Part shown: piece after piece, positions 1-64,000 of the stretch
Layout of the letters: the number at the start of each line of letters is the position of its first letter
Position numbering within the stretch: the first letter of the stretch is position 1
NCBI GenBank assembly: GCA_029571985.1
Contig: JAKQVC010000099.1
Span: 1 to 64,000, forward strand
Length of the DNA: 64,000 nt
Origin: Bacteroidota bacterium
GTDB lineage: Bacteria > Bacteroidota > Bacteroidia > Chitinophagales > BACL12
Reading direction: 5' to 3'
Notes under the pieces: generated by a model
What the model saw: only the letters and a program-made list of their open reading frames with translations
The model's database searches: none
Told to the model about the DNA's origin: nothing
Program-made: the position numbers and the translations under genes

Positions 1-1
1 T

Positions 2-55
2 ATTATTGATTTTAAACGTGCAGATATGTCCACCGCACGACAGATGGAAGAGTGA
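2..55 (+). CDS. C-terminal end of an unidentified gene (partial)
   Basis: An open frame enters from the left edge and stops with TGA at 53-55, encoding a tail that ends in RADMSTARQMEE. It is too short to name. It is called because the frame is open from base 2 and the sequence becomes repeat-rich intergenic DNA immediately afterwards. It could also be a chance frame. Confidence 0.35.
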   Translation: MIDFKRADMSTARQMEE

Positions 56-123
56 ATGCCTGCTCGTTTAAATCAGGTAAATTTATTAACCCCCCAAATT
101 CCATTTAACAAAATTAATGCACT

Positions 124-158
124 CCCCTCTCCGCCGACTGAAAGGAGACGGGGAGGGG
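124..158. repeat. GC-rich intergenic hairpin
   Basis: CCCCTCTCCG at 124-133 pairs with CGGGGAGGGG at 149-158 (9 of 10 positions), followed by a G-rich tail to about 175. A related GGGGAGGGGTGAGG string occurs at 540-553. The arrangement resembles the dispersed G-rich intergenic repeats of many Bacteroidota, as far as I recall. There is no downstream T run, so it is not a classical terminator. Confidence 0.55.
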
Positions 159-305
159 CAGGGGGTGGGGTAGAAATGCAGGTGCCGACGAGTAGGCGAG
201 TGTGTCCGCCGTACGGTGGATGTTCGCCTGGCGGCGAAATGCCGTGTGCGAGTGTGGATGATTAGCCAATTAGCCGATTAGGCGAGGAATGCAGAATTAT
301 TTGAT

Positions 306-342
306 TGCCGACGTAGCGCAGCGAAGTCCCGAGTACTCGGCA
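306..342 (-). repeat. Imperfect hairpin, member of a dispersed family
   Basis: TGCCGA (306-311) and TCGGCA (337-342) form the outer stem. On the minus strand the interior contains TTCGCTGCGCTACG (312-325), a core also found, with transitions, in hairpins at 43350, 43415 and 62940. Confidence 0.5.
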
Positions 343-362
343 TTGGCCGATATAAATACAGA

Positions 363-391
363 TGTGTTCAGGTGTTCATGTGTTCGTGTTA
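363..391. repeat. GTGTTC micro-repeat
   Basis: Four closely spaced copies of GTGTT followed by C or end of unit, in the pattern GTGTTCAG, GTGTTCAT, GTGTTCGT. It is a simple sequence repeat in non-coding DNA. Confidence 0.5.
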
Positions 392-483
392 TACTAATGA
401 ACAAAGGAAACCTCAACTACGATTCAACCGGTACTTCACTTAAACAGTAAAGGGCATCGCCCTCTCCATGACGTCAGGAGGCT

Positions 484-549
484 TGCCGCTCCGAAGAATG
501 AGGAGTGGGGAGAGCCTGCCGCTCCGAGGAACGAGGTGTGGGGAGGGGT
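484..549. repeat. 33-bp tandem duplication
   Basis: The unit beginning TGCCGCTCCGA at 484 is repeated at 517, an exact period of 33 bp. The two copies differ at a few positions (AGAATGAGGAG versus GGAACGAGGTG) and both end in GTGGGGAG. No coding function is visible. Confidence 0.6.
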
Positions 550-727
550 GAGGCAGCGTAAAAGCGGAAAGTAATTACAAGAATCAATCTCCACCAACAG
601 ATCCATATCCAATACCAACACCCAATCTACCTTTTAAAACTACCCCCAAATTAAACCCCACTGCAACTCAAACTCAATTCCAAAATACAACACATTTGAA
701 ACACCACCATCCAACCTCAAAACCCAT

Positions 728-764
728 AAAAAAAGGCCGTCATAAAATGACAGCCTTTTTTTAA
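728..764 (-). terminator. Intrinsic terminator of the S46 peptidase gene
   Basis: Stem AAGGCCGTCAT (733-743) pairs with ATGACAGCCTT (747-757), with one G-T wobble, and is flanked by A/T runs on both sides. It lies just after the minus-strand stop at 781 and reads as hairpin plus T run on that strand. Confidence 0.85.
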
Positions 765-780
765 AATATTTATGCTAACC

Positions 781-2985
781 TTATTTCGCGATTTTTAATT
801 CGCTGATGAGGTTTTGGGCGCCTGCGTATTTGTCGATGATGAATAATACGTAGCGGATATCTACACTAATTGTTCGGTTCATGGCAGGGTCGAAAATATA
901 ATCGCCCGGTGTGCCTTCGTAGTTGCCATCGAATGCTAAGCCGAGTAATTCGCCTTTGCCGTTCATGATAGGACTACCGCTGTTACCACCGGTAATGTCG
1001 TTATCAGAAATGAAACAAACCGGAACAGTGCCGTTTTTATCGGCATAACGACCGTAGTCTTTATTTTTCCAGAGTTCATATAATTTGTCCGGAACCATAA
1101 ATTCTTCGTCAGTATTATCGCGTTTTTCCATAATACCGTTGAGGTTGGTTTGCCAGTGATAGAAAACTGCATCACGGGCGTTATAATCCTGCACAGTACC
1201 ATAAGTTAAACGCAAGGTGAAGTTGGCATCAGGATAAATGAATTTACCATTTTGTTGCTTCAAAACACCTCCAACATATTCGCGCTCCAATCGGTTGATT
1301 TCACCATTTGCTGCGCGGAATACACTACCTGCTGATTGTGCATCGATATACAATTGAATATAAAAATCGTATAACGGATCTTTCTTCAACTTTTTCTCGT
1401 TTGGTGCTTTCAGATAAGCATCCAGTTTTTCTGGTGAAGTAAATACTGATTTTGCAAATGCAGATTTACTCCAGGTCATAAACTTCTCTTCTGCAGTAGC
1501 ACCTTTTGTTTTTGCTAATATATCGGTAATTACCTGAGGCTGACTTTCAGCTGGTAATTTGTTGTGCAACATCGTTAATAAGGCAGCCAGTTTTTTAATC
1601 TCTGTGTCGTACACGTAAGTCTTCCACATTTCATCACCCGCAGCAGCTACACCATCAATAATAGCCTGACGTTCTTCAGCGCTTGGTTTTTCATCACCAA
1701 ACAGGTTTTCGATATCGTTTAATGATAAGGCGAAATTTCCTGAAGGCATCAATACTACAGAATATATTTTCAAATAAAATTCTGTGTTTGCCGTAGAAAG
1801 TGTAGCGTATTGCTTCTGGAAATTGTTAAACATTTCCTTATACTTCTCTTCTGTAGATGCACCTTGTGCTTTAGCCCACTGCATGAACGTTTTTTCGAAA
1901 TCTTTTTTAATGGCTTCAGCGTCCATGCGTTTCATACCATCAATTTGTGTTTCCCACAATTTCAATGCGTTCATCAATGAAGCGTAATCGCTGGCTAACT
2001 GGATACGAACGGCTTCGCTCTTATCCATATCTGCTTTCATAACATCTGTTACTGTTTCAAAAACAGCAATCTGTGCAGGATTACTTTCATTAATTACCTC
2101 AGTCATGCCATAAGAAGTCAGATAACGTTCGGTTGATCCGGGATAGCCCATAATCATGGTGAAATCGCCTTCTTTATAGCCATCGAGAGAGATGGTTAAG
2201 AATTTTTTCGGTGTATAAGGTTTGTTATTTGCGCTGTATTCAGCAGGGTTATTATCCTGATCGGCATACACACGGAAAATACTAAAGTCACCGGTATGAC
2301 GTGGCCACATCCAGTTGTCAGTATCTCCACCAAATTTACCTACAGAAGATGGTGGTGTACCTACGAGGCGCACATCATTAAATATCTGATACACATAGAT
2401 GAAATACTGATTGCCATAAAACATGGCTTTCAATTCAGCTTCCAGACCATTTTGTGCATAGCGGCTAACCAGTCGGGCTTCAATTTCAGAAACTTTTGCG
2501 CGACGTGCAGCCATATCTAAACCTTCCAGTTTTGGAACGATAGAGTCGGTTACATCAAAGGCATTTTGTAAAATGCGAATGCCCAGTCCTGGAATCGGTA
2601 ATTCTTCGCTATAAGATTTAGCCCAGAATCCGTCATCCAGATAATTATGTTCTGTTGAAGATACAGAGGCAATAGCATCATAACCGCAGTGGTGGTTCGT
2701 AAAGAGCAAACCGTTTTGAGAAACCAGTTCGCCTGTACAGAAGCCGCTTCCGCTGTTGGTCATTTGCACAATAGCGTCTTTGAGACTTGGGTTTTCTGTG
2801 TTGTAGATTTCATCTGCCGACAGCTTAAGGCCGAGTTGGTGCAGATAATCAAAGTTCAACTGGCGAACCAGGTTTGCCAGCCACATCCCTTCATCAGGGT
2901 TAACGGCTGCGCGCACCGGCTGCAGGATGGTTACAAAAGCTATCGCTAAGGCTACCATCATCTTGGTTAAAGTACGACTTATCAT
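781..2985 (-). CDS. S46 family dipeptidyl-peptidase, DPP7-type
   Basis: Secreted or periplasmic serine exopeptidase that removes dipeptides from oligopeptide N-termini, feeding amino-acid catabolism. The 734 residues fit the family's usual 700-720 plus signal peptide. The signal peptide spans about residues 1-26 and ends at VRA-AV. The catalytic His lies in TNHHCGYDAI (H98 or H99) and the nucleophile is S669 in GGNSGSPI. The residue 18 positions after the nucleophile, in AFDGNYEG, is Gly. In this family Gly there goes with DPP7-like hydrophobic P1 preference and Arg with DPP11-like Asp/Glu preference. The gene is single, has its own terminator, and a TAACTTCG -7 box precedes it. The family call is very sure; the specificity is inferred from that residue. 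Confidence 0.95.
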   Translation of the reverse strand: MISRTLTKMMVALAIAFVTILQPVRAAVNPDEGMWLANLVRQLNFDYLHQLGLKLSADEIYNTENPSLKDAIVQMTNSGSGFCTGELVSQNGLLFTNHHCGYDAIASVSSTEHNYLDDGFWAKSYSEELPIPGLGIRILQNAFDVTDSIVPKLEGLDMAARRAKVSEIEARLVSRYAQNGLEAELKAMFYGNQYFIYVYQIFNDVRLVGTPPSSVGKFGGDTDNWMWPRHTGDFSIFRVYADQDNNPAEYSANNKPYTPKKFLTISLDGYKEGDFTMIMGYPGSTERYLTSYGMTEVINESNPAQIAVFETVTDVMKADMDKSEAVRIQLASDYASLMNALKLWETQIDGMKRMDAEAIKKDFEKTFMQWAKAQGASTEEKYKEMFNNFQKQYATLSTANTEFYLKIYSVVLMPSGNFALSLNDIENLFGDEKPSAEERQAIIDGVAAAGDEMWKTYVYDTEIKKLAALLTMLHNKLPAESQPQVITDILAKTKGATAEEKFMTWSKSAFAKSVFTSPEKLDAYLKAPNEKKLKKDPLYDFYIQLYIDAQSAGSVFRAANGEINRLEREYVGGVLKQQNGKFIYPDANFTLRLTYGTVQDYNARDAVFYHWQTNLNGIMEKRDNTDEEFMVPDKLYELWKNKDYGRYADKNGTVPVCFISDNDITGGNSGSPIMNGKGELLGLAFDGNYEGTPGDYIFDPAMNRTISVDIRYVLFIIDKYAGAQNLISELKIAK

Positions 2986-3015
2986 ATTCAGATTATTGTA
3001 TAAGATTTGGTTCGG

Positions 3016-3023
3016 CGAAGTTA
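3016..3023 (-). promoter_or_regulatory. -7 promoter box (TAACTTCG) of the S46 gene
   Basis: On the minus strand the sequence reads TAACTTCG, one mismatch from the Bacteroidota -7 consensus TAnnTTTG, about 30 bases before the start codon at 2985. Confidence 0.45.
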
Positions 3024-3057
3024 CGGCTTAAGCCCCCAATTTGGGCACCAGACACAA

Positions 3058-3086
3058 AAAAAGCGGCCTGAGAGCCGCTTTCTTTA
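3058..3086 (-). terminator. Intrinsic terminator of the small T9SS gene
   Basis: AAAGCGGC (3060-3067) pairs with GCCGCTTT (3074-3081) around a 6-base loop. The plus-strand A run before it becomes a T run on the minus strand. It lies just after the stop of the gene ending at 3100. Confidence 0.85.
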
Positions 3087-3099
3087 ACAAAATTTTAAA

Positions 3100-3498
3100 T
3101 TATTCTTCCTTGAGAAATTTCTTCGTGATAAGGGTATTCCCCTGGTAGCTGGCTGCCAGAAAGTAAACACCGGGTTGCAAATCAGCCAGGCTGACCTTCA
3201 CTTCATCTTTACCGGGTTCAGGAATAATGACCTTGATTTCGCGTCCAACAATGTTCAGAATGCTGATTTTGTCGACGTGTTCGTAGCTAAAGCTAATGGT
3301 AGCGTAGCTTTTAACCGGATTTGGGTTAATGGATACTGTCGGTTCATCATCGCTATCTATAAAGAAAGAGAAGTCTGAAACCGCTTGTGCAGAGGTAATT
3401 ACACAGGGCTCTCCCTCGGGTAAAACCCCCGTAGGCAGCGCTCCATATGCACCGGTAACTGTCGCAGAGACCAGTAACAATGTGTAAAGTTTTCGCAT
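3100..3498 (-). CDS. Small secreted protein with T9SS type A sorting domain
   Basis: A 132-residue protein consisting of little more than a signal peptide (MRKLYTLLLVSATVTGAYG), a short acidic linker and a C-terminal T9SS sorting domain. The domain begins at INPNPVKSYATISF and ends with LQPGVYFLAASYQGNTLITKKF, the usual NPNP...GVY...K(K/F) pattern. It should be exported by Sec and then by T9SS, but has almost no cargo domain, so its role is unknown. The frame extends to 3528, but that start would overlap a promoter box at 3518-3525, so the ATG at 3498, directly before the signal peptide, was chosen. Confidence 0.85.
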   Translation of the reverse strand: MRKLYTLLLVSATVTGAYGALPTGVLPEGEPCVITSAQAVSDFSFFIDSDDEPTVSINPNPVKSYATISFSYEHVDKISILNIVGREIKVIIPEPGKDEVKVSLADLQPGVYFLAASYQGNTLITKKFLKEE

Positions 3499-3517
3499 AG
3501 GCTGTGATCCTTGTTGG

Positions 3518-3525
3518 CTAAGATA
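3518..3525 (-). promoter_or_regulatory. -7 promoter box (TATCTTAG)
   Basis: Minus-strand TATCTTAG, one mismatch from TAnnTTTG, about 20 bases upstream of the start at 3498. It argues against the longer frame starting at 3528. Confidence 0.4.
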
Positions 3526-3564
3526 CAATGATTCTTTTTGAAATACAAAAACCGCGCCATGTGC

Positions 3565-3610
3565 AAAACAGCAGATTTAACTTATGTTAACCTGCCCACT
3601 GTGCTGTTTT
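3565..3610 (-). terminator. Probable terminator after the MoxR gene
   Basis: AAAACAGCA (3565-3573) pairs with TGCTGTTTT (3602-3610). A smaller TTAAC/GTTAA hairpin sits inside. It lies 33 bases past the MoxR stop on the minus strand. The T tract is short (TTTT), so termination is likely but not certain. Confidence 0.55.
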
Positions 3611-3642
3611 CCATACATATAACGGCTGAAACAGGCCTAAAG

Positions 3643-5190
3643 TTACAGGTCATCCTCCTCGTCGTTCTCATCAAACTGGTCGAGCAGATCTAAAGAGGAA
3701 TCATTAAACATGCTCGAAAACAGGTCGGAGAACTGTGTGCCGGCCTGCAGCTGATGTTTACTCAGGAGGCTATATTCGGCCAATCCATGCAGCACAAATT
3801 CCATCAAAAACAACTTTTCCTCGGCACTGGCCTTTGGATGCTGTTTGTCGACTAATTTCTGCAACCCGGGAACAGACTGTAGGGCAAGGGCATATTCCTT
3901 TTGCGATAATTCATTGAGCAGGTCGATGGTATGCCCGTCATTAAACCACTGGATGATGGTTTGATATGCGCCTCCTCCGGCAGATTCTTTTTCGCTTTGT
4001 TTTCGATTTCCGGTTTTCTTTGCTTTTTCAGGCGCAGGAAAATAATGCACGAATTGAGAACGGATGGCTTTGCCAATTAAATTGAGTGCAACGATATATG
4101 GACCTTCCTGTTCGCCTTCATACACCAATTCAATTTTTCCGGTGATGCTTGGAATTAATCCGCTGAAATCTCCAATGCGCACATATGTTTTGGATTCATT
4201 GTTTCTCAATGCACGACGCTCCGATGCAGAAACCAGATTTTCTAATGCCGTGATTGTCATACGCGCACTTACACCTGATTTTTGGTCGACAAATTCACTT
4301 TGTCTTGCTTCAAAAGCGATTTGTTCAACTAAATCATAGGCTAAATCGAACACATGCACAGCAGCTTCCTGGTCGCGGTGTATACCTGCTTCCTGACGTG
4401 TGATTTTTTTTGAAACATGAAGGTCTTTGGGATAATGTGTGAGGATCTGACTTTCAATACGGTCTTTTAATGGTGTAACAATTGATCCCCGGTTGGTATA
4501 ATCTTCGGGATTTGCAGTAAAAACAAATTGAATATCAAGTGGTAAACGCAATTTGAATCCCCTGATTTGCATATCCCCTTCCTGTAAAATATTAAATAAG
4601 GCTACCTGAATTCTTGCCTGTAAATCAGGTAATTCATTGATTACGAAAATGCCGCGATGGGCACGTGGAATTAATCCGTGATGTATAACACGCTCATCAT
4701 TATAATGCAATTTCAAATGCGCAGCCTTTATCGGATCCAGGTCGCCAATAAGATCGGCAATACTCACATCGGGCGTGGCTAATTTTTCGGTATAGCGCTC
4801 GTCGCGATGCAGCCATTCAACAGGAGTTTCATCTCCCATTTCTGCAATCGTATGTTTGGCAAACCAGGAAATGGGTTGCATAGGGTCATCGTGTAATTCG
4901 CTGCCGGCAACATAGGGAATATACGTATCTAACAGGCCGGTCATAAGTCTGGCGATACGTGTTTTTGCCTGTCCGCGTAATCCAAGCAAAATCATATTAT
5001 GTCTGGATAAAATAGCGCGCTCCAAATCCGGAATTACGGTATGTTCAAATCCGTAAACACCTGCAAATACCGGCTTACCGCTTTTTAATTTGCTGATGAG
5101 ATTTCTCCGCAATTCTTCCTTCACAGAAACGGGTGTGTATCCTGAGGCTTTTAATTCACCAAGTGTTTTAATTGTTGGTTGTTTTTCCAT
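3643..5190 (-). CDS. MoxR-type AAA+ ATPase
   Basis: A 515-residue AAA+ ATPase of the MoxR/magnesium-chelatase group, typically a chaperone working with a von Willebrand factor A partner. Walker A is GLRGQAKT (residues 70-77). The Walker B strand is IFVINELPDL (181-190), where the usual Asp is Asn185 before catalytic Glu186. A sensor-1 Asn lies in FTANPEDY (about 227). The C-terminal 100 residues are helical and end in a very acidic tail (FDENDEEDDL). It begins 5 bases after the VWA gene ends, so the two form an operon. The client is unknown. The family assignment is firm; any substrate would be a guess. Confidence 0.9.
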   Translation of the reverse strand: MEKQPTIKTLGELKASGYTPVSVKEELRRNLISKLKSGKPVFAGVYGFEHTVIPDLERAILSRHNMILLGLRGQAKTRIARLMTGLLDTYIPYVAGSELHDDPMQPISWFAKHTIAEMGDETPVEWLHRDERYTEKLATPDVSIADLIGDLDPIKAAHLKLHYNDERVIHHGLIPRAHRGIFVINELPDLQARIQVALFNILQEGDMQIRGFKLRLPLDIQFVFTANPEDYTNRGSIVTPLKDRIESQILTHYPKDLHVSKKITRQEAGIHRDQEAAVHVFDLAYDLVEQIAFEARQSEFVDQKSGVSARMTITALENLVSASERRALRNNESKTYVRIGDFSGLIPSITGKIELVYEGEQEGPYIVALNLIGKAIRSQFVHYFPAPEKAKKTGNRKQSEKESAGGGAYQTIIQWFNDGHTIDLLNELSQKEYALALQSVPGLQKLVDKQHPKASAEEKLFLMEFVLHGLAEYSLLSKHQLQAGTQFSDLFSSMFNDSSLDLLDQFDENDEEDDL

Positions 5191-5195
5191 AATAA

Positions 5196-6290
5196 TTACC
5201 GCACATTGCGCCTGCGGTTGCGTTCATAATCTTCAAATATAAAATCGCCTAATCCTTTTAAACTGGTATAAAAGGCTTTGCCCTGATTGATTTCAGTAAA
5301 CTCTTCAACAAATTGCTGCAAATAACTATCGCGTGCAATCATAAAAGTGGTAATGCGAATACCCAATTTTCGACATTGTGCGGCGAGGTTAAGTGTTTTG
5401 TTTACAATTATCGTATCTAACCCGAAACTGTTTTTATAATATTTGCCATTGCGTATGATACAAGTGGGTTTTCCATCTGTAATCATAAAAATCTGCTTAT
5501 TGGGATTTTTCCTTCTGCGCAAAATATCCATGGCTAATTCAAGTCCGGCAACGGTATTCGTATGATACGGACCAACCTGCAAATAAGGAATATCTTTCAT
5601 TTCTATTTGCCAGGCATCATTACCAAATACAATGATATCGAGGGTGTCCTTCGGATATTTTGTTTTAATGAGTTCACTGAGCGCCATCGCCACTTTTTTG
5701 GCAGGTGTTATTCGATCTTCCCCATATAAAATCATGGAATGCGAAATATCAATCATCAGCACAGTAGAGGTTTGTGCAGTATGTGATTTTTCGGTCACCA
5801 CCATATCGCTTTCATCTAAGTGAAAGTCCTGTATGCCATGATGGATGTATGCATTTTTCAGCGATTCATTAAAGTCAATTTGATCCGGCGCGTCACCATA
5901 TCGGTAATCGCGTTTATCAGAAGTTAATTCATCACCGGAACCGGTATGGGTTGTTTTATGATTACCCGGTGAGCTCTTTTTGAGTTTGCCAAAAATTTGA
6001 TCCAGAGAAGATTTTCGGATGCTCTGTTCCATTTTACCGGTTATCTGCATTTTTCCGGATTCAGGTTCATCTTCTTTTAGAAAACCACGGTCTTTTAATT
6101 CCTGGATAAAATCGCCCATGCCATATTCGGGCGTGGTAATTTGATATTGCTTATCTAATTGATTAAGCCAGGCGAGCGCTTCATCCACATCACCACTGGT
6201 GTACACCAGTAATTCCTGCAACAATTCAAACAAGGTGTCGAATATGTTTTTCTCAGGTTCTTTAAATTGAGAGAAGCGATTGCCAATCAT
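5196..6290 (-). CDS. VWA domain protein, partner of the MoxR ATPase
   Basis: A 364-residue cytoplasmic protein with a helical N-terminal half (about 1-170, with a Lys/Ser-rich linker near 100-130) and a C-terminal von Willebrand A domain (about 175-350). The metal-ion-dependent adhesion site is visible as DISHS (D181, S183, S185), with a Thr/Asp in MITDGKPT further on. No signal peptide or membrane segment is seen. It is the first gene of a two-gene operon with the MoxR ATPase 5 bases downstream. In known MoxR-VWA pairs the VWA protein delivers substrates or metal to the ATPase; that is inferred here. Confidence 0.88.
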
Positions 6291-6329
6291 ACGAATATAC
6301 TTATCGGTATCAGACTTAAAGGGATGTTA

Positions 6330-7370
6330 TCAGCACCTGCGTTTCGGTATATTGAGTGCACCTAATTGTCCGCCAAACAAAATATCCCGCACGCCATCAC
6401 CTCTTAAAAAATCGTGTGGAAATCCTAATTCGATGGCACTCACTTCATGCAATCTTTTCAAATGTTCTGCACTCAGGCTAATCTGCGTGGCGCCGATACT
6501 GTCTTTGAGTTGCTCAACGTTGCGTGCTCCAACAATCGGAATGATGTTTTGTCCCTGCAGCATAACCCATTTTATAGCCACTTGTGCAGGACTGCATCCG
6601 GTTTCTGTGGCAATGTTTACGACTTCCTGTGCTATTTTTCTGTTGCGCTCATTTAAGCGAACACTGTTTGCCTGTAATCTTTTTGGGTCGCCGTTATCCT
6701 GCAAATATTTTCCGGTTAATGCACCGCCCGCAATTGGTGCCCAGGCAACTACGCCTAATTCGAGTGCCTCGGCCATCGGAATTAAATCGCGCTCAACAGT
6801 GCGTTGGATTAAACTGTATTCAATTTGTAAAGCAATAAATGGATCCCATCCGCGTAAATCAGCAATAGCATTTGCGCGACTTACAATCCATGCAGGTGTA
6901 TCGGAAATAGCTACATAAAATATTTTTCCCTGCTGCACTAAATCATGCAAGGCACGTAAAACTTCTTCGGCTTGTGTGGTAAAATCCCATGCATGGAGAT
7001 ATAAAATATCGATGTGATCTACTTGTAATCTGCGCAAACTTCCTTCAACAGACTGCACCATATTTTTTCTGTGGTTTCCAGCGAGATTTAATCCGCGCTC
7101 ATGCGTAACCAGGGCATATTTTGTGGCTATGACCAAATCATCCCGTCGTCCGCTTTGTTTGATGAGCTCACCTAAAAATCGCTCACTGGTGCCCTCTGTG
7201 TATCGGTTGGCTGTATCTATGAAGTTTCCTCCAGCTTCCAGGAAGGCGTGAAATTGTTTGCTGCTTTCCTCAAAACCCGCTCCCCATCCCCATTCTTCAC
7301 CAAAGGTCATGGTGCCTAAACAAATTTCCGAAACCCTGAGACCGCTACGGCCTAATAATGTATATCGCAT
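6330..7370 (-). CDS. Aldo/keto reductase
   Basis: A 346-residue NADPH-dependent oxidoreductase of the AKR superfamily, a cytoplasmic TIM barrel. The tetrad is recognisable: D52 and Y57 in FIDTANRYTEG, K84 in IATKY, and H126 in LYLHAWD. The cofactor-binding end contains IPIVGARNVEQLKDSIGA (about 275-292). The length is normal. It lies 39 bases upstream of the VWA gene on the same strand and may be cotranscribed, with no obvious functional link. The substrate cannot be read from sequence; the LGTMTFG start places it with the YajO/Tas-like reductases. Confidence 0.92.
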   Translation of the reverse strand: MRYTLLGRSGLRVSEICLGTMTFGEEWGWGAGFEESSKQFHAFLEAGGNFIDTANRYTEGTSERFLGELIKQSGRRDDLVIATKYALVTHERGLNLAGNHRKNMVQSVEGSLRRLQVDHIDILYLHAWDFTTQAEEVLRALHDLVQQGKIFYVAISDTPAWIVSRANAIADLRGWDPFIALQIEYSLIQRTVERDLIPMAEALELGVVAWAPIAGGALTGKYLQDNGDPKRLQANSVRLNERNRKIAQEVVNIATETGCSPAQVAIKWVMLQGQNIIPIVGARNVEQLKDSIGATQISLSAEHLKRLHEVSAIELGFPHDFLRGDGVRDILFGGQLGALNIPKRRC

Positions 7371-7478
7371 ATATGCTTTTTAGTACTGCAAGTTTGCTGA
7401 ATCCCCGCCAATGTTCCAAATACCTCACCCTAAACATAACCTGTAGTTTACAAATAGGTTCACTATTTTCGCTGATAA

Positions 7479-8858
7479 ATGCAATTGATGATGGGCTTAA
7501 GATTTACAGTACCCGCACTTATGTTGTTTTGTGCGGTTTCGCTGCAGGCGCAGACTTCCGACGAAAAAACGCTCGATCGTATTTTCGATGAAACAATGAA
7601 TAATGGCGAGGCCTACGACAACCTGCATGTGTTGTGTAAACAAATCGGTCACCGTTTGGCAGGGTCTCCGCAGGCTGATATGGCTGTTCGTTGGAGCTTT
7701 GCCTTGTTGCAAACCTATGGATTTGACTCTGTATGGCTCCATCCGGTAACTGTTCCCCATTGGGTGCGTGGCGAAAAGGAGTATGGCGAAATACTCAATG
7801 TTGCAAAGGTGAACATTCTCGCACTTGGTGGCAGTATTTCTACCCCGGTGGATGGCATCACAGAAGAGGTTATTGAAGTGCGCGATTTTGACCATTTAAA
7901 AGAACTGGGTCCGGAAAAGATTAAAGGCAAGATTGTATTTTTTAATTATCCTTTTCCGCAAAATGTGGTGAATAGTTTCGAAGGCTATGGCGAAGCAGGT
8001 CCTTACAGATGGCATGGCCCGAGTGATGCCAGTGCTATGGGCGCAAAAGCTGTTTTAATCAGAAGCGTGGGTTCGGCACATGATGATTTTGCACATACCG
8101 GTAGCACCACGTTTGCATCTGGTGTGCCCAAAATTCCATGTGCTGCTTTAAGTGCTATTGATGCCGATCTATTAAGTGCAACCTTGCAGGGAAATACAAA
8201 CACCCTGTTTAAGATGATATTAAATTGCAAGATGTTGGACTCCGTGCAATCTTATAATGTGATTGCTGAAATGCGTGGGTCTCAGTTTCCAAATGAAATT
8301 ATTGTGGTGGGTGGTCATCTGGATAGTTGGGATGTGGGTGAAGGCGCCCATGATGATGGTGCAGGATGTATGCAAAGTGTTGAAGTACTGCGCACATTAA
8401 AAGCAGCCGGTATTCAGCCTAAAAGAACCATTCGTTGTATTTTATATATGAATGAAGAAAATGGCAACATGGGTGGCAAAACTTATGGCAAATATGCAGA
8501 ACGCTCAAAAACAGAAAAACATATAGCAGCACTGGAAAGTGATGCAGGCGGATTTTCACCGCGAGGATTCAGTATGGATAGTGCATTGTTGCATGCAGCC
8601 AATATTCAGCCATTAATAAAAATGATGGAACAATATGGTGTCTATCAATTTTCGGAAGGTCATGGCGGCACAGATATTGGTCCGCTTGAAAAAGCCGGAA
8701 CGCATTTAATTGGGTTGGTGCCTGATTCGCAACGCTATATGGATTTGCATCATACCGAAAATGATGTATTTGAACAGGTGCATATTCGTGAATTACATAT
8801 GGGCGCAGCGGTAATGGCTATGATGTGCTGGTATCTGAGTGAATATGGCGTGCAATAA
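7479..8858 (+). CDS. Secreted M28 family metallopeptidase
   Basis: A 459-residue exported zinc aminopeptidase or carboxypeptidase-like enzyme. The signal peptide occupies about residues 6-24 (AVSLQAQ). A PA-like insert lies between about 110 and 245, and the M28 catalytic domain follows. Di-zinc ligands can be placed: H280 (GGHLDSWD), D292 (GAHDDGAG), catalytic E326 with ligand E327 (MNEENG), D355 (ESDAGG) and H425 (DLHHTEND). All five are intact, so it should be active. A second ATG at 7491 gives a tidier signal peptide and a slightly longer leader; either is possible. It is followed by a TonB receptor, so peptide uptake is a reasonable context. Confidence 0.93.
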   Translation: MQLMMGLRFTVPALMLFCAVSLQAQTSDEKTLDRIFDETMNNGEAYDNLHVLCKQIGHRLAGSPQADMAVRWSFALLQTYGFDSVWLHPVTVPHWVRGEKEYGEILNVAKVNILALGGSISTPVDGITEEVIEVRDFDHLKELGPEKIKGKIVFFNYPFPQNVVNSFEGYGEAGPYRWHGPSDASAMGAKAVLIRSVGSAHDDFAHTGSTTFASGVPKIPCAALSAIDADLLSATLQGNTNTLFKMILNCKMLDSVQSYNVIAEMRGSQFPNEIIVVGGHLDSWDVGEGAHDDGAGCMQSVEVLRTLKAAGIQPKRTIRCILYMNEENGNMGGKTYGKYAERSKTEKHIAALESDAGGFSPRGFSMDSALLHAANIQPLIKMMEQYGVYQFSEGHGGTDIGPLEKAGTHLIGLVPDSQRYMDLHHTENDVFEQVHIRELHMGAAVMAMMCWYLSEYGVQ

Positions 8859-8926
8859 TACAGCAGGCTGTTCAGGCAGGCATCGGTTTACAGGTCAAAT
8901 CATCTGGCACTCATGGCAAAATTGAT

Positions 8927-8934
8927 TACCTTAG
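8927..8934 (+). promoter_or_regulatory. -7 promoter box (TACCTTAG) of the TonB receptor gene
   Basis: TACCTTAG, one mismatch from TAnnTTTG, 19 bases before the TTG start codon at 8954. The spacing supports that unusual start. Confidence 0.45.
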
Positions 8935-8953
8935 TTTAATCAAAACCCAATCC

Positions 8954-11290
8954 TTGAGATTCATTTTATTGGCATCTTTTTTTACCCTATGCATGTATCA
9001 TGCACATGCACAATCTGTTTCAGGTTTTGTGATGGATGCAGAAACGGGTGAGGTGTTACCGGGAGTTACTATCAGAAATCAATTTGTGGTTGATTCGACG
9101 GGAGAGGATATTTCCTTTGCTGCTCGTAATGCTGAAATTATCAGTACAACTGATATGGATGGATATTTTTCCATGCAAATTAAACCGGGTTTGCAGTTGT
9201 TGGTATTTAGTTTTATTGGTTATGAAAGTATGTTGGTGCCTTTGAATGGGGATACATTATCAGCGCAATTGCTGCAAATCAGATTAATGAGTAATATGTC
9301 TGAAATGGATCCCGTGGTAATCAGCGGTAGTTTATATGAAAAGCGACTGTCAGAAGAAAGTGTGAGTATGGTGGTGGTTTCGCAGCGCATTATTGAGCAA
9401 ACAAATGCCACGAGTTTAAGTGATGTTTTATTAAAAGCACCCGGCGTGTATATGATGGATGAGCAGGCCAATATCCGGGGAGGTACAGGATTTACGTATG
9501 GAGCAGGTAGCAGGGTGATGTTAGTGGTTGATGATCAGATTTTATTGGCAGCAGACCGTGGTGATGCAAAATGGAATTTCGTTCCCTTAGAATTAGTGCA
9601 ACAGGTGGAAGTAATTAAAGGCGCTTCTTCTGTTTTATACGGCAGCAGTGCCTTAAATGGCGTAATTGCTGTACGCACCGCATGGCCGACAGCAAAACCG
9701 CAAACCACTGTTCAGGTTTATCATACCCGCATCGATAAACCATCGCTGGCGGAAGCCACCTGGTGGGACCATGCGCCAACCCAATCAGGTATTCAGTTTA
9801 GCCATCTGCAAAAATTTGATAAAATGGATTTGGTGTTGGGTGGTAATGTGCAGGAGCACGCATCGCATTTATTAGGACAATATAGTTCTCGTGCACGCAT
9901 GACCTGGAAAACACGGTTTCATCCAGAACAGGCAAATGGCATTTCCTGGGGTGTAAACGGTAACCTGATGTCGGATAGGGAAGGTCTTTTTTTCTTATGG
10001 GAAGATGCAGATTCCGGTGGATATAAACCATTCCAGGGATATCTGGATACAGTTACTTCAACCTTGCTCAACTGGCAATATGCATGGTTAACAATTGATC
10101 CGTGGTTGAATTATTTCGATGATAAGGGCAATATGCATTATTTTAAAATGCGCTATTATGGAAGTGATGTGATATATTCTGATTCAACGGATGGTGATGC
10201 CTGGCTTTTAAATCTGGATTATCAATATAAGCGCAGTTTCTCCAGAGGAGGCGTTTTTACTGCGGGCGCACAAGGATATTATTTTGATGTGGATGATTAT
10301 GATGTGGGTCAGCATGCAGGTATTAGTGCCGGCGTATTTGCGCAGATTGAAAAAGAAATCTGGCATCGGTTAAATTTGAATCTCGGTGTGCGTGAAGAGT
10401 TTTATAAATTAGATACAACGGCCGGTGCGGCTGTGCCGATTTTTAAAACAGGTTTGAATTATGCTGCCGGTCGGCTAACGAATATTCGTTTATCATTTGG
10501 ACAAGGTTATCGCTTTCCGAGCCTGGTTGAGCGATTTGCGAATAGTAAATTAGGTGCATTATCTATTTTCCCAAATCCGGATTTGTTACCTGAATATGGT
10601 TGGAATACCGAATTAGGTGTTATGCGGAATATCAGAAGGGATAATTTTTATGGTTATGTGGATGTGGCTGTATACCTCACCGAGTATTTCGACATGACTG
10701 AGTTTACATTTAATTTTTATCCGGGCTTGGGTCCGGGATTTAAATCGCTCAATAATTCCCGGGCCCGCATCGGTGGATTGGAAGTTACGTTGAAAGGAGA
10801 ATCAGAAGTATTTGGAAATACTTTAAGCTGGCTTGGTGGCTATAATTATATTTATCCGGCCAATATTACCGGTGATTCTTCGAATTTAGATATGGCTACT
10901 TTTGCCGGAAATTTTTTAGAAGGATTTTCAGCAAGCAGCAGCGATTCAAGCTTTTTAGCATCTGTGCTCACCTATAGGTTCAGGCATATGGCACGCATGA
11001 ATATGCAGTACGAAATGAAAAGATGGTCGTTTGGATTTGATGTGAATTATTACAGCCTCATGGAAAATCTGGATGCCATTTACATTAGCTTTATTCCCGG
11101 CATTGTTGAGTATCGAGAAGGGCATATGCAGGGCGATTGGATAGTGGATGGTCGCGTGGGCTATAAACTCACCGATGATATGCAGCTGCGTTTCTTAGTG
11201 AAGAATGTAAGTAACAGGATGTATGCCCTGCGTCCGGCAAAATATGATCCTCCAAGATCCTTTACTTTGCAATGGAGTGTAAATCTGTAA
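8954..11290 (+). CDS. TonB-dependent outer membrane receptor
   Basis: A 778-residue outer-membrane receptor. The signal peptide ends at AHAQ (residue 20). A carboxypeptidase-regulatory-like beta domain (about 21-110, VSGFVMDAETGEVLPGVTI) is followed by the TonB plug (about 130-245, with ADRGDAKWNFVPLELVQQVEVIKG and SVLYGSSALNGVIAV) and a 22-strand barrel to the C-terminus, which ends in LQWSVNL with a near-terminal aromatic. The ligand is unknown; no SusD partner follows, so it is more like a siderophore/vitamin or peptide receptor than a glycan system. There is no in-frame ATG before the signal peptide, so translation must start at TTG 8954. Confidence 0.93.
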   Translation: MRFILLASFFTLCMYHAHAQSVSGFVMDAETGEVLPGVTIRNQFVVDSTGEDISFAARNAEIISTTDMDGYFSMQIKPGLQLLVFSFIGYESMLVPLNGDTLSAQLLQIRLMSNMSEMDPVVISGSLYEKRLSEESVSMVVVSQRIIEQTNATSLSDVLLKAPGVYMMDEQANIRGGTGFTYGAGSRVMLVVDDQILLAADRGDAKWNFVPLELVQQVEVIKGASSVLYGSSALNGVIAVRTAWPTAKPQTTVQVYHTRIDKPSLAEATWWDHAPTQSGIQFSHLQKFDKMDLVLGGNVQEHASHLLGQYSSRARMTWKTRFHPEQANGISWGVNGNLMSDREGLFFLWEDADSGGYKPFQGYLDTVTSTLLNWQYAWLTIDPWLNYFDDKGNMHYFKMRYYGSDVIYSDSTDGDAWLLNLDYQYKRSFSRGGVFTAGAQGYYFDVDDYDVGQHAGISAGVFAQIEKEIWHRLNLNLGVREEFYKLDTTAGAAVPIFKTGLNYAAGRLTNIRLSFGQGYRFPSLVERFANSKLGALSIFPNPDLLPEYGWNTELGVMRNIRRDNFYGYVDVAVYLTEYFDMTEFTFNFYPGLGPGFKSLNNSRARIGGLEVTLKGESEVFGNTLSWLGGYNYIYPANITGDSSNLDMATFAGNFLEGFSASSSDSSFLASVLTYRFRHMARMNMQYEMKRWSFGFDVNYYSLMENLDAIYISFIPGIVEYREGHMQGDWIVDGRVGYKLTDDMQLRFLVKNVSNRMYALRPAKYDPPRSFTLQWSVNL

Positions 11291-11302
11291 ACATAACCAT
11301 AT

Positions 11303-11725
11303 ATGAAACGACGTGTAACCGGCATCGGCGGTGTATTTTTTAAGGCTAAAGGTGATGTAGCTTCACTGAATGCCTGGTATGAACATCATTTAGGGATAGA
11401 TTACAAAAGCTCAGGCGGATATCCTTATTGGCAATGGCGTGCAATGGAAGCACCTGAACGCACCGGCGGTACTGTATTCAGTATTTTTAAATCAGACTCC
11501 AATTATTTCGGCTCGCCTGAACAACAATTTATGTTTAATATGCGCGTTGAAGATTTGAGTACCCTAATAGAAACCTTACGCAATGAAGGTGTTACCATTG
11601 CCGGTGAGATACAGGAATTCAGCTACGGTAAGTTTGCGTGGATTGTAGACCCGGAAGGAAACAAAATCGAATTGTGGGAACCTACCGGCGATTCAGAATT
11701 TCCGGGTGGTATGCCCATGTATTAA
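11303..11725 (+). CDS. VOC (glyoxalase/bleomycin-resistance) family protein
   Basis: A 140-residue cytoplasmic protein with the vicinal-oxygen-chelate fold: GIGGVFFKAKGDVASLNAWYEHHLGI opens the first beta-alpha-beta module and FAWIVDPEGNKIELWEP closes the second. The E in IELWEP is the standard metal-ligand position. The family includes dioxygenases, isomerases and resistance proteins, so the reaction is open. It starts 12 bases after the receptor gene and is probably in the same transcript. Confidence 0.85.
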   Translation: MKRRVTGIGGVFFKAKGDVASLNAWYEHHLGIDYKSSGGYPYWQWRAMEAPERTGGTVFSIFKSDSNYFGSPEQQFMFNMRVEDLSTLIETLRNEGVTIAGEIQEFSYGKFAWIVDPEGNKIELWEPTGDSEFPGGMPMY

Positions 11726-11737
11726 AAAGGGCTGATC

Positions 11738-11983
11738 CTATTTGCGTTTCAGCATACCAATAACCAGCAGGAATGCAACAGAGCCAACAACGGCTGCAGC
11801 TAATGCATATAATACGTTTTCTTCAACGATACCCAGTTGTTCGAAAATCCAGCCGCCCAGCACTGCACCTACAACGCCAACGATAATATTTCCGATAAGG
11901 CCGAAGCTCTCACCTTTAATCAGTTTTGCGCTTACCCATCCGGCAATTGCGCCTATCAGGATGAAATACAGGAAATTATCCAT
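11738..11983 (-). CDS. GlsB/YeaQ/YmgE family small membrane protein
   Basis: An 81-residue inner-membrane protein with three hydrophobic segments, about 3-20, 28-48 and 58-78. It shows the family pattern GAIAGWVSAKLIKG and GLIGNIIVGVVGAVLGGWI. The family, once called transglycosylase-associated, is linked to envelope stress; its mechanism is unknown. The C-terminus is KRK. It converges on the VOC gene with 12 bases between. A perfect -7 box lies only four bases before the ATG, so the transcript is probably leaderless. Confidence 0.9.
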   Translation of the reverse strand: MDNFLYFILIGAIAGWVSAKLIKGESFGLIGNIIVGVVGAVLGGWIFEQLGIVEENVLYALAAAVVGSVAFLLVIGMLKRK

Positions 11984-11987
11984 GCTG

Positions 11988-11995
11988 CAAAGATA
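11988..11995 (-). promoter_or_regulatory. -7 promoter box (TATCTTTG), leaderless arrangement
   Basis: The minus strand reads TATCTTTG, a perfect match to TAnnTTTG, with four bases between its G and the ATG at 11983. Confidence 0.55.
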
Positions 11996-12029
11996 TTACC
12001 TGTGAAGATGTGTACATAATAAACCTCGC

Positions 12030-13811
12030 TTAATGTTGTAATTGCAATTTCAGGAGATTTCTGAATACACTGTTTTCCTGTGATGCCAGTTCAGTATAAG
12101 TGCCTTGTTCGGCTATCCGGCCTTCAGCTAAAACAAATATGCGGTCTACATTGCGGATGGTTGACAACCGGTGCGCGATAATGATGGTTGTGCGTCCTTC
12201 CATTAGTTTCTCTAAGGCATCCTGCACTAATTTTTCACTTTCTGCATCTAACGAACTGGTGGCTTCATCTAATATTAAAATGGCAGGATTTTTTAAAATC
12301 GCCCGAGCAATGGCAATGCGCTGTCGCTGACCACCGGATAGTTTCACACCGCGCTCACCAACCACTGTTTCAAGTTGCTCCGGAAACTGACGAATAAATT
12401 CCCAGGCATTGGCCTGACGTGCGGCTTCAATAATTTCCGCTTCTGAGGCACCCGGTTTACCGTACGCAATATTTTCGCGAATAGATCCGCCAAATAAAAG
12501 GACTTCCTGTGGTACAAAAGCCATATTATGCCTTAACTGCCTCGGCTCAAATTGAACGGCATCTATACCATCGAAAAAAAGTTTACCCGTATTCGGCTGA
12601 TATAATTGCAAAATAAGTTGCGCAATTGTTGATTTACCGGCACCACTATATCCGGCAAGGGCAATTTTTTTTCCGGCATCAATTTCCAAATCAATTCCGT
12701 TCAATACCTGAATATCAGGCCGTGTCGGATAGCTGAAATAAATCTGCCTGAGAAAAATGCGTCCGTTTAATCGTTGTTTCGCATCTGGTATTTGGTTTAA
12801 ATCTAATTCACCTTCCTCATCCAGAATTTCAAAAATACGTTCAGTGGCACCAACAGTTTTTTGCAGTCGACCAAACAAATCACCCAAACCACCAACGGCA
12901 CCTCCGATAAATCCGGTATATAACACAAATGAAAATAAATCACCCTCCTGAATTGTGCCTTGGGCAAGTAGGGTAGTGCCATACCAGATGACCAGAACGA
13001 AGCTGCCAAATAATCCAAGAATTAAAAACGTAGTAAATCCGCCGCGATTTACAGCGCCGCGTATACCTGTTTCCACTACTTTTTGCAAAAAACTCCGATA
13101 GCGACTGGCTTCGTAATTTTCGTTAGTAAATGCTTTTACAGTTGCTACGTTTTGCAGTGTTTCTTCTACCACAACATTGCTGGATGCCAATGCATCTTGT
13201 CTGAATTTAGAAAGTTTGCGAATAAATTTTCCATATAAAACCGCAACTAAAACCAGCACCGGAAAGGAGCATAACATGAGCAGGGTAAGTTGGGGGGAGA
13301 TATAAAATATAAAACCAATACCGAAAACGATGGTCACCATTTGCCGCACAAATTCGGGCAATGTGGCACTTAGCATATCTTGCAGTTGATCTACATCATT
13401 GGTTGATCTGCTGGTCAGTTCGCCTACGCGGTGTTGCTCGAAAAATGCCAGTTTGAGCGTAAGCAACTGATTAAAAAAATGCATTCTGACATCAGCCATT
13501 GCTTTTTCGGATGCTGTTGCAAACAGGTACACACGAAAAAAACTAAATACCGCCTGAACGAGTAATACAGCAGCTAAAATCAAAGCCAGTGTATTGGTAT
13601 CCTGCATCCAGGGAATCGGGTTGGTATGTTTAGCTGAATCAATCAGCTTTCCCATCAGCCACGGAAACAGCATGGTGGTAAAACTGGAAAGCAATAAAAA
13701 AATAATACCGATAATAAATTGTGTGCGGTAAGGTTTCAGATAGCGTAAAATACGCAACGCAACCTGTGCACTTTTGCGGGTAATGCGTTTTGATTGTGAT
13801 GGTTCAGACAT
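12030..13811 (-). CDS. ABC exporter, fused permease and ATPase (MsbA-like)
   Basis: A 593-residue half-transporter that would dimerise in the inner membrane. Six transmembrane segments occupy about 30-320 and the nucleotide-binding domain about 345-593. Walker A is GYSGAGKST (about 390), the signature is LSGGQRQRIAIARA, Walker B with catalytic Glu is ILILDEATSSLD, and the H-loop is IIIAHRLST. All are intact. Homologues export lipids, lipid A-core or drugs; the substrate cannot be decided. It is transcribed divergently from yjbQ. Confidence 0.93.
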   Translation of the reverse strand: MSEPSQSKRITRKSAQVALRILRYLKPYRTQFIIGIIFLLLSSFTTMLFPWLMGKLIDSAKHTNPIPWMQDTNTLALILAAVLLVQAVFSFFRVYLFATASEKAMADVRMHFFNQLLTLKLAFFEQHRVGELTSRSTNDVDQLQDMLSATLPEFVRQMVTIVFGIGFIFYISPQLTLLMLCSFPVLVLVAVLYGKFIRKLSKFRQDALASSNVVVEETLQNVATVKAFTNENYEASRYRSFLQKVVETGIRGAVNRGGFTTFLILGLFGSFVLVIWYGTTLLAQGTIQEGDLFSFVLYTGFIGGAVGGLGDLFGRLQKTVGATERIFEILDEEGELDLNQIPDAKQRLNGRIFLRQIYFSYPTRPDIQVLNGIDLEIDAGKKIALAGYSGAGKSTIAQLILQLYQPNTGKLFFDGIDAVQFEPRQLRHNMAFVPQEVLLFGGSIRENIAYGKPGASEAEIIEAARQANAWEFIRQFPEQLETVVGERGVKLSGGQRQRIAIARAILKNPAILILDEATSSLDAESEKLVQDALEKLMEGRTTIIIAHRLSTIRNVDRIFVLAEGRIAEQGTYTELASQENSVFRNLLKLQLQH

Positions 13812-13904
13812 GTAACGGGTGGTGAGCGGATAAATTGGAAGAGCAACTTATACGGGACAAGTATACTGACGATTTTGTTAAGTAAAGATTTTAATTTTAC
13901 AGGT

Positions 13905-14315
13905 ATGGTAACACATGTTCAGGTGGTTTTGCCGGCCTTTCCGCGCGGATTTCATTTGATTGATGCGCATATACTGCAGGCGGTTGGTGCTTTACCCAAC
14001 AACGGATTGTTGCATGTGTTCATTCAACATACCTCTGCAGGTATTTGTATCAATGAAAACGCTGACCCGACTGTTTTACAAGATTTTAATTCGGTTTTCG
14101 ACCGATTGGTTCCCGAGGGGCAGTCGTATTATGCACATACCCTTGAAGGTGATGATGATATGCCGGCGCATATTAAAAGCGTGTTAACAGGTCATTCAGT
14201 AAGTATTCCGATTGTGCATGGGCAACTGGCCCTTGGCACGTGGCAGGGGATTTACTTGTGTGAGTTCAGAAACCGGGGAGGTAACCGACGTTTATTGGTG
14301 AGTATCTATCAATAA
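13905..14315 (+). CDS. yjbQ: YjbQ/UPF0047 family protein
   Basis: A 136-residue cytoplasmic protein of the YjbQ family, often annotated as secondary thiamine-phosphate synthase. Family marks are RGFHLIDAHI near the N-terminus, the metal-site segment LHVFIQHTSAGICINENAD, and C-terminal LGTWQGIYLCEFRNRGGNRRLLVS. An upstream in-frame TTG at 13875 exists, but the ATG at 13905 places the start 14 residues before RGFHL, as in E. coli YjbQ, and was chosen. The true physiological role is not settled. Confidence 0.9.
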   Translation: MVTHVQVVLPAFPRGFHLIDAHILQAVGALPNNGLLHVFIQHTSAGICINENADPTVLQDFNSVFDRLVPEGQSYYAHTLEGDDDMPAHIKSVLTGHSVSIPIVHGQLALGTWQGIYLCEFRNRGGNRRLLVSIYQ

Positions 14316-14344
14316 AAAATCCCCCCGGTATGCGGAGGGATTTA
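14312..14344 (-). terminator. Terminator between yjbQ and rplT
   Basis: AAATCCCCCCG pairs with CGGAGGGATTT around GTATG. On the minus strand it is followed by TTTTTTATTG, so it mainly ends the rplT operon. The plus-strand T stretch is short, so it may also serve yjbQ weakly. Confidence 0.8.
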
Positions 14345-14362
14345 AATGATATGCAAGTGATT

Positions 14363-14707
14363 TTACATCACTTTTTTCACGATAGCATCAAACGCTTCAG
14401 GGTTATTCATAGCTAAATCAGCTAAAACCTTGCGGTTGATATCGATATTATTTGTTTTGAGTTTGTGCATGAAGGTGCTGTAAGTAAGGCCATGAGGGCG
14501 CACAGCTGCATTGATACGGGTAATCCAGATCTGGCGATATAATGGTTTCTTATCCTTACGGCCAACGTAGGCATAGCCCATGGCTTTATCAACGGCGTTT
14601 TTAGCTACCGTTAAAACGTTCTTGCGACGGCCCCAATAGCCTTTAGCAAGCTTCAACATTTTTTTCCTGCGATTGCGCGACGCGACTTTAGGTACTGACC
14701 TTGGCAT
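14363..14707 (-). CDS. rplT: 50S ribosomal protein L20
   Basis: A 114-residue ribosomal protein needed for early 50S assembly; in other bacteria it also represses its own operon by binding leader RNA. The sequence starts [20 protein letters not shown] and contains [11 protein letters not shown] and the rRNA-binding basic N-terminal helix, with the family's usual length. It is the last gene of the TPR-thrS-infC-rpmI-rplT operon, 14 bases after rpmI, and is followed by a terminator. Confidence 0.98.
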
Positions 14708-14721
14708 ATTCTACAGTTTTA

Positions 14722-14916
14722 TCAGATGGCAAGTAAACGCTTGATATTAGCTGAATCCGCTTCGCTAACGAGGCCTGGAGCAGTCAGGCGGGTTTTACGC
14801 TTGTTACTCTTTTTGGTGAGGATATGGCGTTTAAACGCTTTAGCGCGTTTTATTTTACCGCTACCGGTCACCTTGAAGCGCTTCTTCGCGCTGCTGTTGG
14901 TCTTCATCTTCGGCAT
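14722..14916 (-). CDS. rpmI: 50S ribosomal protein L35
   Basis: A 64-residue, strongly basic ribosomal protein: [20 protein letters not shown] and [15 protein letters not shown] are the family pattern. It sits between infC (122-base gap) and rplT (14-base gap). The gap before it has a perfect -7 box and a CCCGAA/TTCGGG hairpin, so it probably has its own promoter and a structured leader in addition to read-through from thrS-infC. Confidence 0.98.
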
Positions 14917-14941
14917 ATGGACTCGCGTTTTTGTTTACTTC

Positions 14942-14955
14942 CCCGAAACTTCGGG
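14942..14955 (-). promoter_or_regulatory. Leader hairpin before rpmI
   Basis: CCCGAA (14942-14947) pairs with TTCGGG (14950-14955) around AC. It lies 26-39 bases upstream of the rpmI start, at the expected 5' end of an mRNA made from the box at 14960-14967. It could be an L20/L35 control element or just an mRNA-stabilising hairpin. Confidence 0.45.
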
Positions 14956-14959
14956 AGCG

Positions 14960-14967
14960 CAAAGATA
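14960..14967 (-). promoter_or_regulatory. Internal -7 promoter box (TATCTTTG) for rpmI-rplT
   Basis: The minus strand reads TATCTTTG, a perfect match to TAnnTTTG, 44 bases upstream of the rpmI start and inside the infC-rpmI gap. Confidence 0.5.
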
Positions 14968-15038
14968 GGATTTACCCCTGAAACTTCAAAACTCAGAGGC
15001 AACTTCTTTCTTTGCCAGGTGAAATGTTAGTTAAACCC

Positions 15039-15608
15039 TTATCCGGCAGGGGTTTCTTTCTTTTTAGTGCCGGGTGCTTTTGGTACAAAGGTGATATACA
15101 TCCTTTTGCCTTCCATTTTTGGCATCTGGTCGGGCACGCCAACCTCTTCCAGCCTTTGGGCAAATTTGAGCAGGAGCATCTCGCCTTGTTCCTTAAATAC
15201 GATAGAGCGACCTCTGAACATCACATAAGCGCGCACCTTGTTGCCCTCAACCAGAAATTTCTCAGCATGTTTGCTCTTGAATTCGAAATCGTGGTCATCC
15301 GTATGCGGCGTGAAGCGGATTTCTTTCATTTCCTGCTTCTTGCTCTTGGCTTTGAGTTCTTTGTCTTTTTTCTTCTTCTCGTAAACGAATTTTTGGAAAT
15401 CGACAATTCTACATACCGGCGGATCGGCATTTGGGGTAATTTCTACCAACTCCAGACCAAGCTCTTCAGCCATTCGCAGTGCGTCCTGCGTGGGGTAAAT
15501 ACCGGTGGTGATGTTTTCGCCTACCACACGGACTTTTGGGTATCGGATATCGCGTCCGATGCGGTAGTTGCTGCGTTCGTCGTTCCGTTTATAACTAAAT
15601 GTCTTCAA
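15039..15608 (-). CDS. infC: Translation initiation factor IF-3, TTG start
   Basis: A 189-residue IF-3: N-terminal domain with YRIGRDIRYPKVRVVGENI and CRIVDFQKFVYEKKKKDKE, a basic linker helix, and a C-terminal domain with KEIRFTPHTDDHDFEFK and GRSIVFKEQG. IF-3 ensures start-codon fidelity and subunit separation. No ATG lies between the upstream in-frame TAA at 15618-15620 and the conserved N-terminus. Translation therefore begins at TTG 15608 (or ATA 15614), recalling the rare start of E. coli infC used for autoregulation. It is 32 bases downstream of thrS in the same operon. Confidence 0.97.
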   Translation of the reverse strand: MKTFSYKRNDERSNYRIGRDIRYPKVRVVGENITTGIYPTQDALRMAEELGLELVEITPNADPPVCRIVDFQKFVYEKKKKDKELKAKSKKQEMKEIRFTPHTDDHDFEFKSKHAEKFLVEGNKVRAYVMFRGRSIVFKEQGEMLLLKFAQRLEEVGVPDQMPKMEGKRMYITFVPKAPGTKKKETPAG

Positions 15609-15640
15609 ACTTATAGATTAGGTTAAATAATGATGTTAAA

Positions 15641-17572
15641 TTAATTAAATACTGCTTTTACCTCCTCAATTATCATACCAGCAAAAGCATCGGCCGACAT
15701 GCTGCCCTGGTCGCCTTCGCCGTGTTTGCGCAGACTTACCGTTCCGTTTTGCATTTCCTGTTCGCCGATAATCAGCATCCACGGCACTTTCTTCATTTCT
15801 GCGTCGCGGATTTTCCGGCCGATTTTTTCTGCCCTTGTGTCGAGGGAAGTGCGAATTTCGTGTTTTTTCAGCACTTGTATAATCCCTTCGGCATATTCCA
15901 GAAATTTATCACTGATTGGCAATACAGCCACTTGAACCGGAGCCAGCCATGCAGGCAGGTTTCCTGCATAGTGCTCAAGCAGGAAGCCAATAAACCGCTC
16001 ATGGGTGCTTAATGGCGCCCGGTGAATAATAATCGGGGTTTTGGCGGTATTATCCTTGTCGATATACGACAAATTGAATCGTAAAGGCTGTCCGAAATCT
16101 ACCTGATTGGTAGCCAGGGTAAACTCGCGACCTATCGCAGAATAGATCTGAATATCGATTTTCGGGCCGTAGAATGCCGCTTCATCCGGCACTTCAATGT
16201 AGGTGATGCCTGATTGAATGAGCACCTTGCGCACCATATCTTCGGTGCGTTTCCATAATTCGGGATTGTCTAAATATTTCTGACCCAGTTTCGTTGGTTC
16301 GTGTGTGCTGAAGCGCATCACATATTTTTCAATTCCAAAGATTCTGAAATAGTTCAAATACATCGCATTTACCGCTTTGAACTCGCTTTCGAATTGCTCT
16401 TCGGTGCAATAAATATGCGCATCATTCATGTTCATACCCCGCACGCGCATCAACCCAAACAAAGCCCCGCTCTCCTCATACCGGTAACAAGTGCCGTATT
16501 CTGCCAGTCGCATCGGTAAATCGCGGTAGCTGCGTGGTGCCGCCGAGAAAATTTTATGGTGATGCGGACAGTTCATCGATTTGAGGTAATACTTCACCCC
16601 CTCCAATTCCATTGGCGGATACATACTATCTGCATAATAGGGGAGGTGCCCGCTGGTTAAATACAGGTTTTCTTTGGCAATATGCGGTGTTTTCACACGT
16701 AAATAACCGGCTTCATCTTCTTTTTTCTTAGCCAGTTTTTCTAATTGCTCGATGATGGCCGCACCATTTGGCATCCACAAAATGAGACCCTGACCCACAT
16801 CATCATCTGTCGTATAAATTTCTAGTTCGCGACCCAGTTTACGGTGATCGCGTTTTTTAGCCTCCTCGAGCATTTTCAGGTACTCTTCCAACTCGGTTTG
16901 CTTCGGGAAGGTAATACCGTAAATACGGGTAAGCTGTTTATTTTTTTCATCGCCTCTCCAGTAAGCACCGGCAATATTTAATAATTTGATGGCTTTGATA
17001 TGTCCTGTTTCCGGAATGTGAGGTCCGCGACATAAATCCACAAAATCGCCCTGCGAATAGAAGGTTATACTTCCATCTTCTAGGTCGTTGATGAGTTCGA
17101 GTTTATATTCATCACCCTTGTCAGTAAAGTAGGCGAGCGCATCCGCTTTTGAAACAGCTTTGCGGATATAGGCAGAATTCTTTTTGGCCAGTTCCTTCAT
17201 CTTCTCTTCAATCTTTGGCAGATCTTCGAGGGTTAAAACACGGCCTCCTAAATCGATATCGTAATAGAAACCGTTATCAATAGCCGGACCAATACCAAAT
17301 TTCACACCCGGAAATAAGGATTCAAGCGCTTCGGCCATCAAATGCGCGCTGCTATGCCAAAAGGTTGATTTTCCCTTCTCATCGTCCCACGTAAATAATT
17401 TGAAAGTAGCGTCTGTCGTAATTGGTCGACTCAAATCCCATACTTCGCCGTTTACTTCGGCGCTCAATACCTTTCTGGCCAAACCTTCACTGATCGATTT
17501 GGCAATCTCCAGGGAGCTAATCCCTTCCTGATACTCCCGCACGTTTCCGTCTGGAAATGTAATCTTAATCAT
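15641..17572 (-). CDS. thrS: Threonyl-tRNA synthetase
   Basis: A 643-residue class II synthetase that charges tRNA-Thr. A TGS domain (1-60) is followed by the editing domain (about 65-225, with SSAHLMAEALESLFPGVKFGIGPA), the catalytic core (about 245-535; zinc-ligand C335 in SMNCPHHHKIF, motif 2 in RYEESGALFGLMRVRGMNMND) and the anticodon-binding domain to the end. Motif 3 reads RAPLSTHERFIGFLLEHY. Everything expected is present. It lies three bases after the TPR gene and leads into infC. Confidence 0.98.
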   Translation of the reverse strand: MIKITFPDGNVREYQEGISSLEIAKSISEGLARKVLSAEVNGEVWDLSRPITTDATFKLFTWDDEKGKSTFWHSSAHLMAEALESLFPGVKFGIGPAIDNGFYYDIDLGGRVLTLEDLPKIEEKMKELAKKNSAYIRKAVSKADALAYFTDKGDEYKLELINDLEDGSITFYSQGDFVDLCRGPHIPETGHIKAIKLLNIAGAYWRGDEKNKQLTRIYGITFPKQTELEEYLKMLEEAKKRDHRKLGRELEIYTTDDDVGQGLILWMPNGAAIIEQLEKLAKKKEDEAGYLRVKTPHIAKENLYLTSGHLPYYADSMYPPMELEGVKYYLKSMNCPHHHKIFSAAPRSYRDLPMRLAEYGTCYRYEESGALFGLMRVRGMNMNDAHIYCTEEQFESEFKAVNAMYLNYFRIFGIEKYVMRFSTHEPTKLGQKYLDNPELWKRTEDMVRKVLIQSGITYIEVPDEAAFYGPKIDIQIYSAIGREFTLATNQVDFGQPLRFNLSYIDKDNTAKTPIIIHRAPLSTHERFIGFLLEHYAGNLPAWLAPVQVAVLPISDKFLEYAEGIIQVLKKHEIRTSLDTRAEKIGRKIRDAEMKKVPWMLIIGEQEMQNGTVSLRKHGEGDQGSMSADAFAGMIIEEVKAVFN

Positions 17573-17575
17573 TGC

Positions 17576-18637
17576 TTATTGTGCATTTAAAATGTTCAGG
17601 CGTTTTTCAGCCTCCTGTAAATCAGGGTCTAAATTTAATGCCTGCGTGTATAATGAAATAGCTTCGTCGCGCTTTTTTAATTCTTCAGCGCATAAACCCT
17701 TACCATAATAGCTGATAGCATTGGCTGGTGCCTGCCGAATGGCGAGTTCGTAATATTTATAGGCTGTAGCTATACTATCGATGCCGTAGTAAATGGTAGC
17801 CAGATTGTAAATGGCATCTGCATCCTGAGGGTCCTTCACAATCATTGCCTTATAATCAGCAATTGCCTGCGATAAGGAGCCGATATCCTGATAAAATTTC
17901 GCTTTTGCATACGAGGCCTGGCGATCGGTGGAATCGAGGCGAATGGCATCATCGTAATATTGCAGGGCCAGTTTATTTTTTTGGGCGGCATATAAATTAC
18001 CTAGTTGCATATAGGCTTCCTGGAAATCGGGGTCTACTTCCACTGTTGTCTGGAAACTGGATATAGCGCGTGCCGTATCACCACTTTCCTTAAAAATCAT
18101 ACCCTTAAAAAAATAAGCATCCGGGTTTTGGACATCGAGTTTGATGGCTTCATCCAACAGGGCAATCGATTTTTGCATTTCCGGTTTGGGTAACTTAAAA
18201 TAATCGACAGCCAGGGTTACGAGCACATCCACATTATTGGCATCATGCAGTCGGTAATCCTCCAAAACGGCAATGGCACCTTCCGCATTATTCAGGTCAA
18301 ACAAACAATCGCTGAATCCAAGCGCATAATTTGCATTCGTTGAATCCATTTGATAGGCCGCCTGATAATCCAGTAGGGCATATTTCACATTGCCGAATTC
18401 ATAATAGGCATTGGCCCGCGCATAATACAAGGCATGATCCTTCGGGTTTCTGTGGATGTTTTCTGATAAAGCGGCAATTTCAGGCGTTACGGTTTCAATC
18501 ATGTCGAGACTATCGGCTTCTACATCCGATTTACCCCTGTTTTGAATCCAACCTGACTTATTGAGCAGAAATAATCCGACAACCGCAACAATCGTAAAAA
18601 CAGCACCTGCTAAAATCCACTTCCTTGATAACATCAT
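17576..18637 (-). CDS. Membrane-anchored TPR protein
   Basis: A 353-residue protein with one N-terminal transmembrane helix (about 8-25) and a tail of eight or so tetratricopeptide repeats (about 55-345) of the form A..Y..G......A...Y..A...DP. Such proteins are scaffolds for protein-protein contacts, here probably on the periplasmic side. It is the first gene of the thrS-infC-rpmI-rplT operon (three bases before thrS), an unusual partner for translation genes. No specific role can be read. Confidence 0.85.
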   Translation of the reverse strand: MMLSRKWILAGAVFTIVAVVGLFLLNKSGWIQNRGKSDVEADSLDMIETVTPEIAALSENIHRNPKDHALYYARANAYYEFGNVKYALLDYQAAYQMDSTNANYALGFSDCLFDLNNAEGAIAVLEDYRLHDANNVDVLVTLAVDYFKLPKPEMQKSIALLDEAIKLDVQNPDAYFFKGMIFKESGDTARAISSFQTTVEVDPDFQEAYMQLGNLYAAQKNKLALQYYDDAIRLDSTDRQASYAKAKFYQDIGSLSQAIADYKAMIVKDPQDADAIYNLATIYYGIDSIATAYKYYELAIRQAPANAISYYGKGLCAEELKKRDEAISLYTQALNLDPDLQEAEKRLNILNAQ

Positions 18638-18700
18638 GCAAAATTAACTGTTTAAGCCCTATTTAATGTATGAAACCATCGTTAAATGCACGTTACACCG

Positions 18701-18708
18701 TAACTTTG
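18701..18708 (+). promoter_or_regulatory. -7 promoter box (TAACTTTG)
   Basis: A perfect TAnnTTTG match 19 bases before the ATG at 18727. It lies inside the longer frame that opens at 18670 and so favours the downstream start. Confidence 0.55.
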
Positions 18709-18726
18709 CCGCAATTTTTAAAGACG

Positions 18727-19830
18727 ATGAAATCTGCTATATATATTTTGGGGGTGATTGTGGTGTTTGCTTTGGCAACATCCGGATGTTCAAACGGAAA
18801 GACTGCCGAACAGGCTACTATCGCTCACGTGGGTAATGATTCTCTCTACCGATATCCGGAGGAAAAGCATTTGCGCAATATCCGCCAGCTGACGTTCGGG
18901 GGTGATAATGCCGAGGGATACTGGAGTTTTAACAGCGAGTATATCGTGTTTCAGCGCAGAAATACTGCCGAAGGATTGCCTTGCGATCAGATTTATTATG
19001 GCAAGGTGCCAACAGATAATTCCCGTTTCGAATACAAAATGCTAAGCACCGGAACAGGCAGAACCACCTGCAGTTATTTCATGCCGGGCAACAAATCGGT
19101 GATTTTCGCGAGTACGCATAAAACAGTCGACAGCTGCATCGCTGACCCGGATAAGAGTCATGGATACTTGTGGGGTGTGTATGGCAGCTACGAGATATAC
19201 GAAGCAGATTTGAATGGCAAGATTATTCGTCAGCTTACCGACAATACGTTCTACGATGCAGAGGCTGTGGTTTCTCCAAAGGGTGATAAAATTCTGTTTA
19301 CGAGCAACAGAAGCGGCGACTTAGAGTTATGGACTATGAATCTGGATGGCAGCGGACTCAAACAAATAACCGATGTGCTCGGGTATGATGGTGGTGCCTT
19401 CTTTTCTCCGGATGGCAGCCAGATTATTTTCAGAGCCAGCCGTCCAAAAACAGAGGAGGAAGTTGCAGAATATAAATCTCTCTTAGCAAAGGATTTTGTT
19501 AAGCCGACAGCTATGGAAATCTTTGTGTGCAATGCGGATGGCAGTGATTTGCGTCAGATAACGCAGTTAGGTGGTGCTAACTGGGCTCCATTTTTTCATC
19601 CATCCGGAAACAAAATTGTATTTAGCAGTAATCATAAAACGAAGCGCGTGCCTTTTAATATCTACATGGTAAATCTGGATGGCACCGGTTTGGAGCAAAT
19701 TACCTACGATACGATTTTTGATTCATTCCCTATGTTTAGCTACGATGGCAAGCAATTGGTTTTTGCAAGCAACCGCAACAGTGGAGGCACGCATGATACC
19801 AATTTATTTGTCGCCGACTGGATAGAATAA
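18727..19830 (+). CDS. TolB-like beta-propeller lipoprotein (PD40/WD40-like)
   Basis: A 367-residue lipoprotein. The signal ends in the lipobox ATSGC (lipidated Cys21). The remainder is a six-bladed propeller of WD40-like (PD40) repeats, each with a motif such as SPKGDKILFTSNRSGDLELW or SPDGSQIIFRASR, alternating with DLNGKIIRQLT-type strands. It resembles the C-terminal domain of TolB and oligopeptidase propellers but carries no peptidase domain. It is probably an envelope scaffold or ligand-binding protein. A frame start at 18670 would overlap the promoter box and spoil the signal peptide, so 18727 was used. Confidence 0.88.
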   Translation: MKSAIYILGVIVVFALATSGCSNGKTAEQATIAHVGNDSLYRYPEEKHLRNIRQLTFGGDNAEGYWSFNSEYIVFQRRNTAEGLPCDQIYYGKVPTDNSRFEYKMLSTGTGRTTCSYFMPGNKSVIFASTHKTVDSCIADPDKSHGYLWGVYGSYEIYEADLNGKIIRQLTDNTFYDAEAVVSPKGDKILFTSNRSGDLELWTMNLDGSGLKQITDVLGYDGGAFFSPDGSQIIFRASRPKTEEEVAEYKSLLAKDFVKPTAMEIFVCNADGSDLRQITQLGGANWAPFFHPSGNKIVFSSNHKTKRVPFNIYMVNLDGTGLEQITYDTIFDSFPMFSYDGKQLVFASNRNSGGTHDTNLFVADWIE

Positions 19831-19925
19831 CCGGTTCGGAAAGGTCATCGGTTTGCTGTAATCCAGACACCAATCCCGGTGTTCCCGGTTTGTTTTTCTG
19901 CTCCTGAGCACCGTATCTTCACGGT

Positions 19926-21260
19926 ATGCAAATGCTAATTAAGAATGCCCTAATTGTGAATGAAGGCCGCATTATCAGCGGTGATGTACTCATCAGGGAT
20001 GAGCGTATTGACCGTGTGGGCGGCACCATACAAACACAGGGCCACGTGCGTGAAATTGATGCCACCGGATTGTATTTAATGCCCGGTATTATTGATGACC
20101 AGGTGCATTTCAGAGAACCGGGACTTACCCATAAAGCGGATTTATACACGGAACCGAGAGCCTGTGTTGCAGGCGGTGTTACCTCCTTTATGGATATGCC
20201 CAATGTAAATCCTCCAAGTTTAACTCAGGCGTTGTTAGCTGAACGGTATGCGATAGCTGCACAAAAAAGTGTGGCGAATTATTCATTTTATATGGGGGTG
20301 AGTAATGATAATGCGGATGAGGTGCTGCGAACCGACCCTAAAAATGTTTGCGGTATTAAAATATTTATGGGTTCATCTACGGGAAATATGCTTGTAGATG
20401 ATGAAGAAGTACTCACACGCATTTTTAGTCAGGCACCAACATTAATCGCCACACACTGCGAAGATGAATCTACCATATTACACAACCTGGAACAGGCACG
20501 TGCTGAATATGGTGACCAGATACCGGTGTATATGCATCCAATTATTCGCAATGAACGCGCCTGTTATTTGTCGTCATCCTATGCAGTTGAACTGGCTCGT
20601 AAATACAATACACGTTTACATATTTTACATATCAGCACGGCAGAAGAATTATCCTTGTTTTCAAATGCATTGCCAATTGAACAAAAACGCATAACAGCTG
20701 AAGCCTGTGTGCATCATCTTTATTTTGATGCAGATGATTACGCAACTTTAGGTGCACGGATTAAATGGAATCCTGCTGTAAAAGATAAACGACATAAACC
20801 GCAAATTTTGCAGGCGGTAGTTGATGATGTGATTGATGTACTAGCCACTGATCACGCGCCACATACACTGGAGGAAAAGGCAAATCACTATGTGAAATGT
20901 CCAGGCGGCGCGCCCATGGTGCAGCATAGTTTACAGGTTATGCTGAGCTTCTTTTTTGATGGAAAAATATCCCTGGAAAAAATAGCGCAAAAGATGAGTC
21001 ACGATGTGGCTGCATGTTTCAGGATTGCAGAACGCGGATATATTCGTGAAGGATATTATGCAGATATGTTTTTACTGGACCTCAACGTCCAACAAACCAT
21101 CAGTAAAGAGAACATCCTTGCAAAATGCGGCTGGAGCCCGCTGGAAGGCAAAACGATGCGCGGAAGGATTACGCATACATTTGTAAATGGTAATCCGGTA
21201 TGGGAAAATAATATGGTGCTGGATCAATTTAAGGGCAGCAGACTGACGTTTGACAGATAG
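19926..21260 (+). CDS. pyrC: Dihydroorotase (class I type)
   Basis: A 444-residue amidohydrolase for the third step of pyrimidine synthesis (carbamoyl-aspartate to dihydroorotate). The metal-site strand reads IIDDQVHFREPG: the first His of the usual HxH is Gln59, while H61 is present. Other site residues are visible in ATHCEDES, LHILHIS and ATDHAPHTLEEK (catalytic Asp). IKIFMGSSTG carries the segment near the bridging residue. The Gln is either a Bacteroidota variant or a sign of altered metal binding. With pyrG 2 kb away it fits pyrimidine metabolism. Allantoinase is a less likely alternative. Confidence 0.88.
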   Translation: MQMLIKNALIVNEGRIISGDVLIRDERIDRVGGTIQTQGHVREIDATGLYLMPGIIDDQVHFREPGLTHKADLYTEPRACVAGGVTSFMDMPNVNPPSLTQALLAERYAIAAQKSVANYSFYMGVSNDNADEVLRTDPKNVCGIKIFMGSSTGNMLVDDEEVLTRIFSQAPTLIATHCEDESTILHNLEQARAEYGDQIPVYMHPIIRNERACYLSSSYAVELARKYNTRLHILHISTAEELSLFSNALPIEQKRITAEACVHHLYFDADDYATLGARIKWNPAVKDKRHKPQILQAVVDDVIDVLATDHAPHTLEEKANHYVKCPGGAPMVQHSLQVMLSFFFDGKISLEKIAQKMSHDVAACFRIAERGYIREGYYADMFLLDLNVQQTISKENILAKCGWSPLEGKTMRGRITHTFVNGNPVWENNMVLDQFKGSRLTFDR

Positions 21261-21296
21261 TCATATCAGGGCTTAAAATCCATCTTTTTTTCAGCA

Positions 21297-21335
21297 TAAA
21301 AAAAGCGCTCATGTGTATTGACACATAAGCGCTGA
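21297..21335 (-). terminator. Terminator of yidC
   Basis: AGCGCT-C-ATGTGT (21304-21316) pairs with ACACAT-A-AGCGCT (21321-21333) around ATTG. The preceding plus-strand A run gives TTTTTTT on the minus strand. It lies 27 bases past the yidC stop and may also protect pyrC from antisense reading. Confidence 0.85.
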
Positions 21336-21361
21336 TCAAGTTAATTCCTTTGTTGTAAGGA

Positions 21362-23281
21362 TTATTTCTTCTTTTTATTGTTGTTCTGCTGTTGCGCGTC
21401 GCGAATTTGTTGTGATTGCTTCATGGCGTCTTCTAAACGTTTTGCAAAACCTGATTTGGTTTTCTCTGGTTTGGCTTTGTTTTCCTGAATACGACGGTGA
21501 ATCTCATCATCATTGATAAAGAATTTACGAATAGCCCATTGCTGTGAAAAGGTTACGAGGTTACTCACAAAATAGTAATACGTAAGACCTGCAGGCGAGC
21601 TGTTCAGGAAGAAGAAGAAAAATATCGGTGTAATATATTGCACCGTTTTCATCGGTCCTGTTAACTGCGTCGCATTTTGCATGTTCATGCGGATATACAT
21701 TACAGAACTGATGGTCATGAGTATACAAAATATACTGATGTGATTACCAATTAACGGAATACTGGTTCCCCACTTAATCAGGTCGTCGTAAGAAGACAAG
21801 TCGTTGGCCCACAGAAAAGATTCCTGACGTAATTGAATACTTCCGGGGAACATGCGGAATACAGCAATCAGGATAGGCATCGATAAGAGGGTAGGGATAC
21901 ATCCACCCAATGGATTTACACCTGCTTTTCGGAATAATTTTAATTGTTCTTGTCCGAGGCGTGCCTGATCATCTTTATATTTTTCGCGTATTTCGGTCAT
22001 TTCCGGATTTAACACGCGCATTTTAGCCATCGAATAATAAGAGCTGTAAGTAAGCGGTGTTAAAGCGAGTTTGATAATAATGGTCAATAAAAGAATAATC
22101 AAACCATAGCTGTTAATGAATCTGCTCAACCAGTTAAACAGCGGCATGATGGCCCATTTGTTAATCCAGCCAATGAAACCTGAGCCTGTTGGGATAATAG
22201 TTTCTAAACCAATATCCAATGCTTTAACCGGCTTATACTCATTTGGCGCCAGGTACCATTGCATAGGGAAACTGAACTGATTTTTTCCGTTGAAATTGAT
22301 GTATAATTCAGTTGTGCAGTCTTTTACAAAATGTGATGTATCCTCTGCAAACACTTTTATTTTACCGCTTTTCTGGAAATTTTCTTTTGCAATTAAGGTT
22401 GCATTGAAAAATTGCTGCTGACAGCTCACCCATTTTACATCCTCTTCAAATTTGAGTTCGCCATTGGTGTTTTTATAATCCACATCACCATCAACCTCAC
22501 TGAAATATAATTTAGAATACTGACGCTCGTATTTTACATTTTTTTCCTGTTCCTGCATCACGTTGCGCCAGTTCAGAATGATTACAGGATCGCGACCGGG
22601 AATAATCTGATCGAAACCCTGCATGTCGAGATCATAGTCAACCAGATAATCCGTTTTGGTCAGGCTATATTTTTGAACAAACTTGGCTCCGTTTGTTGTG
22701 AGGATGGAAAAAGTGATGGATTGTCCGTCTTTACTTTTTTCCGGTGTAAAATAGAGTTCTTCGGTGTTAATCATTTTATCACCGTAGAAGAAATTATAAT
22801 TAAAGCGATTTTCTTTTCCGTTGATTAAATCAAGTGTACCGCCGTGATAATTTGTATAGGATTTGAGTTCAGCTTTAACAATCGTTCCGCCTTTGTTAGT
22901 GAACACCAGCTTAATCAGATCGTTTTCTATACTATCCAACCGTTCAGTTCCTGAAGCTACTGACGCAAATGCACCATGTGTTTGCTGTTTTTGCACCTGA
23001 TTGAGCGAGTCTTGCAATTTAGCAGCTGCTTCAGGGCTTAATGTCTTTGTCACACTGTCGGCTAATTGAATAGCTGTGCCGTTTTGGGCAGGCAGTTCTT
23101 TGGGTTTTGACAATTCAGCAATTGAATCTTTAATATGTTCAACACGCTTTATTGAATCTTCGATATGTTGTTTTTTCGCTTGTTCGAGGCGTGCCTCATT
23201 GGCAACACGGCTTTGCATAAAAAAGAAGGCAATAATCAAGCCGCCGAGCAACACGAAACCTATGACTGTATTACGATCCAT
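21362..23281 (-). CDS. yidC: Membrane protein insertase YidC
   Basis: A 639-residue inner-membrane insertase/chaperone acting with or without Sec. An N-terminal signal-anchor (about 5-22) is followed by a long charged linker, a periplasmic beta-sandwich domain (about 110-365) and the conserved five-helix core (about 380-595: GLIILLLTIIIKLALTPLTY, KAGVNPLGGCIPTLLSMPIL, FFFFFLNSSPAGLTYYYFVSN). The Lys-rich tail ends in NNNKKKK, which can contact ribosomes. Length and layout are those of Gram-negative YidC. Confidence 0.97.
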   Translation of the reverse strand: MDRNTVIGFVLLGGLIIAFFFMQSRVANEARLEQAKKQHIEDSIKRVEHIKDSIAELSKPKELPAQNGTAIQLADSVTKTLSPEAAAKLQDSLNQVQKQQTHGAFASVASGTERLDSIENDLIKLVFTNKGGTIVKAELKSYTNYHGGTLDLINGKENRFNYNFFYGDKMINTEELYFTPEKSKDGQSITFSILTTNGAKFVQKYSLTKTDYLVDYDLDMQGFDQIIPGRDPVIILNWRNVMQEQEKNVKYERQYSKLYFSEVDGDVDYKNTNGELKFEEDVKWVSCQQQFFNATLIAKENFQKSGKIKVFAEDTSHFVKDCTTELYINFNGKNQFSFPMQWYLAPNEYKPVKALDIGLETIIPTGSGFIGWINKWAIMPLFNWLSRFINSYGLIILLLTIIIKLALTPLTYSSYYSMAKMRVLNPEMTEIREKYKDDQARLGQEQLKLFRKAGVNPLGGCIPTLLSMPILIAVFRMFPGSIQLRQESFLWANDLSSYDDLIKWGTSIPLIGNHISIFCILMTISSVMYIRMNMQNATQLTGPMKTVQYITPIFFFFFLNSSPAGLTYYYFVSNLVTFSQQWAIRKFFINDDEIHRRIQENKAKPEKTKSGFAKRLEDAMKQSQQIRDAQQQNNNKKKK

Positions 23282-23301
23282 CAGACAGATAAATTGAGGG
23301 G

Positions 23302-23309
23302 CAAAGTTA
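23302..23309 (-). promoter_or_regulatory. -7 promoter box (TAACTTTG) of yidC
   Basis: Minus-strand TAACTTTG, a perfect consensus match, about 20 bases upstream of the yidC start. Confidence 0.55.
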
Positions 23310-23406
23310 CATCAATTACCTGACGAATAGGGTCAGGCAATATTGTTAGCCCCTATAAAACGGTAAAACGCAGTAAAACCTAGACAGGGCAGGCCTTTTA
23401 CAGGAA

Positions 23407-25029
23407 TTATCCCTGGTGCTTATAATCCATAGCCGCTTTCACGAAAGCAACGAATAGCGGATGCGGATTTTCGACCGTCGACTTGAGTTCGGGGTGAAAC
23501 TGTACGCCTATAAACCAAGGGTGGTCTTTTAATTCGACAATTTCTACCAGATTCTGTTGCGGATTAACACCGGCAGCCATCATGCCCTTAGCCTCATAAT
23601 CTTTGAGGTAGGTATTATTAAATTCATAACGGTGGCGGTGACGTTCGGTAATATTTTGCGACCGGTAAACTTCAAAAGCTTTTGTTTTCTTATACAATCG
23701 ACAATCGTAAGAACCTAAACGCATAGTACCACCTTTTTCGGTCACATGCTTTTGCTCTTCCATCATGTCAATGACCGGATGTTTGGTATTTGGATTCATC
23801 TCTGTCGAATGTGCATCTTTCAATTTAAGCACATTTCGTCCGAATTCAATAACGCAACATTGCATACCCAGACAAATTCCGAAGAATGGAATTTTATGTT
23901 CACGCACATATTTGATTGCGGTAATTTTTCCTTCAATACCTCTGTCGCCAAACCCGGGTGCAACTAAAACACCATCTAAATCAGCCAGTTTTTCGGCTAC
24001 GTTGTTGTCATTGATATGTTCGCTTTGAATACTGATTACCTGCACCTTGCATTCGTTAGCCGCGCCGGCATGAATGAACGATTCCAGAATAGATTTATAG
24101 GCATCCTGTAATTCAACATATTTGCCCACAAGCCCTATGCGCACTGAGCTTGTTGGATTTTTAAGCCTGGATAAAAATGCTTTCCAATTGGCTAAATCTG
24201 GTTCGTGTTTTTTGGGCAATTTAAGTTTGGCCAGTACAATATCATCCGCACCTTCTTCTAATAAATTGAGGGGAACATCATATATGGTTTTAACATCGGC
24301 AGCTTCAATGACAGAGTTGATATTCACATTGCAGAACAGCGCAATTTTTCTGCGCAATTCTTTTGGAAGCGGATGTTCAGTTCGACAAACTAAAATATCT
24401 GCTTGTAAGCCGCTCTCCAGTAATAACTTAACACTATGCTGTGTCGGTTTGGTTTTTAATTCGTGCGCTGAATTTAAATAAGGCACCAGTGTTAAATGTA
24501 TGATGATACATCGGCTGTCACCTAATTTCCATTTTAACTGACGAACTGCCTCTATATAAGGTAGTGATTCAATATCACCAACAGTTCCGCCGATTTCAGT
24601 GATTACAATATCATATTCGCCACTTTCACCCAAAACCAACATCCTGCGCTGGATCTCGTCGGTGATATGTGGAATTACCTGAACGGTTTTACCTAAAAAT
24701 TCACCTTCACGTTCACGGGTAATAACACTCAGGTAAACGGCGCCGGTGGTCACGTTATTCGCCTGAGAAGTTTCAACCCCTAAGAATCTTTCATAATGCC
24801 CAAGATCCAAATCGGTTTCTGCACCATCTTCAGTTACATAACATTCGCCATGTTCATATGGGTTGAGCGTACCGGGGTCAACGTTGATGTACGGGTCAAA
24901 TTTTTGAATGGTAACACGAAATCCTCTGGCCTGTAATAATTTGGCGAGTGAGGCTGAAAAAATCCCCTTTCCGAGTGATGAGGTAACACCTCCCGTAACG
25001 AAGATATAGCGAGCTTGATCTTTCTTCAT
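23407..25029 (-). CDS. pyrG: CTP synthase
   Basis: A 540-residue enzyme converting UTP, ATP and glutamine to CTP. The synthase domain (1-270) opens with YIFVTGGVTSSLGKG (P-loop) and includes KFDPYINVDPGTLNPYEHGE. The class I glutamine amidotransferase domain (about 300-535) has the nucleophile C386 in FGICLGMQC and the His/Glu pair in GVQFHPELKS. All residues expected for activity are present. It stands alone, with a TACCTTTA box close upstream at 25039-25046. Confidence 0.98.
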   Translation of the reverse strand: MKKDQARYIFVTGGVTSSLGKGIFSASLAKLLQARGFRVTIQKFDPYINVDPGTLNPYEHGECYVTEDGAETDLDLGHYERFLGVETSQANNVTTGAVYLSVITREREGEFLGKTVQVIPHITDEIQRRMLVLGESGEYDIVITEIGGTVGDIESLPYIEAVRQLKWKLGDSRCIIIHLTLVPYLNSAHELKTKPTQHSVKLLLESGLQADILVCRTEHPLPKELRRKIALFCNVNINSVIEAADVKTIYDVPLNLLEEGADDIVLAKLKLPKKHEPDLANWKAFLSRLKNPTSSVRIGLVGKYVELQDAYKSILESFIHAGAANECKVQVISIQSEHINDNNVAEKLADLDGVLVAPGFGDRGIEGKITAIKYVREHKIPFFGICLGMQCCVIEFGRNVLKLKDAHSTEMNPNTKHPVIDMMEEQKHVTEKGGTMRLGSYDCRLYKKTKAFEVYRSQNITERHRHRYEFNNTYLKDYEAKGMMAAGVNPQQNLVEIVELKDHPWFIGVQFHPELKSTVENPHPLFVAFVKAAMDYKHQG

Positions 25030-25236
25030 AACGGGCTATAAAGGTAGTCTGCTTTTCCCAAATCTCCATTGCCATAGCCTGAAATGTGCAAATGATGGGT
25101 ATGTTTGTGGAGAACTTGCAGTTAGTGGCATAACGAGCTTAAACCGGTTGGGTGCCGACTCGCATAAACATAGCTTTCAGCCAAACACATCATATTTCTC
25201 TAATTCTCATCGTTTTACCTAAACCCATTACCCGCC

Positions 25237-25827
25237 ATGAACCTGCTTAAAAATTGGTATTTTCTCCTCTTGTTTCCACTGATAAGCGGGTGCGGATTGG
25301 CATTATCCTACATATTAAGACCCTGTAAACTTGATATGGATAAGCATGCGGTTAGCGTGTCGTCCTGCGAATTGAACAATGGGGTATATATGGAAGAGCT
25401 CATGGTGCATTCATTTCATGAGAACGGGCTACCTGATTCTGCTGAAACCATCGTGCGTGTTGAAGGTTTTGTTTCGGGCAGTGATAACTATCCCGAGAGG
25501 CCAGTAAAGCGACTCCGGCTCGATAAACCGCAGGAGCCATACAAGTGGTCGATGGATAGCATGAAATATTACTTGAAAATAAACAGCAATAGCAGACAGC
25601 GTACTGTGTATCGGTATATTGCAGGCTCCAATAGTATAGAACAGGTTGAAGGTTTTTTTGGTGTTATAAATCAGGATACTTTTAAAGCATGTCCTCTAAC
25701 ATTTAAACCCGATACCTGGTATTTTGTCCATATTTATGACCCGAGTATTTCTGCCATTTACGTGTATGTCAATAAACAAAACAAATTTGAAGTACATACC
25801 ATTGAAAGTGGTGTTAGTCCCATCTAA
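25237..25827 (+). CDS. Unknown lipoprotein
   Basis: A 196-residue protein with a lipoprotein signal: the hydrophobic stretch WYFLLLFPLISGC ends in the lipobox LISGC (Cys19). The rest is a mainly beta-strand soluble region with two further cysteines (about 31 and 47). I do not recognise a family. It is 11 bases ahead of a second unknown exported protein and probably forms an operon with it. A role in the envelope is all that can be said. Confidence 0.75.
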   Translation: MNLLKNWYFLLLFPLISGCGLALSYILRPCKLDMDKHAVSVSSCELNNGVYMEELMVHSFHENGLPDSAETIVRVEGFVSGSDNYPERPVKRLRLDKPQEPYKWSMDSMKYYLKINSNSRQRTVYRYIAGSNSIEQVEGFFGVINQDTFKACPLTFKPDTWYFVHIYDPSISAIYVYVNKQNKFEVHTIESGVSPI

Positions 25828-25838
25828 ATTTCACAACC

Positions 25839-26477
25839 ATGCATATTAAAAAATCCGTTTTAGTTATTTCACTTTTGATGTCGGTTAATCTCCTGTCGGC
25901 ACAATTTAAAGAGGTGAAGGCCATTTTGAATTGCTATAATGCATATACTGAGGCGATATTAAATGACCGTGGCGCAGATGCATTGAAACAGGTGGATACG
26001 AATACAGTAAATTATTATAATCAGATTGCAGAGTTAGTTAGAACGGCAGATTCTGCAACCGTAACCAATTTATCTTTCTTAGACGAGCTTATGGTGTTGT
26101 TAATCAGGCACAGGTCGACACGCGAAGAAATATTGTCATTTACCGGGAGTTCACTTTTTATTTATGCGGTAGATAATGGAATGGTGGGCAAGGAGCAAGT
26201 GCAAAATAATTCTATTGGAACGATTACCATAGGCGGCAATGTAGCTACAGCACAGTTAAAGGTAGATGGAACGGCAACACCATTTGCATTTACATTCAGG
26301 AAAACTGGAAGAAAAAAATGGGCTTTGGATTTATCAGCGGTTATGAAAGATTCAGAAGCGGCTCTTGAAACAACTATTGCAAATTTGGGAATGACGAAAG
26401 AGGATTTTATTATGCAGATGCTGCCGCTGTCAAACGGACAGCCTGTAGATGCCAAAATTTGGCATCCGGTTAAATAA
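25839..26477 (+). CDS. Unknown secreted protein
   Basis: A 212-residue protein with a signal peptide (KKSVLVISLLMSVNLLSAQ). The mature part begins with helices (residues about 25-100) and continues with a beta-rich stretch including TITIGGNVATAQLKVDG and FTFRKTGRKKWALDLSAVM. This helix-then-cone-sheet layout is reminiscent of NTF2-like folds, but that is only a visual impression. It is paired with the lipoprotein 11 bases upstream. Confidence 0.75.
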   Translation: MHIKKSVLVISLLMSVNLLSAQFKEVKAILNCYNAYTEAILNDRGADALKQVDTNTVNYYNQIAELVRTADSATVTNLSFLDELMVLLIRHRSTREEILSFTGSSLFIYAVDNGMVGKEQVQNNSIGTITIGGNVATAQLKVDGTATPFAFTFRKTGRKKWALDLSAVMKDSEAALETTIANLGMTKEDFIMQMLPLSNGQPVDAKIWHPVK

Positions 26478-26504
26478 AGGTAATGCCAGACAGAATAGCA
26501 TGCA

Positions 26505-27848
26505 TTATTGTCGAATACATTTTGCCTGACCGGTCAATCCTGCTTTTGAACGAATACATATTTGGTAAAGTCCCGCACTTAAATCCTCAACCGACAAGTT
26601 ATATGTCATACCAGTAAACTGCTGAGCGTCAATTAATCGTCCATCAAGTGCATAAACGGTCAGAGTGTATGTATCTGCAACCGGCAGGTTTATCACACAA
26701 AAATCTGTTGCCGGATTAGGGGATATGCTGAAGGTTAATGTTGGTGATGCAGCAATTGAATTTGGTGTAATAATTTTTGCCATCCAGGGATCTGCATCTA
26801 CAGCATCGTCAGGATTATCTGGATTAAGTATAACCGTTACAAAATATAAATCTCCGTTTGCAGAAAGAGATGGTTCACCTATGCCGACTGCATTGCCTTT
26901 TAGTATGATAACACGCTCATCACCCCAGCTATCCCAATTTCCCGGGATGGTTTGTCTGGATGCAACAATGTCGAAATTGCGACTATAATACATCCACATT
27001 TCTGTGCCGTCGAAATACACCATTGGATGTTCGATATGACCTGCGTCGTTATTAATGGTGGTGATGATTTGGGGTGTCGACCAGCTCACGCCATCATCAT
27101 CGCTGATACAGTACATGAAATCACGCACACCCGGGTCTATATATTTTTCATACACTAATAACAGACTATCGCTGCCGATTCTGCGCAACATCGGGTTGTC
27201 GGCGGTAAACTCATTTGTAAGCGGATTAATCGGAGCAGGTAATCGAACAGCGGTTTCGATATTATCCGGATTAGCCGTGGTGTTATTAATCATCCAGATA
27301 TCGCTTGCACTGGTAAATAAAAAATGATCGATAAGATTTGGATCAACTGCATTAAAAATTGGATATGGGCCACCTTCGATAGCACCTGGTCTGGCAATAT
27401 CACTCAGTGTCCAATGATCAAAAGGAACATCCGTGCTTGGTCTTTCGGCATGCAGAATATCTAAATTCATAAAAGTATCGCAGGCAAAAATATTGGTGAG
27501 CATATCCATGCCATAATCACCTGCGTAAGGGCGGATAAATTTACCGGAGCCCAAGGTTTCACATATCGGTAAGTCGGGGTTACTCACTAAATAGCCCACC
27601 CAGGATAATAAATCAGCCGGTGCATATAAAGTATACAGATGCAATCCGTCAAAGGAGACCTGCAAACCGTCTTCCCAGCCATAATCGGCAAGCGGAAGTG
27701 GCTGCGGGGTGTTATAAATAGATGTGTAGGCAGGTGCTAACACGGGTGCGATGCCGGGTTTAATGGCATCCCAGGCGTCTTGTTGCGCTTGCATGGCGGA
27801 GATGCAGGACATGCACACACTGAACAAAAGGATTTTTCTGCTAAGCAT
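26505..27848 (-). CDS. Secreted beta-propeller protein with T9SS sorting domain
   Basis: A 447-residue exported protein. The signal peptide MLSRKILLFSVCMSCISAMQAQ is followed by a large sialidase/glycosidase-like propeller region. It carries an Asp-box (SDDDGVSW, about residue 250) and a recurring pattern of LLVYEKYIDPGVRDFMY and MWMYYSRNFDIVA strands. The last 75 residues form a T9SS type A sorting domain (SISPNPATDFCVINL ... LSAGLYQICIRSK). No catalytic residues can be confirmed. The frame opens at 27890, but the ATG at 27848 immediately precedes the signal peptide. Confidence 0.85.
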   Translation of the reverse strand: MLSRKILLFSVCMSCISAMQAQQDAWDAIKPGIAPVLAPAYTSIYNTPQPLPLADYGWEDGLQVSFDGLHLYTLYAPADLLSWVGYLVSNPDLPICETLGSGKFIRPYAGDYGMDMLTNIFACDTFMNLDILHAERPSTDVPFDHWTLSDIARPGAIEGGPYPIFNAVDPNLIDHFLFTSASDIWMINNTTANPDNIETAVRLPAPINPLTNEFTADNPMLRRIGSDSLLLVYEKYIDPGVRDFMYCISDDDGVSWSTPQIITTINNDAGHIEHPMVYFDGTEMWMYYSRNFDIVASRQTIPGNWDSWGDERVIILKGNAVGIGEPSLSANGDLYFVTVILNPDNPDDAVDADPWMAKIITPNSIAASPTLTFSISPNPATDFCVINLPVADTYTLTVYALDGRLIDAQQFTGMTYNLSVEDLSAGLYQICIRSKAGLTGQAKCIRQ

Positions 27849-27948
27849 GATTAAAACTACAGAATTTCTAAACATCCTTGCACATGGCAAAATGTATTAT
27901 GTCATTACAACATCAGTATATACATGACAGTTATAGATACGCTTTGAT

Positions 27949-27956
27949 TACCTTTA
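27949..27956 (+). promoter_or_regulatory. -7 promoter box (TACCTTTA)
   Basis: One mismatch from TAnnTTTG, seven bases before the ATG at 27964, so the leader would be only a few bases. Confidence 0.4.
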
Positions 27957-27963
27957 ACGTTAT

Positions 27964-28836
27964 ATGCCTATGAAAACCTCCGGCTTAATACATGTTATTT
28001 TTGGTTTCACCTGTTTATATGCTCAAACAGGCTGTACGCAGGATGCTGATAAATCCAATCAACAAACCGCAGAGGCGATAACCGATTATACAATAGATAG
28101 TGCAGCTACCCTGCGTTCCAGATTTATTCCGCTTCAAGGATATACGCATTTGCCGGTTGAGCCCGGCTCTTTTGCGCAGTATTTAACAACACTTCCCTTG
28201 AAACCTGCAGGCTCTTTAGTAAACACATATAATGATTATCCGAAAGACTCAACAGATATTTATTGTGCTGTTGTAGATATGCCTATAGGTGAAAAAGATT
28301 TACATCAATGCGCTGATGCGGTCATGCATTTACGTGCTGAATATTTATGGCAGCAAAAACGATTTGATGAAATAGCCTTCGACCTGACTAACGGATTTAA
28401 AATGCAGTACAGCGAATGGATGCAGGGAAAACGTTTAGCGGTAAACGGTAATACCACAACATGGGTGCAAAAAGCCTCGCCGTCAAACACGCATGATGAT
28501 TTATGGGCATATCTGCAGGTTGTTTTCACCTATGCAGGCACTTTATCCCTTTCGCGCGAATTACCGGCAGTTCCGGTAGAAGAAATGCAAATTGGTGATG
28601 TATTTGTATTTGGAGGTACACCCGGACATGCGGTGATTGTTGTCGATATGGCTATCGACACGGTGAGTGGAAAAAAGTGTTTTATGCTGGCCCAAAGCTA
28701 TATGCCGGCACAGGAAATACAAATCCTGATAAATCCTGCATATACCGAAACTTGTCCCTGGTATCCGCTGGAATTTGGCGATGTGCTGACCACTTCCAGC
28801 TGGCTGTTTGATCGCAATGCTTTAAAGCGTTTTTGA
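27964..28836 (+). CDS. DUF4846 domain protein, probable lipoprotein
   Basis: A 290-residue exported protein. A hydrophobic N-terminus ends in AQTGC, a plausible lipobox (Cys22). The body matches what I know as DUF4846: FAQYLTTLPLKPAGS, YCAVVDMPIGEKDLHQCADAVMHLRAEYLW, and VFTYAGTLSLSRELP. The later part has GDVFVFGGTPGHAVIVVDMA, reminiscent of an NlpC/CHAP-like beta core around a conserved His. Its biochemical function is not established. Confidence 0.85.
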   Translation: MPMKTSGLIHVIFGFTCLYAQTGCTQDADKSNQQTAEAITDYTIDSAATLRSRFIPLQGYTHLPVEPGSFAQYLTTLPLKPAGSLVNTYNDYPKDSTDIYCAVVDMPIGEKDLHQCADAVMHLRAEYLWQQKRFDEIAFDLTNGFKMQYSEWMQGKRLAVNGNTTTWVQKASPSNTHDDLWAYLQVVFTYAGTLSLSRELPAVPVEEMQIGDVFVFGGTPGHAVIVVDMAIDTVSGKKCFMLAQSYMPAQEIQILINPAYTETCPWYPLEFGDVLTTSSWLFDRNALKRF

Positions 28837-28949
28837 GGCGATAATTGTTTGCGTAAAATCCAGGCATGCTAAGTTACGTATCATGTCATCCTCAGGTAAA
28901 ACAGATGGGATGTGCATATCTGTTTAGGGTTCGATATTACCATATAGTG

Positions 28950-28957
28950 TAATTTTG
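28950..28957 (+). promoter_or_regulatory. -7 promoter box (TAATTTTG)
   Basis: A perfect match to TAnnTTTG 37 bases before the PLP-enzyme start at 28995. Confidence 0.5.
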
Positions 28958-28994
28958 AGCTGTAACGCTGACCCATCAGCAATAATATAGTCAT

Positions 28995-30386
28995 ATGACC
29001 ACAGTACCTAATGTAGTAGTCCAAAATTCGGATATTGAAGATTCCACTTTTTTTAATGCGCTCAGACAACAGGAATATCCTCAGTTGGATGCAAATCATC
29101 AGGTGTATTTAGATTACACAGGTGGAAATCAATATAGTTCCACTCAAATTAAAACACATTTTGCGCGCTTACAAGGTGCTGTTTTCGGCAATCCGCATTC
29201 TTTAAATCCGGCATCAGCTGTTAGTACTAAAATGGTTGAAGATGCCCGAAAAAAAATACTGGAGTTTTTCAACGCAGATAATTACTATTGCATATTTACA
29301 TCAAATGCAACCGGGGCGTTAAAAATAGTGGGCGAATGTTATCCCTTCGAAGAAAATGGTCGTTTTGTACTGCTGGCAGACAATCATAATTCAGTTAATG
29401 GTATTCGTGAGTATTGTCACTCTAAAGGCGGCTCATTTGCCTATAGTCCCATTCATTTTGAAGATTTAGAGCTTGATGCAGGCGTATTGCAAAAGTTACT
29501 TGAGGATGATACACCATACCGCCATAAATTGTTTGCCTTCCCGGCTCAGTCAAATGTAAGTGGTGTCCGTCATCATTTGAAATGGATTCAAACAGCTCAG
29601 GCTTTGGGTTGGGATGTATTATTGGATGCAGCAGCCTTTGTGCCAACCACCCAATTAAATCTGCAAGAAGTTACACCGGATTTTGTATCTGTTTCTTTTT
29701 ATAAAATATTCGGATACCCAACCGGTATTGGATGTCTGCTTGTTCGGAAAGACAAATTTCATTTGTTACATAAACGTTGGTTTGCCGGTGGAACGGTTAC
29801 TGCCGTTTCTATCTTTTCGCCTCATCATTTTCTCGCAGGCAACCACGAACGTTTTGAAGACGGAACTGTCAACTATTTAGATATTCCGGCCGTAACAACC
29901 GGACTCGAATTTATCGAGGGAATTGGAATGGATAGAATCCATCTTCGGATGGAAAATCTGATGCATTATCTTATTCCCCGTTTAACTGCGCTGCAACACA
30001 GTAATGGCCGTGAGTTGCTGCATATTTTTGGCCCACGGAATCGCGCAGCTTGTGGAGGTACGATAGTCCTGAATATTTTTGATATACACGGCAATCAATA
30101 TCCGTTTGAACACATTGAACAGGATGCCAGTAAAATGGGTATTTCCATTCGTTCAGGATGCTTTTGCAATCCCGGTATTGATGAAACAAATAATTGTCTT
30201 ACAGCTGAAGAATTATCACGCTATTATAGCAGTCGCGATAATGGTGATTTTAGGGACATGATGCAATACCTTGGTAAAATGCGCGGCGCCATCAGAATAA
30301 GTGTTGGCATACCCACAACCCAGTCGGATTTAGACACTTGTATCCGGTTTATCAGCAATTACATTGATAAAGAGGTAATGGCCTGA
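28995..30386 (+). CDS. Class V aminotransferase-fold PLP enzyme, MOCOS-like
   Basis: A 463-residue cytoplasmic PLP enzyme. The Schiff-base lysine is K237 in VSFYKIFGYPTGIG; DAAAFVPT provides the PLP-stacking Asp. FYKxFGYPTGxG and the conserved IRSGCFCNPG (C389, C391) resemble the N-terminal sulfurase domain of eukaryotic molybdenum-cofactor sulfurase more than ordinary IscS/SufS. A likely reaction is desulfuration of cysteine, with C391 or C389 carrying persulfide. No MOSC domain is attached and no molybdenum gene is near, so the acceptor is unknown. Confidence 0.88.
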   Translation: MTTVPNVVVQNSDIEDSTFFNALRQQEYPQLDANHQVYLDYTGGNQYSSTQIKTHFARLQGAVFGNPHSLNPASAVSTKMVEDARKKILEFFNADNYYCIFTSNATGALKIVGECYPFEENGRFVLLADNHNSVNGIREYCHSKGGSFAYSPIHFEDLELDAGVLQKLLEDDTPYRHKLFAFPAQSNVSGVRHHLKWIQTAQALGWDVLLDAAAFVPTTQLNLQEVTPDFVSVSFYKIFGYPTGIGCLLVRKDKFHLLHKRWFAGGTVTAVSIFSPHHFLAGNHERFEDGTVNYLDIPAVTTGLEFIEGIGMDRIHLRMENLMHYLIPRLTALQHSNGRELLHIFGPRNRAACGGTIVLNIFDIHGNQYPFEHIEQDASKMGISIRSGCFCNPGIDETNNCLTAEELSRYYSSRDNGDFRDMMQYLGKMRGAIRISVGIPTTQSDLDTCIRFISNYIDKEVMA

Positions 30387-30399
30387 ATACCCTATCAGG

Positions 30400-31107
30400 T
30401 TAGTTGATTTTCAGTAAATCTTCCGGTGTATCAATGCCAATGGTCTCAAGATGTGTTTCTAATACGTGTATGGAGAAACCATTTTCTAACCACCGCAATT
30501 GTTCCAATGATTCAGCTTGTTCTAATGGAGAAGGCGCTAATTGAATGAGACGTTGTAATACATTTCTTCTATAAGCATACAGGCCTATATGTCGGAAGTA
30601 ACGATCTGTTGTATTTCTGTTATAAGGAATCGGACTTCTCGAAAAATAAAGTGCTTTTCCCTGTAAAGAAAATGTAGCCTTAACGCAATTTGGATTTTGA
30701 ATATCCTGAGGATCCTCAATTTTTTTTACAAGGGTAACGATGCCTGCATCTGCATGTTGAAAGGCACTGTGCAATAATTGCAATTGTTCAGGCTGAATAA
30801 ATGGTTCATCTCCCTGAATATTGAAAACTACATCGTGATCCATGCCCTGCATACCAATTACTTCACCGCAGCGGTCGGTACCACTTTTATGATTGCTGCT
30901 GGTCATCACTGCACGTCCGCCAAATGCATGGACATGGTTGTAAATGCGTTCATCATCCGTTGCTACAATAATATCTTCAAAAATACCGGCCAATTGCGCT
31001 TGTTGATACACACGTTGCACCATGGAAATCCCTTTTATTTCTATCAGGGGTTTTCCCGGAAAACGTGTGCTGGCATAGCGAGCTGGTATGATGCCTAAGG
31101 TGCGCAT
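30400..31107 (-). CDS. kdsB: 3-deoxy-manno-octulosonate cytidylyltransferase
   Basis: A 235-residue cytoplasmic enzyme that activates KDO as CMP-KDO for lipopolysaccharide. Nucleotide-site motifs are visible: GIIPARYASTRFPGKPL at the N-terminus, IIVATDDERI, SNHKSGTDRCGE, and FNIQGDEPFIQPEQL with the metal-binding Asp. YNRNTTDRYFRHIGLYAYRR and SLEQLRWLENG close the fold. The gene converges on the PLP gene with 13 bases between. Confidence 0.96.
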   Translation of the reverse strand: MRTLGIIPARYASTRFPGKPLIEIKGISMVQRVYQQAQLAGIFEDIIVATDDERIYNHVHAFGGRAVMTSSNHKSGTDRCGEVIGMQGMDHDVVFNIQGDEPFIQPEQLQLLHSAFQHADAGIVTLVKKIEDPQDIQNPNCVKATFSLQGKALYFSRSPIPYNRNTTDRYFRHIGLYAYRRNVLQRLIQLAPSPLEQAESLEQLRWLENGFSIHVLETHLETIGIDTPEDLLKIN

Positions 31108-31115
31108 GATAGGTG

Positions 31116-31123
31116 CGAAGTTA
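31116..31123 (-). promoter_or_regulatory. -7 promoter box (TAACTTCG) of kdsB
   Basis: Minus-strand TAACTTCG, one mismatch from consensus, nine bases before the kdsB ATG. Confidence 0.4.
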
Positions 31124-31209
31124 ATCAGCTAAATATAATATTGGGTCGCAGTTGCATGAATTGAAGTTGAAAATCTGCTTATCACCGTTTTAATGTCTCC
31201 TAACTGTCA

Positions 31210-32583
31210 TTAGAGTTCACGCACGATTACATAATTATTCTTGACTTCAAGCACTTTAACTTTTGCACCTTTGAGAATATAGGGTCCTTCACTCTGACCA
31301 TCATACCATTCACCTTCAATTTCAATTTTTCCAGCAGGTCGTAAATCAGTAACGGCTGTTCCTGTTTTACCTGGCAGCGATGCTGGTTCGGTATAAATGG
31401 TAGTTGTGTAACCTGCTACAGCATCCTCACTGGTTTCAAGTGTGAGTTTCCGAAAGAAGCCAGAGCGCATAAACCTGCCAAAAAACGCAAACATGACGGC
31501 AAGTGCGATAACGAGACTGCTCAATACAATCAGCGCTGATTCCATTATGGCGCCAAATCCGGCCAAATCAAAATTCAGTCCTGTATTACTCACCATGCTC
31601 AGCACCAGACCCATAAAAATGAGTACCAATCCACTGATGCCCGCAACTCCAAAACCGGGCGTGACGAAGATTTCGGCAATCAGCAGGCCAATGCCAACGA
31701 TAAACAGCAGCACCTCCCAATGCTCGGCTAAACCTTCCACATATAAAGGTCCGAAATATAGCAATGCAGCAAGAATAGCCACGCCCAGAGCGAATCCTAT
31801 GCCGGGGGTCTGCAGTTCGAAATATAGTCCGAGGAAGATAAAAGTGATGCATAATCCCCTGAGCACCGGGTTAAGCAGGAAGTTTAAAACCTTATCGATA
31901 CCACTGATTTGATGCTGGGAAACCTGGGCGTTTGCAATACCTGCTTTCGCTAAAAGATCCGAAATACCGCTTACTTCAGCCTCGCAATACCCATGTTTGA
32001 TGGCTTCGCTGGTCGTAAAAGTGAGTATTTGTCCGGAATCTATCACCCCTTCAACTGCTCCACCGCCTTGTACCATCGCCTCTGCAATCTCCGGATTCCT
32101 GTTATTGGCCTCGGCTGTACTGCGCATGATGCCGCGCATATAAGCCTGATATTTTTCGTCAACTATCTGTCCATTTTGGTCAACCACACTGGCGGCGCCC
32201 ATTTTGGCGTAGGGCGACATATAGATGGAGTCGCAACTGATAGCAATTAAGGCGCCGGCACTGGCGGCATTGTTGCTGACAAAGCATAAGACTGGAATCG
32301 GGCAGCGCAGCAATTTGATATGTACGCTATCACCCGCATCCAGCATGCCCCCGTAACTGTCGAGGTCCAGCAGGATATAATCAGCGTCCATGGCCATAGC
32401 CTGCTCTATGGCACGATCGACCAGCCGAACCGTTCCCGGCATAATTTCTTCATGAATGCTGAACTGATATACCCGTTTTGTGCTTTGGTTATGCACATTT
32501 TCAACGTTTTGGGCCTGTGTGGATAACAGTACACTCAAACCTGTTACGGTGTATAACATGTAGGAAATCAATCGAATACGCAT
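31210..32583 (-). CDS. NfeD-family membrane serine protease
   Basis: A 457-residue protein of the long NfeD (1b) type. The signal peptide (1-24) leads to a ClpP-class protease domain with nucleophile S108 in NNAASAGALIA and candidate general-base K144 in DEKYQAYMRG. Four or five transmembrane helices follow (about 225-375), and a C-terminal OB-fold NfeD domain ends in VKVLEVKNNYVIVREL. In archaea and bacteria these proteases cut the hydrophobic tail of a stomatin/flotillin partner; none is encoded next door. The frame reaches 32640, but ATG 32583 starts the signal peptide. Confidence 0.92.
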   Translation of the reverse strand: MRIRLISYMLYTVTGLSVLLSTQAQNVENVHNQSTKRVYQFSIHEEIMPGTVRLVDRAIEQAMAMDADYILLDLDSYGGMLDAGDSVHIKLLRCPIPVLCFVSNNAASAGALIAISCDSIYMSPYAKMGAASVVDQNGQIVDEKYQAYMRGIMRSTAEANNRNPEIAEAMVQGGGAVEGVIDSGQILTFTTSEAIKHGYCEAEVSGISDLLAKAGIANAQVSQHQISGIDKVLNFLLNPVLRGLCITFIFLGLYFELQTPGIGFALGVAILAALLYFGPLYVEGLAEHWEVLLFIVGIGLLIAEIFVTPGFGVAGISGLVLIFMGLVLSMVSNTGLNFDLAGFGAIMESALIVLSSLVIALAVMFAFFGRFMRSGFFRKLTLETSEDAVAGYTTTIYTEPASLPGKTGTAVTDLRPAGKIEIEGEWYDGQSEGPYILKGAKVKVLEVKNNYVIVREL

Positions 32584-32595
32584 TGTCGTCGCATT

Positions 32596-32603
32596 TACTT
32601 TTG
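32596..32603 (+). promoter_or_regulatory. -7 promoter box (TACTTTTG)
   Basis: A perfect TAnnTTTG match in the divergent gap, about 100 bases before the LysM start at 32704. Confidence 0.4.
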
Positions 32604-32703
32604 CAGGTGAATAAATTGTGCATAAACAATAATAACCCACTAGATTGAGTTATATATGAGAGCACTCTATCAAAACAAAAAAACTGTATTACAGGATAAA
32701 AAT

Positions 32704-33561
32704 ATGAAGAGAATCTGTATCCTCATCCTGTTTAGCCTTTGGGTTTATAGCGTAATGGCTAATCCGGTAGTTCCGGGCGACTCGGTAGGCACTAAACTTG
32801 TGAATGGAAAAACCCTTGTGGTATATAAAATCAGCGCAGGAGAAACGGCTTATGCGGTGAGTCGTAAGTATGGTATTCCGTACAAAGATTTAAGTGCTGC
32901 CAACAGCGGTGTGAACATGGATGCTTTGAAAGCAGGTCAGGAAATTTTAGTTCCTACGGCATGGAGTAACACGTCAACATCCAAAACAACCACTACGGTT
33001 GTCAAAACGGAACCGCGGGAAGAAATTATTCCGCAAAAAGCTTCAACAACTGTTGTAAAGGAACAGGTGAAAGAAGAAAAACCCGCTGAACAAAAAACAG
33101 AAGAATCACCGAAAGAAATTGCGGAGGTATCAACATCATCTACTGAAAATACAGAGGCCATCTTGTCGACTACAGATTTAAGTACGGCTGAAGATTCGGC
33201 ACCCGTTGATAAAAATAAAAGCTTTGCCCAGATTTATGGTGGATACCTGAATGGCGAAAATATTTCTATGTCGGAAAAAGGTGTTGCAACCTGGATTGAA
33301 AGTACTGGCATTGAAACTACAGGTGACAGATATTATGCATTGCACAACAGTGCGCCAATCGGTTCAGTTGTGAAAGTGCGCAACTTGATGAATAACCGTA
33401 CCATTTATGCAAAAGTAATTGGCACATTAAGTGAAAGCGAAGTGCAGGAGAAAGTATTAATCAAATTGAGTGCAGGTGCAGCAGAGCGATTGAATGTGCT
33501 CGACAATAGATTTGTATCTGAAATAACCTATTTCGTTCCTGACGAAAAGGCTTCAAAATAA
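32704..33561 (+). CDS. Secreted LysM protein with RlpA-like barrel
   Basis: A 285-residue exported protein. The signal peptide (about 1-19) precedes one LysM domain (about 36-82: YKISAGETAYAVSRKYGIPYKDL ... LKAGQEILVP) that binds peptidoglycan. A low-complexity Thr/Glu/Lys linker (about 85-170) leads to a C-terminal domain of about 100 residues with YALHNSAPIGSVVKVRNLMNNRTIYAKVIG, which resembles an RlpA-like double-psi barrel. No catalytic Asp/His pair was confirmed, so it may bind rather than cleave. ATG 32656 gives an unlikely N-terminus; 32704 directly precedes the signal peptide. A strong terminator follows. Confidence 0.85.
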   Translation: MKRICILILFSLWVYSVMANPVVPGDSVGTKLVNGKTLVVYKISAGETAYAVSRKYGIPYKDLSAANSGVNMDALKAGQEILVPTAWSNTSTSKTTTTVVKTEPREEIIPQKASTTVVKEQVKEEKPAEQKTEESPKEIAEVSTSSTENTEAILSTTDLSTAEDSAPVDKNKSFAQIYGGYLNGENISMSEKGVATWIESTGIETTGDRYYALHNSAPIGSVVKVRNLMNNRTIYAKVIGTLSESEVQEKVLIKLSAGAAERLNVLDNRFVSEITYFVPDEKASK

Positions 33562-33583
33562 TATCGTTCGTTAATAAGTGTGT

Positions 33584-33614
33584 AAACGGTTTGCAGAGGC
33601 AGACCGTTTTTTTT
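33584..33614 (+). terminator. Terminator of the LysM gene
   Basis: AAACGGTTTGC pairs with GCAGACCGTTT around AGAG (one mismatch), followed by TTTTTTTT. It is 22 bases past the stop. Confidence 0.9.
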
Positions 33615-33621
33615 GTGCCTG

Positions 33622-34398
33622 TCAGGATGCCCCGTTTAAAGCATTTAAATGATCGAGAAAAGCACTCTTTTTTCGCATAGATACAGGCACTTCACTGCCA
33701 TCCGACATGATTACCATGCCGCCTTCCTTATTGCGGAAGGATTTAACATGATTCAGGTTGATTAAATGCGAATGATGCACGCGCTCGAAACCTGCACCTT
33801 CCAGGCTTTCTTCAATTTCTTTCAGAATTTTGGCTAGCAATATTTTACTTCCATCCCGCAGAAATACAAAGCTGTAATTACCATAACTATTGCATCGTAT
33901 AATATCGGCAATTTGAATGACATGCAATCCTTCTGATGTATGCAGAATAATTTTCTTTTGCTGTACCGTGTGTAAGTTGGCTGCATTAGGCTGAGGCAGC
34001 GGACTTCCTGTGTGTCTGGTTTGCAAGGCAACCTTTACCTTTTCAATTGCCTGTATGAGTTCACTGCTGTCAATGGGTTTTAGTAAGTAATCAACGGCAC
34101 TTGTTTTAAATGCTTTAATTGCATATTCTGAATAGGCAGTTGTAAATACAATCGCAAAATCCTGACCATCGGACTGCTCTAAAATTGTAAAACCTAAACC
34201 ATCCGATAACTGTATATCCAGAAAAATTAAATCCGGCGATAGTTGTTTGATTAACGGAACGGCTGTAGCTATACTATCCGCTTCTCCAACGATGTCGATA
34301 TCCGGACAATTCAATTGAATTTCCTGTTTGAGTGCCGAGCGTGCGCGCGATTCATCGTCGATTATAATAGTTTTGAGCATATGGTTGGTATTAGACAT
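33622..34398 (-). CDS. LytTR-family response regulator
   Basis: A 258-residue two-component regulator. The receiver domain (about 8-125) has acidic residues D14/D15, phospho-acceptor D61 in LIFLDIQLSDG, and K of YLLKPID. A LytTR DNA-binding domain occupies about 155-255 (IADIIRCNSYGNYSFVFLRDG and FERVHHSHLINLNHVKSF). It overlaps the 3' end of the sensor kinase gene by 8 bases, so the two are translationally coupled. A second ATG at 34380 (MLKTIIIDDE) would remove six residues. The target promoters are not known. Confidence 0.93.
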   Translation of the reverse strand: MSNTNHMLKTIIIDDESRARSALKQEIQLNCPDIDIVGEADSIATAVPLIKQLSPDLIFLDIQLSDGLGFTILEQSDGQDFAIVFTTAYSEYAIKAFKTSAVDYLLKPIDSSELIQAIEKVKVALQTRHTGSPLPQPNAANLHTVQQKKIILHTSEGLHVIQIADIIRCNSYGNYSFVFLRDGSKILLAKILKEIEESLEGAGFERVHHSHLINLNHVKSFRNKEGGMVIMSDGSEVPVSMRKKSAFLDHLNALNGAS

Positions 34399-37291
34399 AA
34401 ATAAGTGGCATGCTAAGCGTTACCCGTGTTCCGGTTGGATTTCCTGCCGCATCCATGTCATCGTGAATGTGCAGGGTAAATGCCTCTGTTTTACTCCGGG
34501 TGTTTAACGCCTGTAAATATTCTGTAATCAATAAAGTGGCTTTAGAACTATGTTCTTTTAATCTGGTTTTTCCGGCAGCAGCCGAGCGGCCAATACCATT
34601 ATCCGTAATCGTGCAAACCAGCCGGTCAGCAGATTGAGAAAAATCAATGGCAATATGACCCTTAACCTGCAACGGAGCGATGCCGTGCACAATAGCATTC
34701 TCCACAAATGGCTGTATAAGCATTGGAGGAATAGATACATCCTGACTATTTAATCCGGGATGCACGTTTACACTATAGGTGAATTTGTGTTCGTAGCGCA
34801 TCGCTGCCAGATCCATATAGAGTTGTAAGGCATGAATCTCTTTTTCGAGCGGTACCACATGTTCGCTGTTTTCCAGAATCGTGCGCAGTAGCCGGCTAAA
34901 TTTAGAAATATACTCGCTGGCTTCCTTAATATTATTTTCAGCATAGTAACCTTTAATCGTATTCAGCGCATTGAAAATAAAATGCGGATTCATCTGCTGT
35001 CTGAATGCCTGTTGATTAAGGTCGCTGATTAATTTGTCCGATTCTGCTTTTTCTTTTTCCAGTCTGATAGTGCGTTGTTCACTTTCGAAATTGCGTTTTA
35101 TTTTGCGTAGTCGCCATTTCCATGCAATGCCGATGGCTGCCGCTGTCCAGATTAGCACAGCCACAATAAACCACCATTCTTTCCAAACCGGTTTTTTGAT
35201 GTGAATGGGTAATGTGAGTACAGTACTCGTTATGCCGGCAGAGTTTGTTGCTTTAACAAGAAAACGATAATTGCCCGAAGGAAGCGATTTATACTGGATA
35301 ATACGCTCCCGGGTTTCATGCCATTCATTATCATATCCACTTAAATAATAGGCATATTTAATTTGATCACCCGACAGGTAACTCGTACCGGTATATGAAA
35401 TCGCAATATCATTTTCACCATGGCGCAGGCTGCTCAGGAATGAGGTGCTCACCTGCCTGTTGTTGAGCAAAATATCACCAAACCGCAGAAGGGGAGGGGT
35501 GTTGAATATTTCACTGGCGTCGGGATCGAAACTGATGAGTCCTGTTTCCGTGCTGATATACATCTTACCCTTGTAGGTGTCAATATCTGTAATACGTGTG
35601 GCAACAATTTTCAAACGATTACTGTAATTAGTCAGTTCAAATTGATTGCCTGTGCGTTTAAAGGCTACAATTTTATTGCCGAATGCTGCCCAAATGCGAT
35701 TGTTTGCATCCACAAAAACCGCATTACAATCGCTGTTCGGCAATCCGTCTTCATCGTTCAACTGATTGAGTAACTGACCATCTTTATACACCAGCAAACC
35801 ATTCATGGTTGCCAGGTACACATCACCATTATTGCGGTCAAATGCCAGATCCCGAACCGGATACGTAAATGTTTTATGTGCCGCACCCCAATATTGCAGA
35901 TTATTATTGGAATAGGTATATAAGCCACGCGAGGTGCCGATATATACAATGCCATTATGTTCCTTTATCACATTGGTACGGTCCTGTAACAATTCATAAT
36001 TTGACCGTCGCTGTTGCAAATTGAAAACGATTTCATATATCGTTTCGTCAAATTGTTCGCGGGTGAGGTGCAAGGTATAGTCTTGTGCCAGAAATACACC
36101 CTGATACTTACTCAACAATATGTCATTTCCATATATGCCGAAATATATATTTCCGTTTGCTGTTTTCCGCGCAATATCACCCTTGCCGATAATGTAAATC
36201 TCATTGTCAAATTCGCGAATATTGGTCACATCGATTCGCGATTGTTTGGGTAATCGGTAAATATTCGTTTGGCCTGAGGTATCAAATTGGGCGTAATAAT
36301 CTGATGCCATTCCAACCCACAACGCACCGGTATGATCTTGTTCCAGGCAAGTGATTTTATTTTCCGGTAATCCATATCTGGTATTCCAGATTTGTACATT
36401 TAAATTTGGAATCATAAAAGCGCCGGATTCCAGTGTGCTTAACCATAAATTGTTTTCAAAATCCCAGGCAACACTCGAAATGGAATAGCCTTCCATAATT
36501 GCCACAGGCGGGTCTTCACCGGTTTTATCCCAGATATATAATCCATTACGGGTGCCGATAAATATTTCTTTAGCCGATTTTATTTTTATGAAAATGATTT
36601 CTTCACTAATAACAGGTAGCGAGAGAACGGGCTCGATATGATCGGGGTCTATTATTTGAAACACATCTCTTTCCTGACAAACTAAATTCAGATCACCCAG
36701 TCTGTTTCCACGAATGGGGTATTTTTTTTTTAATTTATCTCTTTGAACCGTATAGAGCTTACCGGCTTCATCAACCCACATATAGTTTTCAAATCCTGCA
36801 ATCTGGAGGTATTCTATATGATTATGCTTGTCGATTTTAACCAGATTGTTGGGCCTACCGTTTATATATAAATCTCCCGCACTATTTTCCACTTCACTGA
36901 GAATCATTTTTGTAAAAGTCATCTGTGCGAGCAAACTGTCATTGCTCTTATTCTTTATTTCACCATCGAGATAATAACTGGGATTTCCGTTCATGGACTG
37001 AAACCAGATGCGGCCTTTTTTATCCTGGTACAAACGTAAAATCTCATTATCGCCAAGGCCGTCTTCACTCGTGAAATGTTCGAAGGTATATCCGTCGTAT
37101 CGATACACACCTGTGTTGGTTGCCAGCCACATAATATCTCCGGCATCCCGGAACACATAGAATACCGTGGTAGGTAAATAATCGCCTGAAGGTTTAATTG
37201 GAATAACGAGGGGATGCTGTGCTTTTACTGCACTTGCCTGCCATAAAGCACCCATGATTAAGCATACAATCAACCTGTTTGTAATCCCCAT
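34391..37291 (-). CDS. Propeller-type sensor histidine kinase (LytS-like)
   Basis: A 966-residue membrane sensor. The signal peptide is followed by a periplasmic region of Reg_prop-type propeller blades (about 30-620, with WLATNTGVYRYDGYTFEHFTSEDGLGDN), then a Y_Y_Y domain (about 625-705), one transmembrane helix (about 710-730), a coiled-coil and a His_kinase domain. The phospho-accepting H770 is in MNPHFIFNALNTIKGYY, and the ATPase part has PMLIQPFVENAIVHG and ITDNGIGRS. Blades of this type often sense glycans or other envelope ligands in Bacteroidota. It is the first gene of the two-component operon. Confidence 0.93.
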   Translation of the reverse strand: MGITNRLIVCLIMGALWQASAVKAQHPLVIPIKPSGDYLPTTVFYVFRDAGDIMWLATNTGVYRYDGYTFEHFTSEDGLGDNEILRLYQDKKGRIWFQSMNGNPSYYLDGEIKNKSNDSLLAQMTFTKMILSEVENSAGDLYINGRPNNLVKIDKHNHIEYLQIAGFENYMWVDEAGKLYTVQRDKLKKKYPIRGNRLGDLNLVCQERDVFQIIDPDHIEPVLSLPVISEEIIFIKIKSAKEIFIGTRNGLYIWDKTGEDPPVAIMEGYSISSVAWDFENNLWLSTLESGAFMIPNLNVQIWNTRYGLPENKITCLEQDHTGALWVGMASDYYAQFDTSGQTNIYRLPKQSRIDVTNIREFDNEIYIIGKGDIARKTANGNIYFGIYGNDILLSKYQGVFLAQDYTLHLTREQFDETIYEIVFNLQQRRSNYELLQDRTNVIKEHNGIVYIGTSRGLYTYSNNNLQYWGAAHKTFTYPVRDLAFDRNNGDVYLATMNGLLVYKDGQLLNQLNDEDGLPNSDCNAVFVDANNRIWAAFGNKIVAFKRTGNQFELTNYSNRLKIVATRITDIDTYKGKMYISTETGLISFDPDASEIFNTPPLLRFGDILLNNRQVSTSFLSSLRHGENDIAISYTGTSYLSGDQIKYAYYLSGYDNEWHETRERIIQYKSLPSGNYRFLVKATNSAGITSTVLTLPIHIKKPVWKEWWFIVAVLIWTAAAIGIAWKWRLRKIKRNFESEQRTIRLEKEKAESDKLISDLNQQAFRQQMNPHFIFNALNTIKGYYAENNIKEASEYISKFSRLLRTILENSEHVVPLEKEIHALQLYMDLAAMRYEHKFTYSVNVHPGLNSQDVSIPPMLIQPFVENAIVHGIAPLQVKGHIAIDFSQSADRLVCTITDNGIGRSAAAGKTRLKEHSSKATLLITEYLQALNTRSKTEAFTLHIHDDMDAAGNPTGTRVTLSMPLIYV

Positions 37292-37328
37292 AATAAATAC
37301 TTCCTGCCCTGTATTTCAGCTAAAGTTA

Positions 37329-37336
37329 CAAAGCTA
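37329..37336 (-). promoter_or_regulatory. -7 promoter box (TAGCTTTG) of the sensor kinase operon
   Basis: Minus-strand TAGCTTTG, a perfect consensus match, 37 bases before the kinase start. Confidence 0.5.
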
Positions 37337-37459
37337 TCGCCACATCGTATGCTGAAAGGTCTGACAGTTGTAGGCATACACACATCAGTTGTTGCTCGTC
37401 AGGTTTCAGTTGTCATATAGGTGACAGCAGTTATTCAATTCCCGGGTTAGCTGAAAAGG

Positions 37460-37498
37460 AAAAGCCGTGTTAAACAACTTGATTAACACGGCTTTTTT
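37460..37498 (-). terminator. Terminator of proS (possibly bidirectional)
   Basis: AAGCCGTGTTAA pairs with TTAACACGGCTT over a 9-base loop, with TTTTTT on the plus side and TTTTCC on the minus side. It lies 17 bases past the proS stop on the minus strand. Confidence 0.85.
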
Positions 37499-37514
37499 CG
37501 TAGGTACTTTTCGA

Positions 37515-38990
37515 TTAATATGCTCTCGCAAATAATACGCGCTGTGAACTTGGTTTACCACTAAATACACAAGTCCCGGATTCCTGAACGGCATCAAGTG
37601 GAATACACCTGATAGTGGCTTTGGTTTCTTCCTTTATCTTTTCTTCGGTTTCAGAAGAACCATCCCAATGCGCACTTACAAAACCACCTTGTTCGATACG
37701 TGTTTTAAATTCATCCCAGGTATCGACTGCATGTGTATTGTTTTCGCGGAATTGCAGCGCGCGATTGTATAAATTTTGCTGGATATCTTCCAATAATTGT
37801 TTGATATAGAGTCCAAGCTGCTCATTTTTTACCGTTGATTTTTCCTTGGTATCACGACGGGCAATTTCAACGGTGCCATTCTCAACATCGCGGCCGCCAA
37901 TAGCTATGCGCACAGGAACACCACGCAATTCATATTCGGCGAATTTCCAGCCTGGTTTTGACTGGTCACTGTCGTCATATTTTACCGTAATCTGTAATGC
38001 TTTTAATTCACGCATCAGGTTATCGGCAATGGCGGAAATGGCAGCCAGTTGTTCCGGTGTTTTATAAATAGGCACAATTACCACATGTAATGGCGCCAGG
38101 CGAGGTGGTATTACTAATCCGTCATCATCACTGTGTGCCATAATTAAGGCACCCATCATGCGTGTACTAACCCCCCAACTGGTAGCCCAGGCAAATTCCT
38201 GTTTGCCTTCACGATTCAAAAACTTCACATCAAATGCCTTAGCAAAATTTTGTCCGAGAAAATGTGAGGTACCGCATTGCAAAGCTTTACCATCCTGCAT
38301 CAAACCTTCCACGCAATACGTTTCTATTGCGCCTGCAAAGCGTTCATTTGCCGTTTTAACGCCTTTAATGACCGGTACGGCCATATAGTTTTCCATAAAA
38401 TCGGCATACACGTGCAACATTTTTACTGTTTCTTCAACGGCTTCTTCGCTGGTTGCATGAGCGGTATGTCCTTCCTGCCAGTGGAATTCAGCTGTGCGTA
38501 AAAACAAGCGCGTGCGCATTTCCCAGCGCATTACGTTAGCCCACTGATTAATTAAAATCGGCAAATCGCGATAGCTCTGTATCCAGCCTTTGTAGCAGTT
38601 CCAGATAATCGTTTCAGAGGTAGGGCGGATAATCAATTCTTCCTCCAGTCGGCTCTCTTCATCCACTTTCAGTTTTCCCTTTTTGTCGGGGTCAGTTTTC
38701 AGTCGGTAATGGGTTACCACGGCGCATTCTTTGGCAAAACCTTCGGCATGGCCCTCCTCCTGTTCCAAAAAACTTTTTGGTATCAATAGGGGGAAGCTGG
38801 CGTTTACGTGTCCGGTTTCCTTAAATTTTGCATCCAGAACGGTCTTCATATTCTCCCAAATGGCCCAGCCATAAGGTTTTATCACCATACAGCCCCTAAC
38901 CGCAGCATATTCTGCCAGGCCGCTTTGCAGCACCAGATCGTTATACCACTCTGAATAATTAACACCTCTTTTTGTAATCTTTTCTGCCAT
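37515..38990 (-). CDS. proS: Prolyl-tRNA synthetase, archaeal/eukaryotic type
   Basis: A 491-residue class II synthetase of the type without an editing insertion, as usual in Bacteroidota. The N-terminus [18 protein letters not shown] leads into the catalytic core (motif 2 region [25 protein letters not shown]; motif 3 region [21 protein letters not shown]), then the anticodon domain (HVVIVPIYK ... [11 protein letters not shown]) and a C-terminal zinc-type domain that ends in the family's terminal Tyr (FARAY). The frame reaches 39041, but the -7 box at 39029-39036 and homology favour ATG 38990. Confidence 0.97.
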
Positions 38991-39028
38991 ATTGTAAATT
39001 TGGTATGATTTTGGATTTATATGTTTCG

Positions 39029-39036
39029 CAAAGTTA
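39029..39036 (-). promoter_or_regulatory. -7 promoter box (TAACTTTG) of proS
   Basis: Minus-strand TAACTTTG, a perfect match, 38 bases before the proS ATG. It lies inside the longer frame and so excludes the 39041 start. Confidence 0.55.
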
Positions 39037-39085
39037 ATCAATGGCTTTGCAGCAACAGATTACTAACCAGATTAAAATATCGATT

Positions 39086-40747
39086 ATGAAACTGAACTAC
39101 CTGATCCTGTTGGCCGCCAGCGCTTTTATGGCAGCATCCTGCTCAACACAGTCGGCCTCCCGAGGTGCTTCAACTGACGATATTTACTTCTCCACAAGCG
39201 ATCCAACGCCTACGGAGACCATTACAACCGAAACCACCACCATTTCTTCATCAGAAAGCTACAGCACGTATCCCGGAACGTCAACCACTCCGGAATATAG
39301 CTATTCAGCTCCTCAGGAAGACGTTGACTACCGCACAGGCGCCGACGATCTGGGAGAGTCTGAAACCTATTATGATGATGAGGGGAATACTTACATCGTA
39401 AATAACTATTACGATGACAATGACTACGATGATTTTTATTACACATCGAGCATTTACCGTTTTTACTACCCGTATAGCGGCTTTGGTTACAATGCCTACT
39501 GCTACACACCTTATTATTACGACCCATTCTGGAATCCGGGCTGGGGTTGGAATGTAGGCTGGAATAGCTGGAATGGCTGGTACGGCGGCTGGGGTTATAA
39601 TGCCGGCTGGTGCTATAACGGCTGGGGCTGGAACAATGGCTGGAATAATGGCTGGGGCGGATGGTATGGTGGCTGGGGCAATCCATACGGCTGGGGCGGC
39701 TGGGGATATCCTTATGGCTATTACGATCCATGGGGCTACAACTACGGCTACTGGAATGGTTACAATAATGGCTATTGGAATGGCTATTATGATGGATATT
39801 ACGGTGGTTACTATGGAAATGGCAATGGTTATTATGGCTATGATGATAGCAACTACTATTACGGACCAAATTCAGGAACCGGTTCTAATACCAATACCGG
39901 TGTGATGTCATCTACCATATTGAGTGCCGGTTACGATAAAGCTGCTGAAAACACAGACGGAAATCACATATTAACTGATAAGGGCGAATTGATGGTATCA
40001 CGAGATGATGTGAATACTAAGCCTGGCATGGAATCTGGCACTACAAGCGGTACGCTTGGCTCTTCAACCATTAAAGGTGAATTGGCCGGAAAACCCGGAG
40101 CCGTTTCTTTGAATGAACCTGTTGCCCTGAACGACCTGCAAACCGGAACAGGCAGTGATATAACCCGTAATGATGCTGGTGTGCGTGTAATTAAATATTA
40201 CAGTGCAGATTCTAAACCTGCTTCAGAACCGGTTGCTTCAACTGTAGTGATGAACGACAGAGGCGCTCGTGGTCCGAACAGCTATTCCAATAAGCCTGTT
40301 ACCACAACTGTTCAACCGAATAAACCGGCAAATACACCTGTAAAATCAGATGCCGTAAATATGAATCAGAAACCGGTGGATGCTCCAAAAACATTCGACC
40401 GTCCTGAACAAAAGACACCTGTGTATGGTAAACCGGAACAGCAGAAACCGACTTATTCAAAGCCTGATCAAAAGCAGCCTGTATATCAACAACCTGATAA
40501 AAAGCCTGTATATGAGCAGCCTGCTACTAAGCCGAATAAAACGTATGAGCAACCAAGCAAACCAAATAAAACATACGAACAACCGAGCAAGCCTAAATAC
40601 GAACCTGCACCAAGGTCTTACGACCCTCCAAAGAGCAGTTCAGGCAACAAAGGTGGTTCTTATAACAGCGGTAGCTCAAATAAGCCTAGTTCATCCGGTA
40701 ACAGACCATCTAACACTGGTTCACGCAATCGCAGCGGCGGAAAATAA
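39086..40747 (+). CDS. Gly/Trp/Tyr/Asn-rich lipoprotein with proline-rich tail
   Basis: A 553-residue lipoprotein (lipobox MAASC, Cys near residue 19) of unusual composition. An acidic Tyr/Asp stretch (about 70-130) is followed by about 120 residues made almost only of Gly, Trp, Tyr and Asn, with about 19 Trp in some 85 residues and units such as GWNNGW, GGWYGGW and YWNGYNNGYWNGYYDGYYGG. The last 140 residues are Pro/Lys/Gln-rich with repeated YEQPSKPNK. No catalytic domain is visible. It is probably a surface or cell-wall structural protein. It lies between proS and an OmpP1-like porin and is 36 bases before the latter. The start at 39041 was rejected because it lacks a signal at its N-terminus. 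Confidence 0.85.
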   Translation: MKLNYLILLAASAFMAASCSTQSASRGASTDDIYFSTSDPTPTETITTETTTISSSESYSTYPGTSTTPEYSYSAPQEDVDYRTGADDLGESETYYDDEGNTYIVNNYYDDNDYDDFYYTSSIYRFYYPYSGFGYNAYCYTPYYYDPFWNPGWGWNVGWNSWNGWYGGWGYNAGWCYNGWGWNNGWNNGWGGWYGGWGNPYGWGGWGYPYGYYDPWGYNYGYWNGYNNGYWNGYYDGYYGGYYGNGNGYYGYDDSNYYYGPNSGTGSNTNTGVMSSTILSAGYDKAAENTDGNHILTDKGELMVSRDDVNTKPGMESGTTSGTLGSSTIKGELAGKPGAVSLNEPVALNDLQTGTGSDITRNDAGVRVIKYYSADSKPASEPVASTVVMNDRGARGPNSYSNKPVTTTVQPNKPANTPVKSDAVNMNQKPVDAPKTFDRPEQKTPVYGKPEQQKPTYSKPDQKQPVYQQPDKKPVYEQPATKPNKTYEQPSKPNKTYEQPSKPKYEPAPRSYDPPKSSSGNKGGSYNSGSSNKPSSSGNRPSNTGSRNRSGGK

Positions 40748-40783
40748 AGGGTGTATGTATTAAACAATTAAAAATTAGCAACC

Positions 40784-42289
40784 ATGCGTAAGATATTCAC
40801 AATGGTTTTAGCCACTGCTTTGTCTGCACTTTCCTATGCACAAAGTGATGCAGATGCACTTCGGTATTCGATGCTTGAATTTGGTGGAACAGCCAGATCG
40901 CTTGGATCAGGAAATGCATACGGCGCCTTGGGCGGAGATATGAGTTCTGCCTCTATGAATCCGGCAGGTCTGGGTATTTATCGTAGTTCTGAATTTGGCA
41001 TTTCAACCAGATTGCTCAGCATCGATGCGAGTGCATCGTATTATGGCAATACTACATCAGACAATCGATATGATTTTGCCTTAAGCAATGCCGGGTTTGT
41101 ATTTGCGAATGTAAATAAAGGACGAGAAAGAGCTACCAATGCCTGGGTGGGTGGTGCATTTGCACTTACCTATAATCATATAGCAGATTTTAATAGTGCT
41201 GTTACCTATTCAGGTTTCAATGAGCATAGTTCTTTATTGGATACTTACGTATCTTATCTGAATGCCGGTGCGGGAACTGCGCCGGGTGATGTGTATGATG
41301 CAGATCCATTTGGCGCCGGACTGGCATGGGATACTTATTTAATTAATCCTATGCCGCTGGATAGTATGCATTACTTCAGCGAAATTGCAGATGGCCGTGT
41401 GCAACAAACAAAATCAATAACAACTAATGGCGGTATCAATGAATTTTCTATAGCCTTTGCCGGTAATTATGGTAATAGACTATATATCGGTGGAGCTATT
41501 GGTATTCCACATATCCGTTATGTGCAATCGTATGTATATAGCGAAGAGGATGTGCAGAATGAACACCCAAACTTCAACAGCTTTGCACTTACAGATGTAT
41601 CTGAAACATATGGAACAGGTATTAACGCAAAAATTGGATTGATTTATCGGATAAACGATTACTTACGTTTAGGAGCAGCAGCGCATACACCAACCTTATA
41701 CGGTATGTCTGATGCATATTTTTCATCTATGTCGAGTGATGTTGCCAGTGGTACTTACAGTACAGAATCACCCATTGGTGAATATAATTATGAGTTAGTT
41801 ACACCATGGCGTGTGAGCGGAAGCGCAGCGGTTACCTTGAAAAATATAGGTTTTATCAGCGCAGAATATGAATTTGTTGATTACAGTGAAGCTGCTTATA
41901 ATTTCAATCGCACTTACGATGCCGGTGATTTATCCTATGAATCAACCGTAAATACTAATATTGATACAAAATATGGCACTGCAAGCAATATCCGGTTTGG
42001 CGCTGAATTGATGTATGATGTTTTTCGATTCAGAGGCGGATATATCATGAGCAGTACACCGTTTAATGAAGGTATTGCTGCACAGGATGCCGACTTTTCA
42101 AGAAATACCTATACCGCAGGAATTGGCATTAAAGAAGAATCATTTTTTATTGATTTCGGATTTTCGCATACTACCACCAATGAGTATGATATCGAGTATC
42201 TCTACGATAATGGATCAGGCGTAAATGAAGGCGCATCGATCAACAGATCGCTGAACAATTTCCTGTTAAGTTTTGGTTTTAGGTTTTAA
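40784..42289 (+). CDS. OmpP1/FadL/TodX-like outer membrane porin
   Basis: A 501-residue outer-membrane protein. The signal peptide (TALSALSYAQ) is followed by the family's hatch-like N-terminus, GTARSLGSGNAYGALGGDMSSASMNPAGLGIYRSSE, and a barrel of alternating strands. The last residues NNFLLSFGFRF end in aromatic Phe, as needed for barrel insertion. Homologues import hydrophobic compounds such as fatty acids; PorV of the T9SS belongs to the same superfamily, so a secretion role cannot be excluded. It is followed by a strong terminator. Confidence 0.88.
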   Translation: MRKIFTMVLATALSALSYAQSDADALRYSMLEFGGTARSLGSGNAYGALGGDMSSASMNPAGLGIYRSSEFGISTRLLSIDASASYYGNTTSDNRYDFALSNAGFVFANVNKGRERATNAWVGGAFALTYNHIADFNSAVTYSGFNEHSSLLDTYVSYLNAGAGTAPGDVYDADPFGAGLAWDTYLINPMPLDSMHYFSEIADGRVQQTKSITTNGGINEFSIAFAGNYGNRLYIGGAIGIPHIRYVQSYVYSEEDVQNEHPNFNSFALTDVSETYGTGINAKIGLIYRINDYLRLGAAAHTPTLYGMSDAYFSSMSSDVASGTYSTESPIGEYNYELVTPWRVSGSAAVTLKNIGFISAEYEFVDYSEAAYNFNRTYDAGDLSYESTVNTNIDTKYGTASNIRFGAELMYDVFRFRGGYIMSSTPFNEGIAAQDADFSRNTYTAGIGIKEESFFIDFGFSHTTTNEYDIEYLYDNGSGVNEGASINRSLNNFLLSFGFRF

Positions 42290-42307
42290 TGATTGTCAGT
42301 GAAGACA

Positions 42308-42342
42308 AGCCCTCCTGGTGGTTCGGGAGGGCTCATTTTTTG
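42308..42342 (+). terminator. Terminator of the porin gene
   Basis: AGCCCTCC (42308-42315) pairs with GGAGGGCT (42326-42333), followed by CATTTTTTG, 19 bases after the stop. Confidence 0.88.
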
Positions 42343-42478
42343 TACGCAATTGGCGTAAATCATTTGTGTGTTGCAGCTATCTAACTGCAGACTAATGCGC
42401 ATTGCCTTATCGCTGCATTTTGGCATGCCTGAGAATAGCGTTAACTTAGCCAACCAGAATTGATTTGAATTATACTGC

Positions 42479-43021
42479 ATGCACCTCTCTTTCTCAATTG
42501 GATTTGATGCGTTTTTAACCTACCAGTTATTTCATGCGTCACAATCGCCTTTAGTTCAAAAAAAACGCCGTAGGTCCAAATGGACAATTGTTGGACTTGT
42601 TGTGTTGGCGATTGTGCTGATGGTGTTTCTCGAAAATTATGGTTTGGCGTTGTTGTATACCGTTTTTGGCATTGCCTGGTTTTTTTTGTATCCGATTTAT
42701 GAGCGGGGATACTATAAAAAACACTATATCAAATCACTGAAAGAAAAATTAGCCGGAATATCCGAAAAACAAATCGAACTGGACATCACGCCATCCGGTA
42801 TTCATGCCCGGGAAGATGGGAGTGAAGGCAATATAGAGGTAAGTAAAGTAAATAGCGTCCAGGAACTCCCTGATATATTTTTAATACAATTACAACAAAG
42901 TATGGCCTTCATTATTCCTAAACAACAGGTAGATGAAGCAGCCGTAAAAACACATCTCCAAAACCTCGCCGATCTATGGAAGGTGCCTTATGTTTCTAAT
43001 CTCAATTGGAAATGGAAGTAG
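42479..43021 (+). CDS. YcxB-like membrane protein
   Basis: A 180-residue protein with a short N-terminal part, a basic KKRRRSK patch, two membrane helices (about 36-52 and 56-72), and a C-terminal soluble domain with the YcxB-type pattern IELDITPSGIHAREDGSEGNIEVSKVNSVQELPDIFLIQLQQSMAFIIPKQ. The function of this family is not established. It stands alone after the porin terminator and before the repeat cluster. Confidence 0.78.
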   Translation: MHLSFSIGFDAFLTYQLFHASQSPLVQKKRRRSKWTIVGLVVLAIVLMVFLENYGLALLYTVFGIAWFFLYPIYERGYYKKHYIKSLKEKLAGISEKQIELDITPSGIHAREDGSEGNIEVSKVNSVQELPDIFLIQLQQSMAFIIPKQQVDEAAVKTHLQNLADLWKVPYVSNLNWKWK

Positions 43022-43110
43022 GAAAAGAGGAATAAGGAATAAGGAATGAGGAATGAGGAATAAGGAATGAGGAATGATGAAAGAGGAATAAGGAATAATG
43101 AATAATGTGC
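43022..43110. repeat. GGAATAA/GGAATGA tandem array
   Basis: About ten head-to-tail 7-base units GGAATRA with occasional interruptions. The reverse complement, TTCCTTATTCC, appears again at 55808-55825 and 56012-56032. Confidence 0.7.
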
Positions 43111-43350
43111 ATTTTCGCTAATCTTTGACTTTCCTCACCGACTTTAAGGCAAAAAAAGGGTTTCCCGCGGATTTTCGCAGAATTACGCAGATGAATTCAA
43201 GAATTATCTCTTTGTATAAAACCTGTTCCTGCATTTGTCTCTACATCTTTTGAAGAGGAATAAGGAATAATGTGCATTTTCGCTTGCCTTTGACTTCCCG
43301 AAACTTACCGACTTTCCGCCTTACCTGTTCTTGCATTTGTCACACTACTC
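43085..43350. repeat. Duplicated intergenic block
   Basis: Two diverged copies share, in the same order, AGGAATAAGGAATAAT, GTGCATTTTCGCT, CTTTGACTT and ACCGACTTT; CCTGTTCYTGCATTTGTC occurs at 43224 and 43325. The repeats are non-coding, and a segment with GCGGATTTTCGCAG lies between. Confidence 0.6.
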
Positions 43351-43401
43351 CCTGAAGTAGAACTTTTCCTCCGCTACGCTCCGTAAAATTTCACTTCAGG
43401 G
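43350..43401. repeat. 52-base imperfect hairpin, copy 1
   Basis: CCCTGAAGT (43350-43358) pairs with ACTTCAGGG (43393-43401). An inner GAACTTTT/AAAATTTC stem has one mismatch. The core TCCGCTACGCTCCG is at 43370-43383. GCAGGC follows directly. Confidence 0.65.
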
Positions 43402-43414
43402 CAGGCCCACTCAC

Positions 43415-43466
43415 CTATGAAGTAGAATCTTTTCTCCGCTACGCTGCGAAAATCTTCACTTCATAG
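43415..43466. repeat. 52-base imperfect hairpin, copy 2
   Basis: CTATGAAGT (43415-43423) pairs with ACTTCATAG (43458-43466). The core TCCGCTACGCTGCG is at 43435-43448. Compared with copy 1, both sides of the outer stem changed together, which keeps pairing. GCAGGC overlaps the end, as in copy 1. Confidence 0.65.
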
Positions 43467-43470
43467 CAGG

Positions 43471-43558
43471 CACTCACCACCCACCACTCACCATTCACCA
43501 CTCACCACTCACCACTCATCTTTCACCACTCACCACTCACCACTCACCACTCACCCCT
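43471..43558. repeat. CCACTCA tandem array
   Basis: Head-to-tail CACCACT/CACCATT units of 7-9 bases. They are too short and too regular to be CRISPR repeats with spacers. Confidence 0.7.
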
Positions 43559-43590
43559 ACATCTAAACTCTTTTTCTCCATCCCTGTTAC

Positions 43591-43598
43591 TACCTTTG
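43591..43598 (+). promoter_or_regulatory. -7 promoter box (TACCTTTG), leaderless ubiD
   Basis: A perfect TAnnTTTG match ending five bases before the ATG at 43603, so the transcript should start at or next to the start codon. Confidence 0.55.
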
Positions 43599-43602
43599 TC
43601 TT

Positions 43603-45498
43603 ATGCAATACAAAAGTTTACAAGCATTTGTTGATGCGCTGGAAGCCGCCGGGGAATTGGTGCGGGTAAAGGAGTTTGTTGATCCAAAACTGGAGATAAC
43701 CGAAATAGCCGACAGATATATCAAATCTGATAAACCTGCTCTGCTTTTTGAAAATACAGGCACCGGATTTCCGCTGCTGATCAATAGCATGGGCTCTTAC
43801 AAACGTATGTGCATGGCCTTGGGTGTCGACCATCTGGATGCTATTGGCGATGATATAGCCGGATTGTTTAAGAAATTCACCTCTCCGAAACAAGGATTAC
43901 TGGATAAAGTCATGATGCTCCCCGAACTCGGAAAAGTGGCTTCATGGATGCCGAAAGAAATAAAAGGGAAGGGTGCTTGTCAGGAAGTTGTGATGCAAGA
44001 CCCCGATATCACCAAATTACCGGTCATGACCTGCTGGCCTGCCGATGGTGGTCCGTTTATTACTTTGCCCGTCATTCATACCATTGATCCTGAAAATGGT
44101 ATTCGCAACGTGGGCATGTATCGCATGCAAGTGTTTGGTCCGAAATTAACAGGCATGCACTGGCATAAACATAAAGTGAGTGCCGGTCATTTTAATAAAT
44201 ACAAGCAATTGGGAAAACGCATGCCGGTGAGTGTTGTTTTAGGCGGTGATCCGGTATATACCTATTGCGCAACAGCACCGCTTCCGCCAAATGTGGATGA
44301 ATATTTATTGGCAGGATTTATTCGCAAGCGAAAAGTAGAATTGGTAAAATGCATCACGAACGAATTATATGTACCTGCTGATGCCGATTTTGTGATAGAA
44401 GGATACGTTGACCCGCAAGAGGATTTTATTTATGAAGGTCCGTTTGGTGACCATACCGGATATTATTCACTTGCAGATTATTATCCTAAGTTTCATATCA
44501 CTTGCATCACACATAAAAAACATGCCATTTATCCTTCAACCATTGTCGGTATTCCCCCTCAGGAAGATGCGTGGATTGGCAAAGCAACTGAACGTATTTT
44601 CCTCACACCCATTAAACTTACCATGTTGCCAGAGGTGGAAGATATGGAATTACCAATAGAAGGTGTTTTTCATAACCTCACCATCGTAAAAATTAAAAAA
44701 GAATATGCCGGTCATGCGCAGAAAGTAATGAATGCTATGTGGGGTGCCGGTCAGATGATGTTTAATAAAATTTTGGTGATTTGCGATACCGGGGTAGATA
44801 TTCATGATTATGCAGCAGTAGCAAAAGCCATCAGCAATCATGTTGATCCTGCACAGGATATTTATTTCAGCACAGGTCCTATGGATGTGCTGGATCATTC
44901 CTGCAGTAAATTTGCTTTCGGCGGCAAAATGTGTATTGATGCTACTGAGAAATTACCTGAAGAAATTTCACCGGCCCATACACCTGCTCAACCCTTCCGT
45001 TTGGATGTTCAGGGTTTGATGAGCAGATATGGTGACATCGTTTATATAAATGATTCCCTGCTGCATTCGGGCATGAATTGTTTGTGTATTGCTGTAAAAA
45101 AATCAAAACCCGGACATATCCGGCAATTGCACCAACAGTTGTCGCAAGACCCGGCTTTACAACAGGTGAAATTCATTGCCTACGTTGATCATACGGTTGA
45201 AGCTGCGGATATAGCCGTAGTAACCTGGAATACAGCAAACAATATGGATGCACGCCGCGATGCTTTTGTAGTGCCTGGTTTGCATGGCAATCAGATATGT
45301 GGTTTTGATGGCACGCGTAAATCAAAGCAATTGGATGGTTTCGATCGTCCATGGCCAAATGTAATTGTAATGGATGCAGCTACAATTACTGCCATCGACC
45401 AAAAATGGGAAAAGCTGGGCTTAGGTGCGTTCCTGCCCTCTCCTTCGCACAAATACCTCAATCAGGTTGTAGGTACCGGTGCTGTTGTTGAAGAATAG
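43603..45498 (+). CDS. UbiD-family decarboxylase
   Basis: A 631-residue cytoplasmic decarboxylase of the UbiD family, using prenylated FMN supplied by a UbiX protein not in this window. Family segments are visible: EITEIADRYIKSDKPALLFEN, NVGMYRMQVFGPKLTGMHWHKHK, YVDPQEDFIYEGPFGDHTGYYS (Glu of the active site), and SMTSD-like HTAQPFRLDVQG later. In Bacteroidota such proteins usually act in menaquinone or aromatic-acid metabolism. The length is above the average UbiD (about 490) because of the extra C-terminal region seen in the menaquinone-associated subfamily. Confidence 0.9.
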   Translation: MQYKSLQAFVDALEAAGELVRVKEFVDPKLEITEIADRYIKSDKPALLFENTGTGFPLLINSMGSYKRMCMALGVDHLDAIGDDIAGLFKKFTSPKQGLLDKVMMLPELGKVASWMPKEIKGKGACQEVVMQDPDITKLPVMTCWPADGGPFITLPVIHTIDPENGIRNVGMYRMQVFGPKLTGMHWHKHKVSAGHFNKYKQLGKRMPVSVVLGGDPVYTYCATAPLPPNVDEYLLAGFIRKRKVELVKCITNELYVPADADFVIEGYVDPQEDFIYEGPFGDHTGYYSLADYYPKFHITCITHKKHAIYPSTIVGIPPQEDAWIGKATERIFLTPIKLTMLPEVEDMELPIEGVFHNLTIVKIKKEYAGHAQKVMNAMWGAGQMMFNKILVICDTGVDIHDYAAVAKAISNHVDPAQDIYFSTGPMDVLDHSCSKFAFGGKMCIDATEKLPEEISPAHTPAQPFRLDVQGLMSRYGDIVYINDSLLHSGMNCLCIAVKKSKPGHIRQLHQQLSQDPALQQVKFIAYVDHTVEAADIAVVTWNTANNMDARRDAFVVPGLHGNQICGFDGTRKSKQLDGFDRPWPNVIVMDAATITAIDQKWEKLGLGAFLPSPSHKYLNQVVGTGAVVEE

Positions 45499-45550
45499 GC
45501 GCCGGAATTACTTGCAGTATTGCTTATCTTAGTGACAAGCTTTCACTACT

Positions 45551-46393
45551 ATGGCATTACAATTTATTACCGAAATTCAGACATATTTTGAAACCATTCC
45601 TGACCTGCACAGAACATTGATTTTGTGGGGGGGCTTGGTTTTTTTCTATCTTGTAGAATATGCCATTCCGCTCATTCGATTTGAATATAAAAAGCTGAAC
45701 CATGCCGGTGTCAATGTCTTTTTTACTGCAACCACTATTCTCGTAAATGTGCTGCTGGCATTTATTTTATTAGAGGCATCCGAGTATGTATCTGCCCACC
45801 ACTTTGGTTTATTGTATCTGGTGCAGAGCCCGCCATGGGTGTTTTTAATCAGTGGATTACTACTCCTCGATTTAATTGGTGCATATACCGTACATCTCGT
45901 CGAACATAAGGTCAGGTGGATGTGGAAGTTTCATCTGATACATCATGCAGATACCTATGTAGATGCGACAACCGCAAACAGGCATCATCCCGGTGAAAGT
46001 GTTTTTCGTTTTGTATTTACTACACTTGCCGTGTTGATTATTGGAGCTCCTATGTGGTTAGTGATGTTGTATCAATCAATGTCTGTTGTGCTTTCGCAGT
46101 TTAATCACGCAAATATTGAGCTGCCGGCTTTTGTGGATAGAGGGTTGAGTTTTATAATCGTATCTCCAAATATGCATAAGGTGCATCATCACTATGAACA
46201 ACCCTATACGGATTCAAATTATGGGAATATTTTTTCGATATGGGATAGGCTATTTGGCACATATAAATATCTCCCCGCAGACGAAATTGTGTATGGCATC
46301 GATACGCATATGGAACCACATGAAAATGCGGCTATTGGAAACCTGCTCCAGATACCCTTTCAGCCATATCGTGCACCTAAAAAGAAAGCCTGA
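45551..46393 (+). CDS. Sterol desaturase/fatty-acid hydroxylase family protein
   Basis: A 280-residue integral membrane di-iron enzyme. Four hydrophobic segments lie at about 21-40, 58-78, 97-115 and 155-182. The histidine clusters are intact: HLVEH (115-119), HLIHH (128-132), RHH (145-146) and MHKVHHHY (209-214), so it should bind iron. Members hydroxylate or desaturate lipids or carotenoids; the substrate is unknown. It follows ubiD by 52 bases and may share its transcript. Confidence 0.92.
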   Translation: MALQFITEIQTYFETIPDLHRTLILWGGLVFFYLVEYAIPLIRFEYKKLNHAGVNVFFTATTILVNVLLAFILLEASEYVSAHHFGLLYLVQSPPWVFLISGLLLLDLIGAYTVHLVEHKVRWMWKFHLIHHADTYVDATTANRHHPGESVFRFVFTTLAVLIIGAPMWLVMLYQSMSVVLSQFNHANIELPAFVDRGLSFIIVSPNMHKVHHHYEQPYTDSNYGNIFSIWDRLFGTYKYLPADEIVYGIDTHMEPHENAAIGNLLQIPFQPYRAPKKKA

Positions 46394-48529
46394 TTAATCT
46401 GCCTGATCTATACGCACATCTCCGGCATCTTCTGATTCGATATTGATATTGCCGGTAACATTAAAGGTGGTGCGTCGATTTAATTGATGCAAATATTCAA
46501 AATCACCTTTATTCGATTTGAAAGTATTAATAAACTTCTCCTCCAGCACAGTTCCTTTTGTAATCACTTTACCATCCGGCAAGGTGATATCCTTATTTAC
46601 TACGCTTGGTGATTTCTCGCCGTATCCTTTGGCAGTAAGTCTGTCAACCGAAATACCTTTTTCAACCAGATAATTCACTACGCTCTGTGCACGTCCTGCT
46701 GATAATTTTTCATTGTAGGGATCCTTACCGCGTGCATCTGTATGACTATTTATTTGAATAGACATGCCCGGATTTTCGTTGAGGAGTGCAATCAGCTTAT
46801 CTAATTCCGGAAATGATTCAGGACGCAGGTTAGGGGAATCGTAATCGTAATAAATATTTTCCAGACGAATTTCTGCGGTAGTGGTGCCTGTTGCAACAGG
46901 TATTAAATCTAAAACAACAGAAGCATAAATATCCAAAGTGTCACCTGGCTTGCCTTTATACTGGCGCACATCAATAACAGTACTGTTATTAAAAAAACCT
47001 TCTTTAGAACCGGTGATTTTATATTGCTTTGTGCTGTCAACTACCAATGAAAACAATCCATCGGCACCAACGGTGAAGGTGGCCAAGGTTTGTTTTTGAT
47101 CTGGATAAACAAGCGTGGCTAAAGCTTTTTCCAATGGAATGGTGTCTGTCACCGCTGTATTTACATCATTTTCAACCTCATACGTCTTGCGCGACACTAA
47201 GCCATGCAATACATAAACTGGTGGAGGCAATTTCTTTTTGGTTTTTACATACAGATATAAATCATCATCTCCTTTTCCGCCGGTACGATTAGAACTGAAA
47301 TATCCTGCAGCTAAAGTGTCAGAACCTGCAAATTGTTTTGTATCTAATTGCACTAAACCAAAGTCATCACCCCCCGAATTTATTGGATACTCCAGGTTTT
47401 TAATATTACTGAATTTTCCATTTTTAAATGTGGCGCTGAAAATATCGAGGCCTCCCATGCCCGGATGCCGGTCAGATGAAAAATAAAAATTACCCTGCGC
47501 ATCAAAGGATGGAAACACTTCATTGCCTTTGGTATTGATTACCTGTCCTACGTTAACGGCTGCATCCCAACCTTCTGAGGTGCGTTTACTCATATAAATA
47601 TCTGCTCCACCATATCCATCCGGATGCGTTGCAGCAAAAAATAATGTTTGGCCATCCGCAGATAAACAAGGCGTGCCGATATTCATAGTATCCTCAAAAA
47701 ATGGGAGTGCTTGTGGTTCTGACCAGCCGGATTCAAATTGATAAGTGCTCACGTATAAACCACAGTAATCATCTGATTTTTTGTCGGTAGTACCACAGCG
47801 CGTAAAAAAAACCTCTGTAAAATCACTGTTAAATGCGGGTGTTCCATCATTAAAGGCATCATTAAAAGGCCCTTCAAATTTTTGAGGTGAACCGAAATCC
47901 TGAATGCCCTTTCGTTGCGCAACAAATAAATCGTAATATTTATCACCGGTCCAGGAATCTGTATTTTCTCCTGATGCTTCACTTCGTGAGGAGGTGAAAA
48001 TTAATTGGTCTTTTTGATATAAAACCGCAAGAAAATCGCCATCGGTTGAATTGAGTGTGGTGAGCGGTGTTACATAAGTATCACGCTGATACTCATCCAA
48101 TTGTCGATTCATCCAATCGATAGCCTCATTGCAGGCGTTAATTTCGAGGGTGATCTCAGGTCTGCGAAATGGCTCCTCTATTAAATATTGGTTAAAATAT
48201 TTGAGTGCTTCAGGATAATTTTCCTGCGCTTTTAACATATAGGCATAATCAAGCAAGGCCTCGCTCCCATAACCTAAATCATTGGCTGTATAATACCACT
48301 CAGCAGCTTTGTCGTATCGGTTATTGGCTTCATAGCTTTCGGCAATCTGGAAAGCGATTTTTGCCTTTTCGTCGGGCAATTCGGCCTTTTGAAAGTCTTT
48401 TTGCAGTAATTCGGCCGCCAATTGATACTTTTTCAGATTATAGGCTGTCTGACCGTCCTGGATGTTTTCTGTAACTTCACAGGCTGACATCAACCCAATA
48501 AGCAATATCGCAAGTAATGGTGCACGCAT
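46394..48529 (-). CDS. PorE-like OmpA-family lipoprotein
   Basis: A 711-residue outer-membrane lipoprotein. The lipobox LMSAC gives the lipidated Cys near residue 17. The order of domains is TPR (about 25-140), PD40/WD40-like propeller (about 170-430), a carboxypeptidase-regulatory-like domain (about 445-555) and OmpA-C peptidoglycan-binding domain (about 575-700; IYYDYDSPNLRPES, NSHTDARGKD, NEKLSAGRAQSVVNYL). That TPR-propeller-CRD-OmpA order is the architecture of T9SS component PorE, which anchors the machine to the wall. Paralogs of this layout also occur beside PorP/SprF, so PorE itself is inferred. The frame reaches 48619; ATG 48529 was chosen for the signal. Confidence 0.88.
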   Translation of the reverse strand: MRAPLLAILLIGLMSACEVTENIQDGQTAYNLKKYQLAAELLQKDFQKAELPDEKAKIAFQIAESYEANNRYDKAAEWYYTANDLGYGSEALLDYAYMLKAQENYPEALKYFNQYLIEEPFRRPEITLEINACNEAIDWMNRQLDEYQRDTYVTPLTTLNSTDGDFLAVLYQKDQLIFTSSRSEASGENTDSWTGDKYYDLFVAQRKGIQDFGSPQKFEGPFNDAFNDGTPAFNSDFTEVFFTRCGTTDKKSDDYCGLYVSTYQFESGWSEPQALPFFEDTMNIGTPCLSADGQTLFFAATHPDGYGGADIYMSKRTSEGWDAAVNVGQVINTKGNEVFPSFDAQGNFYFSSDRHPGMGGLDIFSATFKNGKFSNIKNLEYPINSGGDDFGLVQLDTKQFAGSDTLAAGYFSSNRTGGKGDDDLYLYVKTKKKLPPPVYVLHGLVSRKTYEVENDVNTAVTDTIPLEKALATLVYPDQKQTLATFTVGADGLFSLVVDSTKQYKITGSKEGFFNNSTVIDVRQYKGKPGDTLDIYASVVLDLIPVATGTTTAEIRLENIYYDYDSPNLRPESFPELDKLIALLNENPGMSIQINSHTDARGKDPYNEKLSAGRAQSVVNYLVEKGISVDRLTAKGYGEKSPSVVNKDITLPDGKVITKGTVLEEKFINTFKSNKGDFEYLHQLNRRTTFNVTGNINIESEDAGDVRIDQAD

Positions 48530-48632
48530 AATCTCCTTCAAAAGTATAAAACGAAACCCGAAGATTTTTGTTGTATCGGTCAAGGTTTTGACATTTTGAT
48601 GAAAACACCTAATTTCCAATTAAAATTACCCA

Positions 48633-50471
48633 ATGCAAAAACTGTTTGCCCTCCTCACCGTATGTCTGTCGCTGCTTGCCCAGGCACAGATTACACCAGC
48701 CGTTGAAGAATTTGCAACCGGTTTTAATGAGCCGCTTGATATTGATCATGCGTATGATGACCGTATTTTTATCACAGAGCGACTGGGTGTCATCAAAATT
48801 ATCCATCCCGGAGGGGCCGTAACCACTTTTATGGATATTCAGGAGCGGGTTGGCTCTGATGCAGGTGAACAGGGACTTTTAGGCATCGTGTTTCATCCCG
48901 ATTATGCTGAAAACGGATATTTTTACGCCAATTATACCGATACACTGGGCGATACACATGTGGTCAGGTTCAGCAGAGACGCCATTAACCCTGATCTGGC
49001 TGATGTAAACTCCGAAATGACCTTATTTACGGCCGACCAACCGGCCAATAACCACAATGGGGGCGATTTAAAATTCGGACCTGATGGATATTTATATGTA
49101 TTTATGGGTGATGGCGGTGGTGCGGGACATAACCGGTCGCAGGATTTGGGTCTCCTGTTTGGGAAAATACTGCGACTGGATGTCGATGGCGGCTCACCAT
49201 ATGCAATTCCGGCCGATAATCCCTTTGTTGGTGTTCCGGGTTCGGAGGAGATTTTTGCGATGGGTTTACGTAATCCCTGGAGGAATAGCTTCGACCGGCT
49301 AACTGGCGATTTATATATCGGTGATGTGGGCGGAGATAGTTGGGAAGAAATTGATGTAATTAAAGTGGACACTGCTGAATTCATGAATTTCGGATGGAAA
49401 TGTTATGAAGGATTTATGTTGCGCGCCGGTACTATTTGCGATTCTATTGTTCCGGATTTTGATTTTCCTGTATTTGTATATCCGCACAATATTGACTCCG
49501 GCGGATTTGCGGTAACGGGCGGATATGTTTATCGCGGAACAAATTATCCATTGTTGTATGGTCATTATATTTTCTGTGATTATATCAGCGGAAAATGGTG
49601 GACGATGGAACCGGATGGTGCAGGCGGTTATACAACTACACCACATGGATATATTCTGGATCATGTAACCAGCTTTGGTGAAGATGTTTCCGGAGAATTA
49701 TATGTCTGTGATAATACAAGTGGAAAAATATTTCGGGTGGTTGAGCAATGTTCAGCCTTTTCAGTCAGCGCAACGGTTACGAACGCATCAACACCTGCCA
49801 CAGCTAATGGTGCAATTGATGTAACGGTTGCTGGTGCGGCTTCACCTGTTACCTATGTCTGGAATACCGGTGCTACTACTCAGGATATTGCCGGATTGTT
49901 GCCGGGCACCTATTTTGTTACCGTTACAGATGCGAATGGATGTTTGCACGAAGAATCTTATGTTGTGGGCGCTAATTGTGCTCCCGCTACAGGCATTGTA
50001 ACAACTCCGACAGCTACTTCAGTATTTATTGATTGGAATGATATGGGTGCAACAGCTTACAGGGTAATGTATAAACCTGCAGGTGGCGGTGCGTGGACAC
50101 AAATGAATACTCCGGTGTCCTCTATCACACTTACCGGATTATCGCCTTCCACAGCTTATTCATTTCGTATTCGACATAAATGCCCCGGCGTACCGGGCAT
50201 GCTTTCAGCGAATGGAAATTTTATTACCAATCCTCTGCGCTTAGGCGAGCAGGAAGTGCAGGTGTACCCCAATCCTGCGCAACAGGTTTTGCATATTGAT
50301 GGTATGACAGAAGGCACGCTTGTTTATCTGCTCAACATAGAAGGCAGGATTGTTTGCACACAGATATGCAGCGTAGAAACCATCATGAATATTGCCCATC
50401 TGCCGGCCGGCATATATGTATTGCGCGATGCCGACGGAGCGTGGATAAAAAAAATCCAATTGATAAAATAG
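48633..50471 (+). CDS. Secreted PQQ-type sugar dehydrogenase with T9SS sorting domain, copy 1
   Basis: A 612-residue exported protein. The signal peptide (1-18) precedes a GSDH-family six-bladed propeller (about 25-370; [88 protein letters not shown]). Homologues oxidise sugars or related aldehydes using PQQ. A SprB repeat (about 375-450, [23 protein letters not shown]), a fibronectin type III domain (about 455-530) and a T9SS type A tail (VYPNPAQQVLHIDG) follow. It is diverged from the paralog 90 bases downstream. Cofactor binding is not proven. Confidence 0.92.
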   Translation: MQKLFALLTVCLSLLAQAQITPAVEEFATGFNEPLDIDHAYDDRIFITERLGVIKIIHPGGAVTTFMDIQERVGSDAGEQGLLGIVFHPDYAENGYFYANYTDTLGDTHVVRFSRDAINPDLADVNSEMTLFTADQPANNHNGGDLKFGPDGYLYVFMGDGGGAGHNRSQDLGLLFGKILRLDVDGGSPYAIPADNPFVGVPGSEEIFAMGLRNPWRNSFDRLTGDLYIGDVGGDSWEEIDVIKVDTAEFMNFGWKCYEGFMLRAGTICDSIVPDFDFPVFVYPHNIDSGGFAVTGGYVYRGTNYPLLYGHYIFCDYISGKWWTMEPDGAGGYTTTPHGYILDHVTSFGEDVSGELYVCDNTSGKIFRVVEQCSAFSVSATVTNASTPATANGAIDVTVAGAASPVTYVWNTGATTQDIAGLLPGTYFVTVTDANGCLHEESYVVGANCAPATGIVTTPTATSVFIDWNDMGATAYRVMYKPAGGGAWTQMNTPVSSITLTGLSPSTAYSFRIRHKCPGVPGMLSANGNFITNPLRLGEQEVQVYPNPAQQVLHIDGMTEGTLVYLLNIEGRIVCTQICSVETIMNIAHLPAGIYVLRDADGAWIKKIQLIK

Positions 50472-50562
50472 GAATTTTCATATACTAAGCTTATTTTAGA
50501 TGTCTATACAGGCATTACCCGTGTTGCACGCACGATTATTCACTCAATTAAAAGACAAAATT

Positions 50563-52440
50563 ATGTATCTAAAACTACGCAGTTTGCTGCTAACAGCGGG
50601 CATTGGCCTTTATGTATCGGCTATCGCTCAACCTCAACTAGGGGTTCAATTAGTACCCTCGCCGGGATTTAATTCGCCGGTTGATATTGCCAATTGTGGT
50701 GATGATCGTTTATTTATTGTAGAACGCTCCGGGTATATCCGCATATTAAATACAGATGGCACCAGTTCATTGTTTTTAGACATTGATGCAAAGGTGAAAA
50801 GCAGTGGGGGCGAGCAAGGTTTACTCGGTTTAGCCTTTGATCCAAACTACGATGAGAATGGATATTTTTATGTGAATTATACCAACAATTCCGGAACAGG
50901 AAATACAGTTATTGCGAGATATTCGCGCAATGCTGTGAATCCAAACCTCGCTGATGTAGCCAGTGAAGTTATTTTAATGACAATCGTGCAACCATTTTCT
51001 AATCATAACGGTGGTAATTTGGAATTTGGTCCAGATGGATATTTATATATCGGCACCGGTGATGGTGGTTCAGGTGGTGATCCGGGAAATCGCGCACAGG
51101 ATATTACTGATCAATTATTGGGAAAAATGTTGCGTATAGATGTGAGCACAGTACCATATAGCATTCCTGCTGATAATCCTTTTGTTGGTATTACCGGTGA
51201 TGATGAAATCTGGCAATATGGTTTACGCAATCCTTGGCGTTTTTCTTTCGATAGTGAAACCGGCGATTTATGGATTGGTGATGTTGGTCAGGGTGCATGG
51301 GAAGAAGTAGATTTTGCACCATCAACATCAACAGGTGGCGAAAACTGGGGATGGCGCTGTTACGAAGGCAATGCTGAATATAATACTACAGGATGTTTGC
51401 CAATGGGATCTTATGATTTTCCGATTTATGCATATAACCACTCTTTTGAAATAGGTGGATACGCTATTACCGGCGGATATGTGTATCGTGGAAGTGATTA
51501 TCCGGGTATGCAGGGATATTATATTTTCTGCGATTATCTCACCGGTAACTGGTGGCATACCGTGTCTAACGGTGTAGGTGGATGGATTTCCACATTAACT
51601 GATTTCGATTTGGATGATGTATCTACCTATGGAGAAGGCAGTGATGGTGAATTATACTGCGCAACGCTGAGCGGAGGACAGATCTATAAAGTGATAGATA
51701 ATTGCGGGAGTTTCAGCTCCAGCCTCAGCGTTACCGATGCTCAATATGGTTTTAATAACGGTGCTGTCGATCTTACTGTTAGTGCTGGTACTGCTCCTTA
51801 TACGTATGCGTGGAGTAACGGTGCCACCACACAAGACATCAGCGGATTAGCAGCAGGTGGTTATTCTGTTACAGTTACAGATGCAAACGGTTGCACAACC
51901 GATAATAATGCAACTGTAAATTCAGTTTGTGGTCCGTTGCCATCTATCGCCACAACAGGTATAACCAGTACTACCGCAAGCTTCGATTGGATTGATGAAG
52001 GTGTTGCAGTTTATAAAGTACAATATCGTCCGGCAACAGGCGGTGCATGGACAAATGTCAATACCCCTGTAAGTAATATTACACTTACCGGATTACTGCC
52101 CGGAACAAGCTATAAATTAAAGGTAAACCACACCTGTCCCGGCGGTGTGAAAAACAGTAAAAACAAAAACTTTTCTACGCCTTTGCGATTGGAAGGTGAA
52201 GAAGATGTTGTGCTTCCGGTAATTGCACCGAATCCAAGCACAGGTGTCTTCACTATTTCTACTCTGCAGGAAGGCATGACATTGGTGGTTTATGATCTAT
52301 CAGGTAAAATGATTGCTGCTGATGTAGATCTGGCCAATAAAACACTTGATTTATCACAGGCATCAGAAGGTATGTATATCGTACATATCATGCAGAATAA
52401 TGTGTTGGTGAGTGTAGAAAAAATTATCGTAGCCAGATAA
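50563..52440 (+). CDS. Secreted PQQ-type sugar dehydrogenase with T9SS sorting domain, copy 2
   Basis: A 625-residue paralog with the same order: signal peptide ([23 protein letters not shown]), GSDH propeller (about 30-370; [66 protein letters not shown]), SprB repeat (about 385-460), fibronectin III (about 465-545) and T9SS tail ([14 protein letters not shown]). It differs from copy 1 mainly in surface loops, so the duplication is old. The frame opens at 50500, but the ATG at 50563 is just before the signal peptide. It ends in a shared convergent terminator. Confidence 0.92.
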
Positions 52441-52454
52441 TCTGGTATACATAA

Positions 52455-52517
52455 AAAGCGAAAGCTGAATTTCGGTTGAGGATGTTATGCCTTAACAGAA
52501 ATTCAGCTTTTTTTATA
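52455..52517. terminator. Bidirectional terminator between the dehydrogenase and SGNH genes
   Basis: AAAGCTGAATTTC (52461-52473) pairs perfectly with GAAATTCAGCTTT (52498-52510), followed by TTTTT on the plus side and an AAAAA stretch on the other. It ends both convergent genes. Confidence 0.88.
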
Positions 52518-52544
52518 AACTTGAATCGTAGGTAATAACCGTCA

Positions 52545-53270
52545 TTATTGCTTTTCAGCAGTCTCCTCTATAACAGGTTCTGGCTTAATCAACAAAGGCT
52601 CTACAACGCTATTCCATACGGCATAGCCACTTCTGTTCATATGCAGCATGTCTGAAAAAAAATAGGATCGATTCGGCATGCCGTTTGCCTGAAGCATTGG
52701 TGTATAAATATCTGCGTAAATTAAAGAGGTATCAATAAGACTATAATCTTGCAATAGTTTATTGTAGTCGATAATCTTTTGCATCATATCTGCCTTCGAA
52801 GGGCTCGGTTTCATGCTGATGGCAATCACAGGTACAGTAGGATATTTGCTACGCAGGGTTCGATATAATTCCATAAAGCGGTCAAATACCATATCCACCG
52901 TTACAGCATTAGATGAGGCGAAGTCATTTTCACCACAATAAATAACAAACTGTCGCACGTTTTCGTGTGCTAATAAGATATCATTGGCATAGTAAAGCTG
53001 ATCTACCAGTGTTGAACCACCAAACCCGCGATTAATTGCACCATAGGATGCATATACACTATCAAATCCTATCCAGTTTTTTACAGATGAAGATCCGATA
53101 AACACGATGGGTGATTCGGGCAAGGCAGCTGCTGTGTCTGCCTGCTTATAGAAGTTAATTTCTTCATCAAATTTATTAGGACCGGTTTGGGCTTGTACAT
53201 CTGCATGTACTTTAAAAAACAACAGTAATCCGGCCAATTTGTACTGCAATTTCATGAACAATGTTTTCAT
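52545..53270 (-). CDS. Secreted SGNH/GDSL hydrolase
   Basis: A 241-residue exported esterase or acetylhydrolase. A signal peptide (about 7-28, ending ADVQAQ) precedes an SGNH fold: nucleophile S61 in FIGSSSVKNW, Gly in NRGFGGST (about 83), Asn114 in CGENDFASS, and the Asp206/His209 pair in SDMLHMN. All blocks are intact. It resembles the acetylxylan/glucosaminoglycan-type esterases of Bacteroidota, but the ester is not known. A second ATG at 53255 is possible. Confidence 0.92.
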   Translation of the reverse strand: MKTLFMKLQYKLAGLLLFFKVHADVQAQTGPNKFDEEINFYKQADTAAALPESPIVFIGSSSVKNWIGFDSVYASYGAINRGFGGSTLVDQLYYANDILLAHENVRQFVIYCGENDFASSNAVTVDMVFDRFMELYRTLRSKYPTVPVIAISMKPSPSKADMMQKIIDYNKLLQDYSLIDTSLIYADIYTPMLQANGMPNRSYFFSDMLHMNRSGYAVWNSVVEPLLIKPEPVIEETAEKQ

Positions 53271-53396
53271 GTTTCTTTGAGCAAACGTGTGTTTTAACTA
53301 AAATCGTGTGTAAGATACACGGATTTATTTTTTGTCTGTCTGTGGAGTTATCTACAAAAAATGTTCCAATTTTTTAATTTTTTACTCATTTTTCAT

Positions 53397-53404
53397 TAAC
53401 TTAG
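53397..53404 (+). promoter_or_regulatory. -7 promoter box (TAACTTAG)
   Basis: One mismatch from TAnnTTTG, 15 bases before the ATG at 53420. Confidence 0.4.
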
Positions 53405-53419
53405 TGTAAACGAAACATC

Positions 53420-55726
53420 ATGAAGAAATTTTACATTACTCTATTAGGTTTGTGCACTGTAGCAGGTTTGCAGGCGCAAATCGACCCGCCGTGCCTGGTT
53501 CCAGGGGCGGCTTTATGCGACAATTTTGATGCCTATACTGCCGGAGACCCGCTTGGTCCGGGCGCTTCCTGGTGGACAACCTGGAGCGGAACTGAGGGTG
53601 GTGCTGAGGATGGTTTAATCAGCGCTGATTATGCTTATTCCGGTGCAAACTCGGCCGTGGTACCTGAAGGAGGTTCTGCCGACGTAATTTTAAAACTCGG
53701 AAACCTGACAACAGGAAAATACAACCTCTATTGGCAAATGTATGTGCCTGATGGTAAAATGGGTTACTACAATATTCAGGAATCTGAAACACCCGGTGTA
53801 GCCTGGAATATGGAAGTATATTTCGGCAATGTAACCTCAGGCGATGGTTCATTTACAGTTCCGGTTGGTCCGGCATTTACTTATCCTGTTGATGAATGGT
53901 TTTTAATCGAGCATATTGTTGACCTTGACGCTAACACGATTGAGGTGAAATTAAACGGAACAACAATCATGTCAGATGCATTTGCCGGTAGCCTGGGTGC
54001 TATCGATTTTTATTCAGCAGGTGCGAACAACAGAATGTATATGGATGATGTTGTTTTAATGCCTGTATTGCCTGCTGAGGCTTGTGCAATTCCGGGAGCT
54101 ATTTTCTGTGACAATATCGACACGTATACTGCCGGTGACGCGGTAGGTCCTTATGCCGAATGGTGGTCAACCTGGAGCGGAGTTGAAGGTGGTGCAGAAG
54201 ATGGTGTGGTGAGTGATGCGTATGCGTATTCAGGTACCAATTCTGTTCTGATTCCCGGAACCGGCTCAACAGATTGTGTATTGAAATTAGGCGATGCCAC
54301 CACCGGCAAATTGCGTTTGGAGTGGCAAATGTATGTGCCTTCAGGTAAAACAGCTTATTATAATATTCAGGAAACAGAAATACCGGGTGTTGCCTGGAAT
54401 CTGGAATTATATTTCGGAGATGTAACAGAAGGTACAGGTGAATTTACCGTACCGGCTGCTGGTCCAACATTCAGTTATCCTGTTGATCAATGGTTTTTAG
54501 TAGAGCATATTGTTGATTTAGATGCCGATAATATTCAGGTATATATCGATGGTGCTTTAGTACTGGATGATGCCTACACCGGAAATTTAGGTGGTGTAGA
54601 TTATTATTCATGGAGTGGCACCAATACCTATTATCTCGATGATGTATTATACATTCCGGAAGTGGAAGTAGCTGAGCCTTGTGATGTTCCTGGCGCAGAT
54701 TTTTGTGATAATATGGATACCTATCCTGAAGGCCCATTAGGACCAAATGCCGACTGGTGGTCAACATGGAGCGGAACTGAAGGTGGTGCTGAAGATGGTA
54801 TTGTGAGCATGGATTATGCGTATTCCGGAACAAATTCTGCTTTAATTCCTGAAGGTGGCGTTACAGATGTCATTTTGAAATTGGGCAATTTATCATCCGG
54901 TAAATACAATTTATACTGGCAAATGTATGTGCCATCAGGTTCACATGGTTATTATAATATTCAGGAAACAGAAGTGCCGGGTGTGGCATGGAATGCTGAA
55001 TTATATTTTGGTTTAACCACACCGGGTGAAGGTGAGGTATCTGTACCTGCTGAAGTTGCATTTACTTATCCACCAGATGCGTGGTTCCTGGTTGAACATA
55101 TTATTGATATGGATGCCAATACAATCGAAATTAAAATTAACGGAACAACTATTTTATCTGAGGCATATGCCGGTAATATGGGTGGGGTTGATTTTTATTC
55201 GATTGATGGATTAAACCGATATTATATTGATGATGTAGTATTAATGCCAATGGATCCAACAGATCTCAACACCTATTATGAAGATGCTGATGGAGATGAG
55301 TATGGCAATGCTGCCGTTTCTATCGATGTTGCCGGTGGTGCACCAACTGGTTATGTAAGCGATAATACCGATTGTGATGATACTAACGCTGCTATTAATC
55401 CCGGTGCTACTGAGGTGTTTAATGGTGTAGATGATGATTGTGATAATTCTATTGATGAAGGTACAATTGATATCACAACTAAAGATCCATCAGTAATTAC
55501 GGTTTATCCGAATCCTGCCGATGCGCAAATTACAATTGCATTGCAGGAAGGTGCAACACAGGGTATATTGATGTTGCAAAATCAAATCGGACAAACCCTG
55601 ATGCTGGAAGCGGCTAATGGACGTTCATTTATTCAATTGGATGTATCTGCATTACCTGCAGGTATTTACACCATCCAATTGCAAACAGGAACAGCTATTG
55701 GCGTGCAGCAAATTGTTATTGAATAA
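53420..55726 (+). CDS. Triplicated-module secreted protein with MopE repeat and T9SS sorting domain
   Basis: A 768-residue exported protein. The signal peptide ends at LQAQ (20). Three similar modules of about 198 residues begin at C25, C222 and C421 (pattern: CxxPGAxxCDNxDxY...WWSTWSGxEGGAEDG, then YNIQETExPGVAWN and YSVDxWFLVEHI(V/I)D). This resembles a concanavalin/LamG-like beta sandwich; the two Cys could form a disulfide. A MopE-type metal-binding motif (about 615-685, YYEDADGDEYG and DCDDTNAAINPGATEVFNG) and a T9SS type A tail follow. Ligand unknown; carbohydrate or surface adhesion is a guess. Confidence 0.9.
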   Translation: MKKFYITLLGLCTVAGLQAQIDPPCLVPGAALCDNFDAYTAGDPLGPGASWWTTWSGTEGGAEDGLISADYAYSGANSAVVPEGGSADVILKLGNLTTGKYNLYWQMYVPDGKMGYYNIQESETPGVAWNMEVYFGNVTSGDGSFTVPVGPAFTYPVDEWFLIEHIVDLDANTIEVKLNGTTIMSDAFAGSLGAIDFYSAGANNRMYMDDVVLMPVLPAEACAIPGAIFCDNIDTYTAGDAVGPYAEWWSTWSGVEGGAEDGVVSDAYAYSGTNSVLIPGTGSTDCVLKLGDATTGKLRLEWQMYVPSGKTAYYNIQETEIPGVAWNLELYFGDVTEGTGEFTVPAAGPTFSYPVDQWFLVEHIVDLDADNIQVYIDGALVLDDAYTGNLGGVDYYSWSGTNTYYLDDVLYIPEVEVAEPCDVPGADFCDNMDTYPEGPLGPNADWWSTWSGTEGGAEDGIVSMDYAYSGTNSALIPEGGVTDVILKLGNLSSGKYNLYWQMYVPSGSHGYYNIQETEVPGVAWNAELYFGLTTPGEGEVSVPAEVAFTYPPDAWFLVEHIIDMDANTIEIKINGTTILSEAYAGNMGGVDFYSIDGLNRYYIDDVVLMPMDPTDLNTYYEDADGDEYGNAAVSIDVAGGAPTGYVSDNTDCDDTNAAINPGATEVFNGVDDDCDNSIDEGTIDITTKDPSVITVYPNPADAQITIALQEGATQGILMLQNQIGQTLMLEAANGRSFIQLDVSALPAGIYTIQLQTGTAIGVQQIVIE

Positions 55727-55746
55727 ATACAAATTTATAATTATTA

Positions 55747-55785
55747 AAAAGCTGCCTCTTGAATTAGAGGCAGCTTTTTTTTTTT
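55747..55785 (+). terminator. Terminator of the triplicated-module gene
   Basis: AAAAGCTGCCTCT pairs with AGAGGCAGCTTTT around TGAATT, then ten T residues, 20 bases past the stop. Confidence 0.92.
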
Positions 55786-55830
55786 GATGAATATCATTGT
55801 ATTTCCTTTATTCCTTATTCCTTTTAAAAA

Positions 55831-55861
55831 GGTAGTGAGTAGTGGGTATTGAGTAGTGAGA
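55831..55861. repeat. 31-base perfect inverted repeat, left arm
   Basis: The arm is built of GTAGTGA-type units. It is the exact reverse complement of 55959-55989. Confidence 0.75.
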
Positions 55862-55958
55862 CAATGCAGGGATTTTGGTGGAGAAGGAGATTATACTTTT
55901 AGTTAATATTATCATAAGAAAAAGCTGTATTGAAAGGCCGCAGGCCTTATTGCATTTA

Positions 55959-55989
55959 TCTCACTACTCAATACCCACTACTCACTACC
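55959..55989. repeat. 31-base perfect inverted repeat, right arm
   Basis: Exact reverse complement of 55831-55861, built of CACTACTC-type units like the array at 43471. The 97 bases between the arms have no gene. Confidence 0.75.
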
Positions 55990-56092
55990 CGCCCATTCAA
56001 AACAAAAATCCTTATTCCTTATACCTCATTCCTATTAAAACGAGGCCACGCCATGAGGCGCGCAGGCGTGAAGTCGGGGAGACGGTAAGTGG

Positions 56093-56932
56093 TTATTGGA
56101 TGATGATGAGGTGTTTGGTTTCTGTGATTACGGAAGTGGTTTGGAGGGTGTAGAAGTAATTGCCGGGTATTAAATTGTTTGTTGGGATTTGGATGGAGCT
56201 GTAGGCGTTGGTGACCGGGTAGCGTGCAATTTCTTCGCCGGTAATGCGAAATAAAATGATTTCGCCGGTGGTGTTGCCTTCCGGGAGGGTGTAGTCGATG
56301 GTTGTGGCTTGTTGTGCTGGGTTAGGGTAGGGGTTGGATAAGGCGCTATAGGTTGAAACCAATTGTGTGTTGGCAACATCAATCTCGGTGCCTAACATGC
56401 CGCCGAGTCCGAACACTTTCGCTTCTCCGGTTTCATAGCTTAACATGAGTTTAGTGCCATTGTCGGTATTGTAAATCGGATATTGCTGGGCGTGCATAGT
56501 CAGAATAACATCCGGACTTCCCAGTTCTGAAAATAACAGTTCGCCGGTTTCATTATATACCTGTGTTATTTTATACGTGCCGGAATCAACAACGTACATA
56601 AACTCCAGTTTGTCGTCGAGATTAAATAAATGTTCAGAGATGTACATTATATATCCGATGGTGAAGTAGGGTGATGCGGTGTACACCATATCCAGCGATA
56701 TATTCTTCACCAGACTGTGGTCCATATCATAAAGAGAAATCAATTTCCCGCACCGATTAATTTTCACGTAGCGTTCACCGCTGGCTTCGAGTTTTAAATA
56801 CATCAGCTGACTGGAACCAGGGCCCGGACAAAAATTATAGGTTGCGGCGCTGTCGTAAGTATGTTCGAGCGTGAACTGTGCTTGTGCATGGGTGCCCATG
56901 ATAAGCAGGAGAATAACGAGGAGTTGTTTCAT
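56093..56932 (-). CDS. Secreted protein with T9SS sorting domain
   Basis: A 279-residue exported protein with signal peptide MKQLLVILLLIMGTHAQA and a beta-rich mature part of alternating short strands (YLKLEASGERYVKINRCGKLISLYDMDHSLVKNI). A T9SS type A tail (about 205-279, NPYPNPAQQATTIDYTLPEGNTTGEIILFRITGEEIARYPV) is complete. The body is not recognised; the strand periodicity suggests a propeller-like or small beta domain. The gene is isolated, bounded by the repeat region and a 224-base gap. Confidence 0.82.
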   Translation of the reverse strand: MKQLLVILLLIMGTHAQAQFTLEHTYDSAATYNFCPGPGSSQLMYLKLEASGERYVKINRCGKLISLYDMDHSLVKNISLDMVYTASPYFTIGYIMYISEHLFNLDDKLEFMYVVDSGTYKITQVYNETGELLFSELGSPDVILTMHAQQYPIYNTDNGTKLMLSYETGEAKVFGLGGMLGTEIDVANTQLVSTYSALSNPYPNPAQQATTIDYTLPEGNTTGEIILFRITGEEIARYPVTNAYSSIQIPTNNLIPGNYFYTLQTTSVITETKHLIIIQ

Positions 56933-57156
56933 GATAGCGTGATTTATGCAGGATAAATATACGGAATCATGGAGTTGAATACCAGGTGATAAATAAATGC
57001 GGTGGATGGGTTAATAAGTGCAGCTTGCCTAAAGTGTGTGATGTAAACGTTTGGTGTTTGAAATGAAGCGAGAGGGTATTTAAGCTAAGTGTTACCGGCA
57101 CATGATATGGTTGAATATGGTAAAACACCAAACTTTTAGTTTAGATGCTCAATTGC
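56933..57156. other. Short intergenic gap
   Basis: About 220 bases between two minus-strand T9SS genes. No clear terminator, promoter box or repeat was seen. Confidence 0.5.
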
Positions 57157-59457
57157 TTATTTTTTAATAACCTTATTAATTGAAGTGAAATTTTCGCCAA
57201 CAACCTTTACAAAATATATTCCTGCTGGTAAATAGCTCACATTAAGGCGATTTCCAAGACCGGTTAGCATTATTTCTCCCACATTATTCAGTATTATTAC
57301 CTGAATCATTTCATTTGCTGGGGTTTCTATGGTGAGATAATTATCTGCCGGATTTGGGTATATCGAAATGCTCATATGATTGACTGCCTCGATGGAATTA
57401 AATCCTTCATCAACCAAACCGTTACAATTATTATCAATACCATCTAATATTTCAGTTGCACCCGGATGTACATCCGGATTGGTATCATCGCAATCAGTAC
57501 TATCAAGGACAAAACCAGGAATTGAAGCACACCAAAGTGAATCAATTAATGCGTCACCATAATTATCTGTGTCAGCATCTACATAATATGTGTCAAAGGG
57601 CAATCCTTCGTCTCTATTTCCATCGCAATTATCATCCATGCCATTGCATACTTCCGGGATACCCGGGTTGATATCCGGGTTGCTGTCGTTGCAATCGGTG
57701 CTATCTGTAACGTAACCTGGAATAGGAGTACATCCAATTGTATCTATCAACGCATAGCCATATTCATCTCCATCAGCATCCAAATAATAGGTGTAGAATG
57801 TCAATCCTTCATCAATCATTTCATTGCAATTATCATCTATACCATTGCATACTTCAGCTGTCCCCGGGTAGATATCGGGGTTGGTATCATTACAATCTGT
57901 ACTATCAGCCACGTATCCGGGAATAATTGAACATCCCAAGGTATCAATCAAAGCATTGCCATAAGCATCACCATCAGCATCAATATAATACGTAAACATG
58001 GGCCAACCTTCGTCAATAATTCCATTACAATTATCATCAAAGCCATTACAAATTTCCTGCGTTAGCAAGCAATCCGGTCCAAGTTTTACAATCCAAAAAT
58101 CCAGTCCACCCATGGATGCCTCCGTTTTATTACCTGACAATCCTGATTGGGATGAACCACCAATAATATAGCCGTTATCAGGTGTTGGTTCTACACTGCC
58201 AAATTCATCATAATTTGTGCCGCCAATTACTTTCTGCCATTGTATACTACCAAGACTATCGATTTTTACAATCCAATAATCATAGCCATTTATCACGCCA
58301 CCTCCGCCCCAATGTGGTTCAGTCTTATTGCCGGAAACATCTGATTTTGAATAACCGCCTAGCACAAAACCTGTATCGGTTGTTTGATGGACGGACATCA
58401 GGATATCGTCTGAATTTCCGCCAAACGCATTCTGCCATTCAATAGCACCGATCGAATTAATTTTTACTACCCAGTAATCCCGTAATCCGAAATTGTTTTC
58501 TGTTTTATTTCCATTTGAACCGGAGTAAGAATGTCCAGCCAAAATATAGCCACCATCAATTGTTTGTTTGACTCCCTCGCTAAAAAAAAGCCGATCAACC
58601 TGATTCCCGCCAAATCCCCGATCCCATTGTATATAGCCTATACTATCAATTTTTACAATCCAATAATCGTCACTACCGAAATTATTCGCTGTTTTATCTC
58701 CGGAAATATCTGATACGGATGTACCGCCGAGTATATACCCTGAATCATTGGTTTGTACAAATGAATACAACCAATCTGAACTTGATCCGCCTATTGTTTT
58801 GTCCCATTCAATTTCGCCAAGGGAGCTTAGTTTAACTATCCAATAATCTGTACTTGTGCTTGTTGCTGATTTGTCGCCGGAAGCTTCCGAATCAGACCAG
58901 CCCCCAATTAGATATCCCCCATCAATAGTTTGCACTACACAAGTCAACACTTCAGATTCATTACCGCCGATGGTATTTTCCCATTCAATTATGCCATTGG
59001 CATCTAATTTAATTATCCAATAATCTGATCGATTATAGAGGTTGACACCGGCATAATATCCGTCTCCTATTGCGTTTTCAGATTTATCATAGGAGCTATC
59101 AGAATAGGATGTTCCGCCAAGCAGGTATCCTCCATCACTTGTTTGAATAATAGCGGAAGCGTAGTCTGTAGTGTCGCCCGCAAGTGTATTTTGCCATTCT
59201 ATATTACCGAGGCTATCCAGTTTCAACACCCAACAATCGCCAAACCCGGTGCCATAAAATTCTTCGGTTTTATCTCCGGAAATTCCGGACATAGAGTTGC
59301 CCGCAATAATAAACCCATTATCCGCCGTTGGATGGATGGCATATGCCTCATCAAGATTATTTCCCCCTATAGTATTTTGCCATTCGATTGCAGGCGCTTG
59401 TGCAAAACAAGTTAACGCGATTGTAATCAAGTAAATAATGCAAAAAACATGTTTCAT
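57157..59457 (-). CDS. Large secreted WIVK-repeat and MopE-repeat protein with T9SS sorting domain
   Basis: A 766-residue exported protein. The signal peptide (1-19) is followed by about seven units of 58-66 residues (about 22-465). Each unit contains DYWIVKLDSxGxIEWxxxxGG, a QTxDGGYIxGG strand and SxSGDKTExx, and they probably form a propeller. Residues about 465-685 hold one partial and three complete MopE-type motifs (YYxDADGDxYGxALIDxxxC and PGYVxDSTDCNDxNPDxxPG, CNGxDDNC). A T9SS type A tail completes it. The Asp-rich MopE repeats probably bind calcium or another metal. Its role is probably adhesion or surface structure. Confidence 0.9.
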   Translation of the reverse strand: MKHVFCIIYLITIALTCFAQAPAIEWQNTIGGNNLDEAYAIHPTADNGFIIAGNSMSGISGDKTEEFYGTGFGDCWVLKLDSLGNIEWQNTLAGDTTDYASAIIQTSDGGYLLGGTSYSDSSYDKSENAIGDGYYAGVNLYNRSDYWIIKLDANGIIEWENTIGGNESEVLTCVVQTIDGGYLIGGWSDSEASGDKSATSTSTDYWIVKLSSLGEIEWDKTIGGSSSDWLYSFVQTNDSGYILGGTSVSDISGDKTANNFGSDDYWIVKIDSIGYIQWDRGFGGNQVDRLFFSEGVKQTIDGGYILAGHSYSGSNGNKTENNFGLRDYWVVKINSIGAIEWQNAFGGNSDDILMSVHQTTDTGFVLGGYSKSDVSGNKTEPHWGGGGVINGYDYWIVKIDSLGSIQWQKVIGGTNYDEFGSVEPTPDNGYIIGGSSQSGLSGNKTEASMGGLDFWIVKLGPDCLLTQEICNGFDDNCNGIIDEGWPMFTYYIDADGDAYGNALIDTLGCSIIPGYVADSTDCNDTNPDIYPGTAEVCNGIDDNCNEMIDEGLTFYTYYLDADGDEYGYALIDTIGCTPIPGYVTDSTDCNDSNPDINPGIPEVCNGMDDNCDGNRDEGLPFDTYYVDADTDNYGDALIDSLWCASIPGFVLDSTDCDDTNPDVHPGATEILDGIDNNCNGLVDEGFNSIEAVNHMSISIYPNPADNYLTIETPANEMIQVIILNNVGEIMLTGLGNRLNVSYLPAGIYFVKVVGENFTSINKVIKK

Positions 59458-59744
59458 TGTAGAATTAAGCTATAATTATCTGTGCAGATACGAAAAGCAC
59501 TCGTTTTAGATGGCACCTATAAATTGCCATATTGCAAAATCTAAGTTATTCTATTAAAGATACAATTTGTCCTCACAAAAATCGCATATGGATTGTTCCG
59601 AATATTGATTACATCTGAGGTGTTTATAGGATTTCCAAAAGTTGACATCAATCGAATTCAGAGATTTTTTCAGGGGTGTCTGCTTCTACGCATTCCTTTA
59701 ATAGCTTGGAACGCAAAGTAGCCATTTGTCTAAACCATCTGATA

Positions 59745-59843
59745 TGTCAGGCTATAACCTTACAAAAATGCTATATCTGTCAGGTATAAACCTGACAAAA
59801 GGTTATAAAATGTCAGGTTATATCCTTACTTTTGGTCATTATT
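59745..59843 (+). promoter_or_regulatory. Three phased TGTCAGG operator-like boxes
   Basis: TGTCAGG occurs at 59745, 59778 and 59811, exactly 33 bases apart. Each is followed by a TATAA-type stretch and CTTACA or CTGACA. The middle box has an inverted partner, CCTGACA, at 59791-59797, giving a TGTCAGGT/ACCTGACA palindrome. A period of 33 is about three helical turns, so sites face the same side. The most likely reader is the HTH protein encoded next. Confidence 0.6.
59827..59834 (+). promoter_or_regulatory. -7 promoter box (TACTTTTG) of the HTH-Fic operon
   Basis: A perfect TAnnTTTG match within the third 33-base unit and 31 bases before the start at 59865. A TGTCAGG box at 59811-59817 sits just upstream, where bound protein would block the polymerase. 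Confidence 0.55.
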
Positions 59844-59864
59844 CATCACGTAATGCCTTTGCAT

Positions 59865-60323
59865 ATGAACAAGAAAAGCTTACTGATACAGCAGCTCAGC
59901 AGAAAAATGACAGTTTTTGGATCTATACAGCAAACGGCTGTACCACCTTCCGGATGGATTAGGACCATCCGCAACGCCCTTGGTATGTCCTTGCAGCAGT
60001 TGGGTAAAAAGCTTTCTATCACAAGGCAGAGTGTGCAGGAGATGGAACAACGTGAGCAGGATGGAACCATCACCCTTAAATCGCTCAAGGAGGTGGCAAA
60101 GGCAATGGATATGCAATTGGTATATGCTTTTGTGCCGGTTGATGGTACTCTGGAAGACTTGATTGAGCGGAAAGCTACAGCCTTAGCCAGGCAAATTGTA
60201 ATGCGCACATCGAATTCTATGAAGTTGGAAGACCAACAGAACTCCACGGAAAGATTAGAGAAAGCGATTCAGGAAAGAGCAAATGCAATTAAAAATGAAA
60301 TGCCGAAGATATTATGGGATTAG
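59865..60323 (+). CDS. Mobile mystery protein A (HTH regulator)
   Basis: A 152-residue protein matching the family known as mobile mystery protein A. The N-terminus MNKKSLLIQQLSRK, then PSGWIRTIRNALGMS, and an XRE/HipB-like helix-turn-helix (about 31-80; LGMSLQQLGKKLSITRQSVQEMEQREQDGTIT) are typical, as is MDMQLVYAFVPVDGTLEDLIERKA. It probably binds its own promoter and serves as antitoxin or regulator of the Fic protein, which it overlaps by 10 bases. Earlier in-frame ATGs at 59832 and 59853 exist; ATG 59865 fits the family N-terminus. The mechanism is unproven. Confidence 0.88.
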   Translation: MNKKSLLIQQLSRKMTVFGSIQQTAVPPSGWIRTIRNALGMSLQQLGKKLSITRQSVQEMEQREQDGTITLKSLKEVAKAMDMQLVYAFVPVDGTLEDLIERKATALARQIVMRTSNSMKLEDQQNSTERLEKAIQERANAIKNEMPKILWD

Positions 60324-60910
60324 AGCTTGATTATATTTTCGGGCAAACACCTTTAGATGAGGATGAGAAAGATGCGCTTTTGATTGACTCAATTGTTACC
60401 CGTGGTGAATTGGATGAATTTGAGCAATTAAATATTGAAGAGGCTGTTGCATGGAGTTTAGGCCAAAATTTTAAAATTGAGGAACTATTTACGGAGTACT
60501 TTATTAAACATGTACACAAAAAAATGTTTGGCAATGTTTGGGAATGGGCTGGAAAATTTAGAAAGACAGATAAAAATATTGGCGTGGACAAAAACCAAAT
60601 TACTATTGAATTGAAAAAGTTAATAGATGATACCCGGCATTGGATTGAACACGATACCTACGAACCGGATGAAATTACGATTCGATTCAAGCATCGATTA
60701 GTAAGCATTCACTGTTTCCCAAATGGTAATGGCAGACATAGCCGATTACTTGCAGATATGATAGTTGAAAAAATATTTGGTCGCGAAGTGTTCTCATGGG
60801 GTGCGCATGATTTAGCGCCCGCAGGAAGTACCAGGAAAAAATATATTGATGCATTAAGGGCAGCGGATAAAGGAGATTATACACTTTTAATTGCATTTAG
60901 CAGATCATAA
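60314..60910 (+). CDS. Mobile mystery protein B (Fic-domain protein)
   Basis: A 198-residue Fic-domain protein of the mobile mystery protein B family. The Fic core HCFPNGNGR (H133-R141) is followed by HSRLLADMIVEKIFG. The Asn at 137 stands where canonical AMP-transferring Fic proteins have Asp/Glu, and Cys134 replaces Pro, so nucleotide transfer may be altered or absent. The N-terminal part has ELDEFEQLNIEEAVAW and WEWAGKFRKTDKNIGVD. It overlaps the HTH gene by 10 bases, so the two are translationally coupled. By analogy with other Fic-HTH pairs it may be a toxin, but that is inferred. Confidence 0.9.
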   Translation: MGLELDYIFGQTPLDEDEKDALLIDSIVTRGELDEFEQLNIEEAVAWSLGQNFKIEELFTEYFIKHVHKKMFGNVWEWAGKFRKTDKNIGVDKNQITIELKKLIDDTRHWIEHDTYEPDEITIRFKHRLVSIHCFPNGNGRHSRLLADMIVEKIFGREVFSWGAHDLAPAGSTRKKYIDALRAADKGDYTLLIAFSRS

Positions 60911-60962
60911 ACTCCGCTTTCAATCACACAAATTTTTTATCTTTCCAGTAAAATCACCTCTT

Positions 60963-61724
60963 ATGAAAATGAGCACAGTTGGATGGATTGGCATATCCAT
61001 TGGCATACTTGGCGGACTTGTAGGGTTGGCGGCAGGCATTATGGCTGAACCTAAGGAGGGTTCAATTTTTGCGATCGTTTTTGTTTCCATATTTTTTATG
61101 GTTTATTGGTTTTTTATTCGACCGATGATTACGACAAACCGTTTATTAAAAACCGGTGAACAACGCAGCGGAAAAATATTGGAAGTGTGGGATACGAATG
61201 TTACCATAAATAACAACCCACAGGTAGGTATGTTGGTGGAAGTGAAGGACAAATACGGGAAAACCTATCAGGTGAAAACAAAGCGTGTTATTTCCAGATT
61301 GGAAGTGGGGGATGTGCGCCCCGGTCTGTTGGTGACAGTGCGTGTAGACCCTCAAAATGAGCAAAAAATTGCCATAGAATCTTTCGGTGTAGCAGGGGAT
61401 GCAAATTATACCATGAATGAGTATGAAAAGCATTTGCATCAAATACTCGGACAGATAGATGAAGAAAATAAAGAAATTTTGCTATCCGGTATTTCTGCAG
61501 AAGCTAAGGTTGTTGGTTATTACGACCTGAATATAAAAGTAAATGGCGATAACCCGCTGGTGATGTTATTTCTTGAAATATACCCCGGCTTACAAACACC
61601 TTTTTATGGTGAAGCGAAAGGAGCAATAGCAGCACAGTCGGTATATAAATTTCAACCGGGAAGTATGATCACCGTAAAATATGATCCCAAAAACACTTCG
61701 AGGGTGACGGTGGAGCATAGTTAG
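60963..61724 (+). CDS. Membrane protein with duplicated C-terminal beta domain
   Basis: A 253-residue protein. Two membrane helices at the N-terminus (about 6-26 and 36-55) precede two related cytoplasmic or periplasmic halves. The first has RSGKILEVWDTNVTINNNPQVGMLVEVKDKYG (about 75-105), the second SAEAKVVGYYDLNIKVNGDNPLVMLFLEIYP (about 180-210). Both carry the motif N-P-x-V-x-x-x-x-E. Such domains occur in uncharacterised membrane proteins of many bacteria (DUF3592-like). It follows the Fic gene by 52 bases and could be part of the same transfer unit. The upstream in-frame start at 60891 would overlap the Fic gene and was rejected. Confidence 0.78.
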   Translation: MKMSTVGWIGISIGILGGLVGLAAGIMAEPKEGSIFAIVFVSIFFMVYWFFIRPMITTNRLLKTGEQRSGKILEVWDTNVTINNNPQVGMLVEVKDKYGKTYQVKTKRVISRLEVGDVRPGLLVTVRVDPQNEQKIAIESFGVAGDANYTMNEYEKHLHQILGQIDEENKEILLSGISAEAKVVGYYDLNIKVNGDNPLVMLFLEIYPGLQTPFYGEAKGAIAAQSVYKFQPGSMITVKYDPKNTSRVTVEHS

Positions 61725-61762
61725 GGCATTAATGAATATCAAAATTATTAATCAAATAGTGT

Positions 61763-61948
61763 GTGCAGCAAGCGCCTTTTCCAACCTCCGGATGGATTAA
61801 GGCCATCCCCAATACTCATGGTGTTTCTATGTACTATTTAGGTAATAAACTTTCTCTCACAAAACTGAGCGTGCGAGACATGAAACGACGAGAGCAGGAT
61901 GGCGCCATCAGCTGTAAATCCCTAATGTGTATGATTTTATTTATCTGA
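61763..61948 (+). pseudogene. Decayed second copy of the mobile mystery protein A gene
   Basis: A 61-codon frame reads QQAPFPTSGWIKAIPN, then LGNKLSLTKLSV and REQDGAISCKSL. This follows PSGWIRTIRNALGMS, LGKKLSITRQSV and REQDGTITLKSL of the intact HTH gene at 59865, with about 45 percent identity over some 60 codons; the nucleotide match is also clear (CTCCGGATGGATTA and GAGCAGGATGG shared). It has neither the native N-terminus nor the C-terminal half and ends in a foreign tail, so it is a fragment. It lies 38 bases after the membrane protein gene. Confidence 0.75.
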
Positions 61949-61996
61949 GTAGAACTTGGGATTACAATTCACTTGAAATTTAGTTGAGAAAAATAA

Positions 61997-62695
61997 TTAA
62001 AATTGAGTTTCTTCTTCACTAAAATTCTTATATGTCAACTCGCCTTTTTTAAAGTAATAATAACCCTCATTAATAGTAAATAAACAGTTGTTATAACATT
62101 TTTCGGTTTCCTCTATTTTTTCAATTTTAATTATACGCTTTTTAGAAATACTAAACTTTAATTTATAAATGCAACTGTCGCGCTCGAATCCAGTTTGTGT
62201 TGCGTATACTTTCCCTTCTTTTACAAATGAGCCGCCGTAGATGGGAGTAATTTGAAGATAATAATAGTTTGTGGTGAATATCATTAAGCGCTTTTGCGTA
62301 TCAATATTCCAAATTTGTTTAATAGTATATGATTTTTCTATTGATGATAACAAGTCACTGGTATAAGTTTTGGTAGAATTTCCATATGTTATTATTATTT
62401 CCTTTGGCCCATTTCCATCCAGTTGAAATTTTTCTAACTGGCAATTATTTATAAAGCCCGGTGTCATGGAATATTCTAGGTTTATTGTATCTGTATTACC
62501 CTGCCTTCTATATATCAGTACATTTTTTTCGAACCTTCCACTCGTATCAAACAAGGCATAAGCAGTTACATCAGGGTTTTTGATTTCTGCGCAATTTTTC
62601 CATATTAAATTTTCAGAATCTTGCCCGAACAAAAGAACAGGATAGAAATTTATTACGATAATAGTGATTTTATATATGGTGGACAAGATTTTCAT
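61997..62695 (-). CDS. Unknown secreted protein
   Basis: A 232-residue protein with a signal peptide (KITIIVINFYPVLLFGQ) and a beta-rich, AT-rich mature region (LIYRRQGNTDTINLEYSM, ITYGNSTKTYTSDLLSSIEKSY, and a Lys/Ile-rich C-terminus). Its base composition is lower in GC than its neighbours, in keeping with the accessory character of this stretch. I do not recognise a family. It runs opposite to the mobile mystery module. Confidence 0.75.
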   Translation of the reverse strand: MKILSTIYKITIIVINFYPVLLFGQDSENLIWKNCAEIKNPDVTAYALFDTSGRFEKNVLIYRRQGNTDTINLEYSMTPGFINNCQLEKFQLDGNGPKEIIITYGNSTKTYTSDLLSSIEKSYTIKQIWNIDTQKRLMIFTTNYYYLQITPIYGGSFVKEGKVYATQTGFERDSCIYKLKFSISKKRIIKIEKIEETEKCYNNCLFTINEGYYYFKKGELTYKNFSEEETQF

Positions 62696-62922
62696 GGCAG
62701 TTTGAATGCTCCGTGTAAATTATTCCATTTAAAAATAGCGATAATTCTTGTTATTCATCTAATTCGACATTAAGGTCATGTCGGAATATGGGAAAGTTCT
62801 GTGCAAGGATATTTGAGTAGTGGACTTTTTCTTCTTTTTCAATTAAGGAGGGCTTATTGGGATTTGGGCATTTGATAAGCCGTGAATAAAACAATTTCGA
62901 TTGGAATGGTTTATTTTCTTTC

Positions 62923-62939
62923 GTGATCCCGCTGGGACT
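62923..62939 (-). repeat. Copy of the tRNA-Lys 3' end (17 bases)
   Basis: GTGATCCCGCTGGGACT is identical to 63064-63080, the 3' acceptor and T-arm side of tRNA-Lys. The upstream T-rich flank is similar too. Direct copies of a tRNA 3' end beside the gene are the usual mark of integrative-element attachment sites; here it could instead be part of a dispersed repeat. Confidence 0.55.
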
Positions 62940-62977
62940 TCCCGTTGCATGCTTCACTGCGTTGCGCATCAACGGGA
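62940..62977 (+). repeat. Imperfect hairpin of the dispersed family
   Basis: TCCCGTTGCATGC (62940-62952) pairs with GCATCAACGGGA (62966-62977) with one extra base. The core TTCACTGCGTTGCG (62953-62966) matches cores at 312, 43370 and 43435 apart from transitions. Confidence 0.55.
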
Positions 62978-63028
62978 TAAACTTCTCGTCCCTGCTGCAC
63001 TTAATTTCAATGATTATTTGTGGGAAAC

Positions 63029-63058
63029 AAAAAACCACCTCGCTTTGAAGTGGTTTTT
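63029..63058 (-). terminator. Terminator of tRNA-Lys
   Basis: AAAAACCAC pairs with GTGGTTTTT across CTCGCTTTGAA. On the minus strand the tRNA is followed by this hairpin and a T run. Confidence 0.75.
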
Positions 63059-63064
63059 TTTCTG

Positions 63065-63137
63065 TGATCCCGCTGGGACTCGAACCCAGGACCCCAACAT
63101 TAAAAGTGTTATGCTCTACCGGCTGAGCTACGGAATC
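63065..63137 (-). tRNA. tRNA-Lys, anticodon TTT
   Basis: On the minus strand the acceptor stem GATTCCG pairs with CGGGATC (one G-T), the D arm contains AGCTCAGCCGGTAGAGC, and the anticodon loop CTTTTAA sits between AACA and TGTT, giving anticodon TTT (Lys). The T arm has GGTTCGAGTCC and the discriminator is A. No CCA is encoded. It has a perfect -7 box 36-43 bases upstream and a terminator downstream. Confidence 0.96.
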
Positions 63138-63172
63138 GCTTAGTCTGTTACGACTAAAATGAAAAAGTTTGG

Positions 63173-63180
63173 CAAAGATA
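63173..63180 (-). promoter_or_regulatory. -7 promoter box (TATCTTTG) of tRNA-Lys
   Basis: Minus-strand TATCTTTG, a perfect match to TAnnTTTG, 36 bases before the tRNA 5' end. Confidence 0.5.
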
Positions 63181-63218
63181 AGGTTCTATGCCAAACTTTC
63201 CAAAGATGTTGATATTTT

Positions 63219-63761
63219 TTACTTCACCAGAACGCCGTCTGCTACAAAACGCAGCTCTTCTTTTGGTTCAGTGATTTTGTCGATTTCAGCTTGCGACTTG
63301 CCTGCATCTGCTGCAAGGTGGCGTTGTTCATCTACAGATACGGTGCGGATTTCGGCTTTGCCATCAATCACAACAGATTTACCTGTAATATCTTTTGGAA
63401 CAAAAAAGCCATAATCTTTAAATGTAACCATCATGGAATTACCATTGCCGGTGTCTAAAGTCATCCAACAACCTTTAGCCTGGCAAACGCCTGTTACTGT
63501 TCCGGTAACTTTACCCGTAAAACCATTTGCTTTGCTCAAATCAGCAGCAAGGTTATAGGCATTTGTGGCACCTTCAGCCGTTATCTTTTTGCCAAAGGTT
63601 TTGGCACTGTCGGCAGGTGTATAGCTGGCTAATTGAAATGGAGATTCGGTCTTTGTCAGACTGTCCATATCATCTTCGCTATGTTCTTTGTCTTTGCCAC
63701 CGCAGGCAGCCATCATTAAAGTACTGCCGGCAATCAGCATTGGAAGGATAAATTTCTTCAT
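63219..63761 (-). CDS. DUF4920 lipoprotein
   Basis: A 180-residue lipoprotein. Signal and lipobox MMAAC lie at the N-terminus (Cys near residue 19). An acidic linker, KDKEHSEDDMDSLT, follows. The body matches DUF4920: GKITAEGATNAYNLAADL, TGTVTGVCQAKGCWMTLDTGNGNSMMVTFKDYGFFVP and LSQAEIDKIT-like SQAEIDKITEP. The CQAKGCW pair of cysteines is the conserved centre of the family and may bind metal or form a disulfide. Function unknown. The frame reaches 63782, but ATG 63761 starts the signal and the box at 63780 precedes it. Confidence 0.88.
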   Translation of the reverse strand: MKKFILPMLIAGSTLMMAACGGKDKEHSEDDMDSLTKTESPFQLASYTPADSAKTFGKKITAEGATNAYNLAADLSKANGFTGKVTGTVTGVCQAKGCWMTLDTGNGNSMMVTFKDYGFFVPKDITGKSVVIDGKAEIRTVSVDEQRHLAADAGKSQAEIDKITEPKEELRFVADGVLVK

Positions 63762-63779
63762 GTGTTCTAATTTAAAGTA

Positions 63780-63787
63780 CAAAGATA
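63780..63787 (-). promoter_or_regulatory. -7 promoter box (TATCTTTG) of the DUF4920 gene
   Basis: Minus-strand TATCTTTG, a perfect consensus match, 19 bases before ATG 63761. Confidence 0.5.
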
Positions 63788-63850
63788 ACCCGAAACCATG
63801 TAGAATGGTTCTAAAGTTTTGTAAAAAATGGGGACATGAAAACGCAGGGT

Positions 63851-63991
63851 TCAGGCCTGGTTATGCGTGTCAACTACCAGGGTCAGGCTGTCCATATCGT
63901 CTTCACTGTGTTCCTTGTCTTTGCTTTTGCAGCTTGAAAGGACCAGACTAACAGCTGCCACGAGCATCAGGAGGTAGGCTACTTTTTTCAT
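63851..63991 (-). CDS. 46-residue lipoprotein, twin of the DUF4920 N-terminus
   Basis: A short frame encodes MKKVAYLLMLVAAVSLVLSSC, a typical lipoprotein signal with lipobox LSSC, followed by KSKDKEHSEDDMDSLT, then a divergent 10-residue end and TGA. KDKEHSEDDMDSLT is identical to the linker of the DUF4920 lipoprotein 90 bases downstream, and the DNA matches closely (CTGTCCATATCRTCTTCRCTRTGTTC). It is either a tiny real lipoprotein or the remnant of a duplicated gene that lost its domain. Confidence 0.65.
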   Translation of the reverse strand: MKKVAYLLMLVAAVSLVLSSCKSKDKEHSEDDMDSLTLVVDTHNQA

Positions 63992-64000
63992 TTCGATTAG

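Follow-up and report, generated by a model that had tools for sequence, protein, structure and literature searches.

Aromatic-rich, putatively disordered envelope proteins form a conserved gene pair with a FadL-superfamily barrel in Bacteroidota

The transporters FadL, TodX and TbuX share their fold with the outer-membrane barrel considered here (por), and we know of no disordered partner for any of them. A sequence grammar comparable to that of the aromatic-rich protein encoded next to por (hereafter Q), in which a Tyr-rich uncharged part is joined to an Arg-rich tail, is familiar from FG-repeat nucleoporins and FUS. The curli protein CsgF has CsgG, and not a FadL barrel, as its partner. Reported to be an outer-membrane secretion partner whose aromatic residues drive a phase separation needed for its function, CsgF resembles Q and provides an earlier case of a condensate driven by aromatics at this membrane, whereas its sequence is unrelated, its location is the cell surface and its aromatics are Phe instead of Trp and Tyr (PMC10133297); condensation of Q is what we propose by analogy.

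In F. johnsoniae, a lipoprotein (Fjoh_4940) and a FadL homologue (Fjoh_4941) with closely spaced genes are both reported to rise upon TamL depletion (PMC12045153). They resemble Q and por in being an outer-membrane lipoprotein gene near a FadL homologue, and both proteins were detected; judged from gene order alone they may be the F. johnsoniae Q-por pair, to which the accessible part of the report assigns no function (PMC12045153). The remark on these two proteins is the nearest that our literature search came to the Q family, of which it returned no description. A FadL-fold barrel and a lipoprotein acting as a pair are likewise reported for BamG-BamH (in B. thetaiotaomicron, BamG2-BamH2 form a putative operon), with the difference that BamH is folded, elongated and placed on the surface, whereas Q has no predicted fold and its family mostly lacks the surface-export signal (PMC12611786, PMC12578637). 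The loop EL3 of Bacteroidota BamA, described as flexible and rich in Tyr, Gly and Asn, shares residue classes with the aromatic segment of Q and is, as proposed for that segment, flexible and attached to an outer-membrane barrel, yet it comprises 38-39 residues inside the barrel protein and is extracellular (PMC12578637). The Q segment, of about 105 residues, belongs to a protein of its own and adds Trp and tandem tetrads. In the host genome, BamA (L310, G000:C189) lacks the extracellular Tyr/Gly/Asn-rich loop that B. thetaiotaomicron and P. gingivalis are reported to possess; its richest 40 residues hold only 20 Y/W/F/G/N.

Within the window (the whole 64,000-nucleotide stretch of DNA that was analysed), Q is a 553-aa protein (MKLNY...RSGGK) encoded on the forward strand at 39086-40744 (stop 40745-40747); a longer alternative ORF from 39041 would place 15 more residues ahead of the signal peptide. 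The lipoprotein signal peptide (39086-39142; AF2 helix at residues 2-18) carries the lipobox AASC with Cys19, and is followed, 11 residues past the lipid Cys, by the motif DDIYF (39176-39190; DDxYY in the family), which opens an acidic linker (residues 31-98, 39176-39379). Next come the conserved TYYDDEGNTYIVNNYY stretch (39362-39412), a nearly uncharged aromatic segment of the form (Gly-aromatic-x-x)n (residues 147-262, 39524-39871), and a basic tail rich in Pro/Ser/Thr/Asn and Lys/Arg (residues 263-553, 39872-40744), in which a 30-bp tandem repeat of 2.1 copies (40535-40599) codes for YEQPSKPNK-type units. The gene for por (501 aa, 40784-42286, stop to 42289) lies downstream on the same strand, and proS (proline--tRNA ligase, TIGR00408; 37518-38987, reverse strand) is the divergent neighbour. 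The original prediction had read the lipobox as placing the protein in the envelope, the segment as lying at 39530-39900, the tail as Pro/Lys/Gln-rich with YEQPSKPNK repeats and the following gene as a porin, all of which agree with this layout. A search at E 1 returned a single copy of Q from the host genome; a second, 17-residue match to the Q core profile (G000:C8:4992-5042, reverse strand, E 0.0056) is weak and probably due to chance.

AF2 modelled Q with a mean pLDDT of 45 (453 of 553 residues below 50), values that may reflect disorder or an alignment of poor quality (mean column identity 17%), and, besides the signal peptide, the only secondary structure predicted was a beta-hairpin (93-96/102-105) in the TYYDDEGNTYIVNNYY stretch. 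On the strength of this model, Q would be mostly disordered and almost without structure. Curated models were of little help: at E 1 the window Q matched nothing in Pfam or NCBIfam, the 70 family members searched against Pfam gave just one Cornifin and one UL20A match (both weak and of low complexity) and no peptidoglycan-binding domain, and 26 members searched against NCBIfam gave scattered weak matches shared by at most two members each. Solved structures, searched by phmmer and by profile, were matched at chance level only, and scanning genome contigs with the single Q protein produced 19 pattern matches and no relative. Q and por are described here as a two-gene unit that is without a family name, curated model or assigned role.

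A protein search recovered Q from 29 of 60 related genomes, and the 28 stretches around the matches outside the window had proS within reach in 27 cases and por in 25 (in two of the three fetched stretches without por the contig ends there). Named genomes, whose records are titled Chitinophagales, Sphingobacteriales, Flavobacteriales, Bacteroidales and others, were scanned with the core profile and gave 54 Q loci; the expectation that homologues would sit beside proS and a porin-type gene was borne out, since por was held by 50 and proS by 45 of them, and any other window neighbour by at most four. Among the loci without por, two (L070 and L112) are on contigs that end with Q, and two (L093 and L109) offered enough room and had no detectable por. 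The Q-por pairing persists without an adjacent proS at seven named loci and in family f4.

Starting from the barrel gave a similar picture. In the order, por was present in 120 of 129 drawn genomes (E 1e-30), and the upstream reading covered these genomes with a por match, nine of the 129 having none. Q stood upstream of por in 25 of 25 genomes read earlier and, by a fixed composition rule, in 85 of 95 further ones. Three of the remainder (G386, G395, G398) fell narrowly under the tail threshold and have Q profile matches of E 3e-17, 1e-32 and 4e-17, and two (G015, G365), with Q-like tails visible, were set aside because a contig end cuts the upstream side of por. Five of 93 (G037, G056, G377, G389, G397) have no Q at this position, and in G037 Q adjoins proS elsewhere in the genome. 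Altogether, por is immediately preceded by Q in 113 of the 118 genomes that could be evaluated (88 of 93 new ones plus the 25). From a draw across the phylum, the best 30 of 49 por-like matches were examined, and 29 of these genes follow an ORF that is rich in aromatics and has a basic tail; since many of these distant proteins (lipoproteins beginning CYTQ) remain below the Q profile threshold, their kinship rests on position and composition. The Gly/Asn share falls outside the order, with Y/W/F/G/N down to 39 per 100 residues in G141. The 65-position core profile found Q in 10 of 296 phylum genomes, a figure that marks a sensitivity limit, as Q-like genes proved far more widespread when por was taken as the starting point. 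The gene order thus gives good support for Q as a dedicated genetic partner of por, the unit being kept through the whole order and, in a look-alike form, through much of the phylum.

The AF2 model of por is a confident barrel (pLDDT 90) with structural matches to FadL, TodX, TbuX, CymD and BamG (E 1e-12 to 1e-18, TM by target 0.56-0.68), a fold match to solved FadL-type barrels that places it in the FadL superfamily. The top match was B. thetaiotaomicron BamG (E 1.7e-18), followed by E. coli FadL and F. johnsoniae BamG, FadL proper scoring near BamG; a sequence profile search ranked TbuX first. Unlike the FadL/TodX/TbuX transporters, the window por falls below the threshold of Pfam Toluene_X (PF03349; no match), a model that 18 of 41 por relatives match (best 2.8e-15); PorV_fam is matched by 19 and BamG, weakly, by five of the 41. 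The NCBIfam model for BamG (NF053685, cut-off 250 bits) did not list por in its own genome at E 0.01 and instead matched another gene (C138:26935-28290, in two pieces of 107 and 115 bits, each below the cut-off); por was therefore rejected as the host's BamG, and Q-por is better regarded as a separate FadL-type pair. By eye, this BamG-like gene is located between ORFs resembling type III pantothenate kinase and LptC (L212, G000:C138:22500-31000). Two further assignments were rejected: por as a type IX system PorV/PorQ (among the NCBIfam PorV models it reached only PorVQ2, with 20.3 bits against a cut-off of 325), and Q as BamH, in view of the missing predicted fold, the missing acidic export signal after Cys19 and the chance-level structure matches.

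Three positions (D31, Y34 and R125) are invariant among the 70 members of the Q family, and the best-conserved stretch has the consensus (G)NTYITNNYY...RRFY. The DDxYY motif is spaced 8-13 residues past the lipid Cys in the 31 lipidated members, and in those without a lipobox it lies just past the predicted cleavage before Gln, a cleavage that agrees with the reported Bacteroidetes Q-rule (PMC5837995). Charge is distributed in three zones: the N-terminal linker is negative in 70 of 70 members, the aromatic segment is about neutral and the tail is positive in 69 of 70. The tail itself extends over some 260 residues across the family, is Arg-rich (median net charge +23) and carries Arg or Lys at the penultimate or final position in 58 of 70 members.

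In the window Q, the richest 85 residues (149-233) contain 19 Trp, and the richest 120 (from residue 132, about 39479-39838) contain 28 Tyr, 19 Trp and 2 Phe (49 aromatics) together with 36 Gly, 19 Asn, 6 Pro and only three charged residues, all of them Asp (Glu, Lys, Arg and His are absent), just as the original prediction of about 19 Trp in 85 residues with hardly any charge would have it. An aromatic stretch combined with a basic low-complexity tail was observed in 51 of 53 family members vs 0 of 333 other ORFs (at least 230 aa, from the 54 related loci), a difference beyond chance. The accompanying claim that Trp must be under selection fared worse. Across 70 members Trp varies from 0 to 28 per 120 aa (a same-genus relative has at most 6 per 85 aa, vs 19 in the window Q), while W+Y+F stays at 45.3 +/- 6.3, and Trp-specific selection was rejected on these grounds. 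Permuting W and Y among members gave a mean standard deviation of 11.9 vs the 6.3 observed (0 of 20000 permutations as low, kinship ignored), and the two residues correlate at -0.67. What is conserved is the aromatic class and not Trp: where one of Trp and Tyr falls, the other rises.

The segment also obeys a spacing. Gly and aromatics recur at lag 4 (z 17.6 and 14.7, respectively), and again at 8 and 12, and 49 of 70 segments, variable in length among members, have at least three tandem Gly-aromatic-x-x tetrads vs 2.2 expected from shuffles. Taken together, the W/Y compensation and the tandem tetrads suggest that the rule is a repeat grammar of aromatic stickers and Gly/Asn spacers. Aromatics two residues apart are depleted (z -12.9), which led us to reject Q as a mimic of chaperone targets, whose motif is aromatic-x-aromatic. 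Predicted disorder, repeated aromatic stickers and low-charge spacers are sequence-level traits of phase-separating or cohesive proteins, and all are present in Q; its composition is, so far as sequence can tell, supported as being of this kind.

A single homologue tells against a fixed need for the segment. In G020 (L143 / L309:3024-3452), a 143-aa protein with lipobox, DDVYF and a basic Arg/Ser/Thr tail has no aromatic segment, and sits between proS and a por gene, the pair being intact. The outcome named beforehand as fatal to a functional segment (ends kept, segment missing) was thus encountered once; order-wide, 113 of 113 Q genes keep the segment, with a minimum of 22 aromatics per 100 residues. 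Members of family f20 are shorter and have fewer aromatics, which may mean that erosion proceeds by degrees. G020 is evidence that loss of the segment occurs, and not evidence that it is idle in general.

Lipidation varies as well. By signal type, the 70 members comprise 31 with a lipobox, 28 cleaved before Gln by a script pattern and 11 that the pattern left unclassified, the majority of these reading -AQ by eye. Surface lipoproteins of the phylum are reported to begin, immediately behind the lipid Cys, with acidic residues; shifting this signal a few residues from the Cys reduced export in C. canimorsus (PMC5080379). The window Q continues STQSA after Cys19, without such a signal; at least two acidic residues at +2 to +6 were found in 0 of the 31 lipidated members, and two such residues in 2 of 18 lipidated Q of the order set (G033, G045). 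As the export signal is mostly missing and about half of the family is non-lipidated, a periplasm-facing place appears the better guess, and likelier than that of a surface adhesive.

We reason that Q may be a disordered, outer-membrane-anchored partner of por, the aromatic repeats of which would form a cohesive mesh at the barrel's periplasmic mouth (a reading to which we assign a probability of roughly 0.42). Anchoring, disorder, near absence of charge in the aromatic chain and an Arg-rich tail together point to a multivalent, sticky polymer beside the barrel. The lipid would hold the protein to the periplasmic side of the outer membrane, and relatives without a lipobox could make another contact near the N-terminus, at the invariant DDxYY. 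The (Gly-aromatic-x-x)n segment would behave as a nearly uncharged sticker-and-spacer chain and condense into a cohesive, hydrated mesh that might either cluster barrels or take up hydrophobic cargo from them, while the tail could reach an acidic surface, for which the cell wall or the tyrosines of further Q copies would be the simplest candidates. We prefer, with moderate confidence, cohesion at the barrel over cargo gathering or wall tethering. Standing against this reading are G020 without the segment, the five of 93 por genes without Q, L093 and L109 with Q and no por, and the acidic residues of G033 and G045. A bolder version, drawn by analogy, would see a phylum-wide periplasmic condensate, a hydrogel-like Q mesh under FadL-type barrels serving as a selective sink or filter for incoming hydrophobic molecules; we hold it to be doubtful. 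If the aromatic chain does work as a cohesive mesh at an outer-membrane barrel, it would amount to a widespread instance of condensate-type chemistry in bacterial envelopes, with consequences for the passage of hydrophobic compounds through the outer membrane of Bacteroidota. F. johnsoniae offers a genetically tractable species with such a putative pair.

Other roles can be read from the same data. That por acts as a BamG-like or PorV-like scaffold, with Q as its flexible, chaperone-like companion in the assembly of outer-membrane proteins and lipoproteins, is suggested by the BamG top match, the PorV_fam and weak BamG matches among por relatives, the Tyr/Gly/Asn-rich, flexible EL3 of Bacteroidota BamA (PMC12578637) and the response of Fjoh_4940/4941 to TamL loss, provided that they are orthologous (PMC12045153). 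We consider it unlikely, because the BamG model misses por and matches a different gene in the host, FadL proper nearly equals BamG in the structure score, the host BamA is without the loop, and no protein of this kind appears among the subunits in the accessible descriptions of the BAM complexes from F. johnsoniae, B. thetaiotaomicron and P. gingivalis. Composition and repeat grammar would also suit a structural or adhesive lipoprotein whose segment lies outside the cell and adheres there to surfaces, to glycans or to itself. In Bacteroidota it is common for a surface lipoprotein to be paired with a barrel. BamG-BamH is one such pair (PMC12578637), and the acidic residues of G033 and G045 point the same way; the near-absence of the export signal, the reduced export upon its displacement in C. 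canimorsus (PMC5080379), the roughly half of the family that is non-lipidated and a pairing that is fixed across very different lineages, which we would not expect of typical adhesins, make this rather unlikely. From the earlier suggestion of an adhesive or phase-separating protein, we thus retain the cohesive or phase-separating composition, under selection as an aromatic class, and regard the surface adhesive as unsupported.

The long basic tail with its terminal Arg/Lys, and the retention of lipid end and tail in G020, would also fit a tether between outer membrane and cell wall, anchored by lipid, binding peptidoglycan through the tail and using the segment mainly as a spacer; this is quite improbable, as the search of the 70 members against Pfam found no peptidoglycan-binding domain, and a spacer leaves the constant aromatic total and the tetrad repeat unexplained. 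Least probable by far, and already disfavoured, is dispensable low-complexity drift, in which slippage lengthens and shortens repeats and composition tracks that of the bases. Short imperfect DNA repeats are present, segment length varies, the segment is missing in G020 and the Trp share weakly tracks GC (rho 0.34), whereas the aromatic total is constant and independent of GC (rho -0.15, p 0.21), the W/Y compensation was unmatched by permutation and the segment is kept order-wide; slippage as its sole cause was rejected on the GC independence of the aromatic total and the DNA-repeat evidence. The preferred reading remains that of a cohesive partner at the periplasmic mouth of por.

The surroundings of the pair yielded a few minor observations. 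At L308 (G005, a genome of the same family), an extra small lipoprotein gene is apparently inserted between proS (5077-6636, forward strand) and Q (2081-3958, reverse strand). In the window, the region downstream of por encodes a small membrane protein with a YcxB-like domain (42479-43021, forward strand; PF14317, E 1.2e-5) and a 631-aa ORF that by eye resembles a UbiD-family decarboxylase (43603-45498, forward strand; in 4 of 54 related loci), and a 966-aa ORF on the reverse strand (34391-37291) resembles, again by eye, a two-component-type sensor histidine kinase with a propeller-like sensor.
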